Source: Ensifer sp. LC163 (GTDB lineage Bacteria > Pseudomonadota > Alphaproteobacteria > Rhizobiales > Rhizobiaceae). From it: a stretch of 64,000 nt of DNA. Where the stretch lies: contig NZ_MBSS01000067.1 in NCBI RefSeq assembly GCF_001695855.1, positions 124,001-188,000 of the forward strand, given 5' to 3'. Position numbers and translations under genes: made by a program. Below are positions 1 to 64,000 of the stretch, piece by piece (positions within the stretch are counted from its first letter, which is position 1; every line of letters starts with the position of its first letter). The notes under the pieces were generated by a model. It ran no database searches, had not been told where the DNA came from, and was given only the letters and a program-made list of their open reading frames with translations.

Positions 1-956
1 GCAGGCCCTGCCCCGGCACCGGCGCGGGTGAGCAACCGCTTGGGCTCGCCGAATGGCGTGTGCCAGAGATAGTTCGGGTCCTTCTGCGTCCATTCGAGTC
101 CGCCCGTGGTGCCATAGACCCGCACCATAAGGCCGTTCTCGTGGCCGGGCGCCACTTGGCTGCACCAGAGCAAGCCCTTGGCGCGTTCGCCGTCCTTCGT
201 CTTGAAGCGCATCATCACATGGGCATTGTCGTCGAGTTGGCGGCCGGGCACGAAGCTGTCGAGATCGGCCGCAAGCTCCTCCAGTTCGAGACCCGAAACG
301 AAGGCGCCGAGATTATAGGCGTGGGTGCCGATGTCGCCGGTCGAGCCGCCGGCACCCGAGCGGGCCGGATCGGTGCGCCAGGCCGCCTGCTTCTGGCCTG
401 ATTGTTCGATGTTCTCCGTCAGCCAGTCCTGCGGATATTCCATCTGCACCAGCCGCACCGCGCCGATATCGCCATTGGCGATCATCTCGCGCGCCTGGCG
501 CACCATCGGGTAGCCGGTGTAGTTGTGGGTGAGCACGAACAGCGCATTGCTGTCGTCGGCCGCCTTCTTCAGCTTCTTCGCATCCGCCAGCGTCGAGGTC
601 AGCGGCTTGTCGCAGATCACATGGATGCCGCGCTTCAAAAACTCCTTGGCCGCGGCATAGTGCACATGGTTGGGGGTGACGATCGCCACCGCCTCGATGC
701 CGTCCTTCAGCTTGGCCTCGCGGATCGCCATCTGCTTGAAGTCGGAATAGACCCGCGATGGATCGAGCCCGAGTTCGCGGCCGGAGCTTTCGGCTCTGTC
801 GGGCGTCGACGACAGGGCGCCGGCCACCAGCTCATAGTGATCGTCGAGCCTCGCGGCGATGCGGTGCACCGCGCCGATGAAGGCGCCCGAGCCGCCGCCG
901 ACCATGCCCAGCCGGATGCGCCGCTCGCGCTTCTCGCTCGTTCCCTCGATTGCCAT
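1..956 (-). CDS. Gfo/Idh/MocA-family NAD(P)-dependent oxidoreductase (3' end beyond window)
   Basis: Minus-strand reading frame starting with ATG at 956 (MAIEGTSEKR) and running off the left edge without a stop, so about 318 residues are visible. The Rossmann glycine motif GMVGGGSGAFIG is at residues 17-28. It is followed by the family signatures TPNHVHY (94-100) and CDKPLT (115-120), the latter carrying the usual lysine. This family oxidises or reduces sugars, inositols and related cyclic compounds with NAD(P). The gene lies downstream of a TIM-barrel sugar isomerase and xylA on the same strand, so a role in sugar or polyol catabolism is inferred. The exact substrate cannot be read from the sequence. 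Upstream is AGGGAGAACC, a good ribosome-binding site for this start. Confidence 0.88.
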   Translation of the reverse strand, partial: MAIEGTSEKRERRIRLGMVGGGSGAFIGAVHRIAARLDDHYELVAGALSSTPDRAESSGRELGLDPSRVYSDFKQMAIREAKLKDGIEAVAIVTPNHVHYAAAKEFLKRGIHVICDKPLTSTLADAKKLKKAADDSNALFVLTHNYTGYPMVRQAREMIANGDIGAVRLVQMEYPQDWLTENIEQSGQKQAAWRTDPARSGAGGSTGDIGTHAYNLGAFVSGLELEELAADLDSFVPGRQLDDNAHVMMRFKTKDGERAKGLLWCSQVAPGHENGLMVRVYGTTGGLEWTQKDPNYLWHTPFGEPKRLLTRAGAGAGP

Positions 957-1017
957 TTGGTTCTCCCTGTTCTGGTCCTGTTGTATCGTTCTATCGCGAT
1001 CGTCATGTCGTGGGGTC

Positions 1018-1140
1018 GCCCCTCTCCCCGCCTGCGGGGAGAGGGCACATGGCTCACGGTTCCGCCATGTGAGCAGAGGCTGCCGCAATCGGCCTTCTCC
1101 CCGCAGGCGGGGAGAAGGTGGCGGTAGCCGGATGAGGGGC
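1018..1140 (-). repeat. RIME-like double-hairpin intergenic repeat, copy A
   Basis: Two GC-rich palindromes, CTCTCCCCGC/GCGGGGAGAG near 1022-1042 and CCTTCTCCCCGC/GCGGGGAGAAGG near 1093-1118, are bounded by GCCCCT and GAGGGGC ends. Read on the minus strand it begins GCCCCTCATCCGG, like copies B and C elsewhere in the window. A third small hairpin (GCTCAC/GTGAGC) lies between the two. It fills the gap between two minus-strand genes. It resembles the rhizobial RIME family (about 108 bp, two large palindromes). Confidence 0.75.
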
Positions 1141-1156
1141 GCAACGGATAAAAACC

Positions 1157-2218
1157 TCAAATCCCCAGCAGGCGCCGGTTGGCGGCCTCGTCGGTACCGC
1201 TGTCGGCAAAATCGTCGAACGCCTTCTCAGTGACGCGGATGATGTGGTGCTTGACGAACTCCGCCCCTTCGCGCGCGCCGTCTTCGGGATGCTTCAGGCA
1301 GCACTCCCATTCCACCACCGCCCAGCCGGCAAAATCATTGGCCGCCATCTTGGAAAAGACCGCGCCGAAATCGACCTGGCCATCGCCCAGCGAGCGGAAG
1401 CGCCCTGCCCGGTTGACCCAGCCCTGGTAGCCGCCATAGACGCCCTGGCGTCCGGTCGGGTTGAACTCGGCATCCTTGACGTGGAACATCCGGATGCGAT
1501 CCCTGTAGATGTCGATGTTGTCGAGATAGTCGAGGCACTGCAGCACATAGTGCGACGGGTCATAGAGCATGTTGGCGCGGGCATGGTTGCCGGTGCGCTC
1601 CAAAAACATCTCGAAGGTGATGCCGTCATGCAGGTCCTCACCCGGATGGATCTCGTAGCAGACGTCGACGCCGCAGTCCTCGGCATGGTCGAGGATCGGC
1701 CGCCAGCGCCGCGCCAGTTCGTCGAACGCGGTCTCGACCAGGCCGGCCGGGCGCTGCGGCCAGGGATAGACGAACGGCCAGGCAAGCGCGCCGGAGAAGC
1801 TCGCCATCGCATCGAGCCCGAGGTTCTTCGACGCCGTCAGCGCCAGCTTCACCTGCTCGACCGCCCATTCTTGCCGCGCTTGTCGGTTGCCGCGCACTTC
1901 CGGCACGGCAAAGCCGTCAAAAACCTCGTCATAGGCCGGATGAGTGGCGACCAGCTGGCCCTGCAGATGGGTCGACAGCTCGGTGATCTCGACGCCGTTG
2001 TCGCGGGCGATACCGGCAAGCTCGTCACAATAGGCCTTCGATGTCGCCGCTTTCTTCAGATCGATCAGCCGCGCATCCCAGGTCGGCACCTGCACGCCCT
2101 TGTAGCCGCAATCGGCCGCCCATCTGGTGATCGCCGCAAACGAGTTGAACGGTGCCGCATCCCCGGCAAACTGCGCAAGAAACAGACCGGGGCCCTTGAT
2201 CGTTTTCATCCCAAACAT
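1157..2218 (-). CDS. Sugar phosphate isomerase/epimerase (xylose isomerase-like TIM barrel)
   Basis: This 353-residue protein has the AP-endonuclease-2/xylose isomerase-like TIM-barrel fold. Visible signatures are GYKGVQVPTW near residue 38, CYEIHPGEDLHDG (a metal-binding Glu/His region), MLYDPSHYVLQ, MFHVKDAEF and the C-terminal VVEWECCLKHPEDGA. Relatives are sugar-phosphate or inositol-pathway isomerases and epimerases. An internal ATG at 2209 (MKTIKG) is an alternative start. CATCCTCCTG on the plus strand gives an AGGAGG ribosome site for the longer one. It sits between xylA and a Gfo/Idh oxidoreductase, all on the minus strand, so it probably serves the same carbohydrate pathway. The substrate is unknown. 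Confidence 0.88.
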   Translation of the reverse strand: MFGMKTIKGPGLFLAQFAGDAAPFNSFAAITRWAADCGYKGVQVPTWDARLIDLKKAATSKAYCDELAGIARDNGVEITELSTHLQGQLVATHPAYDEVFDGFAVPEVRGNRQARQEWAVEQVKLALTASKNLGLDAMASFSGALAWPFVYPWPQRPAGLVETAFDELARRWRPILDHAEDCGVDVCYEIHPGEDLHDGITFEMFLERTGNHARANMLYDPSHYVLQCLDYLDNIDIYRDRIRMFHVKDAEFNPTGRQGVYGGYQGWVNRAGRFRSLGDGQVDFGAVFSKMAANDFAGWAVVEWECCLKHPEDGAREGAEFVKHHIIRVTEKAFDDFADSGTDEAANRRLLGI

Positions 2219-2470
2219 CCTCCTGATGATATGGCTGCCGGCAGAGCCGGCCTGTTAGGCCAACGACAGGAGAAGCGTAAAAAGGCTTCATTTTCGCTGA
2301 AGTTGAAGCACCTGAAACGTTGCAGGCGCCGAAACTAGCAGATTTTTTGCATGGAGCAACCGGTCGTGGACGAGATTTTCGAGAGGGATCCGCGCCGCGC
2401 GCACCAGCGTCGGAATGACGAACAGGAGGCTGTCGGAGGCAGCGCTTTACCGGTCCGATCGACAGCACCA
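2219..2470. other. Intergenic stretch between the isomerase gene and xylA terminator
   Basis: The isomerase start and the xylA stop are about 313 nt apart. The xylA-proximal part holds a terminator (listed separately). The rest has no convincing reading frame. It presumably carries the promoter of the isomerase gene, but I could not fix -35 and -10 elements. Confidence 0.5.
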
Positions 2471-2502
2471 ACGAAAGAACCGGCCGCGACGGCGGCCGGC
2501 TC
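2471..2502 (-). terminator. Intrinsic terminator after xylA
   Basis: On the minus strand an 11-bp stem (GAGCCGGCCGC with GCGGCCGGTTC, one G-U pair) with a 4-nt loop is followed by TTTCGTT. It lies about 30 nt past the xylA stop codon and would separate xylA from the downstream isomerase gene. Confidence 0.65.
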
Positions 2503-2531
2503 CTCGATCTGGGTGACCGTCTTTCGCGCGC

Positions 2532-3842
2532 TTAGACGTAGCGGTTGACGACATTCTCCAGCAGTTCCTGCTTGCCGGACTTCGGCTGCGGGTTCAGGTC
2601 GGACTTCAGCACCCAGGCTTCGATCTCTTCCAGCGAGAAGCCGCCCTCGAGCATCTTCTTGGCTTCCGGCACCTGCCAACCGGCATAACGCTGGTCGAGC
2701 GGTGCGGATAGTGCCTTGTCTTCGATCATCTGGGCGGCAGCCTTCAGGCCGCGGGCGCAGCAATCCATGCCGCCGATATGACCGATCAGCAGGTCTTCGG
2801 GGTCGAGCGACTGGCGCCGCAGCTTGGCATCGAAGTTGGTGCCGCCGCTCTTGAAGCCGCCACCTGCCAGAACCTGGTAGTAGGCGAGCGCCATTTCCGG
2901 GACGTTGTTGGGGAACTGGTCGGTATCCCAGCCCGACTGGTAGTCGTTGCGGTTCATGTCGATCGAACCGAAGATGCCGAGCGCATTGGCCAGCGCCAGT
3001 TCATGCTCGAAGGAATGGCCGGCAAGGATCGCGTGGCCCTGCTCGATATTGACCTGCACTTCCTTTTCCAGGCCGTACCTCTTGAGGAAGCCGTAAACGG
3101 TGGCGACGTCGTAGTCGTACTGGTGTTTGGTCGGCTCCTGCGGCTTCGGCTCGATCAGGATCGCGCCCGTGAAACCGATCTTGTGCTTGTATTCGACCAC
3201 CAGATTGACGAAGCGACCGAGCTGATCGAGTTCACGCGACAGGTCGGTGTTGAGCAGCGTCTCGTAACCTTCGCGCCCGCCCCACAGCACATAGTTCTCA
3301 CCACCGAGGCGCTTTGTAGCATCGAGGCAGGTCTTCACCGTTGCAGCCGCAAAGGCAAAGACATCCGGGTCCGGATTGGTGGCGGCACCCGACATGTAGC
3401 GCCGGTTGGAGAAGAGATTGGCGGTGCCCCAGAGCAGTTTGACGCCGGTGTCCGCCTGCTTCTTCGCGAAATAGTCGACGATCTCGTTGAGGTTTTTGGT
3501 GTTCTCGACGAAGTTCCGGCCCTCGGGGCGCACGTCCGCATCGTGGAAGCAATAGTAGGGAACGCCGAGCAGCTGGAAGAATTCGAACGCGACGTCCGCC
3601 TTCAGCTTGGCCGCATCCATCGTGCCCTTGAACCACGGACGCTCGAATGTCTGGCCGCCAAAGGGGTCTCCGCCCGGCCAGACGAAGGTGTGCCAATAGG
3701 CGACCGCAAAGCGCAGGTGATCTTCCATGCGCTTGCCGAAGACGACCTCGTCCTTGTTGTAGTGGCGGAAGGCGAGCGGATTGCTGCTCTCCGGTCCCTC
3801 GTATCTAATTTTGGCGATATCGCCGAAAAATCCCGTGCTCAC
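2532..3842 (-). CDS. xylA: Xylose isomerase
   Basis: This 436-residue enzyme interconverts D-xylose and D-xylulose in the cytoplasm, the first step of bacterial xylose catabolism. FHDAD (residues 99-103) carries the catalytic histidine. [13 protein letters not shown] (231-243) supplies the metal-binding Glu and active-site Lys. [17 protein letters not shown] and DMNRND follow in the expected order. I chose the GTG at 3842 because GAGAGGAGCC lies just upstream and the protein then begins VSTGFFGDI, typical for the family. The in-frame ATG at 3887 adds an unlikely 15-residue leader. xylB follows on the same strand but separated by the broken NTF2-like gene. A LacI regulator lies beyond it. Confidence 0.97.
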
Positions 3843-3898
3843 GGTCTGGCTCCTCTCAAGGGTGGTGTGCCGGCGCCGCCATTGCAAAACGTCCGGTC

Positions 3899-3915
3899 AT
3901 TACGTGGAAGGTAAT
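3899..3915. promoter_or_regulatory. Small inverted repeat upstream of xylA, possible operator
   Basis: ATTAC and GTAAT arms flank a 7-nt spacer about 57 nt upstream of the xylA start. It shares TTACGT with the LacI-type palindrome upstream of the regulator gene. The arms are short, so this is only a candidate. Confidence 0.3.
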
Positions 3916-3979
3916 TGGTTTCATTCCCTCGGGCGGCGATAGCTGAGGCATCGAAACGCCAAACCAAAGGAACAGTCAG

Positions 3980-4339
3980 ATGAACGACCTCAACCGGATC
4001 GCCGAAGCCTATATCGCCGCCTAGAACGCCGAGGCTCACAGCCGCAAGGCGCTGATCGAAAAGGCCTTCACTGCCGATGTCGCCTACCGCGATCCGGTCA
4101 TGCAGGGCGATGGGCATGAGGGCATCGGCGGCCTGATCGCCGGAGTCCAGGGCCAGTTCCGCGGCTTCCGCTTCGCACTCAAGGGCACGCCGGATGGCTT
4201 TGCCGACACGATCCGCTTCTCCTGGGCACTCGGTCCCGAAGGCGTCGAATCCGTCATCGAAGGCACCGATGTCGGCCTGATCGAAAACGGTCGGCTGAAG
4301 CAGGTCACCGGTTTTCTCGACAAGGTGCCGGCGCAATAG
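3980..4339 (+). pseudogene. NTF2/SnoaL-like small protein interrupted by an in-frame TAG
   Basis: An ATG at 3980 after AAAGGAACAG opens a frame reading MNDLNRIAEAYIAA. It meets TAG at 4022-4024 and continues open to a second TAG at 4337-4339. Ignoring the first stop, the product would be about 119 residues: an N-terminal helix, then DPVMQGDGHEGI, FRFALKGTPDG, RFSWALGPEG and DVGLIENGRLKQVTGF, the usual SnoaL-like/NTF2 order. Homologues normally have Trp at the interrupted position, so one G-to-A change (TGG to TAG) would explain it. The frame after the stop is undamaged, so the change is recent or a sequencing error. It is transcribed divergently from xylA. Function is unknown beyond the fold. 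Confidence 0.7.
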
Positions 4340-4380
4340 GCGCAGTCGATCGGAACCGGCCATGGAAGGGCGCGATGTGG

Positions 4381-5835
4381 TCACGTCGCCACCCCCTTGA
4401 TCGCCGGATAAAGACGGCGGTAGCGCTGGTAGGCGTCCTCATAGGCAGACACCAGCGCCGTCTCAGGCGCGATCGTTTCCGCCGTCTGCGGCGCGTAGCA
4501 GGTCGCAACGGGATCGGCGCCGGTCGCCGCAATCAGTCCAAGACGCGCTGCACCGAAGGCGGCGCCGAAATCGCCGTCATCAGGCAGATCGACCGGCAGA
4601 TCGAACGCGGTCGCAATCGACTTCAACCAGTAGCGCGAACGCGAGCCGCCGCCGATCGCCGTCACACGCGACAGCGTCGTGCCGGCCGCGCGCAATGCCT
4701 CGAGGCTGTCGCGGATGGCGAAGGAAACCCCTTCCATCACCGACTGCGTCAGCACCACGCGGCTGCTCTCGTGGCCGAGGCCGGCAAAGGCGCCGCGGAT
4801 CCCAGCATCGTTGTGGGGGGTGCGCTCGCCGGAGAGATAGGGAAGGAAGGTCACGCCGGCTGGCGCTTTCAGCGTATCGCCGAGCTCGGCGCTGAGGTCG
4901 GCGACGCTGCGGCCGGCAATGCCGGAATACCAGTTGAGTGCATCGGTCGCCGACAGGATGACGCCCATCTGATGCCAGGTGCTCGGCAAGGCGTGGCAGA
5001 ACGCGTGAACGGCGCTCTCCGGATTGGGCAGATAGCTGGCATTGGCGGCAAACAGCACGCCCGATGTGCCGAGCGAGACGAAGGCATGGCCTTCGCCGAC
5101 GGTACCCATGCCGCAGGCGGAAGCCGCATTGTCACCGGCGCCACCGGCAACCACGACGCCATTGCCCAGGCCCCAGCGCGACGCCAGCTCCGAGCGGAGC
5201 GTCCCGGCCCGGTCGGTTCCCTCGACCAGATCAGGCATCTGCCGTTCCTGCATGTCGGTGGCGGCAAGCAGGCTTTCCGACCAACGCCGCTTGCCGGTAT
5301 CGAGCCAGGCGGTGCCGGCTGAATCCGACATCTCCGAGATATGCTCGCCGGTCAGCCACAGGCGCAGATAGTCCTTGGGCAGCAGCACCCAGCGCACCTT
5401 GGCAAAAAGATCCGGCTCGTTTTCACGCACCCAGGCAAGTTTCGGCGCGGTGAAGCCGGGGAAGACAATATTGCCGGTGATCGCGCGGAATTGCGGATCG
5501 GCGTCGAGTGCCGCCGCCTCGCGAAAACTGCGGGTGTCGTTCCAGAGGATGCACGGCCGCAGCACCTTGTCGTCGGCATCGAGCAGCGTCGCGCCATGCA
5601 TCTGGCCGGAGAGGCCGATGCCGCGCACGGCCGCAAGCGCTGCCGGGTGCGTCGCCTTCAGCCCGGCGATCGCCTGCTCCGTGGCGCGCACCCAATCGGC
5701 CGGATCCTGCTCCGACCAGCCGGGGTGCGGACGGGAAACGTCGAGCGCACCGGAGGCCGAACCGACGATGCGCTGATTGTCGTCCATCAGCATCGCCTTG
5801 ACGCCCGACGTGCCGAGATCCAGTCCGAGATACAT
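4381..5835 (-). CDS. xylB: Xylulokinase
   Basis: This 484-residue FGGY-family sugar kinase phosphorylates D-xylulose with ATP to D-xylulose 5-phosphate, which feeds the pentose phosphate pathway. The N-terminus MYLGLDLGTSGVKAML has the phosphate-binding loop. SGQMHGATLLD, ILWNDTRS and GAGDNAASACGMG follow, then GGGSRSRYW and the C-terminal FGGY-type region. The start at 5835 is preceded by GGAGG five bases upstream. The in-frame ATG at 5847 lies inside that ribosome site. xylA is on the same strand downstream and the LacI regulator gene is directly upstream, so the three probably form one xylose-use module. Confidence 0.96.
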   Translation of the reverse strand: MYLGLDLGTSGVKAMLMDDNQRIVGSASGALDVSRPHPGWSEQDPADWVRATEQAIAGLKATHPAALAAVRGIGLSGQMHGATLLDADDKVLRPCILWNDTRSFREAAALDADPQFRAITGNIVFPGFTAPKLAWVRENEPDLFAKVRWVLLPKDYLRLWLTGEHISEMSDSAGTAWLDTGKRRWSESLLAATDMQERQMPDLVEGTDRAGTLRSELASRWGLGNGVVVAGGAGDNAASACGMGTVGEGHAFVSLGTSGVLFAANASYLPNPESAVHAFCHALPSTWHQMGVILSATDALNWYSGIAGRSVADLSAELGDTLKAPAGVTFLPYLSGERTPHNDAGIRGAFAGLGHESSRVVLTQSVMEGVSFAIRDSLEALRAAGTTLSRVTAIGGGSRSRYWLKSIATAFDLPVDLPDDGDFGAAFGAARLGLIAATGADPVATCYAPQTAETIAPETALVSAYEDAYQRYRRLYPAIKGVAT

Positions 5836-5908
5836 GCATGCCTCCATTGAGCAACTCCAGGAAAAGTGCGGAACGATTTTCCGTCAGGAATTGCGTAAAT
5901 TCAAAGTA

Positions 5909-6946
5909 TTACGCCGGTTCGACCGGCAGGTTGTCTTTCAGAAAAATATCGATGCGGATGCGCTCCTGTGCCTCGATCATCGAGAGCCCGTCGGCCCGGG
6001 CCTTCAGCACGCGAATGGCGCTGCGCACCTCGTGCCCCGCATCCTGATTGAGCAGCGCATCGATGGTGCCAGAGACGAGTGCGGCACGGCTGTACGGTGT
6101 CAGCTCGTGGGCGATCGCGCAGATCTCGGACTGACGCCCGGCCCTTTCAAGCGCCGCGATCATGCCACGGTTGCCGGCGCCGAGGCTGTAGATGCCGGCG
6201 AGGTCCGCATGCGACGCCAGCAGGTCCTGCACCAGTTTCTCGACCTCAGACGGGTCGTCGTGACCTTCAACCACGGACAGCAGATGTCGCTTCGCGACAC
6301 CCTCGTTCACGGCGGCGCTGAAGCCTTCAAGCCGATCCCTGTGGTCTCGCACCAGCATCGAACCGGCGACGATTGCGACCGGCCCGTCGCGGCCGCCAAG
6401 GAAACGCCGCATTAGGCTGCCGGCGGTGCGTCCGGCCGCGATATTGTCGACACCGGCAAAATGGTCGCGCTCGGAGCCGGTCAGGTCCGAGACGAGCGTG
6501 ACGACGGCAATGCCGTCCGCGCGCAGCCGCCCGACGGCCGCCACCACCTGCGGCGCCTCGACGGCAACGACGGCAACGCCGGCCGGCCCTCGCCGGCGCG
6601 CGTCGTCGAGCGCATCGGCCAGCGCCGACCCATCGAAGGCGGGAACGGAAAGGATGGTGATGTCGGTCCGCTCGACGGCCGAGCGGGCCCTGGCTGACTG
6701 GACCTCGGCCTCAAGCCCGCGCATGAAGGCGTTTTCGCCTTCGGGCAGGATGAAGATCAGCGGATAGCTGCGGCTCTTGGCAAGATTGGCCGCCGCCACG
6801 TCCCTGATGTAACCGAGCGTCGCAATCGCGCGCTCGACCTTGTCGCGCGTAACCTTCCGCACACCCGGGCGATTGTTCAAAACCCGATCGACGGTCGCAA
6901 GACTGACCTCGGCTTCTGCAGCGATATCGTGAACTGTAGGGCGCAT
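5909..6946 (-). CDS. LacI-family transcriptional regulator
   Basis: This protein of about 345 residues has the N-terminal LacI helix-turn-helix (TVHDIAAEAEVSLATVDRVL) with the hinge helix, then a periplasmic-binding-protein-like effector domain (GVAVVAVEAP, VDNIAAGRTAGSLM, GIYSLGAGNRGMI). The SLATVDRVL variant is common in rhizobial sugar regulators. Two adjacent ATG codons (6949 and 6946) follow GGGAGGAA, and the second has better spacing. The gene lies 73 nt upstream of xylB on the same strand. It probably controls the xylose genes and itself through the strong palindrome 30 nt upstream. The effector is unproven; xylose or a derivative is likely. Confidence 0.93.
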   Translation of the reverse strand: MRPTVHDIAAEAEVSLATVDRVLNNRPGVRKVTRDKVERAIATLGYIRDVAAANLAKSRSYPLIFILPEGENAFMRGLEAEVQSARARSAVERTDITILSVPAFDGSALADALDDARRRGPAGVAVVAVEAPQVVAAVGRLRADGIAVVTLVSDLTGSERDHFAGVDNIAAGRTAGSLMRRFLGGRDGPVAIVAGSMLVRDHRDRLEGFSAAVNEGVAKRHLLSVVEGHDDPSEVEKLVQDLLASHADLAGIYSLGAGNRGMIAALERAGRQSEICAIAHELTPYSRAALVSGTIDALLNQDAGHEVRSAIRVLKARADGLSMIEAQERIRIDIFLKDNLPVEPA

Positions 6947-6975
6947 CATTTCCTCCCGCAAACTGCCTTAGAGGA

Positions 6976-7001
6976 ATTTTTGATGTACGTAAATCAAAAA
7001 T
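6976..7001. promoter_or_regulatory. 26-bp near-perfect palindrome, probable LacI-family operator
   Basis: Nine-base arms ATTTTTGAT and ATCAAAAAT flank a central TACGTA hexamer, itself palindromic, with one unpaired base on each side (G at 6985, A at 6992). The symmetric CG centre is typical of LacI-family operators. It lies 30 nt upstream of the regulator gene, which fits autoregulation. Confidence 0.65.
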
Positions 7002-7202
7002 GCGCGAGGGAAGAGCGACCACCGTTTTCACGGGCTAGAAACGCTTGCTGAAGGCTTGCGTGAAAACGATCTCGCCGTGGCTTTTAACGGCTTCGGCAAG
7101 CACCCGGTCGGGCGCCGGATCGACGATCAGGGTTCGGCCGGAAGTTGCTTTCCGGCCGGATTGTGCCGCAACATGAAGAGGGCGTAAACCGCGCAGATGG
7201 GC

Positions 7203-8792
7203 CTAGTGACCGCTGCCGCTTGGTCCGACGCCTTGCGGCTTCTTGATCATCATCACACCCAGGATCAGCGACAGGAAGAGCACCGTCAGGATGACGAAGA
7301 CGTCGCTGAAGGACAGGATGACGGCCTGCTTCTGCGCCATCGCCGCAAGCTGCTTGATGGCGATCGTCGCGCCATCGAGACCATGGGCGTTGAAGTTGGC
7401 CGCCATGTTGTTGAACCGCTCCATCGCCTCCGGATTGCCCCACTGGATGTGCTCGGAGAGCCGGGCATAGTGCAGGTCCTGGCGCTGGGTCAGGATGGTG
7501 TTGATCACCGCAAGGCCGACCGCGCCGCCAAGGTTGCGCGTCAGGTTGAAGAGGCCGGATGCGCCGCGCATGCGCGCCGGCGGCATGGTACCGAGCGCGA
7601 TGTTGTTGATCGGCACCATGCAGAGCATCAGCCCGACACCGCGCAGGATCTGCGGAATGAACAGCTCGTAGAAATCCCAGTCGGCCGTCAGGTGCCCCAT
7701 GATCCAGGTGCCGCTGGCAAAGCTGGCAAAGCCGATGGTCATCAGCACCCGCGGATCGAGCTTGCCCGACAGGATGCCGGCGACCGGCGCCGTCAGGAAC
7801 ATCGCCAGGCCAGAGACGAACATCGTCTCGCCGATCATCAGCGAGTCGTAGCCGCGGATACGCCCGAGATAGAGCGGGTAAAGATAGGTCAGCCCGTAAA
7901 GCCCGATGCCCATGACGAAGGAGAACATCGAGCCGAAGGCGAAGTTGCGGTTGGCAAACGCCCTGAGGTCGACGACGGGGAATTCCACCTTGAAGGCCCG
8001 GTAGAAGAAGATCACCGCGGCGATCACCGTGGCGACGGCGCCCATGACGATGTGCTCGTCGTTGAACCAGTCGTTGGCGTTGCCTTCTTCCAGAACGTAT
8101 TCGAGCGAGCCGAGAAAGATCGCCATCGAGGCGAGCCCCCACCAGTCGAACTTCTTGAAGAGGCCAAGTTCCGGCTTGTCGAAATCGATGAAGGTCCAGG
8201 TCAGCGTCGCGACGATGATGCCGGGGATGACGTTGACGAGGAACAGCCAGTGCCAGGAGAAGGCGTGGCTGAGGTAGCCGCCGACGGTCGGGCCGATGGT
8301 CGGCGCGAGCGTGGCGATCAGGCCGATGATCGGCGAAACGATGTTGCGCTTCGACGGCGGGAAGATGGTGAAGGCGGCCGCAAAGACCGACGGGATCATG
8401 CCGCCGCCGATAAAACCCTGGATCGCCCGGTAGACGATCATCTGGTCGATATTGGTGGCGGTCGCGGCAAGCGCGCTTGCCGCGGTGAAACCCGCCGCCG
8501 AAACCGAAAACAGCACGCGCGTCGAGACGATGCGCGCCAGCGTGCCCGACAGCGGGATCATGATGACTTCGGCAATGAGGTAGGAGGTCTGCACCCAGCC
8601 GATTTCGTCGGAGCCCGCTGACAAGCCCGCCTGGATTTCAGCAAGCGACGCCGAAACGATCTGGATGTCGAGGATCGCCATGAACATGCCGACGACCATG
8701 GCGAAGAAGGCGATCAGCCTTTTCGGATCCATGTGTTCCTCGACCTTCGGTGCGGCTGCCGCCACCGAGCCTGCTGTTGCCGTTGCGGCCAT
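7203..8792 (-). CDS. DHA2-family (EmrB/QacA-type) MFS multidrug efflux transporter
   Basis: This 529-residue inner-membrane protein has about 14 predicted hydrophobic segments. The first carries MFMAILDIQIVSASLAEIQ, which matches the LDxTIVNVALP-type motif of drug:H+ antiporters. YRAIQGFIGGGMIPSVF matches the motif A/B region. It should export hydrophobic drugs or plant compounds by proton exchange, working with the membrane-fusion protein encoded just upstream. I chose MAATATAGS at 8792, which has AGGGAG upstream. The in-frame ATG at 8822 is less likely. The pair is divergent from a TetR gene. Confidence 0.93.
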   Translation of the reverse strand: MAATATAGSVAAAAPKVEEHMDPKRLIAFFAMVVGMFMAILDIQIVSASLAEIQAGLSAGSDEIGWVQTSYLIAEVIMIPLSGTLARIVSTRVLFSVSAAGFTAASALAATATNIDQMIVYRAIQGFIGGGMIPSVFAAAFTIFPPSKRNIVSPIIGLIATLAPTIGPTVGGYLSHAFSWHWLFLVNVIPGIIVATLTWTFIDFDKPELGLFKKFDWWGLASMAIFLGSLEYVLEEGNANDWFNDEHIVMGAVATVIAAVIFFYRAFKVEFPVVDLRAFANRNFAFGSMFSFVMGIGLYGLTYLYPLYLGRIRGYDSLMIGETMFVSGLAMFLTAPVAGILSGKLDPRVLMTIGFASFASGTWIMGHLTADWDFYELFIPQILRGVGLMLCMVPINNIALGTMPPARMRGASGLFNLTRNLGGAVGLAVINTILTQRQDLHYARLSEHIQWGNPEAMERFNNMAANFNAHGLDGATIAIKQLAAMAQKQAVILSFSDVFVILTVLFLSLILGVMMIKKPQGVGPSGSGH

Positions 8793-8861
8793 CTGAGCCA
8801 CTCCCTGCGTGTAAAGGCGCATCGGCGCGTTCGATCGAACACGCCGGCGCGTCAGGCCCGA

Positions 8862-10079
8862 TTACTTCGTGGCGGCGACCTTGGTCTCTTCGGGCGCCGT
8901 GCGCGTGTCGACATCGACGACAACGCTCAAGCCCGCCCGCAGATGGCCTTCCGCCAGCACATCGGCCGGCAGCGTGATGCGCACCGGCACGCGCTGGATC
9001 ACCTTGGTGAAGTTGCCGGTGGCGTTTTCGGCCGGCAGCAGCGAGAACACCGAACCGGACGCCGGCGAGATCGAGGCGACCGTGCCTTCGATCGCGTTCT
9101 CGTCATAGGCGTCGATGTGGACCTTGACCTTCGAGCCCGGAACCAGATGCGCGATCTGCGTCTCCTTGAAGTTGGCGTCGATATAGAGCTGGTCGACCGG
9201 GACGAGGGCGGCCAGTCGCTGGCCGGCGGAGACGAGGTCTCCGACCTGGACGGCGACGTTGCCGATAACGCCGTCATAGGGCGCCTTCAGCACGGTGAAA
9301 CCGAGGTCGCGGTTCGCCTTGTCGCGGGCAAGTTCCAGCGAGCGGATCGTGCTTTCCGCCTCGGTGCGCTGTGCCGCCAGAACAGTGATGTTGGCGTTCG
9401 CCGCCGCGATGTTGGCATCGGCGCCGGCGAGGTTCGCGCGGGCCTGATCCAGCGCCACGTCGGCATTGTCGCGCGACGCAACGGTGCCGACGTCCTTGGA
9501 CTGGAGGTCGCTCGCGCGCTTCTGCGCGAGTTCGGCGCCGCGCACCGTTGCTTCGAGAGCTTTCTTCTGGGCCTCGGCCTGAGCGAGGCTCGCCTTCGCA
9601 CCGGCGATCTGCGCGTCGAAGCGGCTGAGCGCCAGCTGCTGCGTGGCGATCTGCGCCTCGGCCTGCTCGGCGGCAATGCGGTAGTCGCCATCGTCGAGCG
9701 TGACCAAGGGATCGCCGGCCTTCACCTGCTGGTTGGCGACGACGTCGACCTTGGCGACATAGCCCGAAACCTTCGGGGAGATAGTGGCGATGTCGCCTTC
9801 GATATAGGCGTCATCGGTCGAAACCATGAAGCGGCCATTGGTCCACCAGTCATAGCCGTACCAGCCAGCGGCAGCGAGAGCAGCGAGGCCGAGAACGGGC
9901 AGCAAGGGACTGCGCTTCTTCTTTTTCGAAGCGGCTTCGACAGCGGGCGCTTGCGTCGCTGCAGGCGCCTCGGCTGTCGCCCCCTTGGCCTCGGGCGCGG
10001 CCTCATGGGTCTGCGGAACTTCAAAATCCTCGCCGACAGGGCGAACGCGAGCGACGCTGGACGTTTTGGATGCGGACAT
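8862..10079 (-). CDS. HlyD/EmrA-family periplasmic membrane-fusion (adaptor) protein
   Basis: This 405-residue adaptor links an MFS efflux pump to the outer membrane. The N-terminus is cytoplasmic and Pro/Ala-rich, with a basic KKKKR stretch at 52-56. One transmembrane helix follows (about 58-78), then biotin/lipoyl-like halves (VSTDDAYIEGDIATISPKVSGYV, split here by the text only; KAPYDGVIGNVAVQVGDLVSAG) around long alpha-helical coiled coils rich in Ala and Gln. The start MSASKTSS at 10079 gives a normal EmrA length. Upstream frame extensions run through the operators and are rejected. It lies 69 nt upstream of the transporter gene and is probably cotranscribed with it. Confidence 0.9.
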   Translation of the reverse strand: MSASKTSSVARVRPVGEDFEVPQTHEAAPEAKGATAEAPAATQAPAVEAASKKKKRSPLLPVLGLAALAAAGWYGYDWWTNGRFMVSTDDAYIEGDIATISPKVSGYVAKVDVVANQQVKAGDPLVTLDDGDYRIAAEQAEAQIATQQLALSRFDAQIAGAKASLAQAEAQKKALEATVRGAELAQKRASDLQSKDVGTVASRDNADVALDQARANLAGADANIAAANANITVLAAQRTEAESTIRSLELARDKANRDLGFTVLKAPYDGVIGNVAVQVGDLVSAGQRLAALVPVDQLYIDANFKETQIAHLVPGSKVKVHIDAYDENAIEGTVASISPASGSVFSLLPAENATGNFTKVIQRVPVRITLPADVLAEGHLRAGLSVVVDVDTRTAPEETKVAATK

Positions 10080-10111
10080 GGGTACCGGCCTGGTTAATGA
10101 GTGACGACTGA

Positions 10112-10131
10112 ACTGAACCGTTCGGTTCGAT
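10112..10131. promoter_or_regulatory. Operator-like palindrome 1 upstream of the efflux operon
   Basis: GAACC and GGTTC arms around a GTTC centre, with an imperfect two-base extension on the left. It lies 32 nt before the adaptor gene start and matches the second palindrome 64 bp away. It is a probable binding site for the divergent TetR regulator. Confidence 0.6.
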
Positions 10132-10175
10132 CGGAAGCTTGACTTAGTCGCTTTGACGTCGCATATCAAGAGGAA

Positions 10176-10195
10176 ATCGAACCACACGGTTCGAT
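10176..10195. promoter_or_regulatory. Operator-like palindrome 2 upstream of the TetR gene
   Basis: Perfect eight-base arms ATCGAACC and GGTTCGAT around ACAC. It lies 41 nt before the chosen TetR start. It shares GAACC/GGTTCGAT with palindrome 1. Confidence 0.65.
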
Positions 10196-10236
10196 GGGCG
10201 AAAATTAATGCGAACGGGACGGCACAGACGGCGATC

Positions 10237-10944
10237 ATGGAACCAGCAAAGACCGGACAGAACGAGACCATCCAGCCTGATAGCGGCGCGGACGAGCAGC
10301 TTTGTCCCGGCAGCGGACGCCATGCGGCGGGTGAAGACCCTGCCAAGCGCGAACAGATTCTCGAGGGCGCGCGGCGGGTCTTCATGAGCCAGGGCTTCGA
10401 CGCCGCGAGCATGAACGACATCACCCGCGAGGCCGGCGTCTCGAAGGGCACGCTCTACGTCTATTTCGAAAACAAGGAAGATCTGTTCAAGGCACTGATC
10501 GTCAGGGGCAAGACCCGGGTGGTTGAGACCGCCAAGCACGCGCTTAACGATCACGAGGACGTCGAGGAGTCGCTTTACGATTTCGGCGTCACCTTGACGA
10601 GCAGCATCACCTCCGAGGATACGATCCGCTCCATGCGCATGGTGATCGGCGTGATCGACCGCATGCCGCATCTGGCCGAACGCTTCTTCAGCGAGGCGCC
10701 CGAAAACGGCTATACCGTCCTCAAGACCTACCTCGACCGGCAGGTCCCGGCCGGCACGCTCGACATCGACAACACCGAAATGGCCGCACGACAGTTCATC
10801 GAGATGGCCCAGGCCGGGCTGTTCAAGCACCGCCTGTTCGGCGGCATGTGTTCGGCGCCGCCGCGAGAGCAGATCGAGGGCACGGTTGCCGCTGCCGTCC
10901 GGGTCTTCATGGCCGCCTACGGACCCAAGAAGAAGACCGGCTGA
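10237..10944 (+). CDS. TetR/AcrR-family transcriptional repressor of the efflux pair
   Basis: This 235-residue regulator has the TetR DNA-binding helix-turn-helix at about residues 41-85: ILEGARRVFMSQGFDAASM, DITREAGVSKGTLYVYF and ENKEDLF. The C-terminal ligand-binding and dimerisation domain resembles the TetR_C_7/AefR-like type (MVIGVIDRMPHLAERFF). The start at 10237 (MEPAKTGQ) leaves the palindromes in the intergenic region. An in-frame ATG at 10153 would put one operator inside the gene. It is divergent from the EmrAB-type pair and very likely represses it, and itself, until a toxic ligand binds. Confidence 0.9.
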   Translation: MEPAKTGQNETIQPDSGADEQLCPGSGRHAAGEDPAKREQILEGARRVFMSQGFDAASMNDITREAGVSKGTLYVYFENKEDLFKALIVRGKTRVVETAKHALNDHEDVEESLYDFGVTLTSSITSEDTIRSMRMVIGVIDRMPHLAERFFSEAPENGYTVLKTYLDRQVPAGTLDIDNTEMAARQFIEMAQAGLFKHRLFGGMCSAPPREQIEGTVAAAVRVFMAAYGPKKKTG

Positions 10945-11054
10945 GCCAGGCCGAGCCGCCCGTTCGTCCGGCAATCCTTCAATCCAGCAATTGCGATCAA
11001 GCACGCCTTGCGGCAAGACCCTATGAGCATGGGCTGTCTGCCAAGGGAGTGAAC

Positions 11055-11894
11055 ATGAGTGCTATCGGAAGGGCGATCTGGTTCATCGAGAGCCATTTCG
11101 CGAACGATATATCGCTGGAGGAGATCGCCGAGGCCGCCGGCCTCTCGCGCTTTCACCTGTCGCGCGTCTTCGGACTGGTGACGGGCCGCTCCATCAGCGC
11201 CTATATCCGCGGGCGGCGCCTGAGCGGCGCCGCGCAAAACCTTGCCAGTGGCTCCTCCAGCATTCTCGCGGTGGCCCTCGACGCGGGCTACGGCTCGCAT
11301 GAGGCCTTCACCCGTGCCTTTCGCGAGCAGTTCGGCGTGACGCCGGAAACCGTGCGCAAGCAAGGGCACCTCAGCAATATCGAACTGACGGAGCCTATCA
11401 GAATGGACGACACCCGCCTCCTCAAACTGGACCCGCCCCGCTTCGAAGACAGCCCGCCGCTTCTGCTGGCTGGGCTCGCGGAAACCTACGCCTATGGCCA
11501 CACCGAAGGTATTCCCTCGCTGTGGCAGCGTTTCAACACCCACTTCGGCAACGTCCCCGGACAGAAGAGCAATGTCGCCTACGGCGTCTGCAGCCAAAGC
11601 GACGGCGAAGCGGGCACCTTTCGCTATATGGCGGCCGTGGAAGTCGACGACGCCGGCGCGCTGCCAGCCGGCTTTTCGACCATCAAGCTGCCGAAGCAGC
11701 GCTATGCCGTGTTCCTGCACCGCGGCCATATCTCGGCGATCGCGACGACCGCGCACCATATCTTCGGCACATGGCTGCCGGAGGCCGGCCTTCAGCATGG
11801 TGAAACGCCCGACCTGATCGAGCGCTACGACGAGCGTTTCGATCCGCGTTCGGGCATGGGTGTGGTCGAAATCTGGGTCCCGATCAAATCGTAA
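11055..11894 (+). CDS. AraC-family regulator with GyrI-like effector domain
   Basis: This 279-residue protein has an N-terminal AraC/XylS double helix-turn-helix (ISLEEIAEAAGLSRFHLSRV, then ILAVALDAGYGSHEAFTRAF and FGVTPETVRK) over about residues 1-105. A GyrI-like/AraC_E_bind domain follows (LAGLAETYAYGHTEGIPSLW, FSTIKLPKQRYAVFLHRGH). Such Rob/SoxS-like proteins respond to small hydrophobic compounds or stress. GGGAG five bases before the ATG at 11055 fixes the start. The gene follows the TetR gene by 110 nt on the same strand, so it could be linked to the efflux system, though no shared operator is visible. Confidence 0.9.
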   Translation: MSAIGRAIWFIESHFANDISLEEIAEAAGLSRFHLSRVFGLVTGRSISAYIRGRRLSGAAQNLASGSSSILAVALDAGYGSHEAFTRAFREQFGVTPETVRKQGHLSNIELTEPIRMDDTRLLKLDPPRFEDSPPLLLAGLAETYAYGHTEGIPSLWQRFNTHFGNVPGQKSNVAYGVCSQSDGEAGTFRYMAAVEVDDAGALPAGFSTIKLPKQRYAVFLHRGHISAIATTAHHIFGTWLPEAGLQHGETPDLIERYDERFDPRSGMGVVEIWVPIKS

Positions 11895-11900
11895 ACGGTA

Positions 11901-11936
11901 AAGCGCCGCCGCAAATGGCTGGTGGCGCTTGTCACT
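11901..11936 (+). terminator. Possible terminator after the AraC-type gene
   Basis: A ten-base stem, AAGCGCCGCC with GGTGGCGCTT (one G-U pair), has a 10-nt loop and begins six bases after the stop codon. The following GTCACTTTC is only weakly T-rich, so termination may be partial. Confidence 0.4.
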
Positions 11937-12007
11937 TTCGCGATGTTGCTTAAATACTGCCGCGATTCTTGCGCGACGACGCGCCACCGAGAAAGGAAAG
12001 ATCGCCG

Positions 12008-12763
12008 ATGCAGGAGATAATGTCGCTTGCCCAGAACCCAGCGGCCTGGGTCGCCCTCATAACACTGGTTGTCATGGAGGTGGTTCTCGGCATCGACAAC
12101 CTGATCTTCATTTCGATCCTGACCAACAAGTTGCCCGTCGAACACCGCGAAAAGGCCCGCCGGCTCGGCATTACCCTGGCGCTCGTCATGCGTCTTGCCT
12201 TGCTCGGCACCGTCGCCTGGATCGTCAAGCTGACCACGCCGGTCTTCGAGGTCTTCGGACACGGCTTCTCCTGGAAGGACATGATCCTGATCGCCGGCGG
12301 TCTCTTCCTCGTCTGGAAGGCGACCAAGGAAATCCACCACAGCGTCGACCCCAGCGACCACGACGAAGACTTCATCGCCTCTTCGGCCATCAACAGCTTC
12401 GGCGCCGCGATCGGCCAGATCCTGCTGCTCGACCTGGTCTTCTCGGTCGACAGCATCATCACCGCAGTCGGCATGACGCCGCATCTGCCGATCATGGTCA
12501 TCGCCGTTCTCGCTGCCGTCACCGTGATGCTCGTTGCCGCAACGCCGCTTGCCAACTTCATCGAGAAGAACCCGACGATCGTCATGCTGGCGCTCGCCTT
12601 CCTCTTGATGATCGGCACGACGCTGATCGCCGAAGGCATGGGCCTGCACGTGCCGAAGGGCTACATCTATGCCGCCATGGCCTTCTCGGCGCTGGTCGAG
12701 GTTCTCAACATGGTGGCCCGCAATGCGCGCCTGCGAAAAAAGGAAGCCGGCAAGCTGCACTGA
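12008..12763 (+). CDS. TerC-family integral membrane protein
   Basis: This 251-residue inner-membrane protein has about seven hydrophobic segments and the two TerC signatures: [18 protein letters not shown] (residues 21-38, with acidic residues in the membrane) and [15 protein letters not shown]. TerC/YjbE/Alx-type proteins are tied to tellurite resistance and, for better studied members, manganese export or homeostasis. Which applies here is not shown. AAAGGAAAG precedes the ATG at 12008. The same frame is open upstream to 11969, but that extension lacks a ribosome site. A good terminator follows. Confidence 0.92.
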
Positions 12764-12787
12764 GGCGCTGCCACGAACGAAAATGGA

Positions 12788-12816
12788 AAAGGCGGGGCGC
12801 AATGTCCCGCCTTTCT
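12788..12816 (+). terminator. Intrinsic terminator after the TerC gene
   Basis: A perfect nine-base stem, AAAGGCGGG with CCCGCCTTT, has a 9-nt loop and is followed by CTCGTT. It lies 25 nt past the TerC stop. Confidence 0.65.
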
Positions 12817-12825
12817 CGTTGCGCC

Positions 12826-12858
12826 AAAAAAAGGCCTGCATCACAGGGGATGCAGGCC
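12826..12858 (-). terminator. Intrinsic terminator facing the TerC gene (minus strand)
   Basis: A perfect ten-base stem GGCCTGCATC/GATGCAGGCC has a 6-nt loop. On the minus strand it is followed by a run of seven T. It would stop transcripts from the VOC gene, whose stop lies about 190 nt upstream of it. With the previous entry it makes a back-to-back terminator pair. Confidence 0.7.
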
Positions 12859-13048
12859 ACCTTGCTGCGGGAGTTTGTGAGGACGCAAGCCGGACGGGTC
12901 AGGGAGCTCGACTGCCGTTTCGTTGGCCATGGGAAGAAATCGGAAAAATTCCCGTGTTCTCCACCTCCGTCATGTCCGATTGGCACAGCCAGCACCTCTC
13001 GATCCGATAACGCCTCATCCGGTAAATCGTTCCGGCTGGCGCCATATG

Positions 13049-13429
13049 TCAGGCATCTGGACGGTGCCCGATCTCGACCAGGATGTTGCCGGGTATGACC
13101 ATGTAGAAGACGTAGGCGCCGTGCCGTTCTTCCGGTTCGCTCGTGCGGATGCCGCTCGGCAGGATGCGCCGATAGGCGTTTTCGACCTGCGACCTCTCGG
13201 GCAGCAGGAAGCCGATATGGTAGGTCTGGGCGCCGAGGCTGACCTGGTCGCCGCCGCCGAGCCTGGCAATCGGCGGGCTGATCACGAGCACCATGCCGGC
13301 ATCATCGGCGAGGCGATAAAAGGCATCCTTGCCGCGCGCTTCGACAAGCGTGAAGCCAAGATGTTCGATGAAGAACGTCGCCGTTTCGGCAACGATGGGG
13401 CTATGAAGATCGAGATGGTTCAGTCGCAT
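13049..13429 (-). CDS. VOC (glyoxalase/bleomycin-resistance) superfamily protein
   Basis: This 126-residue single-repeat vicinal-oxygen-chelate protein begins MRLNHLDLHSP, with a putative metal-binding His at residue 5. FFIEHLGFTLVE, HIGFLLPERSQVE, YVFYMVIPGNILVEIGHR follow, the last supplying the usual C-terminal Glu ligand. Members include glyoxalases, dioxygenases and antibiotic-sequestering proteins; no substrate is evident. CACGGAGACTGCAC gives a ribosome site for the start at 13429. The frame is open to 13576 but without a site. It may be co-regulated with the ArsR gene 235 nt upstream on the same strand. Confidence 0.85.
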   Translation of the reverse strand: MRLNHLDLHSPIVAETATFFIEHLGFTLVEARGKDAFYRLADDAGMVLVISPPIARLGGGDQVSLGAQTYHIGFLLPERSQVENAYRRILPSGIRTSEPEERHGAYVFYMVIPGNILVEIGHRPDA

Positions 13430-13664
13430 GTGCAGTCTCCGTGTTTGAGAAACGCGGCGGACTGCGTCTGATCCGGATACACCCCGCCGCGGACCGATGC
13501 GGATGCATCGGAACCACGCCGCGGGTTCGAACGATGAGGTTCGAGCAGAGCTTCGCAAAGACTTGGACAGCCTCACGAAGGGACCGGGCTTACCATATCC
13601 GGTCCTGCCTTTTTCGACACGGGATGTGTAGCGCAGCCGAACTGCGCCAGCAAGATCACGGAGA

Positions 13665-14012
13665 TCAGTTCTTCCCTGCGTCCGGATCTGCCTGTTGCAG
13701 TTCCTGCAGATAGGCGTCGAGACGATCGAACTTCTCTTCCCAGAAGCGGCGGTAGCTGTCGAGCCAGCTGTTGACGTCCCGCAAGGGTGCTGCCTCGAGC
13801 CGGCAGGGCCGCCATTGCGCCTCGCGGCCGCGGCTGATCAGCCCGGCGCGCTCGAGCACTTTCAAATGCTTGGAAACTGCCGGCAGACTCATCTCGAACG
13901 GCTCCGCCAGTTCGCCGACCGAAGCCTCGCCGAGAGAGAGCCGGGCGAGGATGGCCCTGCGGGTAGGGTCGGCAAGGGCTGAGAGCGTGGTCGACAGGCG
14001 ATCTTCCGGCAT
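13665..14012 (-). CDS. ArsR-family helix-turn-helix regulator
   Basis: This 115-residue winged-helix protein has LSALADPTRRAILARLSLGE, VGELAEPFEMSLPAVSKHLK and VLERAGLISRGREAQWRPC, typical of the ArsR subgroup often paired with AHSA1/SRPBCC genes. It has no cysteine metal site of the ArsR/SmtB type; the only Cys is in the RPC tail. The C-terminus FWEEKFDRLDAYL is a conserved tail of this subgroup. Unusually, no SRPBCC gene follows. A VOC protein gene is next on this strand. A palindrome in the divergent gltX intergenic region is a likely operator. Confidence 0.9.
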   Translation of the reverse strand: MPEDRLSTTLSALADPTRRAILARLSLGEASVGELAEPFEMSLPAVSKHLKVLERAGLISRGREAQWRPCRLEAAPLRDVNSWLDSYRRFWEEKFDRLDAYLQELQQADPDAGKN

Positions 14013-14036
14013 TTTCTAAAAAACCTTTCAGTTAAA

Positions 14037-14050
14037 TAACCTCACGGTTC
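14037..14050. promoter_or_regulatory. Candidate ArsR operator
   Basis: TAACC-TCAC-GGTTC: four-base arms AACC and GGTT around TCAC, embedded in an AT-rich stretch about 25 nt upstream of the ArsR start. The placement suits autorepression. The arms are short. Confidence 0.45.
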
Positions 14051-14268
14051 AATATAACCACCCATCGGCGGTGTCAACAAAAACCGGCGTGATCCACTTT
14101 CCGTTGACATGCTCGACGTTCTATGGTCTCACGCCAGCCGACTGGAATAGCCCGCCGATACCGCTGGTGCGGCACCCCTACGGGCCTTTCCTTCCCATAA
14201 AATGCGCGCCCGGCGGCCGGACTTGTCTTCCGGCAAGGGGCGAGAAGCACGTCAAACGGGCAAAGACC

Positions 14269-15726
14269 ATGGCAGATTCAGCAGTCCGGGTACGCATCGC
14301 ACCCTCCCCCACCGGCGAGCCGCATGTCGGCACCGCCTATATCGCTCTGTTCAACTACCTCTTCGCAAAGAAGCACGGCGGCACCTTCATCCTGCGGATC
14401 GAGGATACCGATGCCACGCGCTCGACGCCGGAATTCGAGCAGAAGGTGCTGGACGCGCTGAAATGGTGCGGGCTCGAATGGTCGGAAGGCCCCGACGTCG
14501 GCGGCCCCTATGGCCCCTACCGCCAGAGCGATCGCAAGGACATCTATCTCGACTACGTTCGCCAGATCGAGAACAACGGCCACGGCTTCCGTTGTTTCTG
14601 CACGCCCGAACGGCTGGAGCAGATGCGCGAGGCTCAGCGCGCCGCCGGCAAGCAGCCGAAATATGACGGCCACTGCCTGAGCCTGACCGCCGAAGAAGTG
14701 ACGCGCCGCGTCGACGCCGGCGAGCCGCACGTCGTGCGCATGAAGATCCCGACTGAGGGTTCCTGCAAGTTCACCGACGGCGTCTATGGCGACGTCGAGA
14801 TCCCGTGGGATTCGGTCGACATGCAGGTTCTGCTCAAGGCCGACGGCATGCCGACCTATCACATGGCGAACGTCGTCGACGACCATCTGATGAAGATCAC
14901 CCACGTCGCACGCGGCGAAGAGTGGCTGGCGTCCGTGCCGAAGCACATCCTGATCTATCAATATCTCGGCCTGACGCCGCCGGTGTTCATGCACCTGTCG
15001 CTGATGCGCAATGCCGACAAATCGAAGCTGTCGAAGCGCAAGAACCCGACGTCGATCTCCTACTACTCCGCGCTCGGCTACCTGCCGGAAGCGCTGATGA
15101 ACTTCCTCGGCCTGTTCTTCATCCAGATCGCCGAAGGCGAGGAACTGATGACGATGGCCGAGCTTGCCGAAAAGTTCGACCCCGACAACCTGTCGAAATC
15201 GGGCGCGATCTTCGACATCCAGAAGCTCGACTGGCTGAACGGCCGCTGGATCCGTGAAAAGCTGAGCGACGACGAATTCCTCGGCCGGGTGCTTGCCTGG
15301 GCGTCCGAGAACGATCGCCTGAAGCAGGGCCTGAAGCTGTCGCAGTCGCGCATCTCCAAGCTCGGCGAACTGCCGGCACTTGCCGACTTCCTGTTGAAGT
15401 CCGACCTCGGGCTCGAGCCCGCGGCCTTCGCCAAGATCAAGTCGAGCCCGGAAGAACTGGTCGAGATCTTCAACACGGTCCAGCCGGATCTGGAAAAGAT
15501 CCTCGAATGGAACAAGGAAACGATCGAGGCGGAATTGCGCGCGATCGCCGACCGCATGGGCAAGAAGCTCAAGGTCGTGCTGGCACCGCTGTTCGTGGCG
15601 GTTTCCGGCTCGTCGCGCTCGCTGCCGCTGTTCGACAGCATGGAACTGCTCGGCCGCTCGGTCGTGCGCCAGCGGTTGAAGGTCGCAGGCCAGATCGCCG
15701 CCTCGATGGCCGGCAGCGGAAAGTAA
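14269..15726 (+). CDS. gltX: Glutamyl-tRNA synthetase
   Basis: This 485-residue class I aminoacyl-tRNA synthetase charges tRNA-Glu in the cytoplasm. The HIGH-type motif appears in PSPTGEPHVGTAY (residues 12-24, HVGT), the KMSKS-type motif as KSKLSKRK near residue 250. ILRIEDTDATRS lies between them, and the C-terminal anticodon-binding helical region ends MAGSGK. Alphaproteobacteria often carry two gltX copies, so this may be either one. The ATG at 14269 (MADSAVRVRIAPSPTG) is the family start. The frame is open to 14071, but that adds 66 unrelated residues. lysS follows after 10 nt, so the two form an operon. Confidence 0.96.
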   Translation: MADSAVRVRIAPSPTGEPHVGTAYIALFNYLFAKKHGGTFILRIEDTDATRSTPEFEQKVLDALKWCGLEWSEGPDVGGPYGPYRQSDRKDIYLDYVRQIENNGHGFRCFCTPERLEQMREAQRAAGKQPKYDGHCLSLTAEEVTRRVDAGEPHVVRMKIPTEGSCKFTDGVYGDVEIPWDSVDMQVLLKADGMPTYHMANVVDDHLMKITHVARGEEWLASVPKHILIYQYLGLTPPVFMHLSLMRNADKSKLSKRKNPTSISYYSALGYLPEALMNFLGLFFIQIAEGEELMTMAELAEKFDPDNLSKSGAIFDIQKLDWLNGRWIREKLSDDEFLGRVLAWASENDRLKQGLKLSQSRISKLGELPALADFLLKSDLGLEPAAFAKIKSSPEELVEIFNTVQPDLEKILEWNKETIEAELRAIADRMGKKLKVVLAPLFVAVSGSSRSLPLFDSMELLGRSVVRQRLKVAGQIAASMAGSGK

Positions 15727-15736
15727 GGACAGGACG

Positions 15737-17233
15737 ATGAACGACAAGACCGAAGCAACAGGCCTCTCCTCCGACGTGACGGAAGTGCGCGCGCAGAAGC
15801 TGAAGCTGCTGCGCGAGCAGATCGGCGACGTCTATCCGGCCCATTTCCACCGGACGATGACCAATGCCGAACTGGCGGCAAAGTACGAGAACCTGGAGTT
15901 GGACACCGAGACGCAGGATGTCGTCACCGTTGCCGGCCGCGTCTACTCGTCGCGCAACTCCGGCATGTTCATGGATATCCATGACGCATCCGGCAAGATC
16001 CAGATCTTCAGCCACAAGGACACCACCCCGGAAGATGCACGCGCGCTCTTGCCGATGATCGACATCGGCGACATCATCGGCGTGACCGGCGTTGTCCGTC
16101 GCACCAAGCGCGGCGAACTGACGATCAACGCGCAAGCGATCACCATGCTGACGAAGTCGCTGCTGCCGATGCCGGAGAAGTGGCATGGCCTGTCGGATAT
16201 CGAGCTGCGCTACCGCAAGCGCCACCTCGACATCATGACCAACGAGGAATCCAAGCTGCGTTTCCAGCAGCGCAGCAAGATCGTCTCGGGCATCCGCCGC
16301 TTCATGGAAGACGACGGCTTCATGGAAGTCGAAACGCCGATGCTGCATTCGGTCTATGGCGGCGCGACGGCAGAGCCGTTCAAGACCCACCACAACACGC
16401 TGAAACTCGACATGTACCTGCGCATCGCGCCGGAGCTGTACCTGAAGCGCACGCTGGTATCGGGCCTGACCGACAAGGTGTTCGAGATCAACCGCAACTT
16501 CCGCAACGAAGGTGTGTCGACAAGGCACAATCCCGAGTTCACCATGATGGAGTGCTACTGGGCCTATGCCGACTACGAGGACATCATGGACCTCGTCGAG
16601 CGGCTGTTTACCAAGCTCGCTCTGTCGATCCACGGCTCGACCGAGTTCATGTTCGGCGACAAGGAAATCTCCTTCAAGGGTCCTTTCCGCCGCGTGCCGA
16701 TGCCGGATGCCGTCAAGGAAGCGACCGGCATCGATTTCCTGGCGATGAAGACCGACGAAGAAGCCCGCGCTGCGGCCAAGGCTGCCGGTTTCGAGGTCGA
16801 GAAGGACTGGACCTGGGGCGAGTGCCTCGCCTTCGTCTTCGAAGAGAAGGTCGAGCCGACACTGATCCAGCCGGCCCACGTCACGCATTTCCCGAAGGAC
16901 ATCTCGCCCTTCGCCAAGGAAGTGCCGGGCGAGCCGCGCCTCGTCGAGCGTTTCGAGACCTATTGCAACACCTGGGAACTCGGCAACGCCTTCTCTGAAC
17001 TCAACGATCCGGAAGAGCAGCGCGCCCGCATGGTCGAGCAGCTCGAGCAGGCGCATGCGCGCGGCGAAAAGGCCAAGCAGCTCGACGACGAGTTCCTTGA
17101 CGCCATCGACCAGGGCATGCCGCCGGCAGGCGGCCTCGGCATCGGCGTCGACCGCCTGATCATGCTTCTGACCAACGCGCCGTCGATCCGCGACATCATC
17201 CTGTTCCCGGCGCGTCGCAACAAGGCCGACTGA
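15737..17233 (+). CDS. lysS: Lysyl-tRNA synthetase, class II
   Basis: This 498-residue enzyme charges tRNA-Lys. The N-terminal OB-fold anticodon-binding domain (VVTVAGRVYSSRNSGMFMDI) is followed by the class II catalytic core. Motif 2 reads FRNEGVSTRHNPEFTMMECY near residue 255 and motif 3 reads GLGIGVDRLIML near residue 470. The preceding gltX stop is 10 nt upstream and contains the ribosome site (AGGACAGGACG). A strong terminator closes the two-gene operon. All class II motifs are intact. Confidence 0.96.
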   Translation: MNDKTEATGLSSDVTEVRAQKLKLLREQIGDVYPAHFHRTMTNAELAAKYENLELDTETQDVVTVAGRVYSSRNSGMFMDIHDASGKIQIFSHKDTTPEDARALLPMIDIGDIIGVTGVVRRTKRGELTINAQAITMLTKSLLPMPEKWHGLSDIELRYRKRHLDIMTNEESKLRFQQRSKIVSGIRRFMEDDGFMEVETPMLHSVYGGATAEPFKTHHNTLKLDMYLRIAPELYLKRTLVSGLTDKVFEINRNFRNEGVSTRHNPEFTMMECYWAYADYEDIMDLVERLFTKLALSIHGSTEFMFGDKEISFKGPFRRVPMPDAVKEATGIDFLAMKTDEEARAAAKAAGFEVEKDWTWGECLAFVFEEKVEPTLIQPAHVTHFPKDISPFAKEVPGEPRLVERFETYCNTWELGNAFSELNDPEEQRARMVEQLEQAHARGEKAKQLDDEFLDAIDQGMPPAGGLGIGVDRLIMLLTNAPSIRDIILFPARRNKAD

Positions 17234-17258
17234 TCGGGGCCATAACGGCACAAGACAC

Positions 17259-17289
17259 AAAGCCCGGCGCGTTTGCGGCGGGCTTTTTT
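17259..17289 (+). terminator. Intrinsic terminator of the gltX-lysS operon
   Basis: AAAGCCCG pairs with CGGGCTTT and the hairpin is followed by six T in total, 25 nt after the lysS stop. It is a textbook rho-independent structure. Confidence 0.8.
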
Positions 17290-17335
17290 CGTTTTTCAAG
17301 GATGGATTACCTGGCGCCTTTTGGCGCGAACCGCG

Positions 17336-17989
17336 TCAGTGGCCGGCCGGCGCCTCGGCGCTCTCGACCTTGTGCTCTTGCGCTGCGGCCTCAGGCACCG
17401 CCTCGCCCTCGACGGTGACGGCGTTCGGATCGATGCAGGGCGAACGATCGTCCATACCAGCCATCATGCCGCGGATCTCGCCCACGGAAAGATCGACCGT
17501 GCTGCCATGAAAGAAACCGGCCGAGTTTGCCTTGCCGTCGTTGTAGGACGCGCGGAAAGGCTCGTCCATGCCAGGCACGCTTTGCGGACCCGGTGCGAAG
17601 AGAACTTGCGCCCCGATCGCAGCACCTCGAACCTGGGCGCGCTCTTCCGGCCCGGCCGCATCGAGAACGACGACCTGGTAGAGATCAGCCTTCTCTGCCT
17701 TGGACAGGGCACCGACCACGCGCAGAGCAGTGCGCATGCGCGCCTCGCCGTCGGCGCGATCCGTCTTGATGTGCATGCGGACCCAGCGCTGACCATGATG
17801 GCCGAGCTTCAGAGTTCGGACCAAAGTGCATTCGAGGCCGGAGATGGCTGGCTTGGAGATCCGCTCCATCAACGCGTCGCGGCCGACATAGACGGCGGCA
17901 GCACCTGAGGCCGCCGACACGCCGAACGCCGCGGCAAGGATGACGAGGAGCCTCTTTGACGGGCGCAACTTGCCGAGAATAGCCTTCAC
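17336..17989 (-). CDS. Membrane-anchored protein of unknown function
   Basis: This 217-residue protein is not one I recognise. A basic N-terminus (MKAILGKLRPSKR) precedes one hydrophobic segment at about residues 14-36, which could be a signal anchor; the remainder would then be periplasmic. Visible blocks are RISKPAISGLECTLVRTLKLG, YQVVVLDAAGPEERAQVRG, FFHGSTVDLSVGEIRGMM and the acidic tail AAAQEHKVESAEAPAGH. Two cysteines (about residues 53 and 185) could form a disulfide. It is convergent with lysS and divergent from the nucleoside hydrolase. The 254-nt gap upstream presumably holds both promoters. Codon use matches its neighbours. Confidence 0.8.
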   Translation of the reverse strand: MKAILGKLRPSKRLLVILAAAFGVSAASGAAAVYVGRDALMERISKPAISGLECTLVRTLKLGHHGQRWVRMHIKTDRADGEARMRTALRVVGALSKAEKADLYQVVVLDAAGPEERAQVRGAAIGAQVLFAPGPQSVPGMDEPFRASYNDGKANSAGFFHGSTVDLSVGEIRGMMAGMDDRSPCIDPNAVTVEGEAVPEAAAQEHKVESAEAPAGH

Positions 17990-18242
17990 GAGAATGGCTC
18001 CGCTGTCATATCAGGAACTGAAACAAAAGCCCGAAGGCGCCTTGCAAGGATAGGCGCTTCACCTTTCAGAAAGTTTAAGCAGGCCCCGGGGAGTGGTGAT
18101 CGAAAAGAACACAGGTTATGCCCAACAGTTCACCAGCTTTGCCGTCGGGCATATCCGATGGGGATCGATGACCGATTGACTTTCGCGGGCATCTTGCCTC
18201 CATTGCGACCCGTCAAACGCAAGAAAAAGAAAAGAAGAACAC

Positions 18243-19196
18243 ATGCACAAGGTTATCTTTGATACGGATCCGGGCATCGACGATGCGATGGCCCTCCTTT
18301 TCCTTCACCGCCACCCGGATATCGACCTGATCGGCATCACCACGGTCTTCGGCAACGCCTCGGTCGAAACGACGACGCGCAACGCGCTGTTCCTGAAGCG
18401 TGAATGGGGCATAAAGGCACCGATCGCAAAGGGTCTCGACAAGACATTCAATCCGGATCGGCCGCATGTCGGCTGGCCGACCTTCATCCATGGCGATGAT
18501 GGCCTCGGCAACATCGACGTGCCCGAGACGATCGACCTGCCCGTCGATCCCCGCCCGGCGCACCGTTTCATCATCGACACCGTTCGCGCCCATCCCGGCG
18601 AAGTGACGCTCATTGCCGTCGGTCGCATGACCAACCTGGCGCTGGCGCTGGGCGAAGATCCGGACTTTGCGCCGCTGGTGCGCGAAGTCGTGATCATGGG
18701 CGGTGCCTTCGACGTCAACGGCAACATCACGCCTGCCGCCGAAGCCAACATCCATGGCGATCCCGAAGCAGCCGACGTGGTGATGACCGCCCCCTGGCCG
18801 GTCACCGTCGTCGGTCTCGACGTCACCACCAAGACCGTGATGACCAACGCGATGCTCGCCGACATCGCTACGCGCGGTGGACCGCCGGCAAAGCTGCTCT
18901 CGGACATCTCGCAGTTCTACATCACCTTCTACGAGCAGCATGTGCCTGATGGCATGGTGGTGCATGACAGCTGCGCCTGCGCCTATGTCGTGGCGCCGGA
19001 CCTGTTCAAGGTGCGCAGCGGCGTCATCCGCGTCGTCTGCGGCGGCATTGCCGACGGCCAGACGATCCAGAAGCCCGACAGCCGGCTGTTCCCGCCAAGC
19101 CCGTGGGACAACCTGCCGAGCCAGAAGGCCTGCATCGACATCGATGCGGCGAAGACCCTGAAGCTGATCGGCGACACGCTGGCACTGCACGACTGA
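18243..19196 (+). CDS. Inosine/uridine-preferring nucleoside hydrolase
   Basis: This 317-residue protein has the diagnostic calcium-binding N-terminus VIFDTDPGIDDAMAL (residues 4-18). GRMTNLALALGEDPDF, VIMGGAFDVNGNITPAAEAN (Asn/Glu substrate contacts) and VVHDSCACAYV follow. It cleaves the N-glycosidic bond of ribonucleosides for purine and pyrimidine salvage. The start is preceded by AAAGAAAAGAAG, a weak but acceptable site. The following gene is on the same strand after 64 nt but serves DNA repair, so cotranscription may have no functional meaning. Confidence 0.94.
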   Translation: MHKVIFDTDPGIDDAMALLFLHRHPDIDLIGITTVFGNASVETTTRNALFLKREWGIKAPIAKGLDKTFNPDRPHVGWPTFIHGDDGLGNIDVPETIDLPVDPRPAHRFIIDTVRAHPGEVTLIAVGRMTNLALALGEDPDFAPLVREVVIMGGAFDVNGNITPAAEANIHGDPEAADVVMTAPWPVTVVGLDVTTKTVMTNAMLADIATRGGPPAKLLSDISQFYITFYEQHVPDGMVVHDSCACAYVVAPDLFKVRSGVIRVVCGGIADGQTIQKPDSRLFPPSPWDNLPSQKACIDIDAAKTLKLIGDTLALHD

Positions 19197-19260
19197 TGCG
19201 TCCTCGAACGGATCGGCATCGCCGACCGCTCGAAAAACTTTGCACCGATGGCTGGCGGAT

Positions 19261-20298
19261 ATGTTTTCGCCAGCTATCTCTAAAGGCATGAAACCGGACG
19301 CCCTGCTCTATCCCGCCCCGAAAGGTCTCTATTGCGAGATCGGGGATTTCTACATCGATCCGGTGCAGCCGGTCGACCGCGCACTGATCACCCATGGCCA
19401 TTCCGACCACGCCCGTGCCGGGCACGGCCAGGTGCTGGCCACCCGCGAAACACTCGATATCATGCGCATCCGCTACGGCGACGGCTTCTGCGGCACGAGC
19501 CAGGCCGTTGCGCTGGGTCAGACAATCGTTGTCAACGGTGTGGAGGTGCGTTTTCACCCCGCAGGCCATGTGCTCGGCTCGGCGCAGATCTCGGTGGCAG
19601 CGAAGGGTACGCACATCGTCGTGTCGGGCGACTACAAGCGGCGGCGCGACCCGACCTGCTTACCGTTCGAACCGGTCCCTTGTGACGTCTTCATCACCGA
19701 GGCTACCTTCGGCCTGCCGGTCTTCCACCACCCCGACGACCGCGCCGAGATGCATAAACTGCTGACGTCGCTGAAGCAGTTTCCCGAGCGCACGCATGTG
19801 GTCGGCGCCTATGCGCTCGGCAAGGCACAAAGGGTAATCGCCCTTCTCCGCGAGCAGGGCTACGACCGGCCGATCTACATCCACGGCGCTCTGCAGAAGC
19901 TCTGCGATTACTATCGCGGCGAAGGCATCGACCTCGGTGAGATCCGGCCGGCGACGCTTGCAGCCGACGAGAAACAGGATTTTGCCGGCACCGTTGTCAT
20001 CGGCCCGCCCGCCGCCTTCGCCGATCGCTGGGCCCGGCGCTTCGTCGATCCGCTGGCGATCTTCGCCTCGGGCTGGATGATGATCCGGCAACGGGCCAAG
20101 CAGCGCGGCGTCGAACTGCCGCTGGTGATCTCCGACCATTGCGACTGGCCCGAACTGACCCAAACGATCCGTGAGGTCGGCCCGTCCGAGGTCTGGGTCA
20201 CCCATGGCCGCGAGGAGGCGCTGGTGCGCTGGTGCGAGCTTGAGGGCATCGCGGCGCGACCCTTACATCTCGTCGGCTACGACGACGAGGGGGAATGA
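19261..20298 (+). CDS. DNA ligase-associated exonuclease (metallo-beta-lactamase/beta-CASP type)
   Basis: This protein of about 345 residues belongs to the mRNA 3'-end processing/SNM1-like MBL family found next to bacterial ATP-dependent ligases. The metal motif THGHSDHA is at residues 44-51. FHPAGHVLGSAQI, VVSGDYKRRRDPTCLPFEP and VISDHCDWPELTQTI follow, the beta-CASP part being short. Family knowledge suggests DNA end processing with the partner ligase. The gene ends four bases before the ligase ATG, implying coupled expression. The start is uncertain: ATG at 19261 (MFSPAIS) or 19288 (MKPDALLYP). The second begins closer to the conserved core. Confidence 0.9.
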   Translation: MFSPAISKGMKPDALLYPAPKGLYCEIGDFYIDPVQPVDRALITHGHSDHARAGHGQVLATRETLDIMRIRYGDGFCGTSQAVALGQTIVVNGVEVRFHPAGHVLGSAQISVAAKGTHIVVSGDYKRRRDPTCLPFEPVPCDVFITEATFGLPVFHHPDDRAEMHKLLTSLKQFPERTHVVGAYALGKAQRVIALLREQGYDRPIYIHGALQKLCDYYRGEGIDLGEIRPATLAADEKQDFAGTVVIGPPAAFADRWARRFVDPLAIFASGWMMIRQRAKQRGVELPLVISDHCDWPELTQTIREVGPSEVWVTHGREEALVRWCELEGIAARPLHLVGYDDEGE

Positions 20299-20301
20299 GC
20301 G

Positions 20302-21915
20302 ATGAAGGCCTTCGCCGAACTGCTCGACCGGCTCGTGCTCACCCCGCAGCGCAACGCCAAGATCCGACTGCTGGCGGATTATTTCCGCGCTGCACCGGAT
20401 CCGGACCGCGGTTATGCGCTTGCGGCGATCGCCGGCACGCTCTCGCTTGCCACCGTCAAGCCGGCGATGATCCGCGACCTGCTGCTCGAGCGCATGGACG
20501 AAGTGCTGTTCCGCTATTCCTACGATTATGTCGGTGACCTCGCGGAAACGGTCTCGCTGGTCTGGGAGCCGCCCGCGGGCGTGGCACCGAGCGACATCCG
20601 GCTTAGCGACGCAATCGAGACGCTGCAGGCGACCGGCCGTGCCAATGTGCGCAGCGTCGTTCGCGACATGCTCGACCGGCTCGACACCTCGGCGCGCTTC
20701 GCCTTCCTGAAACTGGTGACCGGCGGCCTGCGCATCGGGGTGTCCGCCAAGCTTGCCAAGCAGGCGCTGGCCGAGATGGGCGGCAAGGACGTCAGCGAAA
20801 TCGAGACACTCTGGCACGGGCTCGCCCCGCCCTATTCGCCGCTCTTCCAATGGCTGGCGGGAGAGGCGGGAAAGCCGGTCCTTTCGACGCCCGCCGTCTT
20901 CCATTCGGTGATGCTCGCCACCCCGGTCGGCGAAGGCGACCTCGACGAGCTCGATCCCAGGGATTTTGCCGCCGAGTGGAAGTGGGACGGCATTCGCGTG
21001 CAGCTTGCCAATATCGGCGGGACCAGGCGGCTCTATTCGCGCAGCGGCGACGAAATCTCCGGCGCCTTCCCCGACGTGCTGGAAGCGGCCGATTTCTCGG
21101 GCATCATCGACGGCGAACTGCTGGTCGGCGGCACCGCCCGCACCAACCGCGCCACCCGGACCTTCTCCGACCTGCAGCAACGGCTGAACCGCAAGACCGT
21201 CAGTCGCAAGATGCTTGACGAATATCCGGCCTTCATCCGCGCCTACGACGTGCTCTTTTCGGGCGAAACCGACGTTCGAGCGGAGGGTTTCCTGGCGCGA
21301 CGGGCACTGCTGAGCGACCTCGTCGAACGGGCTTCGCCGCAGCATTTCGACCTGTCGCCGCTCGTGCCGTTTTCCTCCTGGGAGGAACTCGACCGGCTCC
21401 GGTCCGATCCGCCCGATCCCGTCATCGAGGGCATCATGCTCAAGCGGCTGGATTCGCCCTATACCGCCGGCCGCGCCAAAGGCCCCTGGTTCAAGTGGAA
21501 GCGCGCACCCTTCAACGTCGATGCCGTGCTGATGTATGCGCAGCGCGGCCATGGCAAGCGCTCCAGCTACTATTCCGATTTCACCTTCGGCGTCTGGACT
21601 GAGATCGACGGCGCGGAAACGCTGGTGCCGGTGGGCAAGGCCTATTTCGGCTTTACCGATGCCGAGCTGGAGATTCTCGACCGCTTCGTCAGGGACAATA
21701 CCACCGAGCGCTTCGGTCCGGTACGGGCGGTGCGGGCTGCACCCGATTTCGGCTTCGTCGTCGAGGTCGCCTTCGAGGGCCTCAACCGCTCGACCCGACA
21801 CAAGTCGGGTGTTGCCATGCGCTTTCCGCGTATCGCGCGGCTACGGCAGGACAAGCTCCCCCGTGAGGCCGACCGGCTGGATACCTTGCAGGCGATGATC
21901 GAAAGCAGATCGTGA
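20302..21915 (+). CDS. ATP-dependent DNA ligase (LigB/LigC-like, cisplatin damage response type)
   Basis: This 537-residue ligase has an N-terminal helical DNA-binding domain (about 1-200), the adenylation domain with EWKWDGIRVQL (lysine about residue 227 is the AMP acceptor), IIDGELLVG, FDLSPLVPF, EGIMLKRLDSPYTAGRAKG, WFKWKR, and a C-terminal OB-fold. It seals nicks using ATP. It is translated just after the MBL exonuclease. In related bacteria this pair often accompanies a DEXH helicase and a phosphodiesterase in a repair cluster; neither is next to it here. The following DUF3008 gene is unrelated by sequence. Confidence 0.93.
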   Translation: MKAFAELLDRLVLTPQRNAKIRLLADYFRAAPDPDRGYALAAIAGTLSLATVKPAMIRDLLLERMDEVLFRYSYDYVGDLAETVSLVWEPPAGVAPSDIRLSDAIETLQATGRANVRSVVRDMLDRLDTSARFAFLKLVTGGLRIGVSAKLAKQALAEMGGKDVSEIETLWHGLAPPYSPLFQWLAGEAGKPVLSTPAVFHSVMLATPVGEGDLDELDPRDFAAEWKWDGIRVQLANIGGTRRLYSRSGDEISGAFPDVLEAADFSGIIDGELLVGGTARTNRATRTFSDLQQRLNRKTVSRKMLDEYPAFIRAYDVLFSGETDVRAEGFLARRALLSDLVERASPQHFDLSPLVPFSSWEELDRLRSDPPDPVIEGIMLKRLDSPYTAGRAKGPWFKWKRAPFNVDAVLMYAQRGHGKRSSYYSDFTFGVWTEIDGAETLVPVGKAYFGFTDAELEILDRFVRDNTTERFGPVRAVRAAPDFGFVVEVAFEGLNRSTRHKSGVAMRFPRIARLRQDKLPREADRLDTLQAMIESRS

Positions 21916-21982
21916 TCGGAAAAACGGAACCGGCGTGATCGATCTGCGTTGAGCTTGGCGACCGCAAGGAAGGAGATGCGAC

Positions 21983-22171
21983 ATGCCTGCAAAATCCAAA
22001 GCCCAGCAGAAAGCAGCCGGCGCAGCACTCGCCGCCAAACGCGGGGACATGAAGAAATCCGAACTCAAGGGTGCCTCACGCGACATGGAAAAATCCATGA
22101 CCGAAGGCGAACTCGAAGAGCTTGCCGAAACCAAACGCAAGAATCTGCCCGAGCGAAAGACGGCAAAATGA
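21983..22171 (+). CDS. DUF3008-family small basic protein
   Basis: This 62-residue lysine- and alanine-rich protein begins MPAKSKAQQKAAGAAL and continues KKSELKGASRDMEKSM and MTEGELEELAETKRKNLP. This is the conserved pattern of DUF3008, small proteins common in rhizobia and other Proteobacteria. It has no membrane segment or cysteine and no known function. The charged, repetitive composition suggests nucleic-acid or stress association, which is inference only. AAGGAAGGAGATGCGAC gives a strong ribosome site. It lies 67 nt after the ligase gene and may share its transcript. Confidence 0.88.
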   Translation: MPAKSKAQQKAAGAALAAKRGDMKKSELKGASRDMEKSMTEGELEELAETKRKNLPERKTAK

Positions 22172-22274
22172 CCCCGGGCAAGAATAAAAGCCGGAACTAA
22201 AACAACAATTGTTAATACCAATTTGGGATCATCCCGGTCGTTTCGTATCATTCGCACGCCGCCGGGGTGATCTT

Positions 22275-24944
22275 GTGCCTGCCAGACATGCCTTCCACCT
22301 CGGGAAGAAGAAACTTTCCAGGGTTCTGACACCCAACTACCTTCCCGCGATCATTGCCTCTTTCGTCGTCCTGGTCGCCGGCATCCTCGCGGACAATCAG
22401 AACCAGGTGGTCTCCGAAGCGCGCGTGCGGTCGCAGGTCGCCGACGAACTGAACCCGATCCGCTCCAGGCTGGAAGCGAGCATCAACGGCAATATCCAGC
22501 TCGTGCGCGGCCTGATCGGCACGATCGTGACCGAGCCGGGCATGGGCCAGGATCGGTTCGCCGCCCTGTCGCGCAGCATCTTCACCGAGCGGTCGCAGCT
22601 ACGCAGCATTGCTGCCGCGCCGAACCTGGTCGTGCGCATGGCGTACCCCTTGCGAGGAAACGAGAAGGCGATAGGGCTCGACTACCGCAAGAACGATGCG
22701 CAGCGCGCCGCCGTCATGAAGGTCAGGGACACGGGGAGGATGGTGCTCGCCGGCCCGGTGGACCTCGTCCAGGGCGGGCGCGGACTGATCGGCCGGTTTC
22801 CGGTATCGGTCGATACCGGTGGAGGCAGCAATCGCTTCTGGGGAATCGTATCCGCCGTCATTGACGTCGATCGCCTCTACAATGACAGCGGCCTCCTCTC
22901 CTCCAAGCTCGGCATCGATATCGCCATTACCGGCCGAGATGGGACGGGCAGCGACGGAACGGCCTTCTTCGGCGACCCCAGGGTTTTCGAACAGGCGCCG
23001 GTGGGCATGACGGTCCTGCTTCCCGGCGGCTCCTGGCGCATTGTGGCCGTCCCCAAGGGCGGCTGGCCGCACACGGCGCGCAATGCCTGGTTCATCCGCG
23101 CGCTGATCGTTGCCGGCGGTCTGATGATCATTTTGCCGATGCTGCTGACCGGCCGGTTGATGAGCGAGCGGCAGAACAACATTCGCGCGCTCAGACAGAG
23201 CAAGGCGCAGTTGCAGGAACTGTCGCACCGCCTGAAGATCGCCCTCGATACGTCGCAGATCGGCATCTGGGAACTCGACATCGCCAGCGGCAAGCTGCTC
23301 TGGGACGAGCGGATGAAAGAGCTCTACGGCAAGACCGGATCGGTCCACCAGGCCTATGACGACTGGAAGACCAGCCTGCATCCCGACGATCTTGCCCGGG
23401 CGGAAGAGGAATTCGCCGAAGCCCTTGCCTCGGGCGGCGCCTACAATTCCGAGTTCCGAATCCGGCTACCGGACGACACCATCCGGCATATCCGCGCTAT
23501 CGGCTCGACCTATGACGGCGCCGACGGGCGCAAGAAGATCGTCGGCGTCAACTGGGACGTGACCGCCGATATCAAGACCCGCGCGACCCTGTCGGAAGCC
23601 AGGCGCCAGGCTGAAGCGCACAGCGCCGAACTGGAAGCGGCACGTCACCGCATGGAATTCAATGCCCTGCACGACCCCTTGACCGGCCTGCCGAACCGGC
23701 GCTTCCTCGACCAGGTGCTTGCGGACAGAAGCCATCACTTCGATGCCGAGGCGAGGCTCAGCATCTTTCATATGGACCTCGATCGCTTCAAGCAGATCAA
23801 CGACACGCTCGGCCATGCCGCCGGCGACGAGATCCTGCGCCACGCCGCCGAACTGCTGCGTACCAACGCCAGGGAGAAGGACTTCGTCGCCCGCATCGGC
23901 GGCGACGAGTTCGTCATCGTCCGCGCGGAGGATAGCGCTGAGCCCGATGCGCGGCTCGCATCCTGCATCATTGAAGCCATGAGCGTGCCGGTTCGCTACA
24001 AGGATCAGGAATGCCGCATCGGCGTCAGCATCGGCATCGCAGCGCAGGCCGAGCCGACCGACGATCTGTCCCAGATCCTCGTCAATGCCGACATCGCCCT
24101 TTACGAGGCCAAGCGCCGCGGCCGCAACCGGCACGAAACCTTCACTGGCGACCTGAAGACTGCCGTGTTCAAGACCAAGCAGACCGCCGACGAGATCCTT
24201 CGCGGCCTCGAGCACAAGGAATTCATCGCGCATTTCCAGCCGCAGTTCTGTCCGAACACGCTTGAGGTCATCGGCGTCGAAGCGCTGGCGCGCTGGGACC
24301 ACCCGGCCAAGGGATTGCTGGGTCCGCACACCTTTCTTAGGACTGCCGAAGACATCAACGTCGTCGCCTCCATCGACCAGGCGATCCTGGAGCAGGCGCT
24401 GTTCCAGATTTATCGCTGGGAAGCCATCGGCATCCATATTCCGAAGGTCTCGGTCAACCTGTCCTATGCCCGTCTGCACGACGAAGGGCTGATCGACCGT
24501 CTCGAGCAATTGCAGATCCCGCGCGGCCGCCTGTCCTTCGAGCTTCTGGAATCGATCTCCTTCGACGAGAGCGACGTCACGGTGCTGTCGAACATCCGCC
24601 GGATCAAGGAACTCGGCATCGATATCGAGATCGACGATTTCGGCACCGGTTATGCCTCCATCCTCAGCCTGTTGAAGCTGACGCCGCGGCGCCTGAAGAT
24701 CGATCGCCAGTTGATTCTGCCGATCCTGAACTCGCCGGCGGAAAAGCGCCTCGTCGAATCGATCATCGATATCGGCACCTCGCTCGGCATCGAAGTGATC
24801 GCCGAAGGCGTCGAAACGCTCGAGCACGCCCATATTCTGAGAGAACTCGGCTGTCATGGCCTTCAGGGCTATGTCTTTGCCCGGCCAATGAGCGCCAACG
24901 ATCTCGCCGCCTTCGTTTTCGAGCGCAGGTGGCAGGCCGCCTGA
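22275..24944 (+). CDS. CHASE-PAS-GGDEF-EAL cyclic-di-GMP signalling protein
   Basis: This protein of about 889 residues is bound to the inner membrane. The first membrane segment (NYLPAIIASFVVLVAGILAD) precedes a periplasmic CHASE-type sensor (SIFTERSQLRSIAAAPNLVV, GLDYRKNDAQRAAVM). A second membrane segment (WFIRALIVAGGLMIILPMLL) leads to a PAS domain (QIGIWELDIASGKLLWDERM). GGDEF is intact near residue 542 (RIGGDEFVIV) and EAL is intact near 669 (GVEALARW), with DDFGTGYASI and the terminal EGVET loop. It could make and break c-di-GMP. GTG at 22275 after GGGGTGAT is the best start; no ATG lies upstream in frame. It stands alone, so the process it controls is not evident. Confidence 0.93.
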   Translation: MPARHAFHLGKKKLSRVLTPNYLPAIIASFVVLVAGILADNQNQVVSEARVRSQVADELNPIRSRLEASINGNIQLVRGLIGTIVTEPGMGQDRFAALSRSIFTERSQLRSIAAAPNLVVRMAYPLRGNEKAIGLDYRKNDAQRAAVMKVRDTGRMVLAGPVDLVQGGRGLIGRFPVSVDTGGGSNRFWGIVSAVIDVDRLYNDSGLLSSKLGIDIAITGRDGTGSDGTAFFGDPRVFEQAPVGMTVLLPGGSWRIVAVPKGGWPHTARNAWFIRALIVAGGLMIILPMLLTGRLMSERQNNIRALRQSKAQLQELSHRLKIALDTSQIGIWELDIASGKLLWDERMKELYGKTGSVHQAYDDWKTSLHPDDLARAEEEFAEALASGGAYNSEFRIRLPDDTIRHIRAIGSTYDGADGRKKIVGVNWDVTADIKTRATLSEARRQAEAHSAELEAARHRMEFNALHDPLTGLPNRRFLDQVLADRSHHFDAEARLSIFHMDLDRFKQINDTLGHAAGDEILRHAAELLRTNAREKDFVARIGGDEFVIVRAEDSAEPDARLASCIIEAMSVPVRYKDQECRIGVSIGIAAQAEPTDDLSQILVNADIALYEAKRRGRNRHETFTGDLKTAVFKTKQTADEILRGLEHKEFIAHFQPQFCPNTLEVIGVEALARWDHPAKGLLGPHTFLRTAEDINVVASIDQAILEQALFQIYRWEAIGIHIPKVSVNLSYARLHDEGLIDRLEQLQIPRGRLSFELLESISFDESDVTVLSNIRRIKELGIDIEIDDFGTGYASILSLLKLTPRRLKIDRQLILPILNSPAEKRLVESIIDIGTSLGIEVIAEGVETLEHAHILRELGCHGLQGYVFARPMSANDLAAFVFERRWQAA

Positions 24945-24972
24945 CGGCGCCTCCAGCCGGCTGCGACAGTTC

Positions 24973-25018
24973 GGCGCGCGAGCGAGCGGGCTAAAAAAGC
25001 GCTGCGCGCGCATTTTTC
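24973..25018 (+). terminator. Possible terminator after the GGDEF-EAL gene
   Basis: GCGCGCGAGCG and CGCTGCGCGC form an imperfect stem with a long A-rich loop, followed by ATTTTT. It lies about 30 nt past the stop. Confidence 0.45.
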
Positions 25019-25200
25019 AAGTGCCGAGGCTTGGCAGCCCCAGGGAAAATCGTCATAAAAACATATGCCTGTTACCGCTATGCGGACCATGACGGCATCG
25101 TCTGTGACCGTTGCGTCAGCGATGGTTCTTGAGGGGCCTCGGCACCCAATCTCCATTATGCCCAAGAGAAGGGAACGGTACAATCGAATACGCGGGGAAA

Positions 25201-28107
25201 TTGCTTTCTGTCTTCATCCTAGCCCCGTTCGCGGGAAGCCTCATTGCAATCTTCTTTCCGTCCGATCAACGCGGCGCAACGGCCTGGTTCGCAGGCGCGA
25301 TCGCGCTTCTCTGTTTCCTGGTTGCTGCGGGCCTTTACCCCTTCGTCACCTCCGGCGGCGTTCTGCGCTATGAACTTGCCTGGATGCCGGAGCTCGGCCT
25401 CAACTTCACCTTGAGAATGGACGGCTTTGCCTGGCTGTTCACGGTGCTGGTGACCGCAATCGGCGTGCTCGTCGTGCTCTACGCCCGCTATTACATGGCG
25501 GCCGAAGACCCGGTGCCGCGCTTCCTTGCCCTGTTCCTCGCCTTCATGGGGTCGATGCTCGGCGTCGTTCTCTCCGGCAATCTGATCCTGCTTGCGGTCT
25601 TCTGGGAGCTGACGAGCATCGTCTCATTCCTGCTGATCGGCTATTGGCACCACAACGCCCATGCCCGCGACGGTGCCCGCATGGCACTGACGATGACCGG
25701 CATGGGCGGGCTTTGCATGCTTGTCGGGCTGTTGATCATGGGCCGGATCGTCGGCAGCTACGATCTCGACGTCGTGCTCGCCTCCGGCGACACGATCCGC
25801 AATCACCCGCTCTACGTCACGATGCTGATCCTGATTCTGCTCGGTGCCTTGACCAAGAGCGCACAGTTCCCGTTTCATTTCTGGCTGCCGCACGCCATGG
25901 CGGCGCCGACCCCGGTCTCGGCCTATCTGCATTCGGCGACCATGGTGAAGGCGGGCGTGTTCCTGCTCGTGCGGTTCTGGCCGGTCATGGCCGGCACCGA
26001 GGCCTGGTTCTGGATCGTCGGGCTCGCCGGCCTGACGACGCTGCTTCTCGGCGCCTATTTCGCGATCTTCCAGCAGGACCTGAAGGGGCTTCTGGCCTAT
26101 TCGACCATCAGCCACCTGGGACTGATCACGGTTCTGCTCAGCCTCGGCAGTCCGCTTGCCGCCGTCGCCGCGGTCTTCCACATCGTCAATCACGCGACCT
26201 TCAAGGCATCGCTGTTCATGGCGGCCGGCATCATCGACCATGAGACCGGGACACGCGACATGCGCAAGCTCGGCGGGCTCATACGCTACATGCCCGGCAC
26301 TGCCGTGCTCGCCATGGTCGCCAGTGCTGCGATGGCCGGCGTGCCGCTGTTGAACGGCTTCATCTCCAAGGAGATGTTCTTCGCCGAAGCCATCGAGACG
26401 CACCAAGCCAACCTGCTCGATGCGATCACGCCCTATGTCGCGACGCTCGCCGGCATGTTCGCGGTGACCTATTCGCTGCGCTTCATCCACAGCGTCTTCT
26501 TCGGCCAGACGCCGAGCGACCTGCCCAAGATCCCGCATGAGCCGCCGCGCTGGATGCGTGCGCCGATCGAGTTCCTGGTGCTGGCCTGCCTCGTCGTCGG
26601 CATCATCCCGGCGATCACCATCGGCCCGTTCCTGCATACCGCCGTCGTGTCGATCCTTGGGGCGAGCACCCCACAGTACAGCCTCTCGGTCTGGCACGGC
26701 TGGAACCTGCCGCTGATCATGAGTTGCGTGGCGCTCCTCGGCGGCGTCGGCCTTTATTTCCTGATGAAGAACTATCTGGCGACCAGCACCGAGGGGCCGC
26801 CGGTCTTCCGCCTGCTGCACGGTCAGCGCATCTTCGAGCGGGTGCTGGTGACCCTGTCATGGAAATGGGCGCGTTCGCTCGAACAGAGGCTCGGCACGCG
26901 CCGGCTGCAGCCGCAGATGCGGTTCCTGGTCTTCGTGGCGATCGTCGCCGGTGCGCTTCCGCTGCTGCTCAATCGCTTCGAACTGCCGCCGCTTCTCGTG
27001 CGCGGCATCGACCCGGCCTTCGCCCTGCTCTGGGCGATCGGCATCGCCTGTGCGGTGGGGGCGGCCTACCAGGCGAAGTTCCACCGGCTGGTGGCGCTGG
27101 TACTGCTCGGCGGCGCCGGCCTCGTCACCTGCATCACCTTCGTCTGGCTGTCGGCCCCCGACCTTGCGGTCACCCAGCTCCTCGTCGAAATCGTCACCAC
27201 GGTCTTGATCCTGCTCGGCCTGCGCTGGCTGCCCAAGCGCATCGAGGACACGCAGGAATTAGAATTGCTGTCGCTGCGCGTTCGTCTGCGGCGCTTGCGC
27301 GACTTTCTGCTCGCCATCGTGGCGGGCGGCGGCGTGGCGCTGATCGCCTATACGGTGATGACCCGTCCGATGCCCGAGACCATCGCCAGCTACTTCCTCG
27401 AGCGCGCCTACAAGGAAGGCGGCGGCACCAATGTCGTCAACGTCATCCTTGTCGACTTCCGCGGCTTCGATACCCTCGGCGAAATCGCGGTGCTGGCGAT
27501 CGTCGCACTGACCGTGTTCGCGCTCCTGCTCCGCTTCCGTCCGCAGGCCGACAGCCTCGAGGCACCGGAACAACAGCAGGTGCAGAATGCCTTCGACGAC
27601 GATCACCCCGATCGCGCCAAGGGCGACAGCGTCGCCGAGTATCTGTTCGTTCCATCGGTGATCATGCGCTGGATGTTCCCGGTCAGCGGCATGCTGGCCG
27701 CCTATCTCTTCCTGCGCGGCCACGATTTGCCGGGCGGTGGTTTTGCGGCCGGCATCGCCATGTCGATCGGCTTCATCCTGCAATACATGTCGGGCGGCAC
27801 CCGCTGGGTCGAGGAGCGGCTGCGCATCCATCCGCTGCGCTGGATGGGCATCGGCATCATCGTTGCGGCGGCAACCGGCATCGGTTCATGGCTGTTCGGC
27901 TATCCGTTCCTGACCTCGCACGCGCAATACGTCACCCTGCCGATCGTCGGGAAATTCCCGCTGGCGAGCGCGATCTTCTTTGATCTTGGTGTCTTCTCGC
28001 TGGTAGTCGGGGCAACCGTCCTCATCCTGATCGCCCTGGCGCACCAGTCGATCCGCGCACCGCGTGCCCATGCCCGTGTCCTTCGCGCCGGAAAGGAGGC
28101 GAAGTAG
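25201..28107 (+). CDS. phaAB: Mrp-type Na+(K+)/H+ antiporter subunits A and B, fused
   Basis: This protein of about 968 residues has more than 20 membrane segments. The first two-thirds is the NuoL-like MnhA/MrpA subunit: FLALFLAFMGSMLGVVLSGN, WELTSIVSFLLIGYW, KSAQFPFHFWLPHAMAAPTP and YLHSATMVKAGVFLL, with conserved Glu and Lys for proton movement. The C-terminus carries the MnhB part (FRGFDTLGEIAVLAIVALT, RGHDLPGGGFAAGIAMS). S. meliloti pha1 shows the same fusion, where it supports K+-linked pH adaptation. No good ATG exists; TTG at 25201 after GGGGAAA gives MLSVFILAPF. The frame stays open upstream to a TTG at 25111. The next gene overlaps by one base. Confidence 0.93.
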   Translation: MLSVFILAPFAGSLIAIFFPSDQRGATAWFAGAIALLCFLVAAGLYPFVTSGGVLRYELAWMPELGLNFTLRMDGFAWLFTVLVTAIGVLVVLYARYYMAAEDPVPRFLALFLAFMGSMLGVVLSGNLILLAVFWELTSIVSFLLIGYWHHNAHARDGARMALTMTGMGGLCMLVGLLIMGRIVGSYDLDVVLASGDTIRNHPLYVTMLILILLGALTKSAQFPFHFWLPHAMAAPTPVSAYLHSATMVKAGVFLLVRFWPVMAGTEAWFWIVGLAGLTTLLLGAYFAIFQQDLKGLLAYSTISHLGLITVLLSLGSPLAAVAAVFHIVNHATFKASLFMAAGIIDHETGTRDMRKLGGLIRYMPGTAVLAMVASAAMAGVPLLNGFISKEMFFAEAIETHQANLLDAITPYVATLAGMFAVTYSLRFIHSVFFGQTPSDLPKIPHEPPRWMRAPIEFLVLACLVVGIIPAITIGPFLHTAVVSILGASTPQYSLSVWHGWNLPLIMSCVALLGGVGLYFLMKNYLATSTEGPPVFRLLHGQRIFERVLVTLSWKWARSLEQRLGTRRLQPQMRFLVFVAIVAGALPLLLNRFELPPLLVRGIDPAFALLWAIGIACAVGAAYQAKFHRLVALVLLGGAGLVTCITFVWLSAPDLAVTQLLVEIVTTVLILLGLRWLPKRIEDTQELELLSLRVRLRRLRDFLLAIVAGGGVALIAYTVMTRPMPETIASYFLERAYKEGGGTNVVNVILVDFRGFDTLGEIAVLAIVALTVFALLLRFRPQADSLEAPEQQQVQNAFDDDHPDRAKGDSVAEYLFVPSVIMRWMFPVSGMLAAYLFLRGHDLPGGGFAAGIAMSIGFILQYMSGGTRWVEERLRIHPLRWMGIGIIVAAATGIGSWLFGYPFLTSHAQYVTLPIVGKFPLASAIFFDLGVFSLVVGATVLILIALAHQSIRAPRAHARVLRAGKEAK

Positions 28108-28454
28108 TGGAGATCATCCTGTCTGCCGCCATCGGCGTTCTCACCGCCTCGGGCGTCTATCTCCTGCTCAGGCCGCGCACCTATCAGGTGATCATCGGCC
28201 TGTCGCTGCTCTCCTATGCCGTCAATCTCTTCATCTTCAGCATGGGGCGGCTGCGCGTGAACGCGCCCCCCATCCTCGATCCCGGCGGCGTCGGCGATCT
28301 CTCGCGCTACACCGATCCGGTGCCGCAGGCGCTGGTGCTGACCGCGATCGTCATCGGCTTTGCCATGACGGCGCTCTTCCTTGTCGTGCTGCTCGCCTCG
28401 CGCGGCTTCACCGGCACCGACCATGTCGACGGAAGGGAGCAGCGCAGTGACTGA
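28107..28454 (+). CDS. phaC: Mrp antiporter subunit C
   Basis: This 115-residue NuoK-like membrane protein has three hydrophobic segments. Signatures are GVYLLLRPRTYQVIIGLSLL, SYAVNLFIFSMG and the conserved DPVPQALVLTAIVIGFA with the membrane glutamine and proline. It starts with GTG at 28107, sharing a base with the phaAB stop (TAGTG). GGAGG upstream is the ribosome site. Subunit C is an essential core part of the antiporter complex. Its 3' end overlaps phaD by eight bases. Confidence 0.95.
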   Translation: MEIILSAAIGVLTASGVYLLLRPRTYQVIIGLSLLSYAVNLFIFSMGRLRVNAPPILDPGGVGDLSRYTDPVPQALVLTAIVIGFAMTALFLVVLLASRGFTGTDHVDGREQRSD

Positions 28455-30066
28455 TTGGCTGCACCACCTGATGATCCTGCCGATCCTGCTGCCGCTGATG
28501 GTCGGCGCGGCGATGATCCCGATCGACGAGCGCAACCGCATGGCCAAGGGCGTGATGGGCTTCGTCTCGACGCTCGCCCTCTTCGTGCTCTCCATGGTGC
28601 TGATGCGCGCTAGCGCCTCGACGGAAGGCTTCCTTGCCGGCACAAGCGTCTACCAGCTCGGCAACTGGCCGGCGCCCTTCGGCATCGTTCTCGTGCTCGA
28701 CCGGCTCTCGGCGCTGATGCTCTGCCTGACGAGCGGCCTGGCGCTGGCCGCCCAGGTCTATTCGATCGCCCGCTGGCACACCGCCGGCCATCACTTCCAT
28801 TCGCTGTTCCAGCTGCTGATCGCCGGTCTAAACGGCGCCTTCCTGACGGGAGATCTTTTCAATCTCTTCGTCTTTTTCGAGATCATGCTGGCGGCATCCT
28901 ACGGCCTGCTGCTGCACGGCTCCGGTCCGCTGCGCGTCAAGGCCGGCCTACATTATGTCGCAATCAATCTTGCCGCCTCGTCGCTGTTCCTGATCGGCGT
29001 CAGCCTGATCTATGGCGCCACCGGCACGCTCAACATGGCCGACCTTGCCGTCGAGCTCGCCAGCATTTCGCCGGAGAACCGCCAGATGGTCGAAGTCGGC
29101 GCCGGCGTCCTCGGCGTCGCCTTCCTGGTCAAGGCCGGCATGTGGCCTTTGAGCTTCTGGCTGCCGACCGCCTATTCGGCGGCGACGCCGCCGGTTGCGG
29201 CCGTCTTTGCTGTGCTGACCAAGGTCGGCATCTACGTCATCCTGCGCCTGTCGCTGCTTGTCTTCGGCGCCAATGCCGGGGTCTCCGCCGGCTTCGGCCA
29301 GACGCTGCTGGTCGTCGGCGGCATGTTGACGATCGCCTTCGGCGCGATCGGCGTGCTCGCCTCGCAGGCGATGGCCCGGCTTGCCGCCTATTCGGTGCTG
29401 GTATCCTCAGGCACGCTGATGGCAGCAATCGGCCTCGGGCATTCCAGCATGATTGCCGGCGCGCTGTTTTATCTCGTCAGCTCGACGCTGACGATCTCGG
29501 CGTTCTTCCTGCTGATCGAATTGGTGGAGCGCGGCCGCGACGCCGGCGCCGACGTTCTGGCGGTAACGATGGAAGCCTATGGCGATGCCGACGAGGACGA
29601 GGAAGTGGACGAAGCCGGCGCCGCTATTCCCGGCACAATGGCTGTGCTCGGCCTCTGCTTCTGCCTCTGCGCATTGTTGCTTGCCGGCCTGCCGCCACTT
29701 TCGGGCTTCGTCGCCAAGTTCGCGATCCTGAGCGGTCTGTTCGGCCTCGCCGACCCCGAGGCCGCGTCGGCGATTTCGGCTGCCGACTGGACCTATGTCA
29801 CATTGCTGATCCTGTCCGGCCTCTCCGCCATGATCGCCATGAACCGCGTCGGCATCCGCACCTTCTGGGCCTCGATCGAAAATACCGAGCCGCGCGTCTT
29901 CGTCATCGAGATTGCCCCTGTCGTGGTGCTGCTCGGCGCCTGCATCTTCCTGAGCCTGCAGGCCGGCCCGACGATGCGCTACATGCAGGCGACGGCGGAT
30001 TCCCTGCTCGATCCGTCGATCTATACCCAGCGCGTCCTCAGGGCGCCGCGTGTGGGAGGGCAGTAG
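28447..30066 (+). CDS. phaD: Mrp antiporter subunit D
   Basis: This 539-residue NuoM/N-like membrane subunit has about 14 helices. Key blocks are NLFVFFEIMLAASYGLLLHG (membrane Glu), VAFLVKAGMWPLSFWLPTAY (Lys) and LPPLSGFVAKFAILSGL. A charged loop between helices (YGDADEDEEVDEAG) is strongly acidic. GTG at 28447 overlaps the phaC stop and has GGAAGGGAG upstream. ORF extension to 28381 is out of keeping with the family. It works with PhaAB as the proton-pumping half of the antiporter. Confidence 0.95.
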   Translation: MTDWLHHLMILPILLPLMVGAAMIPIDERNRMAKGVMGFVSTLALFVLSMVLMRASASTEGFLAGTSVYQLGNWPAPFGIVLVLDRLSALMLCLTSGLALAAQVYSIARWHTAGHHFHSLFQLLIAGLNGAFLTGDLFNLFVFFEIMLAASYGLLLHGSGPLRVKAGLHYVAINLAASSLFLIGVSLIYGATGTLNMADLAVELASISPENRQMVEVGAGVLGVAFLVKAGMWPLSFWLPTAYSAATPPVAAVFAVLTKVGIYVILRLSLLVFGANAGVSAGFGQTLLVVGGMLTIAFGAIGVLASQAMARLAAYSVLVSSGTLMAAIGLGHSSMIAGALFYLVSSTLTISAFFLLIELVERGRDAGADVLAVTMEAYGDADEDEEVDEAGAAIPGTMAVLGLCFCLCALLLAGLPPLSGFVAKFAILSGLFGLADPEAASAISAADWTYVTLLILSGLSAMIAMNRVGIRTFWASIENTEPRVFVIEIAPVVVLLGACIFLSLQAGPTMRYMQATADSLLDPSIYTQRVLRAPRVGGQ

Positions 30067-30069
30067 CCG

Positions 30070-30555
30070 ATGCGCACCTGGTTCCCCTACCCGCTCCTGT
30101 CCGTCGGCCTGCTGCTCATCTGGCTGCTCCTCAACCAATCGGTTGCCACCGGCACCATCGTCATGGGCACGATATTGAGCGTGGCGCTCGGCTGGGTGAC
30201 GCTCAAGCTCAATCCGACCCGCTCGCATCCACGCCGAATCCTGCGCACGCTGCGCTTTAGCGCCAGCGTTATTCTGGATGTCGTCCGCTCCAACATCGCC
30301 GTCATGCTTGTCATCCTGCGCGTCGGCAGGCGGGCGCCGAACTCGGGCTTCCTGACGGTTGACCTCGATCTCGAGGACGAGAACGCGCTCGCCCTGCTGG
30401 CCTGCATCATGACGGCGACGCCGGGCACCGCATGGCTTGAATACGATCGCCGCAGAAAGTCGCTGCTGTTCCACGTTCTCGACATGGAAAACGAGGACGT
30501 CTGGCTGCAGACGGTGAAGCGCTACGAAGCAGGTTTGAAGGAGATGTTCGGATGA
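30070..30555 (+). CDS. phaE: Mrp antiporter subunit E
   Basis: This 161-residue subunit has two N-terminal helices (YPLLSVGLLLIWLLLNQ, TIVMGTILSVALGW) and the MnhE domain with LNPTRSHPRR, VLDVVRSNIAVMLVILR-like sequence (here VILDVVRSNIAVM) and LLACIMTATPGTAW. It starts three bases after the phaD stop. Its stop overlaps the phaF start (ATGA). It is needed for assembly or activity of the antiporter complex. Confidence 0.94.
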   Translation: MRTWFPYPLLSVGLLLIWLLLNQSVATGTIVMGTILSVALGWVTLKLNPTRSHPRRILRTLRFSASVILDVVRSNIAVMLVILRVGRRAPNSGFLTVDLDLEDENALALLACIMTATPGTAWLEYDRRRKSLLFHVLDMENEDVWLQTVKRYEAGLKEMFG

Positions 30556-30833
30556 CGGAGCTGGCAATCATCTGGTCGATCCTCGCAGCCCAGATCATGC
30601 TGGGGCTTGCCATGGCCTTTGCCCTCTACCGCATGGTCAAGGGGCCGCGGGCGCAGGATCGCATTCTCGGCCTCGATACCCTCTACATCAACGCGATGCT
30701 GATGCTGTTGTCCTTCGGCATCCGCACCGCCAACAGCATCTATTTCGAATCGGCGCTGATCGTGGCGCTGATCGGCTTCGTCTCGTCGATCGCGTTCGGC
30801 AAGTTCCTGATGCGCGGGGAGGTGATCGAATGA
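30552..30833 (+). CDS. phaF: Mrp antiporter subunit F
   Basis: This 93-residue membrane protein has three helices. MVKGPRAQDRILGLDTLYIN is the family signature, followed by SIYFESALIVALIGFVSSIAFGKF without interruption. It starts four bases inside phaE (ATGA) and its stop overlaps phaG in the same way, so translation is coupled. Confidence 0.94.
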   Translation: MTELAIIWSILAAQIMLGLAMAFALYRMVKGPRAQDRILGLDTLYINAMLMLLSFGIRTANSIYFESALIVALIGFVSSIAFGKFLMRGEVIE

Positions 30834-31201
30834 GCCACCTGACCGACCTTCCGACCTGGGCCGCCATTGTCGTCTGCGGCCTCGTCCTTCTCGGCTCGGC
30901 GATCGCGCTGATCGGCTCGCTCGGGCTGCTCAGGCTGCCGGATTTCTATACGCGCCTGCATGCGCCGACGCTTGCCACCAGCGGCGGCGTCATCCTCATC
31001 TGCACCGCCTCGATCGTCTGCTTTGCTGTGCTGCAGAGCCGCTGGGTGTTCCACGAGGTGTTGATCATCGTCTTCGTCATCATGACAACGCCGGTGACAC
31101 TGATGCTGCTCGGCCAGGCCGCGCTCTATCGCGACCGCGTCGAGGAACGCCGCGGCGTCCCGCTGAAGCAGAAGCCACTTCCCGAACCGGCTGACGAATA
31201 G
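30830..31201 (+). CDS. phaG: Mrp antiporter subunit G
   Basis: This 123-residue membrane subunit has GSAIALIGSLGLLRLPDFYT and RLHAPTLATSGGVILI, the PhaG/MnhG signature, three helices and a charged cytoplasmic tail. It is the last gene of phaAB-C-D-E-F-G. Its stop is two bases from the stop of convergent cobM with no visible terminator between. Confidence 0.94.
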   Translation: MSHLTDLPTWAAIVVCGLVLLGSAIALIGSLGLLRLPDFYTRLHAPTLATSGGVILICTASIVCFAVLQSRWVFHEVLIIVFVIMTTPVTLMLLGQAALYRDRVEERRGVPLKQKPLPEPADE

Positions 31202-31203
31202 AT

Positions 31204-31962
31204 TTATTCGCGCCCCCTGAACCGCCGCTGATAGGCGGGATCGTAGAGCGAGCTTTCGCGGAAGTCGGAGGCCTCCAGGCCCGGACCGACGAAGATCAGC
31301 GCGGTACGCTCGATCGGTTCCTCGGCCACCTTGGTCGCGATCGTGCCTAGTGTGCCACGCACCACCCGTTCATCCGGCCACGACGCCTTGACGACGATCG
31401 CCACCGGGCATTCGGCGCCATAGAGCGGCGTCAGCTCCTCGACGACCTGGTCGAGCGCATGGATGGCGAGATGGATGGCAAGCGTCGCACCGGTGGCGCC
31501 GAAGCCCGCCAGCGTCTCGGTGTTGGGCATCGGCGAGGCCCTACCGGAAACCCGCGTCAACACCAGGCTCTGGGCGACGGCCGGAATGGTCAGCTCGCGG
31601 CCGAGCGTTGCAGCCGCCGCAGCAAAGGCCGGCACCCCGGGCGTCATCGTGTAGCCGATGCCGTGTTTCTCCAGCCGGCGGATCTGCTCGGCAACGGCAC
31701 TCCAGACCGAGAGATCGCCGGAATGCAGCCGGGCGACGTCCTCGCCCGCTTCCGCGGCGCGCACATACTCTGCCTCGATCTCGTCGAGCGACATCGGTGC
31801 CGTATCGACAATGCGTGCGCCGGGCGGGCAATATTGCAGCAATTCCGGCGAGACGATCGAGCCGGCATAGAGGCAGACCGGGCAGCGTCCGATCAGGTCG
31901 CGACCGCGAACCGTGATCAGGTCCACAGCCCCCGGACCGGCGCCGATAAAGTGTACCGTCAT
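31204..31962 (-). CDS. cobM: Precorrin-4 C11-methyltransferase
   Basis: This 252-residue SAM-dependent tetrapyrrole methylase adds the C-11 methyl group to precorrin-4, giving precorrin-5, in the aerobic cobalamin pathway. [20 protein letters not shown] is the N-terminal SAM loop. [15 protein letters not shown] and [20 protein letters not shown] are CobM-type blocks, and [11 protein letters not shown] follows. GGAGAG precedes the ATG at 31962. The frame is open to 32073, but that region includes a large palindrome. It is the 3'-most cob gene here, 204 nt after cobL on the same strand. Confidence 0.95.
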
Positions 31963-32061
31963 ATGTCTCTCCGAACTTTTTGTAGCGTTTCCCGAACGCT
32001 CTATCTCATTATTTTCAAGCAATTCCGAACGCAAAACACTCCGCCCTTTCGCTGGAATTGC

Positions 32062-32107
32062 CCTAAAGCACATCGCGTATGAACGGGTTCATGCGATGTG
32101 CTTTAGG
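32062..32107. repeat. 46-bp palindrome between cobL and cobM
   Basis: A 15-base outer stem (CCTAAAGCACATCGC with its complement ending CTTTAGG) is followed by a GT bulge on one side and an inner six-base stem ATGAAC/GTTCAT with a GG loop. It forms one long hairpin on either strand in the 204-nt cobL-cobM gap. No T-run follows, so it is not a standard terminator. The size and symmetry suggest a dispersed intergenic repeat or an RNA-stability element. Confidence 0.7.
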
Positions 32108-32166
32108 CCATTGTTCTCACGAATGTCGTTGTCCCGAAACCGCTGCGCACTTTCGGGCGACATGCA

Positions 32167-33408
32167 TCAGGTCTTGGCCCAGGACCATTGCGTGACCGGC
32201 ATCGCCGGCCGCCAGCCCGTCATGCCGCCGACCGGCGACGCCCGGGCGATGTCGATGCGGATCAGCGAGCCACCGAGCCGCGCATGCCGATTGAGCAGCA
32301 CCGCTTCCATCTCGGTCGTCACGGCGTTGGCAACGAGCCGGCCGCCGCTGTCGAGCGCAGCGATGGCCGCGTCCATGACGCCAGGCTCGCTGCCGCCGCC
32401 ACCGATGAAGATCGCATCGGGACGCGCCAAGCCCGAAAGCGCCGCCGGCGCCCTGCCCTCGACGACGGTAAGACCGGGTACGCCGAACGCCTCGGCATTG
32501 CGGCCGACACGGGCCGCCCGCTCCGGCGAGGCCTCGATGGCGATCGCCCGCATGGCCGGATCGGCCAGCATCCATTCGATGCCGATCGAGCCCGAGCCGG
32601 CACCGATATCCCAGAGCAGCTCACCCTTGCGTGGCGCCAGCGCCGACAGGGTCAGTGCCCGCACCTCCCGCTTGGTGATCTGGCCGTCATGTTCGAACAG
32701 CGTATCATCGCGCCCGGCGGAAAGCGGTAGCACCCGCCCGCCCTGATCGGCGGCCACTTCGATGGCGCAGACGTTCAGCGGATGGACCAGACCGAGCATG
32801 AAACGCGAGGCAATCTGCGTGGTCACGCGTTCGCCGGCACCGCCCAGCGCCTCCAGAACCGTAAGTCGCGACTGACCGAAACCACTTGCCGCGAGCAGCT
32901 CGGCGAGCGCCTTCGGCCCCGCTCCATCCGAGGTCAGCGCAAGCACCCGGTTGCCCGGCTGCAGGTGTGGCCGCACCAGGTCTATCGGCCGGCCGTGCAG
33001 CGACACGAGCGTTGCCTCCTGCAGCGCCCAGCCCAGACGCGAGGCGGCAAGGCTGAAGGAGGAGGGAGCCGGAAGCGTGCGGATTTCAGTCGCCACAACA
33101 CGGCGCGCAAGCGTGGCGCCGACGCCGAAGAAGAAGGGATCGCCCGAGGCGAGCACGACGACCGGGCTGCCGCGACGTGCGACGATCTCCTCGACAGAGC
33201 GGCCGAACGGGCTTTGCCAGACGCGGCCCTCGCCCTTTATCAGCGAGTGCGTCAGCTCCATGTGGCGGGCACCGCCGTAGACGACGGGCGCGGCAGCAAT
33301 CAGCCGCTTGGCCTCGTCGCCGAGACCGGCTACACCATCCTCGCCTATGCCGATGATGGTCAACCAGGGGGAGACGATGGCCGGATCGCTGTTCGATACC
33401 TCAGCCAT
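32167..33408 (-). CDS. cobL: Precorrin-6Y C5,15-methyltransferase (decarboxylating)
   Basis: This 413-residue bifunctional enzyme methylates C-5 and C-15 and decarboxylates precorrin-6B to precorrin-8. The N-terminal half is a CbiE-like tetrapyrrole methylase (LTIIGIGEDGVAGLG, LASGDPFFFGVGATLA). The C-terminal half is CbiT-like, with a class I SAM fold (DIGAGSGSIGIEWML, IFIGGGGSEPGVM). The start MAEVSNSDP at 33408 has GCGAGG seven bases upstream. That start region overlaps 32 nt of the divergent cobK gene. Both domains are complete. Confidence 0.95.
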   Translation of the reverse strand: MAEVSNSDPAIVSPWLTIIGIGEDGVAGLGDEAKRLIAAAPVVYGGARHMELTHSLIKGEGRVWQSPFGRSVEEIVARRGSPVVVLASGDPFFFGVGATLARRVVATEIRTLPAPSSFSLAASRLGWALQEATLVSLHGRPIDLVRPHLQPGNRVLALTSDGAGPKALAELLAASGFGQSRLTVLEALGGAGERVTTQIASRFMLGLVHPLNVCAIEVAADQGGRVLPLSAGRDDTLFEHDGQITKREVRALTLSALAPRKGELLWDIGAGSGSIGIEWMLADPAMRAIAIEASPERAARVGRNAEAFGVPGLTVVEGRAPAALSGLARPDAIFIGGGGSEPGVMDAAIAALDSGGRLVANAVTTEMEAVLLNRHARLGGSLIRIDIARASPVGGMTGWRPAMPVTQWSWAKT

Positions 33409-34162
33409 GGAAAAACCTCGCATATTGATTCTCGGCGGGACGACCGAGGCGCGGGAGCTGGCGTCTCGCCTCGCCGACGACACCCGTTACGAAACCGCGA
33501 TCTCGCTTGCCGGCCGCACGGCCGATCCGCGCCCGCAACCGGTCAAGACCCGCATCGGCGGTTTCGGCGGCGCCGAAGGGCTTGCGGCCTTCCTCAGCGC
33601 CGAACAGGTCACGCTGGTCGTCGACGCGACGCATCCCTTCGCCGCCCGGATTTCCCATAACGCCGCCACGGCGGCAAAGGCTGCGCAGGTGCGCCTGCTT
33701 GCCCTGCGCCGCCCGCAGTGGCAGGCGGAAGCCGGCGACAACTGGACTGGCGTCGGCAGCGTCGCGGAAGCCGTCATCGCACTTGGCGACGTCCCGCGCC
33801 GCGTCTTTCTCGCCATCGGCCGGCAGGAAGCCTTTCATTTCGAGGCAGCACAGCAGCACAGCTACGTCATCCGCAGCGTTGACCCGGTGACGCCGCCCCT
33901 CAAGCTGCCGGATGCGACGGCGATTCTTGCCACCGGCCCGTTTGCCGAAACGGACGAGATCGAGCTGCTGAGGTCCCATCGCATCGACGTCATCGTCGCC
34001 AAGAACAGCGGCGGCAGCGCCACCTATGGAAAGATTGCGGCGGCCCGCAAGCTGGGGATCGCGGTGATCATGGTCGAGCGCCGCAAGCCCGCCGACGTGC
34101 CATCGGTCGGAGACTGCGATGCCGCGCTCGAACGCATCGATCAATGGCTGTCTCCCGCATAG
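33377..34162 (+). CDS. cobK: Precorrin-6A reductase
   Basis: This 261-residue NADPH-dependent reductase reduces precorrin-6A to precorrin-6B. Signatures are ILILGGTTEARELASRLA, ISLAGRTADPRPQPVKTRIG, VDATHPFAARISHNA, LAIGRQEAFHF and VAKNSGGSATYGKI. I chose ATG at 33377 (MAGSLFDTSAMEKPR) because AGGGGGAG lies just before it. The ATG at 33407 has no ribosome site. The gene runs opposite to all other cob genes. Its first 32 nt overlap cobL head to head and its last 22 nt overlap cobJ tail to tail, so it has no private flanking DNA. Confidence 0.95.
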   Translation: MAGSLFDTSAMEKPRILILGGTTEARELASRLADDTRYETAISLAGRTADPRPQPVKTRIGGFGGAEGLAAFLSAEQVTLVVDATHPFAARISHNAATAAKAAQVRLLALRRPQWQAEAGDNWTGVGSVAEAVIALGDVPRRVFLAIGRQEAFHFEAAQQHSYVIRSVDPVTPPLKLPDATAILATGPFAETDEIELLRSHRIDVIVAKNSGGSATYGKIAAARKLGIAVIMVERRKPADVPSVGDCDAALERIDQWLSPA

Positions 34163-34905
34163 AAGCGCGGCGTATAGACCAGATCCGGCTGGCCTTCGCG
34201 CGCAACGATGCGCGTCTCCGGCGAGCCGATGATGACGCAGGTCGCCATGTCGGCGCGGTTGGCATCGGCCTCGCCGAGCGGCATGACGGCGATGCGCTCG
34301 TCCGGCCGGCCAGCGGCGCGGCCGAAGATCACGGGCACCGATGCCGGCAGCACCCCCCGCAGGATCTCGAATGCCTCGCCAAGCTGCCAGGGCCGCGCCT
34401 TGCTGATCGGATTGTAGAGCGCGATCACCAACCCGGCTTCCGCCACCAGCTTCAGCCGCTTGGTGATGATATCCCAGGGCTTCAGGTTGTCGGACAGCGA
34501 GATCGCGCAGAAATCGTGGCCAAGCGGCGCGCCGATACGCGCGGCAACAGCCAACATCGCGGTCACGCCGGGCGTCACGACGAGATCGACCGCTTTCCAT
34601 TCCGCCGGTCCCTTGTCGATCGCCTCGCAGACGGCAGCCGCCATGGCAAAGACACCGGGGTCGCCGCCCGAGACCATGCAGACCTTGGCACCGGCCGCAG
34701 CGCGCGTCAGCGCCGCCTGCGCGCGGTCAAGTTCCTCGCGATTGTCCGAAGCGATGCGGATCTGGTCAGGCCTGAGGTTCAGGCGATCGAGATAAGGAAT
34801 GTAGCCGAAGAATTCCTGCGCCTGCGAGACCGCCTCAGCGGTCTCCGGCGTCATCTGCGCGGCATTGCCGGGGCCGGTACCGACGACATAGAGCGTGCCG
34901 CTCAT
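34141..34905 (-). CDS. cobJ: Precorrin-3B C17-methyltransferase
   Basis: This 254-residue SAM-dependent enzyme methylates C-17 and contracts the ring of precorrin-3B to give precorrin-4. LYVVGTGPGNAAQMTPET is the N-terminal loop. VSGGDPGVFAMAAAV, VVTPGVTAMLAVAARIGAPL, ALYNPISKARPWQL and VIFGRAAGRPDE are CobJ blocks. The ATG at 34905 overlaps the cobI stop by four bases (ATGA) and has GGAGGG upstream. Its 3' end overlaps convergent cobK by 22 nt. Confidence 0.95.
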   Translation of the reverse strand: MSGTLYVVGTGPGNAAQMTPETAEAVSQAQEFFGYIPYLDRLNLRPDQIRIASDNREELDRAQAALTRAAAGAKVCMVSGGDPGVFAMAAAVCEAIDKGPAEWKAVDLVVTPGVTAMLAVAARIGAPLGHDFCAISLSDNLKPWDIITKRLKLVAEAGLVIALYNPISKARPWQLGEAFEILRGVLPASVPVIFGRAAGRPDERIAVMPLGEADANRADMATCVIIGSPETRIVAREGQPDLVYTPRFYAGDSH

Positions 34906-35639
34906 GGCCTGTCCCTCCATCCAGGAACGAGCACGAGCGAGAAGTAAGGCGCCTCGTCATCGGGCTTTTCCGCAAGTGCTGTCATCGCCGCGTTCCTCAT
35001 CGTGCCGCGCTCCACATAGACGGCCTGGTCGAGCCGGCCGGAGGCGGCAAGCGCCCGGCGGATCTTCGGCAGGTTGCGCCCGACCTTCATGATGACGGCG
35101 GCCTCGGTATCGGCAAGACGTCGTCCAAGTTCGCCTTCCGCCATGGTGCCCGGCAGCACCGACAGGACATCGTCGCCCTGGACCAGCGGCAGGCCTGCGA
35201 GCGACCAGCAGCCAGACATGGCGGTGATGCCGGGGATGACCTCGACCGGGAAGCGGCCGGCAAGCCGCACATGCAGGTGCATGTAGGAGCCGTAGAACAG
35301 CGGATCGCCCTCGCTCAGCACCGCGACGGTCCGACCGGCTTCGAGATGGCTGGCGACCGCATCGGCGGACGCGTTATAGAAGTCGGTGATCTGGCTCTTG
35401 TAGGCGCCATCGTCTTTGTCGATCTCGGTGGTGACGGGATAGTAGAGCGGCAGCTCGACGAGACCCGGCTTCAACAGCCCCTCGACGACGGCGCGGCCAT
35501 TGCCGCTGCGGCCCGCCTTGGCAAAATAGGCGAGCACATCCGCCTCGCCCAAGGCCCTGACGGCCTTGACCGTCAGCAGCTCCGGATCGCCGGGGCCTGT
35601 GCCGACGCCGATCAACCGGCCCTTGGCCGCCCCGCTCAC
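34902..35639 (-). CDS. cobI: Precorrin-2 C20-methyltransferase
   Basis: This 245-residue tetrapyrrole methylase converts precorrin-2 to precorrin-3A with SAM, the entry step after the branch from siroheme. GRLIGVGTGPGDPELLTVKA, VLSEGDPLFYGSYMH and VEVIPGITAMSGCWSLAG are characteristic. It overlaps cobH upstream and cobJ downstream by four bases each, so the three are translationally coupled. Confidence 0.95.
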   Translation of the reverse strand: MSGAAKGRLIGVGTGPGDPELLTVKAVRALGEADVLAYFAKAGRSGNGRAVVEGLLKPGLVELPLYYPVTTEIDKDDGAYKSQITDFYNASADAVASHLEAGRTVAVLSEGDPLFYGSYMHLHVRLAGRFPVEVIPGITAMSGCWSLAGLPLVQGDDVLSVLPGTMAEGELGRRLADTEAAVIMKVGRNLPKIRRALAASGRLDQAVYVERGTMRNAAMTALAEKPDDEAPYFSLVLVPGWRDRP

Positions 35640-36268
35640 AGGCCCGGCCTCGCGAGCGAATTGAGCGCGGCGGCCGTCATGGCGCTGCCGCCGAGGCGGC
35701 CGCGCACGATGGCGAAGGGCACACCATAGGAGTTCTCGGCCAGGGCATCCTTCGATTCCGCCGCGCCGACGAAGCCGACCGGCATGCCGATGATCGCTGC
35801 CGGCTTCGGTGCGCCATCGCGCAGCATTTCGAGCAGATAGAAAAGCGCTGTCGGCGCATTGCCGATCGCAACGACGGAGCCTGCCATATGCTCGCCCCAG
35901 AGCTTCAGCGCCGCGGCCGATCGCGTATTGCCGATCTCGGCCGCCAGTTCCGCCGTGCGCGGATCGCGAAGCGTGCAGATCACCTCATTGCCGGCCGGCA
36001 GGCGCGCGCGCGTGACCCCCCGCGCCACCATCTCGGCGTCGCACAGGATCGGTGCGCCGTTCTTCAGGGCGCCACGGGCAGCGGCGACGAAATCGGGAGA
36101 GAACACGAACTGCTTCGACGCCTCGACGAGGCCGCAGGCATGCACCATGCGCACCGCGAGATCGGCTTCTTCCTCGGAGAAGGCGGAAAGGTCGGCTTCT
36201 GCCCGAATGATGGCGAAGGAACGCTCATAGATGGCGTTGCCATCCCGGATGTAGTCATACTCAGGCAT
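35636..36268 (-). CDS. cobH: Precorrin-8X methylmutase
   Basis: This 210-residue enzyme moves the C-11 methyl group of precorrin-8X to C-12, giving hydrogenobyrinate. YERSFAIIRAEADL, MVHACGLVE (containing the catalytic His), GAPILCDAEMVARGVTRARL and GNAPTALFYLLEML are family blocks. GMPVGFVGAAESKDAL and VRGRLGGSAMTAAALNSLA close the protein. It starts two bases after the cobG stop. Confidence 0.95.
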   Translation of the reverse strand: MPEYDYIRDGNAIYERSFAIIRAEADLSAFSEEEADLAVRMVHACGLVEASKQFVFSPDFVAAARGALKNGAPILCDAEMVARGVTRARLPAGNEVICTLRDPRTAELAAEIGNTRSAAALKLWGEHMAGSVVAIGNAPTALFYLLEMLRDGAPKPAAIIGMPVGFVGAAESKDALAENSYGVPFAIVRGRLGGSAMTAAALNSLARPGL

Positions 36269-36270
36269 TT

Positions 36271-37644
36271 CTATCCCTGTTCGAACGCAGCCGAGACGCG
36301 CGCGGCACCCAGCCGTGTAAGACAGGACCGCGCCGATTCGCCAGCGTCTTTGTTTTCCCGCACCAGGCCGGCCAGCCGTTCCAGCGCGGATTTCATTCCA
36401 TTTTCATCGGTGTAGGCATTCGCGCCATCCTTGGCCGCCCCATTTACGACAAGCGCATATCCTGATGGCGCACCCACCAGCGTCAATGCCGACGCCCTGG
36501 GGCGGGCGCAACCCTTGACGCAACCGGAGAGATGCACCGTCAGCGAGCCGTCGAGCAGATCCGGCACCGTCTCCACCCATAGCCGCGCCATCGCCTTCGT
36601 GTCCATCCATGCGGAAGCGCAGCCGGTGCTGCCGGCGCAGGTGGCGATGTGGTTTCGCGGGTCATCCGCTGCGATGCGAAGGCCCTGCGCTACGGCCAGA
36701 CGCTGGACCATTGCGGCCGCTTCCCGCTCAAGGCCCAGCACGAAAAAACCGTGACCGGGCGTGAGCCGAATTTCGCGCGCCCCAAGCGCGCTTGCCTGCT
36801 GGAGAAAGGCGATGAGGCTGACGGCATCGATCTGGGCAAAGGCGAGCCCGAGGCCAAGGACGGTGCCAGCCGAACCGAGATCATGGATGCCGACAACCGG
36901 AGACGGCGGGGCAAAAGCTGCAGGGATGTCGATACCCACGGCAGCCGGCGGACAGAGCGCTTGCACTGCATCGATGTCGAGATCCCGGCCGCGCGCGGCC
37001 GGCCCGGTGTTGGTCAACGCTTCCAGAATCCGGATAACGACCGGCACGACCGCCGCGGTTCGAAGCGCATAAATGGGCTTCGCCGTCGCCGCCGTTCCGG
37101 CAAGGGAGAGATTCCACCAGATTTCCTCGCCGCGCCCAAAAGCTTGCAGGCGAAGATCGGCAATCATTTCGCCAAGGTGGAACCGACCGCCGCCATCGAC
37201 GACGATGGCAAGCTTCGGCGCCAGCCGAAAAGCAGCGCCCTGTGCGGCGATCTCCGCGCGTAGCGCAGCGGCGACAATCCGAGGGTCGGTGATTTCTTCT
37301 GGGTCGATGCCGGCAAGCGGCGGCGTCTCGATCGCGACGCCATCGGGAACTGTGATTGCCGCTTCGCCGATCGCCTCGGCAAGCCCCGGAACGCTCAGTG
37401 CCGTCAGCCCGCGGACCTGCAGGTTGCCGCGCGCGGTAATTTCCAGGACGCCGTTGCCGAAACGCCGGGCGGCCGCCGCAACGGCCGAGAACTGAGCAAG
37501 CGTCAGGCTGCCGTCGAGCGGCCGCAGACGCACCAGCAGGCCATCGCCGGTCGGCATCGGTGCGACAAGCGACGGGCAGGCACCCCGACGCATCGATGCG
37601 GCGGCATCAGTTGTTTCCGGTGTCGGCACGGCGCAACTGGTCAT
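36271..37644 (-). CDS. cobG: Precorrin-3B synthase
   Basis: This 457-residue mono-oxygenase turns precorrin-3A into precorrin-3B using O2. It is related to nitrite/sulfite reductases and should carry siroheme-free iron-sulfur and non-heme iron centres. CAGSTGCASA and LSGCVKGCARP supply the four cysteines of the [4Fe-4S] cluster. RRGACPSLVAPMPTGDGLL and ITARGNLQVRGL are the duplicated ferredoxin-like halves. CobG marks the oxygen-dependent pathway. The ATG at 37644 (MTSCAVPTPE) gives the usual length. The frame is open to 37773. cobH follows after two bases and cobF is 135 nt upstream. Confidence 0.94.
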   Translation of the reverse strand: MTSCAVPTPETTDAAASMRRGACPSLVAPMPTGDGLLVRLRPLDGSLTLAQFSAVAAAARRFGNGVLEITARGNLQVRGLTALSVPGLAEAIGEAAITVPDGVAIETPPLAGIDPEEITDPRIVAAALRAEIAAQGAAFRLAPKLAIVVDGGGRFHLGEMIADLRLQAFGRGEEIWWNLSLAGTAATAKPIYALRTAAVVPVVIRILEALTNTGPAARGRDLDIDAVQALCPPAAVGIDIPAAFAPPSPVVGIHDLGSAGTVLGLGLAFAQIDAVSLIAFLQQASALGAREIRLTPGHGFFVLGLEREAAAMVQRLAVAQGLRIAADDPRNHIATCAGSTGCASAWMDTKAMARLWVETVPDLLDGSLTVHLSGCVKGCARPRASALTLVGAPSGYALVVNGAAKDGANAYTDENGMKSALERLAGLVRENKDAGESARSCLTRLGAARVSAAFEQG

Positions 37645-37779
37645 AGGCTTGTCTCGGTCGCTTCTGGCGCTCGCTCTCTCAGCGGGGCATTTTTCACCAG
37701 ACGCTATAGCACAGCCACCGACGTTGAGAGAGATCAAAGACGACGGGAAAAAGCCTGGCGAAAGCAAGCGCAACGGCGC

Positions 37780-38550
37780 CTATTCCTCGAAATCGGCACC
37801 CTTGCGCAGGAGGTAGATATCCATGATCCACCCCATGCGCTCCCGCTCCCGAGCACGCGTTGCCAGGATCTCGTCCTTGACGTCGGCAAGGCGGCCGGAG
37901 ATGACGATTTCGTCAGCCGTTCCGAGATAGGCGCCCCAGTAGATCTCGGCATCGGGATCGTCGATCCGCTGGAATGCCTGCTCGCCGTCGAGCATGACGA
38001 CCGAGGTCTGGCTGCGCTCGGGAAAACTTTCCGCAAGCCGGCGACCGGTGGTGATCTCGACCGGCTTGCCGACGAGGTTCAGCGGAATACGATGGCTGGC
38101 GCAGAGCGCCTGCAGGCTGGTGATCCCCGGAAGAACGTCATAGTCGAACGCGACCTTGCCGCGCGCCTTCACCCGCTCGACGATGCGGATGGTGCTGTCG
38201 TAGAGCATCGGATCGCCCCAGACGAGAAAGGCGCCGATTCCGTCTTCGCCCAGTTCCCCGTCGATCAGGCGCTCGTAGATTTCGGCGATGCAGCCGTGCC
38301 AGTCGTCAACGCTGCCGTCATAGCTGACGCCCTCGGTGCGCCGGACGGGCACGGCAAACTCGACGGTACGGCTGTCGGCGCGCGTGACGTAGCGTGCGCA
38401 GATTTCGCGGCGCACCTCCGCAAGCTCGGTCTTCTTCTCGCCCTTGGTCGGGATGAACAGCACGTCGGCGCGGTTGAGCGCGTTGATCGCCTGTACGGTC
38501 ATGTGCTCGGGATTGCCGGAGCCGATGCCGATGATCAGAAGTTTCCGCAT
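37780..38550 (-). CDS. cobF: Precorrin-6A synthase (deacetylating)
   Basis: This 256-residue SAM-dependent enzyme methylates C-1 of precorrin-5 with loss of acetate, giving precorrin-6A. It belongs to the aerobic pathway only. KLLIIGIGSGNPEHMTVQAI is the SAM loop. NALNRADVLFIPTKGEKKTE, FLVWGDPMLYDSTIRI, DVLPGITSLQALCA and VVMLDGEQAF match CobF. It is the first of the cobFGHIJ run. No cobalamin riboswitch signature is evident in the 156-nt gap upstream. Confidence 0.95.
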   Translation of the reverse strand: MRKLLIIGIGSGNPEHMTVQAINALNRADVLFIPTKGEKKTELAEVRREICARYVTRADSRTVEFAVPVRRTEGVSYDGSVDDWHGCIAEIYERLIDGELGEDGIGAFLVWGDPMLYDSTIRIVERVKARGKVAFDYDVLPGITSLQALCASHRIPLNLVGKPVEITTGRRLAESFPERSQTSVVMLDGEQAFQRIDDPDAEIYWGAYLGTADEIVISGRLADVKDEILATRARERERMGWIMDIYLLRKGADFEE

Positions 38551-38706
38551 GCGCGCGCCCTTGCCGGTAGATCAAAGTGTTACAGCGACCTTTGTGCGCC
38601 TGAACAGGCGCGCGACGCTGTCGTGTCTTTGGCGGATCGCCGATTGAGACGCAAGACCCGCCGGCGACAGCGACGCAGCCGCCAGCGCCATTGCTTGCCG
38701 AGACGC

Positions 38707-39405
38707 TCAAGACGCCTCCGGATTTTCGGGTAATGTCCAGTCGATCGGCGCGAAGCCTTTCGAGGCGAGGAAGGCGTTCGCCTGGGAAAAATGCCGGCAG
38801 CCGAGAAAGCCGGAATGCGCCGAGAGCGGCGAGGGATGCGGCGCCCGCAGCACGAGATGGCGCGAGCGGTCGACGAAGGCGGCCTTCTTCTGCGCGTAGG
38901 AGCCCCACAGCAGAAACACCACCGGATGATCGGCCTCGTTGACGGCGCGGATGATCGCATCGGTGAAGCGCTCCCAGCCCCGCCCCTGATGTGACGCCGC
39001 CTGCCCGCGCTCGACCGTCAGCACGCTGTTGAGCAGCAGCACGCCCTGCTTCGCCCAGCTTTCGAGAAAGCCGTGACGGGCCGGCGCAATGCCGAGGTCG
39101 GTGTTCAGCTCCTTGTAGATATTGACGAGCGAGGGCGGCGTCCGCACACCCGGACGCACGCTGAAGCAGAGCCCGTGCGCCTGGCCGTCGCCGTGATAGG
39201 GATCCTGTCCGAGGATGACGACGCGCACCTTGTCGAGCGGCGTCAGGTCGAGCGCCCGAAAATACTCGGGCCCTCGCGGAAAGATCTGCCGTCCTTCGTT
39301 GCGGGCACTGAGCAGGAACTGCTTGAGTTCGCCCATATACGGGCTGGAAAATTCCGGCTCCAATGCCGCCTTCCACGTCTCTTCGAGCTTTACTGCCGTT
39401 TCCAT
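38707..39405 (-). CDS. ung: Uracil-DNA glycosylase, family 1
   Basis: This 232-residue base-excision repair enzyme removes uracil from DNA. The catalytic water-activating loop GQDPYHG is at residues 66-72. [17 protein letters not shown] carries the uracil-binding Asn region, [13 protein letters not shown] the beta strand, and [15 protein letters not shown] the catalytic His and DNA-intercalating loop. GGAGG five bases before the ATG at 39405 fixes the start. An in-frame ATG at 39426 overlaps that site. It sits alone between cobF and the mod operon. Confidence 0.96.
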
Positions 39406-39527
39406 CACGCCTCCGGTCCGTTTCATCCGCTTGCCGCCCCGGAATTTAGAGCGATAGCCCGCAGCCGCAAGCGCTAACCGCGCGGCCAGCCGCTTGCTTC
39501 ACGGCTTTTACTAGCGCTTTCCAACAG

Positions 39528-39551
39528 CATTGTATTTCAATGGATACAACG
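39528..39551. promoter_or_regulatory. ModE-like box 1 upstream of modA
   Basis: Half-sites CATTGTAT and ATACAACG flank an 8-nt spacer. The half-site reads CGTTRTAT in consensus with box 2. It lies 61-84 nt upstream of the modA start and 42 bp (centre to centre) from box 2. Confidence 0.6.
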
Positions 39552-39569
39552 CTAATCAGGAGGAGATAT

Positions 39570-39593
39570 CGTTATATCCTAAGAAATATCACG
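39570..39593. promoter_or_regulatory. ModE-like box 2 upstream of modA
   Basis: Half-sites CGTTATAT and ATATCACG flank an 8-nt spacer, very close to the known ModE operator (CGTTATAT arms). It lies 19-42 nt before the modA start, so a bound regulator would block transcription when molybdate is plentiful. Confidence 0.7.
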
Positions 39594-39611
39594 AACTTGG
39601 TGGAGGCAAGA

Positions 39612-40406
39612 ATGATGAAACAACGCAGACAATGGCTGAAGGGGCTGGTGCTCGCCCTTGGCGTCGCCTGGGCCGGCGCGACCTTCGCGCCGAGCGCCGC
39701 CATGGCCGAGGACAAGGTAACGGTGTTTGCCGCCGCGAGCCTGAAGAACGCGCTCGATGCGATCAACGCCGAGTGGCAGAAGGAAAGCGGCAAGGAAACC
39801 ACCGTTTCCTATGCGGCCAGCTCCGCGCTCGCCAAGCAGGTGGAACAGGGCGCTCCGGCCGACGTCTTCATCTCCGCCGACCTCGCCTGGATGGACTACC
39901 TGGCGGAGAAGAAACTGATCAAGGACGACACCCGCTCGGACCTGCTCGGCAACCGCATCGTTCTCGTCTCGGGCAAGGCAGACGCGCAGCCGGTCGAGAT
40001 CAAGCAGGGCTTCGATCTCGCGGCACTTGTCGGCGACGGCCGCCTGGCGATGGGCGCCGTCGATTCCGTGCCGGCCGGCAAATACGGCAAGGCAGCCCTT
40101 GAAAAGCTCGGCGTCTGGTCGAGCGTCGAACAGAAGATTGCAGGCGTCGAAAGCGTGCGTGCCGCGCTGCTGCTCGTTTCGCGCGGCGAAGCGCCCTACG
40201 GCATCGTCTACCAGACCGACGCTGCAGCCGATCCGGGCGTCAAGGTCGTCGGAACCTTCCCCGAGGACAGCCATCCGCCGATCATCTATCCGATCGCAAT
40301 CACCGCGGACAGCAAGAGCGCCGATGCTGCCGCCTATGTCGACTTCATCAAGTCCGACAAGGCAGCACCGCTCTTCGAAAAGCAGGGTTTCATCATCCTG
40401 AAATAA
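39612..40406 (+). CDS. modA: Molybdate ABC transporter, periplasmic binding protein
   Basis: This 264-residue exported protein has a signal peptide (WLKGLVLALGVAWAGATFA, cleavage near AMAEDK). VTVFAAASLKNALDAI is the molybdate-binding N-terminus. SYAASSALAKQVEQGAPADV carries the serine oxyanion contact, and DSVPAGKYGKAALEKLG follows. GGAGG precedes two adjacent ATG codons (39612 and 39615), the first with ideal spacing. It is the first gene of modABC and lies behind two ModE-like boxes. Confidence 0.95.
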   Translation: MMKQRRQWLKGLVLALGVAWAGATFAPSAAMAEDKVTVFAAASLKNALDAINAEWQKESGKETTVSYAASSALAKQVEQGAPADVFISADLAWMDYLAEKKLIKDDTRSDLLGNRIVLVSGKADAQPVEIKQGFDLAALVGDGRLAMGAVDSVPAGKYGKAALEKLGVWSSVEQKIAGVESVRAALLLVSRGEAPYGIVYQTDAAADPGVKVVGTFPEDSHPPIIYPIAITADSKSADAAAYVDFIKSDKAAPLFEKQGFIILK

Positions 40407-40506
40407 CAGCGGCCGCCTGTCCAGAGACGGGCGAAGCATCTATCGTTCTCCCGCGCCATGCGGACGACACGCGGCGCGGGACAATTCGACCGGGAGTGGG
40501 ACGACT

Positions 40507-41208
40507 TTGGATTGGCTGGAGTTGAGCGACGCGGAATGGACGGCGATCCGGCTGAGCCTGCGCGTGGCCACGGTGGCGATGGTCTGCAGCCTGCCCTTTG
40601 CGCTTGGGGTCGCCATGCTGCTCGCGCGCGGACGCTTCTGGGGCAAGACCGTGCTGAACGGCATCATTCACATGCCCCTGATCCTGCCGCCCGTCGTTAC
40701 CGGCTTTCTGCTGCTGTTGTTGTTCGGGCGTCGAGGGCCGATCGGCGCCTTCCTCGCCGACAATTTCGGCCTGGTCTTTTCCTTCCGCTGGACAGGTGCT
40801 GCCCTCGCCTCTGCCGTCATGGCCTTCCCCCTGATGGTGCGCAGCATCCGGCTGTCGATCGAGGTTGTCGATCGCAAGCTCGAGGATGCCGCAACCACGC
40901 TCGGCGCCGGGCCGATCTGGGTGTTCTTCACCATCACCCTTCCCCTGATCCTGCCTGGCATCATCGCCGGCATGATCCTCGCCTTTGCCAAGGCGATGGG
41001 CGAATTCGGCGCGACCATCACCTTCGTCTCCAACATTCCCGGCGAGACACAGACGCTGTCGTCTGCGATCTACACCTTTACCCAGGTGCCAGGCGGCGAT
41101 GCCGGCGCCATGCGCCTGACGATCATTTCGATCGTCATTTCCATGGCAGCACTGATGCTGTCGGAATTCCTTGCCTCGCTTGCCGCCAAGCGGACGGTTG
41201 CAGCATGA
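40507..41208 (+). CDS. modB: Molybdate ABC transporter permease
   Basis: This 233-residue inner-membrane permease has five or six helices. The ABC-permease EAA-type loop is [20 protein letters not shown], and [20 protein letters not shown] is the ModB gate region. It starts with TTG at 40507 ([11 protein letters not shown]) after GGGAGTGGG. No ATG nearby fits. The 100-nt gap after modA contains no clear terminator. Its stop overlaps the modC start (ATGA). Confidence 0.94.
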
Positions 41209-42278
41209 GCCTTGTCGTCGAAGCCCACCATCGGCTCGGAGGCTTTTCCATCGACGCCGCCTTCACTTCGAACGGCGGCATCACCGCGCTGTTCGGCCGC
41301 TCGGGCTCGGGCAAAACCTCGCTGATCAACATCATCGCCGGTCTGATGAGACCGGACGGCGGCCGCGTGGTGCTCGATGGCGACATCATCGCCGACAGCC
41401 AACGCCGGATCTTCACGCCTGTCCATCGCCGCCGCTTCGGTTATGTCTTCCAGGAAGCTCGTCTTTTCCCGCATTTGAGCGTCAGCAGCAATCTTGCCTA
41501 TGGCCGCTGGTTTGCCGGCAGGTCAGGAAAGGCCGCCGACATGGAACGCGTCGTCGAGATGCTCGGCATCGGCCATCTGCTCGAGCGCAATCCATCGGCG
41601 CTATCGGGCGGCGAGCGGCAACGTGTCGCCATCGGCCGTGCCCTGCTTGCCGCCCCGCGCCTGCTCTTGATGGACGAGCCGCTCGCCGCACTCGACGACG
41701 CGCGCAAGGCCGAGATCCTGCCCTATCTCGAACGGTTGCGTGACGATGCGGGTATCCCGATCGTCTATGTCAGCCATTCCGTGAGCGAGGTCGCACGTCT
41801 GGCGCAAAGGGTTGTCGTGCTTGAGGACGGCCGGGTAAAGGCATCTGGCGCCGCGGCCGAGGTCTTGAGCACGCCGGCGGCGGCACTGGCAACCGGTCGG
41901 CGCGAAGCCGGTGTGTTGCTCGAAGGCGTGGTAGAGACACACGACGCCACCCATGACCTGACGACGGTCCGCGTCGGCGAACGGCTCATCCGGGTACCGA
42001 AGATCGAGGCGCCGCAGGGGCACGCCTTGCGCCTGCATATTGCTGCACGCGACGTCATGCTGGCGACGGTTCGCCCGGAAGGTATCAGCGCTCTCAACGT
42101 GCTGGAGGGAACGATCGTCAACCTGACAGCGGGCGAAGATGGCAGCGTCGAGGTGCGGGTGGATTGCGGCGGCGCGACGATCGCCGCCCGCATCACCACC
42201 TTTTCGCGCGACGCCCTTCAGTTATCTCAGGGAAAGCCGGTTCACGCGATCATCAAGTCCGTGGCGATCGATCACTAA
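41205..42278 (+). CDS. modC: Molybdate ABC transporter ATP-binding protein
   Basis: This 357-residue ATPase drives molybdate import. Walker A GRSGSGKT is at residues 31-38, the signature [15 protein letters not shown] near 133-147, Walker [13 protein letters not shown], and the H-loop [10 protein letters not shown]. The C-terminal Mop/TOBE domain (about 290-350, [17 protein letters not shown]) can bind oxyanion and give feedback. The start at 41205 overlaps modB by four bases. Its last 26 nt overlap the convergent ModE-type gene. Confidence 0.95.
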
Positions 42279-42651
42279 CTGGCGCATTCGCCTGGTACGG
42301 ATCGCGGACCGCTTCCAGCCAGGCAAGATCGTCGGCGATGGCCGCCTTCGCCTTCGCCTCCATCTCGCGATAGCGGCGGATCAGCGTTTCGCCGAAAGGC
42401 GTCAGCATCGCACCGCCGCCCTGCTTGCCGCCACGCTGGCTTTCGACCGACGGTTCCCGAAACATCCGGTTCAGCGCGTCGACCAACAGCCAGGCCCGGC
42501 GATAGGACATGTCCATGGCCCGGCCGGCAGCCGAAATCGACCCGGTCTCGCGGATGTGTTCCAGAAGCATGATCTTGCCGCGCCCAAGCCTGTCCTCCGG
42601 CGGGAAGTCGATGCGCAGAACAGGGCGAAGGTCGTCAGAACGGTCATCCAT
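42253..42651 (-). CDS. ModE-type winged-helix regulator without Mop domains
   Basis: This 132-residue protein matches only the N-terminal DNA-binding part of Mod[30 protein letters not shown] (split motif, LysR-like wHTH), [20 protein letters not shown] and [17 protein letters not shown]-like sequence (here [10 protein letters not shown]). Full ModE is about 260 residues with two Mop molybdate-binding domains; they are absent. It is convergent with modC, overlapping 26 nt, and probably binds the tandem boxes upstream of modA. How it senses molybdate is unclear. ATG at 42651 has a poor ribosome site; the frame is open to 42702. Confidence 0.85.
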
Positions 42652-42838
42652 GCGGGAAACATAGAAGCTTGTGCGGTAAATCGAAAGTCGGCCGGCAGTC
42701 AAACCGCGCCGATTTCACATCGGCGGATGCCAGCCAACCATCAAGGGTGCAGAAAAGCTAGAATCCGGGCCTTGATCTGGCAATGCCGGCATGTACCGAT
42801 GGCACGTCCGCAAAAATCAGCCTGAGAGCCTATCCTCA

Positions 42839-44170
42839 ATGCCCGGTCCCCTTCTCGATGCCGTCGAAACCGATCAGATCCAGCCTGTTAAAGCCGATGT
42901 CGTCATCGTCGGCGGCGGGATCATCGGTGTCAGCACTGCGCTGTTTCTCGCAGAGCGCGGCATTGACGTCGTGCTCTGCGAGAAGGGCATTCCGGGCGCG
43001 GAGCAGTCGAGCCGGAACTGGGGCTGGGTACGCGTCATGGGGCGTGACGAGCGCGAGATCCCACTGGCAATCGAGGCGCTGAAGATCTGGGACACGCTCG
43101 ATGCCCGTGTCGCGGGCGAGACCGGCTTTCGCCGCAGCGGCATCCTCTACATTTCGGAAAACGACAACGATATCGCCAACCGGGATGCCTGGTTGGCAAT
43201 GGCAAGACCCTATGGTGTCGACAGCCGGCAAATCGGACCCGACGAAACCGGGGCGCTGATGGCAGGCGCCAGCATCCGCTACAGGGGAGCGTTGCACACG
43301 CCGAGCGACGGCAGGGCCGAACCGCAAAAGGCGGTACCGGCCATCGTCGCCGGTGCCAGGCGCGCAGGTGCCCGCATTCTATCCGGCTGTGCCGTGCGCG
43401 GCATCGAGAAGAAAGCCGGGCGCATCAGCGCCGTGGTAACAGAGAGGGGCCGGATCGAGACGTCGACCGTGGTCGTCGCCGGTGGCGCCTGGTCGCGGTT
43501 GTTCCTCAAGGGGCTCGGCATCCGGCTGCCGCAACTGAAAGTGCGCAACACGGTGCTCAGGACCAGTGCGGTTTCGGGTGGCCCCGAAGGCGCGGGCGCA
43601 ACCGGCACCTACGCCTATCGCAAACGGCTCGACGGCGGCTACACGATTGCCGATGGCGGCGCCAACCTGCACCCGGTGGTGCCGGACAGTTTCGCCTTCT
43701 TCCGCGATTTCCAGCCGGCGAGAAAAGCCGAAGGCGAATCGGTCCGGGTCGGCCTCAGCGCCCAGAGCTGGCGCGAACTCTTCGAGATCGGCACTGTCCC
43801 GCTCGATCGCCCGGGAGCCTTCGAGCGGCACCGGGTGCTGGATCCGCAACCCGATCAGCACTCGGCACTGCGCGCATTCGATGACGCCAGGAAGGCGCTG
43901 CCATCCCTTCGCGACGCTCGGGTGCAACAGGTCTGGGCGGGCCTGATCGACGTCACGCCCGACGCAGTCCCGGTGATTTCGACGGTCGAAGGCCTGCCCG
44001 GGCTGGTGGTGGCAACAGGATTTTCCGGCCATGGCTTCGGTATCGGTCCGGGTGCAGGGCACCTGGTCGCCGACCTCGTAAACGGCCAAAGGCCGATCGT
44101 CGATCCCACGCCCTTTCGCCTGTCTCGCTTCTCCGATGGCACGCCGATCACTATCGCCCCACCGGTTTGA
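42839..44170 (+). CDS. FAD-dependent oxidoreductase (DadA/glycine oxidase-like DAO family)
   Basis: This protein of about 443 residues has the FAD-binding dinucleotide fold at residues 20-45 (DVVIVGGGIIGVSTALFLAE) and the DAO-family blocks GAEQSSRNWGWVRVMGRD, RRSGILYISEN, VVVAGGAWSRLFL and the C-terminal VVATGFSGHGFGIGPGAG. Such enzymes deaminate or oxidise amino acids, sarcosine or similar amines. The substrate cannot be assigned. ATG at 42839 (MPGPLLDAVE) is chosen because the FAD fold follows closely. An ATG at 42791 is possible. It has no partner genes on either side. Confidence 0.88.
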   Translation: MPGPLLDAVETDQIQPVKADVVIVGGGIIGVSTALFLAERGIDVVLCEKGIPGAEQSSRNWGWVRVMGRDEREIPLAIEALKIWDTLDARVAGETGFRRSGILYISENDNDIANRDAWLAMARPYGVDSRQIGPDETGALMAGASIRYRGALHTPSDGRAEPQKAVPAIVAGARRAGARILSGCAVRGIEKKAGRISAVVTERGRIETSTVVVAGGAWSRLFLKGLGIRLPQLKVRNTVLRTSAVSGGPEGAGATGTYAYRKRLDGGYTIADGGANLHPVVPDSFAFFRDFQPARKAEGESVRVGLSAQSWRELFEIGTVPLDRPGAFERHRVLDPQPDQHSALRAFDDARKALPSLRDARVQQVWAGLIDVTPDAVPVISTVEGLPGLVVATGFSGHGFGIGPGAGHLVADLVNGQRPIVDPTPFRLSRFSDGTPITIAPPV

Positions 44171-45734
<1,564 letters not shown>

Positions 45735-45735
45735 T

Positions 45736-46749
45736 ATGGCCAGAATGACAATGATCGAGGCCGTGCGCAGCGCCATGGATGTTTCCATGGGGCGCGACGA
45801 CAATGTCGTCGTCTTCGGCGAGGACGTGGGCTATTTCGGCGGCGTCTTCCGCTGCACGCAAGGGCTTCAGGCGAAATACGGCAAGACCCGCTGCTTCGAC
45901 GCGCCGATCAGCGAAAGCGGCATCGTCGGCACGGCGATCGGCATGGCGGCCTACGGCCTGAAACCCTGCGTCGAGATCCAGTTCGCCGACTACATGTATC
46001 CCGCCTACGACCAGATCACCCAGGAAGCCGCCCGCATCCGCTATCGCTCCAACGGCGACTTCACCTGCCCGATCGTGTTGCGCATGCCGACCGGCGGCGG
46101 CATCTTCGGTGGCCAGACGCACAGCCAGAGCCCGGAAGCATTGTTCACCCACGTCTGCGGCCTCAAGGTCGTCGTGCCTTCCAACCCCTATGACGCCAAG
46201 GGCTTGCTGATCGCCTCGATCGAAGACCCCGATCCGGTGATGTTTCTGGAGCCGAAGCGGCTTTACAACGGCCCGTTCGACGGCCATCACGACCGGCCCG
46301 TCATTCCCTGGTCGAAGCACGATCTCGGCGAAGTGCCGGAGGGCCACTACACGATCCCGATCGGCAAGGCGGAAGTGCGCCGCAAGGGTTCAGCCGTCAC
46401 CGTCGTCGCCTATGGCACCATGGTGCATGTGGCACTCGCCGCGGCCGAAGAAACCGGCATCGACGCCGAGGTGATCGACCTGCGCAGCCTGCTGCCGCTC
46501 GATCTCGACGCCATCGTTCAGTCGATTGAAAAGACCGGCCGCTGCGTCGTCGTGCATGAGGCGACGCTGACGTCGGGCTTCGGTGGCGAAATCGCCTCCC
46601 TCGTCCAGGAGCATTGCTTCTATCACCTCGAAGCCCCCGTCGTGCGCGTCGCCGGTTGGGACACGCCCTACCCGCATGCCCAGGAGTGGGACTATTTCCC
46701 CGGCCCGGCGCGCGTCGGACGCGCGCTCGTCGAAGTGATGGAGGCCTGA
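45736..46749 (+). CDS. bkdA2: Branched-chain 2-oxoacid dehydrogenase E1 component, beta subunit
   Basis: This 337-residue transketolase-like subunit pairs with BkdA1. VVVFGEDVGYFGGVFRCTQG, RCFDAPISESGIVGTAIGMA and QFADYMYPAYDQITQEAARI are the E1-beta signatures. The C-terminal domain has VVHEATLTSGFGGEIASLV. It starts one base after the bkdA1 stop. The intergenic distance to bkdB is two bases, so the complex is made in balanced amounts. Confidence 0.95.
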   Translation: MARMTMIEAVRSAMDVSMGRDDNVVVFGEDVGYFGGVFRCTQGLQAKYGKTRCFDAPISESGIVGTAIGMAAYGLKPCVEIQFADYMYPAYDQITQEAARIRYRSNGDFTCPIVLRMPTGGGIFGGQTHSQSPEALFTHVCGLKVVVPSNPYDAKGLLIASIEDPDPVMFLEPKRLYNGPFDGHHDRPVIPWSKHDLGEVPEGHYTIPIGKAEVRRKGSAVTVVAYGTMVHVALAAAEETGIDAEVIDLRSLLPLDLDAIVQSIEKTGRCVVVHEATLTSGFGGEIASLVQEHCFYHLEAPVVRVAGWDTPYPHAQEWDYFPGPARVGRALVEVMEA

Positions 46750-46751
46750 GC

Positions 46752-48035
46752 ATGGGCGAATTCGTAATCAAGATGCCGGATGTCGGCGAAGGCGTGGCCG
46801 AGGCCGAGCTTGTCGAATGGCATGTCAAACCCGGCGACCCCGTGCGCGAGGACATGATCCTGGCAGCCGTCATGACCGATAAGGCGACGGTGGAAATCCC
46901 CTCGCCGGTCAATGGCACGGTGCTCTGGCTCGGCGCCGAGATCGGCGACACGGTCGCGGTCAAGGCGCCGCTCGTGCGCATCGAAATCGCAGGCGAAGGC
47001 GCCGAGACGCCGGCAGCCGAAGAGAAACCAACGGCCAAGGCGGAGGAGAAACCGGCGCCGAAAGCCGGGGCCCCGGCCGTAGCGCCGAGCCAACCGGCAA
47101 AGGTCGACGCAAAGGCAGCGGCACCGGCCAAAAGTGGAGTGCATGTGGCTCCCGAGCGCCTGGAGAAGGCACTGGCCTCGCCCGCGGTGCGCTTGCGCGC
47201 CCGGGAAAGCGGCGTCGACCTGCGCCAGGTGACCGGCACAGGGCCTGCCGGGCGCATCACCCATGACGACCTCGATCAGTTTCTTGCCCGCGGCGCGCAA
47301 CCGGCCGCAGTCCCTGCCGGGCTTGTGCGCAAGACCGCGATTGACGAGATCAAGGTGACCGGCCTTCGCCGCCGTATTGCCGAGAAGATGACGCTGTCGA
47401 CCTCGCGCATCCCCCACATCACCTATGTGGAGGAGGTCGACATGACAGCACTTGAAGACCTGCGCACGACGATGAACCGCGATCGCAAGCCGGATCAGCC
47501 GAAGCTGACGATCCTGCCCTATCTCATGCGCGCGCTGGTCAAGGCGATCGCCGACCTGCCGGGCGTCAACGCCACATTCGACGACGGCGCCGGCATCATC
47601 AGCCGTCACCACGCCGTCCATATCGGCATCGCCACGCAGACGCCGGCGGGCCTGACCGTCCCCGTCGTGCGCCATGCCGAAGCGCGCGGCATCTGGGATT
47701 GCGCCGTCGAGCTCAACCGGTTGGCGGAAGCGGCCCGCACCGGCACCGCAACGCGCGACGAACTCACCGGCTCGACCATCACCATTTCCTCGCTCGGTGC
47801 ACTCGGCGGCATCGTCTCGACCCCTGTTATCAACCACCCCGAGGTCGCCATCGTCGGCGTCAACAAGCTGGCGGTTCGCCCGGTCTGGGACGGTGCGCAA
47901 TTCGTGCCGCGCAAGATCATGAATCTGTCGTCAAGCTTCGACCACCGCGTCATCGACGGCTGGGATGCGGCCACCTTCGTGCAGCGGCTGAAGACCCTGC
48001 TCGAAACGCCGGCGCTGATTTTCGTGGAGGCATGA
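46752..48035 (+). CDS. bkdB: Branched-chain 2-oxoacid dehydrogenase E2 (dihydrolipoyl acyltransferase)
   Basis: This 427-residue core subunit has one lipoyl domain at its N-terminus (lipoyl-lysine 44 in MTDKATVEIP), an Ala/Pro/Lys-rich linker (about 85-135), a peripheral subunit-binding domain (ASPAVRLRARESGVDLRQV and GTGPAGRITHDDL), and the catalytic domain ending SSSFDHRVIDGWDAA with the active-site His near 398. It carries the acyl group from E1 to CoA and holds the complex together. Confidence 0.95.
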   Translation: MGEFVIKMPDVGEGVAEAELVEWHVKPGDPVREDMILAAVMTDKATVEIPSPVNGTVLWLGAEIGDTVAVKAPLVRIEIAGEGAETPAAEEKPTAKAEEKPAPKAGAPAVAPSQPAKVDAKAAAPAKSGVHVAPERLEKALASPAVRLRARESGVDLRQVTGTGPAGRITHDDLDQFLARGAQPAAVPAGLVRKTAIDEIKVTGLRRRIAEKMTLSTSRIPHITYVEEVDMTALEDLRTTMNRDRKPDQPKLTILPYLMRALVKAIADLPGVNATFDDGAGIISRHHAVHIGIATQTPAGLTVPVVRHAEARGIWDCAVELNRLAEAARTGTATRDELTGSTITISSLGALGGIVSTPVINHPEVAIVGVNKLAVRPVWDGAQFVPRKIMNLSSSFDHRVIDGWDAATFVQRLKTLLETPALIFVEA

Positions 48036-48042
48036 GGCGATC

Positions 48043-49437
48043 ATGAAGGAAATCTCCTGCAAACTGCTCGTCATCGGCGCCGGCCCCGGCGGCTACATCT
48101 GCGCCATCCGCGCCGGCCAGCTCGGCGTCGACACCGTCATCGTCGAGAAGGCGAAGGCCGGCGGCACCTGCCTCAATGTCGGCTGCATCCCCTCCAAGGC
48201 GCTGATCCACGCCGCCGACGAATTCCATAAGCTGCGCGCGGCCGCATCGGGCCGCAGCCCGCTCGGCCTGTCGCTTGCCAATCCGACGATCGATCTCGCC
48301 CGCACCGTCGCCTGGAAGGACGGCATCGTCGGCCGGCTGAACGGCGGCGTCACCGGCCTTCTGAAGAAGGCAGGCGTCAAGGCCGTCATCGGGACGGCTC
48401 GTTTCGTCGACGGCAAGACGGTCGATGTCGAGACCGAGACCGGCCTGCAGCGCATTCGCGCCGAAGCGATCGTCATCGCCACCGGCTCGGCGCCGGTCGA
48501 GCTTTCCGACATGCCCTTCGGCGGTTCGATCATTTCATCGACCGAGGCGCTGTCGCTGAAAAGCGTTCCCGCCAGCGTCGCCGTCATCGGCGGCGGTTAT
48601 ATCGGGCTGGAGCTCGGCACCGCCTTTGCCAAGCTCGGCGCCCATGTCACCGTGCTCGAGGCGCTGACGCGCATCCTGCCGCAATATGACGCCGATCTGT
48701 CGAAGCCAATCGCCAAGCGCCTTGGCGAACTCGGCATCGAGGTGTTCACCCAGACGGTCGCCAAGGGGCACTCCGCCGACGGCAAGAGCCTGTTGGCCGA
48801 GCACAATGGCCGGCCGATCGAGGTACCGGCCGAGAAGGTTCTGGTCACGGTCGGCCGCCGGCCGGTCACCGACGGTTTCGGGCTTGAGGAGATCGATCTC
48901 GACCGCGCCGGCAAGTTCATCCGCATCGACGACCAGTGCCGCACCTCGATGCGCGGCATCTACGCCATCGGCGACGTGACCGGCGAACCGATGCTGGCGC
49001 ACCGCGCCATGGCGCAAGGGGAGATGGTCGCGGAGATCGTCGCCAGCAACAAACGCGCCTGGGACAAACGCTGCATTCCTGCCGTCTGCTTCACCGACCC
49101 GGAGATCGTCACCGCCGGTCTGTCGCCGGAGGAAGCCCGCGCGAGCGGCATCGAGATCAAGATCGGCCAGTTTCCCTTCCAGGCGAATGGCCGCGCCATG
49201 ACGACGCTGTCGGAGGACGGCTTCGTGCGCGTCGTCGCCCGCGCCGACAACCATCTGGTACTCGGCATCCAGGCCGTCGGCCACGGGGTGTCGGAGCTTT
49301 CGGCAAGTTTTGGTCTTGCGATCGAGATGGGCGCGCGGCTGGAAGACATCGCCGGCACGATCCACGCCCATCCGACCCAGTCGGAAGCGTTCCAGGAAGC
49401 AGCCCTCAAGGGCTTGGGTCACGCGCTGCATATCTAG
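48043..49437 (+). CDS. lpdV: Dihydrolipoyl dehydrogenase (E3) of the branched-chain complex
   Basis: This 464-residue flavoprotein reoxidises lipoamide with NAD+. The FAD motif is VIGAGPGGYICAIRAGQ. The redox disulfide is at Cys43 and Cys48 in GGTCLNVGCIPSKAL. The NAD-binding fold has VIGGGYIGLELGTAFAKLG, and the catalytic His-Glu dyad is in IHAHPTQSEAF near residue 445. It starts seven bases after bkdB and ends the operon. Confidence 0.95.
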   Translation: MKEISCKLLVIGAGPGGYICAIRAGQLGVDTVIVEKAKAGGTCLNVGCIPSKALIHAADEFHKLRAAASGRSPLGLSLANPTIDLARTVAWKDGIVGRLNGGVTGLLKKAGVKAVIGTARFVDGKTVDVETETGLQRIRAEAIVIATGSAPVELSDMPFGGSIISSTEALSLKSVPASVAVIGGGYIGLELGTAFAKLGAHVTVLEALTRILPQYDADLSKPIAKRLGELGIEVFTQTVAKGHSADGKSLLAEHNGRPIEVPAEKVLVTVGRRPVTDGFGLEEIDLDRAGKFIRIDDQCRTSMRGIYAIGDVTGEPMLAHRAMAQGEMVAEIVASNKRAWDKRCIPAVCFTDPEIVTAGLSPEEARASGIEIKIGQFPFQANGRAMTTLSEDGFVRVVARADNHLVLGIQAVGHGVSELSASFGLAIEMGARLEDIAGTIHAHPTQSEAFQEAALKGLGHALHI

Positions 49438-49486
49438 TTGGGACGGTCTTTACGGGGCGACGCCTTCGGCCGCCTCGGTCATAAAA

Positions 49487-49669
49487 GCCCCTCATCCGGC
49501 CTGCCGGCCACCTTCTCCCCGCATGCGGGGAGAAGGGCCCGTGCTGCGCCCGCTCGTCCTCCCCTGTAGCACCGGATATTCCCGCTGTTCTCGCCGCCGA
49601 AACCCTCTGAAGGTCAAGTGGGCCGCGTCCCCTCTCCCCGCCTGCGGGGAGAGGGTTGGGGTGAGGGGC
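49487..49669 (+). repeat. RIME-like double-hairpin intergenic repeat, copy B
   Basis: It begins GCCCCTCATCCGG and ends GGGGTGAGGGGC. The first hairpin CCTTCTCCCCGC/GCGGGGAGAAGG is at 49511-49536, the second CTCTCCCCGC/GCGGGGAGAG at about 49632-49652. About 95 nt separate them, longer than in copy C, so extra DNA lies between the two palindromes. It lies between convergent lpdV and the thiolase gene. Confidence 0.8.
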
Positions 49670-49723
49670 AGCCTCACTCACCGAACCCGGCGAGTGCCGA
49701 ACCGCATCAGATCGGCTGAAGGC

Positions 49724-50905
49724 CTATTGCAACAGCTCCAGCCCGACGGCCGTCGCCTCGCCGCCGCCGATGCAGAGCGAGGCGATGCCGCGTTTGACGC
49801 CCTTGGCGCGCATCGCGTGCAGAAGCGTCACGATGATACGGGCGCCGGAAGCACCGATCGGGTGGCCGAGCGCGCAGGCGCCGCCGTGGATGTTGACGAT
49901 GTCGTCGGAAAGGCCGAGGTCGCGGACAGCGGCCATGGCGACGACGGCGAAGGCTTCGTTGATCTCATAGAGGCCGACGCTGTTCTTCTCCCAATCGAGC
50001 TTTGCCAGCAGCTTCTCGATAGCGCCGATCGGTGCCGTGGTGAACCAGGCGGGCTCCTGGGCATGACCGGCATGGCCGGCAACGATCGCGAGCGGCGTCA
50101 GCCCGCGCTTCTCCGCCTCGCTTGCGCGCATCAGGATCAGCGCCGCCGCACCGTCGGAGATCGAGGAGGAATTGGCGGCCGTGACGCTGCCGTTCTCGCG
50201 GAAGGCCGGCTTCAGTTTCGGGATTTTTGCCGGATCCGCCTTTCCAGGCTGCTCATCGCGATCGAGCGTAACCGTCTGCCGCTTGCCAGCGCCGCTGATG
50301 GCAACCGTCTCCTCGGCAAACGAGCCATCCTGCAATGCCTTCACCGCCCGTTCCAGCGAGCGCAGGGCAAAGGCATCCTGATCCGCGCGGGAGAACTGAT
50401 AGTGCTCGGCGGTGTCTTCAGCATAGGTGCCCATCAGCCGACCGGAATAGGCATCCTCGAGGCCATCGAGGAACATGTGGTCCTTGACTTCGCCGTGACC
50501 GAGACGAAAACCGCCGCGCGCCTTGGGCAGCAGGTAGGGCGCGTTGGTCATGGATTCCATGCCGCCGACCGCAAGCGCCGTGGCGCCGCCGGAAAGCAAG
50601 GTATCGTGGCCGACCATCAGCGCCTTCATGCCCGAGCCGCAGACCTTCGAAATCGTGGTCGAGGGCGTTTCCATGCCGAGGCCGGCGCCGAGTGCCGCCT
50701 GGCGTGCCGGGTTCTGGCCGACGCCCGCCGGCAGCACATTGCCCATCAGCACTTCGTCGACGGCATCGAGGCCGGCGCGCTCCAGCGCCGACTTCAGGGC
50801 AATGGCGCCGATCTCGGGCGCCGTCAAATCCTTGAGGCCGCCCTGAAAGGCGCCCATCGGTGTGCGAGCGGCCGAAACGATGACGACCGGGTCAAGCTTT
50901 TCCAT
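49724..50905 (-). CDS. Acetyl-CoA C-acetyltransferase (thiolase)
   Basis: This 393-residue thiolase condenses or cleaves acyl-CoA units. The nucleophilic Cys89 is in [41 protein letters not shown] (His) and [12 protein letters not shown] (second Cys) are all intact. It may complete degradation of branched-chain 2-oxoacids or ketone bodies, given the convergent bkd operon. A link to polyhydroxybutyrate is also possible, though no phb genes are near. A ribosome site AGGACTGA precedes the ATG at 50905. Confidence 0.94.
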
Positions 50906-50936
50906 TCAGTCCTCCCATATGGAAGCATGCGGTATA

Positions 50937-51045
50937 GCCCCTCATCCCGCTGCCGCGACCTTCTCCCCGCTCACGGGGAGAAGGACAAGCCGCGCCGTCC
51001 AAGTCCCCTCTCCCCGCCTGCGGGGAGAGGGCTAGGGTGAGGGGC
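50937..51045 (+). repeat. RIME-like double-hairpin intergenic repeat, copy C
   Basis: This compact 109-bp copy begins GCCCCTCATCCCG and ends GGGTGAGGGGC, near-inverted ends. Hairpin one is CCTTCTCCCCG/CGGGGAGAAGG (50959-50984), hairpin two CTCTCCCCGC/GCGGGGAGAG (51009-51029). Its length matches the described RIME1 size of about 108 bp. It lies between purU and the thiolase gene, oriented opposite to their transcription. Confidence 0.82.
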
Positions 51046-51121
51046 AGATTGCCCGCTTCTTCATAATTCGGGAATGACTATAAGCCGCGACTACGGCGAA
51101 GCAACACCGATAGTCCCGCAA

Positions 51122-52006
51122 TCAGCCCATGCGCTCGGAGGCGTAGCTGCCGGGGCTCGCCGGGAAGACGACGACGCGGTTGCCGTTGATGAAGCAGCGA
51201 TGGTGGATATGGGCGTGAACTGCACGCGCCAGCACCTGGCTTTCCACGTCGCGGCCGATCGAAACATAATCCTCGGCGCTCTGGGCATGGGTGATGCGGG
51301 CGATGTCCTGCTCGATGATCGGACCTTCGTCGAGATCCTCGGTGACGTAGTGCGCCGTCGCGCCGATCAGCTTCACGCCGCGCTCATAGGCCTGTTTGTA
51401 GGGGTTGGCACCCTTGAACGACGGCAGGAAGGAGTGGTGGATGTTGATGATCCGGCCGGACATCTTCTTGCAGAGCTGGTCGGAAAGAACCTGCATGTAG
51501 CGGGCGAGCACCACCAGGTCGGCATCCGTCTGCTCAACGATCTCCAGCATGCGCGCTTCGGCCTGCGGCTTGTTCTCCTTGGTCACCTTGATGTGGTGGA
51601 AGGGGATGTCGTGGTTGACGACCACCTTCTGGTAATCGAAGTGGTTGGAGATGACGCCGACGATATCGATCGGCAGGGCGCCGATCTTCCAGCGGTAGAG
51701 CAGGTCGTTGAGGCAATGGCCGAAACGCGACACCATCAGCAACACCTTCATGCGCTCTTCGCTGTCGCGGATCTCGCAGGTCATGTCGAAGCGCTTGACG
51801 ACGGGCGCAAAGCCTTCCTTCAGTTCCTCCAGCTTTGCGCCTTCCTGGCTGATGAAGGTCAGGCGCATGAAGAACAGGCCGGTCTGCAGGTCGTCGAACT
51901 GCGAACTGTCGGTGATGTAACAGCCTTTTTCGGCGAGATAGCCGGTAATGGCGGCAACAATGCCACGGGTGGACTTGCAGGTGACGGTCAGCACATAGCT
52001 TTTCAT
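51122..52006 (-). CDS. purU: Formyltetrahydrofolate deformylase
   Basis: This 294-residue enzyme hydrolyses 10-formyltetrahydrofolate to formate and tetrahydrofolate, balancing one-carbon pools. The N-terminal ACT domain (YVLTVTCKSTRGIVAAITGY, about 1-80) is followed by a formyltransferase-like domain with VVLARYMQVLS, IINIHHSFLPSFKGANPY (the catalytic His region) and GATAHYVTEDLDEGPII with the catalytic Asp. Many alphaproteobacterial relatives act in glycine or methoxylated-compound catabolism. No such genes are adjacent here. It follows the homogentisate operon by 163 nt on the same strand. Confidence 0.95.
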   Translation of the reverse strand: MKSYVLTVTCKSTRGIVAAITGYLAEKGCYITDSSQFDDLQTGLFFMRLTFISQEGAKLEELKEGFAPVVKRFDMTCEIRDSEERMKVLLMVSRFGHCLNDLLYRWKIGALPIDIVGVISNHFDYQKVVVNHDIPFHHIKVTKENKPQAEARMLEIVEQTDADLVVLARYMQVLSDQLCKKMSGRIINIHHSFLPSFKGANPYKQAYERGVKLIGATAHYVTEDLDEGPIIEQDIARITHAQSAEDYVSIGRDVESQVLARAVHAHIHHRCFINGNRVVVFPASPGSYASERMG

Positions 52007-52169
52007 CGGTATCTGTCTCTCGCTCCAGAGGTTTTTCCGGCCCCCCTTATACGGCCAGTCACACGAAAACTAGCGCGGCCTTCGGCCGGCTGTCGATCCA
52101 TTCGCGACATCGGCTGGACGGAACCGGCCAGACCATGCCGACGCCGGCTCGGAAAAATGGGCAGTGCGC

Positions 52170-52808
52170 CTAGCGCGGCGTGCGATCGGGATGGGCGCGG
52201 GCGAAGGCGTCGATCTCGGCGCAGCGCTGGTCGATGGCGATGAGCTTCGGGCAGGCGGAAAGATCGACGTCCCAGCGGCGGGCATTGTAGACCTGCGGCA
52301 CCAGGCAGAAGTCGGCCATCCCAGGGCTGTCGCCGTGGCAGAAGCGGCGGGTTGACGGGTGGTCGAGCAGGCGCTCGAAGGCTGCCAGCCCCTCGCCGAT
52401 GAACTTGCGCATCCAGTCGCGGCGCGCGGCCTCGCCATCCTCGGCATTGGCCATCACGAAGGACACGACGCCGAGATTGCAGACGGGATGAATGTCCATG
52501 GCGATGGCATAGGACAGCGCGCGCACGCGCTGCCGTCCAATCGCATCATCAGGCAGGAAACCCGCCTTTTCCCGCGTTTCCGCCAGATATTCGATGATGG
52601 CGAGCGATTGCGTCAACCGCTCGCCATCGATGTCGAGCACGGGCAGCAGCCCCTGCGGATTGCGGTCGAGATGCTCGGCCTGGCGATGGGCCTTGGCGAG
52701 CAGGTCCACCGGCACCGAGCGATAGGTCTCGCCAAGGCTGTTCAGTGCTATGCGGACCCGGTAGCTCGCCGAGGACCGCCAATAGTCAAAAAGTACGGTC
52801 TCGTTCAC
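52170..52808 (-). CDS. maiA: Maleylacetoacetate isomerase (zeta-class glutathione transferase)
   Basis: This 212-residue glutathione-dependent enzyme isomerises maleylacetoacetate to fumarylacetoacetate in tyrosine breakdown. The zeta-class active-site motif is YWRSSASYRVRIALN near residues 8-22. NPQGLLPVLDIDGERLTQSLAIIEYL follows in one run of the thioredoxin fold, and FCLVPQVYNARRW is in the helical domain. I chose GTG at 52808 because AAGGAG lies seven bases upstream. The in-frame ATG at 52823 is part of that site. It comes 33 nt after fahA and ends the operon. Confidence 0.92.
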   Translation of the reverse strand: MNETVLFDYWRSSASYRVRIALNSLGETYRSVPVDLLAKAHRQAEHLDRNPQGLLPVLDIDGERLTQSLAIIEYLAETREKAGFLPDDAIGRQRVRALSYAIAMDIHPVCNLGVVSFVMANAEDGEAARRDWMRKFIGEGLAAFERLLDHPSTRRFCHGDSPGMADFCLVPQVYNARRWDVDLSACPKLIAIDQRCAEIDAFARAHPDRTPR

Positions 52809-52841
52809 GCCCTGCTCCTTCATCCCGCTTGCGCGTTGAGC

Positions 52842-53858
52842 TTAAGCCTTTTCGTAAGGCCCGACCGACTGCTCGATCGCGCCGAAGATCGAATGGCCCG
52901 CCTTGTCCTTCATCTCGATGCGCACGATGTCGCCAAAGCGCAGGAAATGCGTCTTGGGCGCGCCGCCGACGATCGTCTCGATCATACGCAACTCGGCGAT
53001 GCAGGAGTAGCCGGCGCCACCTTCGGAGACCGGCTTTCCGGGGCCGCCGTCGAGCTTGTTGGAAACGGTGCCCGAACCGATGATCGTGCCTGAGGCAAGC
53101 GGCCTCGTCTTGGCCGCGTGCGCAATCAGCTGGCCGAAATCGAAAGTCATGTCGACCCCGGCATCGGCGCGGCCGAAAGGCTTGCCGTTGAGATCGACAT
53201 GAAGTGGCAGATGCAGCTTGCCCCCGTCCCATGCGTCGCCCAATTCGTCCGGCGTGACGGCGACCGGCGAGAAGGCCGACGACGGCTTCGACTGGTAGAA
53301 ACCGAAACCCTTGGCGAGCTCGGCCGGGATGAGACCCCGCAGCGACACATCGTTGACAAGCATCACCAGGCGGATGGCGGCGCGCGCCTCCTCGGTCGAG
53401 GCGCCCATCGCCACGTCGTCGACAACGACCGCGATTTCGCCCTCCATGTCGACGCCCCAGCTTTCATCAGCCATCAGGATCGGGTCGCGTGGCGCAATGA
53501 AGCTGTCGGAGCCGCCCTGGTAGATCAGCGGATCGGTCCAGAAGCTCGCCGGCATCTCGGCGTTGCGGGCCTTTCGCACCAGCTCGACGTGATTGACGTA
53601 GGCAGAACCGTCCGCCCATTGATAGGCGCGCGGCAGCGGCGAAAGCGCATCGTGTTCGTGAAAGCGGATCGTCGGCTGCGCACCGGTCTCGATGCCTTCG
53701 GCAACACGCTCAAGCCGCGGGCCGGCATGGGCCCAGTCGTCGAGAGCGGCCTGCAGCGTCCGGGCAATGTGCCCTACCTCCGAGCAGCGGGTGAGATCGC
53801 GGGAGACGACCGCGAGTTTTCCGTCACGCGAGCCATCCTTGAGTGTCGCCAGTTTCAT
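52842..53858 (-). CDS. fahA: Fumarylacetoacetate hydrolase family protein
   Basis: This 338-residue metal-dependent hydrolase should split fumarylacetoacetate into fumarate and acetoacetate, the last step of tyrosine degradation. The N-terminal region MKLATLKDGSRDGKLAVVS is followed by the FAH catalytic core: MEGEIAVVVDDVAMGAS (metal-binding Glu), LVNDVSLRG, KGFGFYQSKPSSAFSP and GTIIGSGTVSN. It is the shorter bacterial FAH type. The neighbouring maiA and hmgA make the assignment firm. It starts 12 nt after the MBL-fold gene. Confidence 0.93.
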   Translation of the reverse strand: MKLATLKDGSRDGKLAVVSRDLTRCSEVGHIARTLQAALDDWAHAGPRLERVAEGIETGAQPTIRFHEHDALSPLPRAYQWADGSAYVNHVELVRKARNAEMPASFWTDPLIYQGGSDSFIAPRDPILMADESWGVDMEGEIAVVVDDVAMGASTEEARAAIRLVMLVNDVSLRGLIPAELAKGFGFYQSKPSSAFSPVAVTPDELGDAWDGGKLHLPLHVDLNGKPFGRADAGVDMTFDFGQLIAHAAKTRPLASGTIIGSGTVSNKLDGGPGKPVSEGGAGYSCIAELRMIETIVGGAPKTHFLRFGDIVRIEMKDKAGHSIFGAIEQSVGPYEKA

Positions 53859-53870
53859 GCAATCCTCCCT

Positions 53871-54740
53871 CTACGCAGACGATTCGTCCGCAAGTTCCAC
53901 AACAAGGCCGTCCGACGCGATCGTCAAGGCACCAGCCCAGCTTTTGCGCGTGGCCGCGGTCCAATGAGCCTCGCCGATCTCCGGGTCGTCGGCCGGAATG
54001 AGATGATGCAGCACCAGCCGGCCGACGCCAGCGGCCGTGGCAATCGCGCCAGCTTCTTCGGCAAAGCTGTGGCTTGCAAGCAGATGTTCCTTCAGCCGGG
54101 AACCATTGCCGGTGCGCGCCACCAGGCGGTCGACACCCTCTGCCAGCATCGCCTCGTGTACGAGAATGTCCGCACCGCTGGCAAAATCGGCGAGCGGTGG
54201 GAAATAGGCAGTGTCGGCCGAAAACACCACGCTCCCCTCCGCATGGTCGAACCTGAGCGCGAAACAATCGGTCACCGGCGGATGATCGACGCGCAGCGCG
54301 GATACCGTCAGGCCGTTTTCGGACAAAACCTCGCCCTCGGTAAATTCGACGATGTCGACAAGTTCGCGCAGATCAGGCCTGCCCTCGTCGACGATGCGGA
54401 TATCGATGTCGTATTTCATCGCCTGCAGAAAGCCGTGCCAGTAATCGCGTGTCCCAGGTGGGCCGAAGGCGCGCACCACGGTCGCAAGACCGGCGGTCCA
54501 TGCAGTGTGGATCAGCGGTCCGAGCTCGAGCACGTGATCGGAATGCAGATGGGTAATGAAGATCAGATCCAGCGCCTTGAGGCTGACGCCGGCGTTGGTT
54601 AGCCCCCGGGTGACACCGAGGCCGCAGTCGACGACAACAGGGCGGCCGCCGATCTCAAGCAGGGACGAGGTCGGCGAAGGGCCGCCCGGACGGATTGCCG
54701 GACCACCCTTGCTGCCGAGCAGAACCAGGCGTGCGCTCAA
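53871..54740 (-). CDS. Metallo-beta-lactamase-fold hydrolase within the homogentisate operon
   Basis: This protein of about 289 residues has the MBL motifs [14 protein letters not shown] (HxHxDH), [24 protein letters not shown] and the terminal [11 protein letters not shown]. It resembles the RNase Z/arylsulfatase-like branch. The N-terminus [16 protein letters not shown] is typical of this branch. TTG at 54740 overlaps the hmgA stop (TTGA) and is preferred over upstream ATG codons lying inside hmgA. None of the standard homogentisate steps needs an MBL enzyme. A lactonase or thioesterase role in clearing a side product is conceivable but unproven. Confidence 0.85.
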
Positions 54741-56104
54741 GACCAGTCGCCTTCCGGCGTGCCGTTGAAGCGCTTTTTCAGATCGGTCCAGCAATCGATA
54801 TAATTATCCTGCAACGTCTCCAGTTCGGCGGCGAAGCGGGTCAGTTGCTGCGGGAAGCGGGTCTCGAACATGAAGGCCATCGTATGATCGAGCTTCACCG
54901 GTTTCAACTCGCCGTTTGTCGCCTTGTCGTAGCCCGACGCATCCGGCCCGTGGGCCAGCATCATGTTGTGCAGGCTCATGCCGCCCGGCACGAAGCCTTC
55001 CTCCTTGGCGTCATAGCGGCCATAGATCAGGCCCATGAACTCGCTCATGATGTTGCGGTGATACCAGGGCGGCCGGAAGGTGTGCTCGGCCACGAGCCAG
55101 CGTGGCGGGAAGATGACGAAGTCGACATTCGCCGTTCCCTCTTCGCCCGACGGCGCGGTGAGTACGGTAAAGATCGACGGATCGGGATGGTCGAACAGGA
55201 TCGCGCCGACCGGCGAGAAGGTCCTGAGGTCGTATTTATAGGGCGCGTAATTGCCATGCCAGGCGATGACGTCGAGCGGCGAATGGCCGATCTCGGTCAC
55301 GTGGAATGCGCCGCACCACTTCACATGCACGCGGCAGGGCGTTTCCTTCTCTTCGTAAGCCGCAACCGGCGTCTTGAAGTCGCGCGGATTGGCAAGGCAG
55401 TTGGCGCCGATCGGACCTCGGTCGGGCAGAGTGAACTTGGCGCCGTAGTTTTCGCAGATATAGCCGCGCCAGACCTTTTCCTCGCCGAGCCTCGTGACCT
55501 TGAACATCGTGCCGCGCGGCACCAGGCAGATTTCCGAAGGCTCGACATCCATCTTGCCGAGCTCGGTGAAGACCTGGATGGCGCCGCATTCCGGCACGAT
55601 CAGCAGCTCGCCATCGGCATTGAAGAAATAGTCGTCGACCATATCGGCATTGAAGGCATAGGCGTGGGCCGCCATGCCGCCCTGCGTCAGCGCGTCGCCC
55701 GCCGTCGTCATGGTACGGATGCCTTCGAGGAAGTTGAGCTTTTCCGAAGGCGCCGGTAGCGGCCCCCAGCGCAACTGCCCGAGCGCCAGCGAATGATCGG
55801 CCACATGCGGCGCTGTCTTCCAGTGCGGATAGTCGATCTTCTGGAAGCGGCCGGTATGGCGCACACTCGGACGAATGCGGTAAAGCCAGGAGCGCTCGTT
55901 GGTGCCGCGCGGCGCGGTGAACGGCGAACCGGAGAGCTGTTCGGCATAAAGGCCGTAGGCGCATTTCTGCGGGCTGTTCTGGCCCTGCGGCAAGGCGCCG
56001 GCCAAGCTTTCAGTCTCGAAATCGTTGCCGAATCCCGGCATGTAATCAAGCGCATGATCCGCGGCCGACCCGGCGCCCGCCTGCTTCTGTGCCTTGTCCA
56101 ACAT
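54737..56104 (-). CDS. hmgA: Homogentisate 1,2-dioxygenase
   Basis: This 455-residue non-heme iron enzyme opens the ring of homogentisate to maleylacetoacetate. [19 protein letters not shown] is the conserved N-terminus. [31 protein letters not shown] and [20 protein letters not shown] hold the iron-ligand His and Glu residues, and [19 protein letters not shown] the final His. AGGAGG six bases before ATG 56104 fixes the start. It heads hmgA-MBL-fahA-maiA, divergent from the MarR gene with which it probably shares operators. Confidence 0.96.
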
Positions 56105-56231
56105 GGCTTGAACCTCCTCCTCTGGTGCCTGCCCCACCGACGATCACGGCTGATCCCGGAAGGCCACGGCACGTTCGATGCGTTTGGGCGCCGCCTGTGT
56201 CCGGGTGGACGGTGGCGCGCTGCCGGCCTAT

Positions 56232-56249
56232 TAGTTGCAATCGTAACTA
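56232..56249. promoter_or_regulatory. Candidate MarR operator between hmgA and hmgR-like gene
   Basis: TAGTT and AACTA arms (seven-base arms with one mismatch) make an 18-bp inverted repeat 22 nt before the regulator start. The half-site GTAACTATC repeats directly at 56243-56251 and 56258-56266. Confidence 0.5.
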
Positions 56250-56270
56250 TCGATTTTGTAACTATCAAGG

Positions 56271-56747
56271 ATGGCACAGATGGCCGCCGAAGGCTTCGAG
56301 CTCAATGCGTTCCTGCCCTACAGACTGAACCGCGCCGCCGAGTTCGTCGCCGTGCGCTTCGCTGCCGAATACAAGGCGCGCTACCAGCTGACTCGCCCGG
56401 AGTGGCGCACGCTGGCGGCCCTTGGAAGCTCGGCTTGCGCCATGACGGCAACGGAAGTCGGTACCCATTCGGCGATGCACAAGACCAAGGTCAGCCGCGC
56501 CGTCTCGGCGCTGGAGGAGCGGCGCTGGCTGAAGCGCAGCGAGGACGAAGGCGACCGCCGGCTGGAGCATCTGGAGCTGACGAAGGCCGGCCGGCGGGCC
56601 TATGGCGAACTCACGGACCTGGCGAGCGCCTACCAGGCGCAACTGGACGAACTGATCGGCGCCAGTGGCCTGCAGGCGCTCTGCGCCGGCCTTGAAGCGA
56701 TCGAGCGGGCGATCGACAGGGCCGAGGAGCGCCCTTCCCGCACATAA
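56271..56747 (+). CDS. hmgR: MarR-family regulator, probably of homogentisate catabolism
   Basis: This 158-residue winged-helix protein has FLPYRLNRAAEFVAVRFA, RPEWRTLAALG, TATEVGTHSAMHKTKVSRAV and LEERRWLKRSEDEGDRRLEH, the MarR recognition helix and wing. It is divergent from hmgA, the place usual for a homogentisate-pathway repressor. The gene name is assigned from context. Either ATG 56271 (MAQMAAEG) or 56280 could start it; AAGGATGG is weak. The ligand is probably a pathway intermediate. Confidence 0.85.
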   Translation: MAQMAAEGFELNAFLPYRLNRAAEFVAVRFAAEYKARYQLTRPEWRTLAALGSSACAMTATEVGTHSAMHKTKVSRAVSALEERRWLKRSEDEGDRRLEHLELTKAGRRAYGELTDLASAYQAQLDELIGASGLQALCAGLEAIERAIDRAEERPSRT

Positions 56748-56750
56748 ACT

Positions 56751-57230
56751 TCAGCCCTTCATGCGTTCCGGGATCGGCACCCCTTCGAAACTCTTCAAGG
56801 TCTCGAGCACGATCGACGTCTTCACATGCTGCACGCTGTCATGCGGCAGCAGCACATCGTTGACGAAGCGCGAAAGGCCGGCAAGGTCGGGTGTCACCAC
56901 GCGCAGGTGGTAGTCCATTTCCCCGGTCAGCGCGTAGGCCTCCAGAACTTCGGGCAAGCCCGAGATCAGCTTGCCGAAGCGCTTGGCGTTGTCGCGGTTG
57001 TGGGTGGCGAGTGTCACCGAAATCACCACCATCAGGTCGAGCCCGAGCTTCTGCCGGTCGATCTGCGCCTGATAGCCCGTAATGTAGCCCTCCGCCTCCA
57101 GGCGAGTGCGGCGGCGCGAGCATTGCGAAGGCGAAAGCGCGATGCGCTCCGATAGCTCGTTATTGGTAAGATGTCCGTCACGCTGCAGTTCGCTGAGGAT
57201 CTTGAGGTCGAACCCGTCAAGCTGCTCCAT
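56751..57230 (-). CDS. Lrp/AsnC-family regulator
   Basis: This 159-residue protein has the AsnC helix-turn-helix (LDGFDLKILSELQRDGHLT, LSERIALSPSQCSRRRTRLE) and the C-terminal RAM ligand domain (GYQAQIDRQKLGLDLMVVIS, TGEMDYHLRVVTPDLAGL). Its stop is one base from the convergent MarR-gene region. It is divergent from hppD, so it likely activates hppD in response to tyrosine, phenylalanine or their ketoacids. It is also a candidate bkd regulator, since Lrp-type BkdR commonly flanks bkd operons, but bkd lies more than 7 kb away. Confidence 0.92.
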   Translation of the reverse strand: MEQLDGFDLKILSELQRDGHLTNNELSERIALSPSQCSRRRTRLEAEGYITGYQAQIDRQKLGLDLMVVISVTLATHNRDNAKRFGKLISGLPEVLEAYALTGEMDYHLRVVTPDLAGLSRFVNDVLLPHDSVQHVKTSIVLETLKSFEGVPIPERMKG

Positions 57231-57254
57231 TCATGCATCCTTATACAATATTTC

Positions 57255-57267
57255 GCACGTTTCGTGC
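57255..57267. promoter_or_regulatory. GCACG-TTT-CGTGC palindrome between the Lrp gene and hppD
   Basis: A perfect five-base inverted repeat with a 3-nt centre lies 25 nt upstream of the Lrp start and in the shared promoter region of hppD. Lrp sites are often 13-15 bp with this layout. Confidence 0.45.
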
Positions 57268-57380
57268 AGCGCCATACGCGAAACGCGCGAGAATACAAGC
57301 ATCATGCATCGGATTTGCGTCATACTCCAGCAAAGTTTGGAGGCCAGAGAAATCTGGAGAACTTGAAGAGGAGACTTCCG

Positions 57381-58493
57381 ATGGGCCCGTTCCCACATGA
57401 CGCCCCGCCCGCAACGATCACGGCGGAAAATCCGGCCGGTACGGATGGCTTCGAATTCGTTGAATTCGCCCATCCGGAGCCGGAGAAGCTCGCCGAGCTC
57501 TTTACCCGCATGGGTTACAGCCCTGTCGCGAGGCACAGAACCAAGAACATCACCGTTTGGCGACAGGGCGACATCAATTACATCCTGAATGCCGAGCCGG
57601 GCTCGCATGCCATGCGCTTCGTCGACGAGCACGGCCCCTGCGCCCCGTCGATGGCCTGGCGCGTCGTCGATGCCAAGCATGCTTTCGATCACGCGGTCTC
57701 CAAGGGCGCGATCCCCTATGAAGGCACAGACAAATGTCTCGATGTTCCGGCGATCGTCGGCATCGGTGGATCGATGCTCTATTTCGTCGAAACCTACGGC
57801 GCCAAGGGCTCGGCCTATGAGGCCGAATTCGAATGGACCGGCGAGCGCAATCCGAAGCCGGAAGGCGTCGGCTTCTATTATCTCGACCACCTCACACACA
57901 ACGTCTATCGCGGCAACATGGACAAGTGGTGGGCCTTCTACCGCGAACTGTTCAACTTCACGCAGATCCATTTCTTCGACATTGACGGCCGCATCACCGG
58001 CCTCGTCAGCCGCGCGATCACCTCGCCCTGCGGCAAGATCCGCATTCCGCTGAACGAGTCCAAGGACGACACCAGCCAGATCGAGGAATATCTGCGAAAG
58101 TACAAGGGCGAAGGCATCCAGCACATCGCCGTCGGCACCGAAGGCATCTACGATGCCACCGACAAGCTGTCGGACAATGGTCTGAAGTTCATGCCGGGTC
58201 CGCCGGACACCTACTACGACATGTCGCACGACCGTGTGCACGGCCATGACGAACCGATCGAGCGGATGAAGAAGCACGGCATCCTGATCGACGGCGAAGG
58301 CGTGGTGAACGGCGGCATGACGAAGATCCTGCTGCAGATCTTCTCCAAGACGGTCATCGGGCCGATCTTCTTCGAGTTCATCCAGCGCAAGGGTGACGAA
58401 GGCTTCGGCGAGGGCAATTTCCGCGCCCTGTTCGAATCGATCGAAGCCGACCAGATCCGCCGCGGCGAACTCGGGCCGCAGGCCGCCGAGTAG
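57381..58493 (+). CDS. hppD: 4-Hydroxyphenylpyruvate dioxygenase
   Basis: This 370-residue iron enzyme turns 4-hydroxyphenylpyruvate into homogentisate, feeding hmgA. It has two VOC-type repeats. DGFEFVEFAHPEPEKLAELF opens the first. YLDHLTHNV and GIQHIAVGT supply the two iron-binding histidines, and GFGEGNFRALFESIE the Glu ligand with the conserved C-terminal helix. AAGAGGAGACTT precedes the ATG at 57381. Upstream frame extensions to 57171 run through the Lrp promoter region. It is split from the hmgA operon by the two regulators. Confidence 0.97.
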   Translation: MGPFPHDAPPATITAENPAGTDGFEFVEFAHPEPEKLAELFTRMGYSPVARHRTKNITVWRQGDINYILNAEPGSHAMRFVDEHGPCAPSMAWRVVDAKHAFDHAVSKGAIPYEGTDKCLDVPAIVGIGGSMLYFVETYGAKGSAYEAEFEWTGERNPKPEGVGFYYLDHLTHNVYRGNMDKWWAFYRELFNFTQIHFFDIDGRITGLVSRAITSPCGKIRIPLNESKDDTSQIEEYLRKYKGEGIQHIAVGTEGIYDATDKLSDNGLKFMPGPPDTYYDMSHDRVHGHDEPIERMKKHGILIDGEGVVNGGMTKILLQIFSKTVIGPIFFEFIQRKGDEGFGEGNFRALFESIEADQIRRGELGPQAAE

Positions 58494-58546
58494 CCCGGAC
58501 AGCGCCGCAGCCATTTTTCCGGCGGCGCCATTTTCAATCCTCAGCG

Positions 58547-58577
58547 AAAGCCTCTCGCCCTCCAGCGAGGGGCTTTT
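58547..58577 (+). terminator. Terminator after hppD
   Basis: AAAGCCTCTCG pairs with CGAGGGGCTTT (one G-U pair) around an 8-nt loop, followed by TTCC. It lies between hppD and the convergent GH26-like gene and could serve both directions. Confidence 0.6.
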
Positions 58578-58600
58578 CCATGCCTGGCGGCCATACGCAC

Positions 58601-59569
58601 TCAGTTCGAGGCGTCGTTGACGACGCGCCAGTTCGGCCGACCGAGATCATGCGGCCATTCATGTACGTCCCGATCGTTGAAATAGACGACTTCGACCAGG
58701 TTTGGGAAATCCGGGTCGGGCTGTGTGGCCGTGTCGATCCACGGCTGCATATAGGGTTTCCCGCCCTCCCAACCGAGCTCGGCGACCCAGATCGGCTTGT
58801 TGTATTTGGCCACCAGATCGTAGCCGGGTTTCAGGGCTTGCTTGAAGGTGTGCGGCCCGCCGTATTCGATCGCGTCGAACGGTTCGAGACCGAACACTGA
58901 AAGACCGACGAGATCGACATAGTCGTCGCCCGGATAGTATTCACCAAGGTTCGGCAGGCCTTTCGGCGACCACATCAGCTGCACGTTCGGCACGCGTTTG
59001 CGCACGATATCCATCGCGTGCTTGTAGGCCTTGACGTAGTCCTGCGGCGCCCATCCGGCCCAGGAGAACCGTCCGGACGTGTCTTCCATTTCCTGTCCCC
59101 AGCGCACGATGACCGGGCTCTTCAGCTCGGCGAGCATGCTGGCGATCGCTTCCATATTGGCGTCGTAGTCGCCCCTGAGCGTCCGATCGCGCAGTTGCGC
59201 CGGGGTCAGCTTCCAGTCGAGCGACCACGACCAGGGCTCGATGGTGACCAGCAGCTTGCGCTTGCGCTGAAGCGCGTAGGCGTCCGCCAGGCGCAGCGAT
59301 TCCAGATCCACGTCTTCCCATGGCAGAAACAGGGCCTCTGTCGAGACATCGGTCTGGCCGCCGAAATCGCCGTGCGGATCATAGGCACCGAACCGTGTTC
59401 CGCCGGGATGGATGACGGGGCGCTTGTCGGCTATTGTCTGCGTCTGACCTGCATTTCCATTGGCGGCAAGATCGGCCTTCTCCTGTGCCAACGCGGATAC
59501 GAGGCCTGCGCCGGAACCCAGATGAAGGGCAAGCACAGTGCATAGGGCGAATGCCAATTTGCGTTTCAT
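58601..59569 (-). CDS. Secreted GH26-like glycosidase of the polysaccharide operon
   Basis: This 322-residue protein has a signal peptide (MKRKLAFALCTVLALHLGSG, cleavage near LAQEKA). The TIM-barrel core resembles GH26 beta-mannanases: RFGAYDPHGDFGGQTDVST, LVTIEPWSWSLDW, VIVRWGQEMEDTSGRFSWA (putative acid/base Glu) and PIWVAELGWEGG (putative nucleophile Glu). It probably trims or releases the polysaccharide made by the upstream GT2, as endoglucanase BcsZ does for cellulose; that is inference. GGAGG precedes ATG 59569, which lies one base after the stop of the DUF995-like gene. Confidence 0.85.
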   Translation of the reverse strand: MKRKLAFALCTVLALHLGSGAGLVSALAQEKADLAANGNAGQTQTIADKRPVIHPGGTRFGAYDPHGDFGGQTDVSTEALFLPWEDVDLESLRLADAYALQRKRKLLVTIEPWSWSLDWKLTPAQLRDRTLRGDYDANMEAIASMLAELKSPVIVRWGQEMEDTSGRFSWAGWAPQDYVKAYKHAMDIVRKRVPNVQLMWSPKGLPNLGEYYPGDDYVDLVGLSVFGLEPFDAIEYGGPHTFKQALKPGYDLVAKYNKPIWVAELGWEGGKPYMQPWIDTATQPDPDFPNLVEVVYFNDRDVHEWPHDLGRPNWRVVNDASN

Positions 59570-59570
59570 G

Positions 59571-60110
59571 TCATCCTCCAGTGGCGTTGCGACCGCCCTT
59601 CTTGACCCGGAATTGGTCCTTGAGGCGTAACGCCTTTTCCGTGATCTCGTCGGAAGCGACGAGTTTCCTGTATTCGTCGCCAGGCTTCGGTTTGGCATGT
59701 TTGAAGACGTACCACTCGCCATTCGGCACGCGGCGCTGGTAGATCGTGTCTCCGATCTTGCTGTGTCCGAAGCAGGTGCGGGCCGCGCCGGAGCCGTCGG
59801 CCGCCGTCCACCTTGCCTGCATGCACATCATGCCAAGGTCGCTGACATACCAGTTGCCTTCCGCAAACGAGCGTTTGCCTTGGTTGTCGACGAAAGCGAC
59901 CAGTTTCCTGTCGTGCGCGGTAAAGCGAGCGCCGCCCGTCGGCCATTGCCAGGTCTTGTTCCGGTAGAGGGAATAGACCTCGTAGGCGCTCAAGGGGATC
60001 GGCTTGATCTCCATTTTCGCCCTGGCCGGTTGTGCGCCCGTATAGGCCGCAAAGGCTGCGAGCGGCAGCAGAAGCGGCAGAAGCAATACATTCATGGACC
60101 GTTTCATCAC
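59571..60110 (-). CDS. Exported DUF995-like protein
   Basis: This 179-residue protein has a signal peptide (SMNVLLLPLLLPLAAFAAYT, cleavage near ARAKME). The mature part has SAYEVYSLYRNKTWQWPTGG, RFTAHDRKLVAFVD, EGNWYVSDLGMMCMQARW and CFGHSKIGDTIYQR, which I recognise as DUF995-like, a family mostly from rhizobia and relatives. Two cysteines could pair. Its function is unknown. It is placed between the GT2 synthase and the GH26-like gene and is coupled to the latter, so a periplasmic or surface role in the same polysaccharide pathway is likely. Confidence 0.8.
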   Translation of the reverse strand: MMKRSMNVLLLPLLLPLAAFAAYTGAQPARAKMEIKPIPLSAYEVYSLYRNKTWQWPTGGARFTAHDRKLVAFVDNQGKRSFAEGNWYVSDLGMMCMQARWTAADGSGAARTCFGHSKIGDTIYQRRVPNGEWYVFKHAKPKPGDEYRKLVASDEITEKALRLKDQFRVKKGGRNATGG

Positions 60111-60166
60111 TTTTTCTCCTCGCTTGAGGGCCGTTTGCGGTGCGAGGGGCCTGCGGCATGCTGCGC

Positions 60167-62126
60167 TTACAGCGATGCCTGAAGCCGACCGACCTTGCTG
60201 GTAACCCTCGTCTCACGTGCCTCCGGCAAGCCGGAGCCTTTCCGCAGCCCGTCTGTCGCGGACGGCGAAAATCCTTTCCATTTCAAACGAAACCGCACGA
60301 TCCTGAGGTCCGACCCGCCCTGCCCGGCACCGGCGACCGAAAACTTCGCTTCGGTCAGCCCGACGAACCAGAGCCCCTGCGACAGCGCTTCGGCGGCCTC
60401 AGCGCCATGGCGGATGGCCGACTGCCCCGACAGCACCGAGATAACCACGAGGCAGCCACCGGTCAGCGCCGTCATTGCCGTGCGCGGAACGAGCGCAAGG
60501 CGGTTTTCGCGCGCGTGCTGGACATGGATGGTGGCAGCGAGCCCCGCATAGATCAGGGCGTTGATACCGGCAAAGATGTAGAAGCCGCGCGCCGTCCCGG
60601 CGTCGGAGACGAGCCAAAGCGCAAGGGCAGAGCCGAGCGAAAGCACGAGATAGGGCATCGTGACGCGCAGCGGCAAGGGCGCCGCCGGCCCGGTTGCCCT
60701 TGGGCGTGATGCGGAAGTCGACGAAGGAACCGCTGATGTGATCGCGCAACGCCGCCGCGCAACCGAGCAGCGACCACGGCCAGCGGGCAAAGAGAAACAG
60801 CATGCCCTCCCAGCTGAGCACCCGCGCATCATGCGGGCGGAACGTGCCGGTCGAGCGCCAGAAATAGGCAAGCGCGACCAGAACCAGCGACAATGGCGCA
60901 AAATGCAGCACGAAGTCGGGATAGGTGGCGGCAACGAAGCTGCGTCCCATGACGAGCGCCATGATCGGCATGACGAACATCAGCGCCATAAACAGAGAAA
61001 ACAGCGGATACCAGAGCTGCGAGAAGACGAACTGGAACTTCAGCCGCATCGGCAGCCGCGGCACATAGATCGGCGAATACTTGAGCAGGATCGTCATAAG
61101 GCTGCGCGACCACTGGAATTCCTGGATGACGAGATCCGCAAAAGTGGCGGGCCCGTCGCCATGGGCGATCGCATGCAGGGCATGCACGCCCTTCCAGCCG
61201 CCGGCGTTCATCAGGAGCGTCGTCGAATGGTCTTCGGCGAGCTCCGGCCCCAGACCGCCGACCTGCTTCAGCGCTTTGGTCCGGACCGCATAATGCGAGC
61301 CGATGCAAAGCGGCGCCCAGCCGTTGTTGTAGCCCGCCTGCAAGGAGCCGTGGAGGCTAGCTTCGGCGTGAAGGCGACCACGTGCCGACCAGCTACGCCG
61401 CGCGTTGGCATCACAGATGCTCGGCGCCGAGACATAACCGACTTTCGGGTCGTTGAACGGCCGCAGTACCTCGACGAGATAGGTCGGCTCGGGCACGTGA
61501 TCGGCGTCGAACTGCGCGACGAAATCGTAACGGTCGTAACCGTAGTGGTCGTAGAAATAGGCGAGGTTTCCCTCCTTGCAACGGGCGCGCCGCGGCCAGG
61601 TGGCGCGATGATAGTCTGCCACCCCCTTGCGCGTCGAAATGAACACGCCCTGCCGCGCGCACCAGTCGATCGTCTCGGGCGACGGATCCTCGTCCGCCAG
61701 CCATACGTCGTAGTCGCAGCCGATCTGGTCGAGCATCGCCAGCAGCGTCTTGCGGACGACAGCGAAAGGCTCCGACGGCGTCTTGGTCACCACCATGGCG
61801 ATCCGGCCGGGCGGGATGGCCCGGCCGCTCTTTCCGACGACCTTGGCGCCTGCGAAGATGAAGATGAAATAGGCGGGCAGCAGCGTGATCCAGCCAACCA
61901 CGATCGTAATCATGACGTAGGATGGCCAATCGTTGACATGGGCTGGGTCGAGCCACCAGGCCCAGAAAAACAGGAATGCCGCCACCCAGGCTGCGATGCC
62001 GAAGCCGTTCACAATCCGCATGCGTGTCGAAAAGAGCGCGACGAGCCTAACCGGGGCATCGCTTGCCGGCGCCGCCGTCAACGCGGCGCTACCGGCGGGA
62101 TGGGCAGATGAGATCTTGCTCGTCAT
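60167..62126 (-). pseudogene. Cellulose-synthase-like GT2 glycosyltransferase with a frameshift
   Basis: The first frame (62126 to about 60696, 477 residues) has two N-terminal helices, AIPPGRIAMVVTKTPSEPF, the GT2 motifs WLADEDPSPETID and QFDADHVPEP, the AEDHST region and QWSRSL (a QxxRW variant), then several membrane helices. Near 60694-60696 the frame breaks just after ITPKG. Skipping one base in GGCAACC continues it as TGPAAPLPLRVTMPYLVLSL in another frame to the stop at 60167, giving 652 residues in total, a normal length. All catalytic motifs precede the break; the lost part is the last membrane helices. The cause could be mutation or a base-call error. It overlaps the epimerase gene by four bases (ATGA). 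Confidence 0.82.
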
Positions 62127-63106
62127 GACCGCACCTCCAGCCCGAAACCGGGGGCAGCCGTTCTGATGATGGTTGCGATATCGGACAGCGACGGCCGGAA
62201 CCTGAGCGTCTGGCGTGCCCAGGCGGTGTCGGCATAAAGCACGGGCGGATCGCCGGCGCGGCGCGCCAGGAGCTGCACCGGGACCCGCCTGCGGGTGACA
62301 TGGTGGATGGCATCAATCACCTGCTTGACGGACGTGCCGTGGCCCGAACCGAGATTGGCCTTGAGCGGGTCGCCGCCGTTACGCAGGTGGTCGACGGCGG
62401 CAACATGCGCCTCAGCCAAGTCCATGACGTGAATGTAGTCGCGGATGCAGGTGCCGTCGGGCGTGTCGTAGTCGTCACCGAAGACGTCGAGCCTGTCGAG
62501 CCGGCCGGCTGCGGCCATCAATGCCCGCGGGATCAGGTGGGTCTCCGGGTCGTGCCGCTCGGTCAACTGCCCATCGGGATCGGCACCGGCAGCATTGAAG
62601 TAGCGCAAGGCGACGGAGCGGAACCCGTAGGCCCGGGCATAGTCGCCAAGCATCAGCTCGACCATCAGTTTCGTGCGGCCGTAAGGATTGACCGGAAGCT
62701 GGATCGTATCCTCGGTGATCGGCAACCGCGGCGGCACGCCATAGGTCGCGCAGGTGCTGGAAAAGACGATGCGCGCCAGCCCCGCCTGCCGGCAGGCCTC
62801 CAGCAAGGAAACGCTACCGACGACATTGTTGCGATAGCACTTTCCGGGATCCTCTACCGATTCTCCGACATAGGCGGAGGCGGCGAAGTGAATCAGGCAC
62901 TCGGGCTTGAAGGTCTGGATCGCCTCCATGATCCGTCCCGTGTCTTCGAGCCCGCCCTCGACCAGCGGCCCCCAGCGGACATTGGTCCGGTGTCCCGTCG
63001 ACAGATTGTCGTAGACGACCGGCAGGATGCCGGCCTCAGCGAGGCGTTTGCAGGTATGGCTGCCTATGAAGCCGGCTCCGCCGGTGACAAGAACGACGCG
63101 CGACAT
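62123..63106 (-). CDS. GalE-like NAD-dependent epimerase (UDP-glucose or UDP-xylose 4-epimerase)
   Basis: This 327-residue short-chain dehydrogenase has the NAD motif VLVTGGAGFIGSHTCKRL, the serine SSTCATYG and the YxxxK pair in NPYGRTK, with RYFNAAGADPDG and IRDYIHVMDLAEAHV typical of UDP-hexose 4-epimerases. It is coupled to a UDP-glucuronate decarboxylase gene (one base gap) and the GT2 (overlap). In S. meliloti an enzyme pair of this type makes UDP-xylose then UDP-arabinose (Uxs and Uxe), so UDP-xylose 4-epimerase is at least as likely as GalE/ExoB. The start MSRVVLVTGG at 63106 is the family start. Confidence 0.88.
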   Translation of the reverse strand: MSRVVLVTGGAGFIGSHTCKRLAEAGILPVVYDNLSTGHRTNVRWGPLVEGGLEDTGRIMEAIQTFKPECLIHFAASAYVGESVEDPGKCYRNNVVGSVSLLEACRQAGLARIVFSSTCATYGVPPRLPITEDTIQLPVNPYGRTKLMVELMLGDYARAYGFRSVALRYFNAAGADPDGQLTERHDPETHLIPRALMAAAGRLDRLDVFGDDYDTPDGTCIRDYIHVMDLAEAHVAAVDHLRNGGDPLKANLGSGHGTSVKQVIDAIHHVTRRRVPVQLLARRAGDPPVLYADTAWARQTLRFRPSLSDIATIIRTAAPGFGLEVRS

Positions 63107-63107
63107 A

Positions 63108-64000
63108 TCATACCGCCTCTCCCGCCGCGGCGAGATCTGACCTACCCACGCAGCGATCGAAATAGGCAATGGCGCGTTGAAGCCCTTCGCGCAGCGCGAC
63201 CTTGGGTTCCCAGCCGAGCTCGGCCATGGCCTGGGAAATGTCCGGTCGACGTTGGCGCGGATCGTCGACGGCTGCCGCGCGGTGTACGATGCGCGAGCCC
63301 GAGCCGGTCATCGAGCGGACCATCTCGGCAAGTTCGAGAACCGTGAACTCGCCCGGGTTTCCGAGGTTGATCGGACCGATGCAACCGTCGTCCGAGACCG
63401 ACAACCGAATGAAGCCCTCGATGAGATCGTCGACATAACAGAAGGAGCGCGTCTGCTGACCATCACCGTAGATCGTCAGATCCTTGCCGAGCAGCGCCTG
63501 CACCACGAAATTCGAGATGACGCGTCCGTCGTCGGGGCGCATGCGCGGCCCATAGGTGTTGAAGATCCGCGCGACCTTCGTCTTCACCCCGTAGGTGCGA
63601 TGATAGTCGAAGAAGAGTGTCTCGGCCGATCGCTTGCCCTCATCGTAGCAGGCGCGCGGCCCGATGGGGTTGACGTTGCCGAAGTAGCTCTCGCGCTGCG
63701 GGCTGTGCAGCGGATCGCCGTAGACCTCCGAGGTGGAGGATTGCACGACCGTGGCCCCGGTGGCACGGGCGTTCTCCAGCACGTTCATCGCGCCGAGCAC
63801 GTTGGTCATCAACGTTCCCACCGGGTCGGCCTGGTAGTCCGGCGGAGACGCCGGCGAAGCGAAATTGAAGATGACGTCGACGTCGAAAAGGAAAGGCTTG
63901 CGGACGTCGTGCTCGACGATGTGGAAGCGGCTTATCTCGTTGAGATGGGAAAGGTTTTCTCGCCGACCGGTCGAGAAATTGTCGAGGCAGACAACGCTGT
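63108..64000 (-). CDS. UDP-glucuronate decarboxylase (UDP-xylose synthase), 5' end beyond window
   Basis: About 297 residues of an extended SDR are visible; the N-terminal NAD motif lies past the right edge. [33 protein letters not shown] and [17 protein letters not shown] are characteristic of the UXS family, with the catalytic YxxxK in [27 protein letters not shown] and [17 protein letters not shown] follow. It oxidises and decarboxylates UDP-glucuronate to UDP-xylose. It ends one base before the epimerase start and leads a run of five minus-strand genes. Confidence 0.9.

Follow-up and report, generated by a model that had tools for sequence, protein, structure and literature searches.

At one end of the window (the whole stretch of 64,000 nucleotides that was analysed), five genes share the minus strand and follow one another as an earlier note on this DNA had claimed:

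63108..64000, continuing to L002:8172, minus strand: uxs, predicted UDP-glucuronate decarboxylase (UDP-xylose synthase), from phmmer against the PDB and Pfam Epimerase
62123..63106, minus strand: uxe/galE-like UDP-sugar 4-epimerase, from TIGR01179 and PDB 4twr
60399..62126, minus strand: in-frame first part of an apsS-like GT2 synthase, from PF13632, PF03552, BcsA (5ej1) and QEFQW
60167..60696, minus strand: C-terminal part of the GT2 synthase in another frame (open over 60167..60934), from alignments with the intact proteins of relatives
59571..60110, minus strand: DUF995 protein, apsH1-like, with an N-terminal signal-like segment, from PF06191 (8.7e-48)
58601..59569, minus strand: GH26-like protein, apsE-like, with a signal-like N-terminus, from PF02156, Foldseek to CtLic26A (2vi0) and the catalytic glutamates

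Only part of the uxs gene falls within the window; complete, at L002:7108-8172, it encodes 354 aa. Starts were set at 63106 (MSRVVLVTG) for uxe and at MKRKLAFAL for the GH26 gene. From the coordinates, uxs and uxe are 1 nt apart, uxe overlaps the GT2 gene by 4 nt, and DUF995 and GH26 are separated by 1 nt, all within the gaps or overlaps of 1-56 nt claimed earlier; the 56 nt between GT2 and DUF995 are obtained only when the GT2 end is taken as 60167. Neither an outer-membrane exporter nor bcsB or bcsC, the latter two also not visible to the earlier note, was seen in the operon, and a promoter and terminator scan returned loose-consensus matches only.

Among the checks on which the earlier note had staked its reading was the recurrence of this gene order in relatives. 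Among 64 loci found via the GT2 gene, and with intervening genes allowed, the order uxs-uxe-GT2 is present in 56 and the full order uxs-uxe-GT2-DUF995-GH26 in 29 (the exact order is absent in the other 35), so that the five-gene arrangement is far beyond chance. Moreover, a GH26 gene lies near the synthase in 61 of the 64 loci. The system is less under-described than had been proposed: according to the accessible part of PMC7902896, a homologous operon of S. meliloti, for an arabinose-containing polysaccharide, has been described before as the APS operon, uxs1-uxe-apsS-apsH1-apsE-apsH2. In the locus of S. meliloti 4H41, the five gene families of the window recur in identical order; DUF995 genes occupy both the apsH1 and apsH2 places, a GH26-like gene stands at apsE, and a CuxR-like AraC protein is encoded upstream in divergent orientation. 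The synthase of this locus is 68-72% identical to that of the window over the matched part. The S. meliloti-type polymer contains arabinose and binds Congo Red. The window differs from this arrangement in having no second DUF995 gene (one in its own genome versus two in strain 4H41), in a synthase frame broken near codon 477, possibly through an assembly error, and in a LuxR-type regulator and a type I secretion cassette, CuxR not being found in the genome. In a tree of the window synthase and those of 61 of the 64 loci (L048, L057 and L058, with split or truncated GT2 frames, were excluded), all 25 CuxR-linked synthases fall in one group (support 100/94), to which that of the window does not belong. 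The window operon is a relative of the known APS gene set, with a different regulator and protein-export neighbourhood, and very probably an APS-like, synthase-dependent pentose-polysaccharide operon, homologous to that of S. meliloti with a synthase of another clade.

The GT2 frame opens at 62126 and meets a stop at 60399; homology to relatives ends at about residue 477 of this 575-aa open frame, while the conserved C-terminus (membrane segments, recognised by eye, and a tail) is read in a different frame. The gene is one base longer, net, than its relatives in all 19 loci compared, four of which look like the same genomes as four others; the difference is a single one-base gap in 12 alignments (11 at codon 477, one at codon 480) and the net of several gaps in the other seven. 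The intact synthase of one relative (L005) is accordingly matched in two pieces, 12-480 and 475-652. Programmed frameshifting was rejected, as the synthase copies of relatives are intact and read the same stretch in one frame. The frame break could be real or an assembly error in this 68-contig draft. Were it real, the synthase would lack both the tail and the final membrane segments, and this strain would probably not produce APS; with its synthase frame broken, the operon may no longer function here. Such decay, compatible with the APS-like reading for the family, would leave the synthase a pseudogene and the other genes persisting for now, or kept because the epimerase also supplies UDP-galactose. 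The net length change against all 19 loci and the failure to find a second DUF995 gene in the genome speak for it, but the DUF995 and GH26 frames are intact (identity to the nearest relative 97% and 98%), and beyond the break the synthase sequence retains 94% identity to a relative's protein, so that any loss would be recent, or an assembly error. Moreover, a single DUF995 gene is also found in 11 of the 64 loci, with the same layout, and the number of DUF995 genes is therefore no sign of decay. We give this explanation real weight but lean against it.

As for the sugar-nucleotide genes, the uxs product is closest to a characterised UXS, above other short-chain dehydrogenases: in the PDB it matches human UXS1 (2b69) at 373 bits, the next function, a 4-epimerase, scoring 152 bits. 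The second product looks like GalE both by family model (TIGR01179, 398.6 bits against a cut-off of 262.3) and by its nearest PDB entry, the UDP-glucose 4-epimerase 4twr (472 bits); with such scores, its sequence alone points to the GalE family, and not to a UDP-arabinose product.

The glycosidase matches PF02156 at 34.4 bits, and its predicted structure (pLDDT 93) superposes on the CtLic26A lichenase 2vi0 with a Foldseek E of 4e-15 and a TM of 0.72. Two glutamates, E112 and E216 (numbered in the fragment L002:2604-3425), are invariant in all 55 aligned GH26 sequences, a set of 55 out of 65 that includes three second, reversed copies; L047, which is partly masked, and near-duplicates identified by visual inspection were excluded. 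In 2bvd they align with the residues that count as E109 and E222, which we take to be the catalytic glutamates. By alignment and predicted fold, the protein is therefore a GH26 TIM barrel with both catalytic residues; their retention was another of the note's checks, and an inactive pseudo-enzyme was rejected on this ground. It shares predicted fold and aligned glutamates with CtLic26A and the GH26 beta-1,3-xylanases, but is only 18-19% identical to its best Foldseek matches and, unlike these enzymes, sits near a synthase; its substrate is not predictable. The accessible part of PMC13390465 describes a GH26 in a Wzx/Wzy cluster.

The description of the GT2 as cellulose-synthase-like stands in part. 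Its Pfam matches are PF13632 and PF03552, its nearest PDB entry is BcsA (5ej1, 69.5 bits), and its DxD, KxGN and ED motifs align to those of BcsA; like bcs, the operon pairs a membrane GT2 with a secreted glycosidase. However, QxxQW replaces QxxRW in all 62 aligned members (QEFQW in 61, including residues 335-339 of the window protein, and QELQW in one), and AED is likewise found in 62 of 62, whereas among 13 distant GT2 frames, examined by pattern search and not by alignment, all have QxxRW and 11 have TED. Throughout this pentose-linked class, the synthases deviate at a donor-site motif that is conserved in processive GT2 enzymes. No C-terminal PilZ domain was found in the intact synthase of L005 (E<=0.1) or in the two window pieces (E<=0.001). 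Further differences from bcs are the UXS and epimerase genes, bcsB and bcsC not being seen in the operon, and a GH26 gene where bcs has BcsZ, a GH8 enzyme that trims or clears cellulose chains in the periplasm. A bcs or curdlan operon was rejected, QxxRW and PilZ being absent. A cellulose- or mixed-linkage-glucan-type operon, whose GT2 would use UDP-glucose, whose epimerase would make UDP-galactose for other surface glycans and whose GH26 would be a lichenase-like trimmer, would agree with BcsA and CtLic26A as nearest PDB entries and with the GalE score, but is quite improbable in view of a uxs gene close to the synthase in 62 of 64 loci, of the changed QxxQW and AED motifs, of the lack of a detected PilZ, and of the S. 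meliloti homologue published as arabinose-containing (PMC7902896, accessible part). The xylose- or arabinose-containing surface polymer of the earlier note is thus partly supported: a synthase-dependent pentose polymer, supplied by UXS and epimerase and served by a periplasmic glycosidase, is the best reading of these sequences, with a recurring gene order and both GH26 glutamates, while its S. meliloti version was already published, QxxRW is changed in the synthase, and the note mentions neither the frame break nor CuxR.

The DUF995 protein is the only one found in its genome. Its AlphaFold model (pLDDT 91) is mostly beta; a fold search gave no PDB match at E<=0.001 (best E 0.28), the best sequence match in the PDB had an E of 0.1, and an open-licence literature search matched, by title, a rice DUF740 gene. 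Its alignment holds 49 of 63 sequences, after the same exclusion of L047 and of near-duplicates as for GH26. Among 297 genomes of the order, a strong DUF995 match (at least 96 bits) is present in all 13 that bear the synthase and in none of the 284 that do not, six of which have weak matches of 20-54 bits; synthase matches weaker than E 1e-90 were counted as absent, and the synthase and DUF995 samples of 297 were taken as the same draw, the listed genomes agreeing. DUF995 is likely a dedicated partner of the synthase or of its polymer in the envelope, which gives this family a concrete, testable job as partner of one synthase class.

CuxR, an AraC-type c-di-GMP-responsive activator, is encoded next to the operon in 26 of the 64 loci. 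The genome under study (96.9% complete) has no match to it at E<=1e-30, the best reaching 56.9 bits over query residues 238-364 (HTH) only. A LuxR-type gene lies 2.6-2.7 kb upstream of the synthase, on the same contig, in all 16 genomes of the genus, beside a divergent type I secretion cassette; this neighbourhood falls outside the window. A 720-aa protein, for which PDB, NCBIfam and Pfam searches were unproductive, and an ABC transporter accompany it in 12 of 13 LuxR loci and occur together in none of the 43 non-LuxR loci with more than 8 kb upstream. The Fisher test of this association makes no correction for kinship, five of the 12 loci being close Ensifer relatives. The six LuxR matches from Rhodobacterales score low (54-75 bits) and cover mostly the HTH. 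VpsT-like c-di-GMP receptors carry the motif W[FLM][TS]R; it was not seen by eye in the LuxR sequence, and this assignment was set aside. The role of the LuxR gene might be confined to the divergent secretion cassette. At the thresholds used, 25 of the 64 loci have neither regulator, which leaves regulation across loci unsettled. The accessible part of PMC13235738 describes a different gene cluster.

For the pentose-polymer reading, we infer both the polymer and the enzyme activities as follows. UXS would make UDP-xylose, part of which the epimerase would convert to UDP-L-arabinopyranose; the GT2 membrane synthase would polymerise pentosyl units with inversion and pass the chain through the inner membrane; in the periplasm, the exported GH26 would trim or clear chains in the way that BcsZ acts on cellulose, with DUF995 as dedicated envelope partner of synthase or polymer. 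Expression would be under the upstream LuxR-type regulator and not CuxR, probably jointly with the divergent type I secretion cassette. More broadly, and tentatively, since we put it a little short of an even chance, pentose-polymer synthase operons may form two regulatory lineages, one wired to CuxR and the other, that of the window, a super-locus of LuxR and type I secretion from which, in Ensifer and Rhodobacterales, a pentose polysaccharide would be made together with large secreted matrix proteins. In this proposal the QxxQW synthases would constitute a separate class, nearly always partnered by GH26 and, in the order, by DUF995 as its dedicated envelope factor, and would even reach Patescibacteria. 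It predicts that, in Ensifer and marine Rhodobacterales, a LuxR protein and not CuxR governs an APS-type polymer jointly with protein secretion. In Patescibacteria, GT2-GH26 pairs are found in a Saccharimonadia contig and an Amesbacteria contig.

The operon of uxs, epimerase, GT2, DUF995 and GH26 genes claimed in the earlier note is real and conserved across loci; it is of a known kind, is a distinct variant of that kind, and has a synthase that is broken in the present assembly. The window spans positions 124001-188000 on a contig of 210 kb, and the genome comprises 6.5 Mb in 68 contigs. Judged by this locus, the genome is closest to the named strains Ensifer adhaerens Lc04, E. adhaerens SD006 and Sinorhizobium sp. 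A49 and to E. oleiphilus, and we therefore assign it to the genus Ensifer. Past the 3' end of the operon lies a convergent ORF (57171-58493), which we take to resemble 4-hydroxyphenylpyruvate dioxygenase. The features are as follows (L-numbers denote synthase loci, L002 being that of this genome, G000).

Right edge of window, continuing past it, minus strand: uxs
Right-edge operon, minus strand: uxe/galE-like epimerase
Right-edge operon, minus strand: GT2 synthase
Right-edge operon, minus strand: DUF995 protein
Right-edge operon, minus strand: GH26-like protein, signal-like N-terminus
L002:8816-9694, minus strand: LuxR-type protein of 293 aa, upstream of the operon
L002:10566-17720 (C67:190566-197720), outside the window, divergent from the LuxR gene: type I secretion cassette

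PMC7902896 reports the S. meliloti arabinose-containing polysaccharide (APS) system, and PMC9495663 a putative similar operon in R. etli. At the S. meliloti 4H41 locus (L065) the order is uxs, uxe, GT2, DUF995, GH26, DUF995, with an AraC-type protein divergent and upstream; by position, the DUF995 proteins are those of apsH1 and apsH2, the GH26-like one is that of apsE, and CuxR is the divergent AraC-type protein. Given that report and this gene match, the core inference of the earlier note, a synthase-dependent pentose polymer, is already published in substance for S. meliloti. The window operon differs from the APS operon in lacking the further DUF995 gene after GH26. The pathway is known; within the literature searched, what appears new is the class of QxxQW synthases, their coupling to DUF995 and the pairing of LuxR with type I secretion.

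Using GT2, we retrieved 64 loci, one genome per species, and found nearby uxs in 62, uxe in 61, GH26 in 61 and DUF995 in 43, two of the contigs terminating at the synthase. The order uxs-uxe-GT2 occurs in 56 of the 64 loci and the full five-gene order in 29, so that its predicted conservation in relatives holds; 18 of these 29 have a further DUF995 gene (S. meliloti type) and 11 do not (window type). GH26 precedes DUF995 in 9/64 loci, and 17/64 have GH26 without a same-strand DUF995, 13 of them Rhodobacterales-type. Odd layouts are seen in L021, L044, L046, L056, L057, L058 and L061. The GT2-GH26 pair stands alone, with no uxs or uxe found near it, on a Saccharimonadia contig (L060) and an Amesbacteria contig (L063), both of the Patescibacteria; the adjacent pairs lie at L060:9971-12950 and L063:9974-12488.

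At E<=1e-90 the synthase is present in 13 of 297 genomes of the order. All 13 have DUF995 at 96 bits or more (on a separate contig in two, G134 and G260), and among the other 284 genomes six have matches of 20-54 bits, none being stronger. Judged by this co-occurrence within the order, DUF995 would serve this synthase; Rhodobacterales-type loci have no DUF995 nearby. The protein is predicted to adopt a mostly beta fold (147 residues, pLDDT 91), the model of which matches no PDB entry at E<=0.001.

The GT2 protein is alignable to BcsA, but at the QxxRW site of BcsA all 62 aligned members have QxxQW (61 QEFQW, one QELQW), and AED replaces TED in the same 62. By pattern search, QEFQW is also present in 16/16 other relatives from the genus and family; in 13 distant GT2 frames the same search gave QxxRW in 13/13 and TED in 11/13. 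PilZ gave no match in the synthase of the intact relative, and an action of c-di-GMP through PilZ would therefore not be expected.

In the frame that starts at 62126, homology to relatives ends at about residue 477, after which the reading runs out of their frame to 60399; the continuation sits in another frame and ends at 60167. Aligned with 19 relatives' loci, derived from about 15 genomes, the window gene carries one extra base. It appears as a lone gap in 12 alignments, at codon 477 in 11 of them and at codon 480 in the other; the remaining seven, more divergent, have several gaps with a net of one base. Over about 16 kb against the nearest relative, L005, this gap is, in our own reading of the gap list, the sole uncompensated one inside a predicted gene; further single gaps, at L002:1365 and 2493, fall on the boundary of a predicted gene or slightly beyond it. 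Either a mutation or an assembly error could account for the break. The out-of-frame part comprises membrane segments, identified by eye, and a tail, which has an AGAG- or SGAG-type motif in most relatives and clearly lacks it in four (L021, L060, L061 and L063). GT2 is also split in L058 (Rhizobium sp. RCAM05350 plasmid), as is uxs, and in L048 (S. fredii USDA 205).

A profile of 55 GH26 sequences matched CtLic26A at 3e-19, with beta-1,3-xylanases second, and the predicted fold (pLDDT 93) superposes on CtLic26A with a TM of 0.72. Both glutamates on which the earlier note had staked its GH26 reading beforehand are present: E112 and E216 (modelled-fragment numbering) are invariant in 55/55 sequences and align to CtLic26A residues counted as E109 and E222, which we take to be catalytic. 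Elsewhere in this genome, away from the operon, lies a second GH26-family match (G000:C1:547046-547318, 26.2 bits), and in four loci an additional GH26-like gene lies close to the operon in reverse orientation (L012:5836-6909, L013:2091-3176, L029:17542-18801 and L058:5824-6423; 133-199 bits).

UXS scores 373 bits against human UXS1 and 152 bits against the next function. The epimerase satisfies the GalE model, with 4twr, a UDP-glucose 4-epimerase entry, as its nearest structure, so we infer its action on UDP-xylose from the neighbouring gene and the S. meliloti homologue. In the mechanism we propose, UXS and the epimerase would supply UDP-pentose, GT2 would combine processive synthesis with chain transfer across the inner membrane, GH26 would trim the polymer in the periplasm, and DUF995 would be a dedicated envelope partner; no gene here accounts for outer-membrane passage. 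If transfer from UDP-xylose or UDP-arabinopyranose were inverting, the resulting pentosyl linkages would be equatorial and could be cut by a retaining GH26.

CuxR-like genes (at least 250 bits) are found in 26/64 loci, LuxR (at least 50 bits) in 13 and neither in 25. The CuxR match in this genome is confined to the HTH part (56.9 bits); longer AraC relatives (109-188 bits) occur in 6/16 genus genomes, none on the operon's contig. In 16/16 genus genomes the LuxR gene and the start of the synthase gene are 2.6-2.7 kb apart. The LuxR product has family matches for the HTH alone. Its N-terminal part can be aligned to LuxR-type proteins from the equivalent place in Rhodobacterales, although the search matched those six weakly (54-75 bits, mostly HTH); we read this N-terminus as receiver-like but lacking the usual aspartate. 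A paralogue 72% identical to this protein is encoded at G000:C30:40071-40862.

The cassette encodes an N/D-rich repeat protein of 336 aa, a protein of 720 aa that matches nothing in Pfam, NCBIfam or PDB, an ABC transporter and an HlyD protein. In counts uncorrected for kinship, the 720-aa protein and ABC transporter occur in 12/13 LuxR loci (the exception being L010), and the 720-aa protein in 0/43 non-LuxR loci having more than 8 kb upstream; the 336-aa protein occurs in 6/64 loci.

In a tree of 62 synthases, 23 of them without a regulator label and with the long branches L060, L061 and L063 unsure, a branch with support 100/94 separates all 25 CuxR-linked synthases and three unlabelled ones from all 14 LuxR-linked synthases, including that of the window. 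Although S. meliloti and the window's group come from close genera within the Rhizobiaceae, their synthases belong to different clades, which suggests transfer, or an old duplication with loss.
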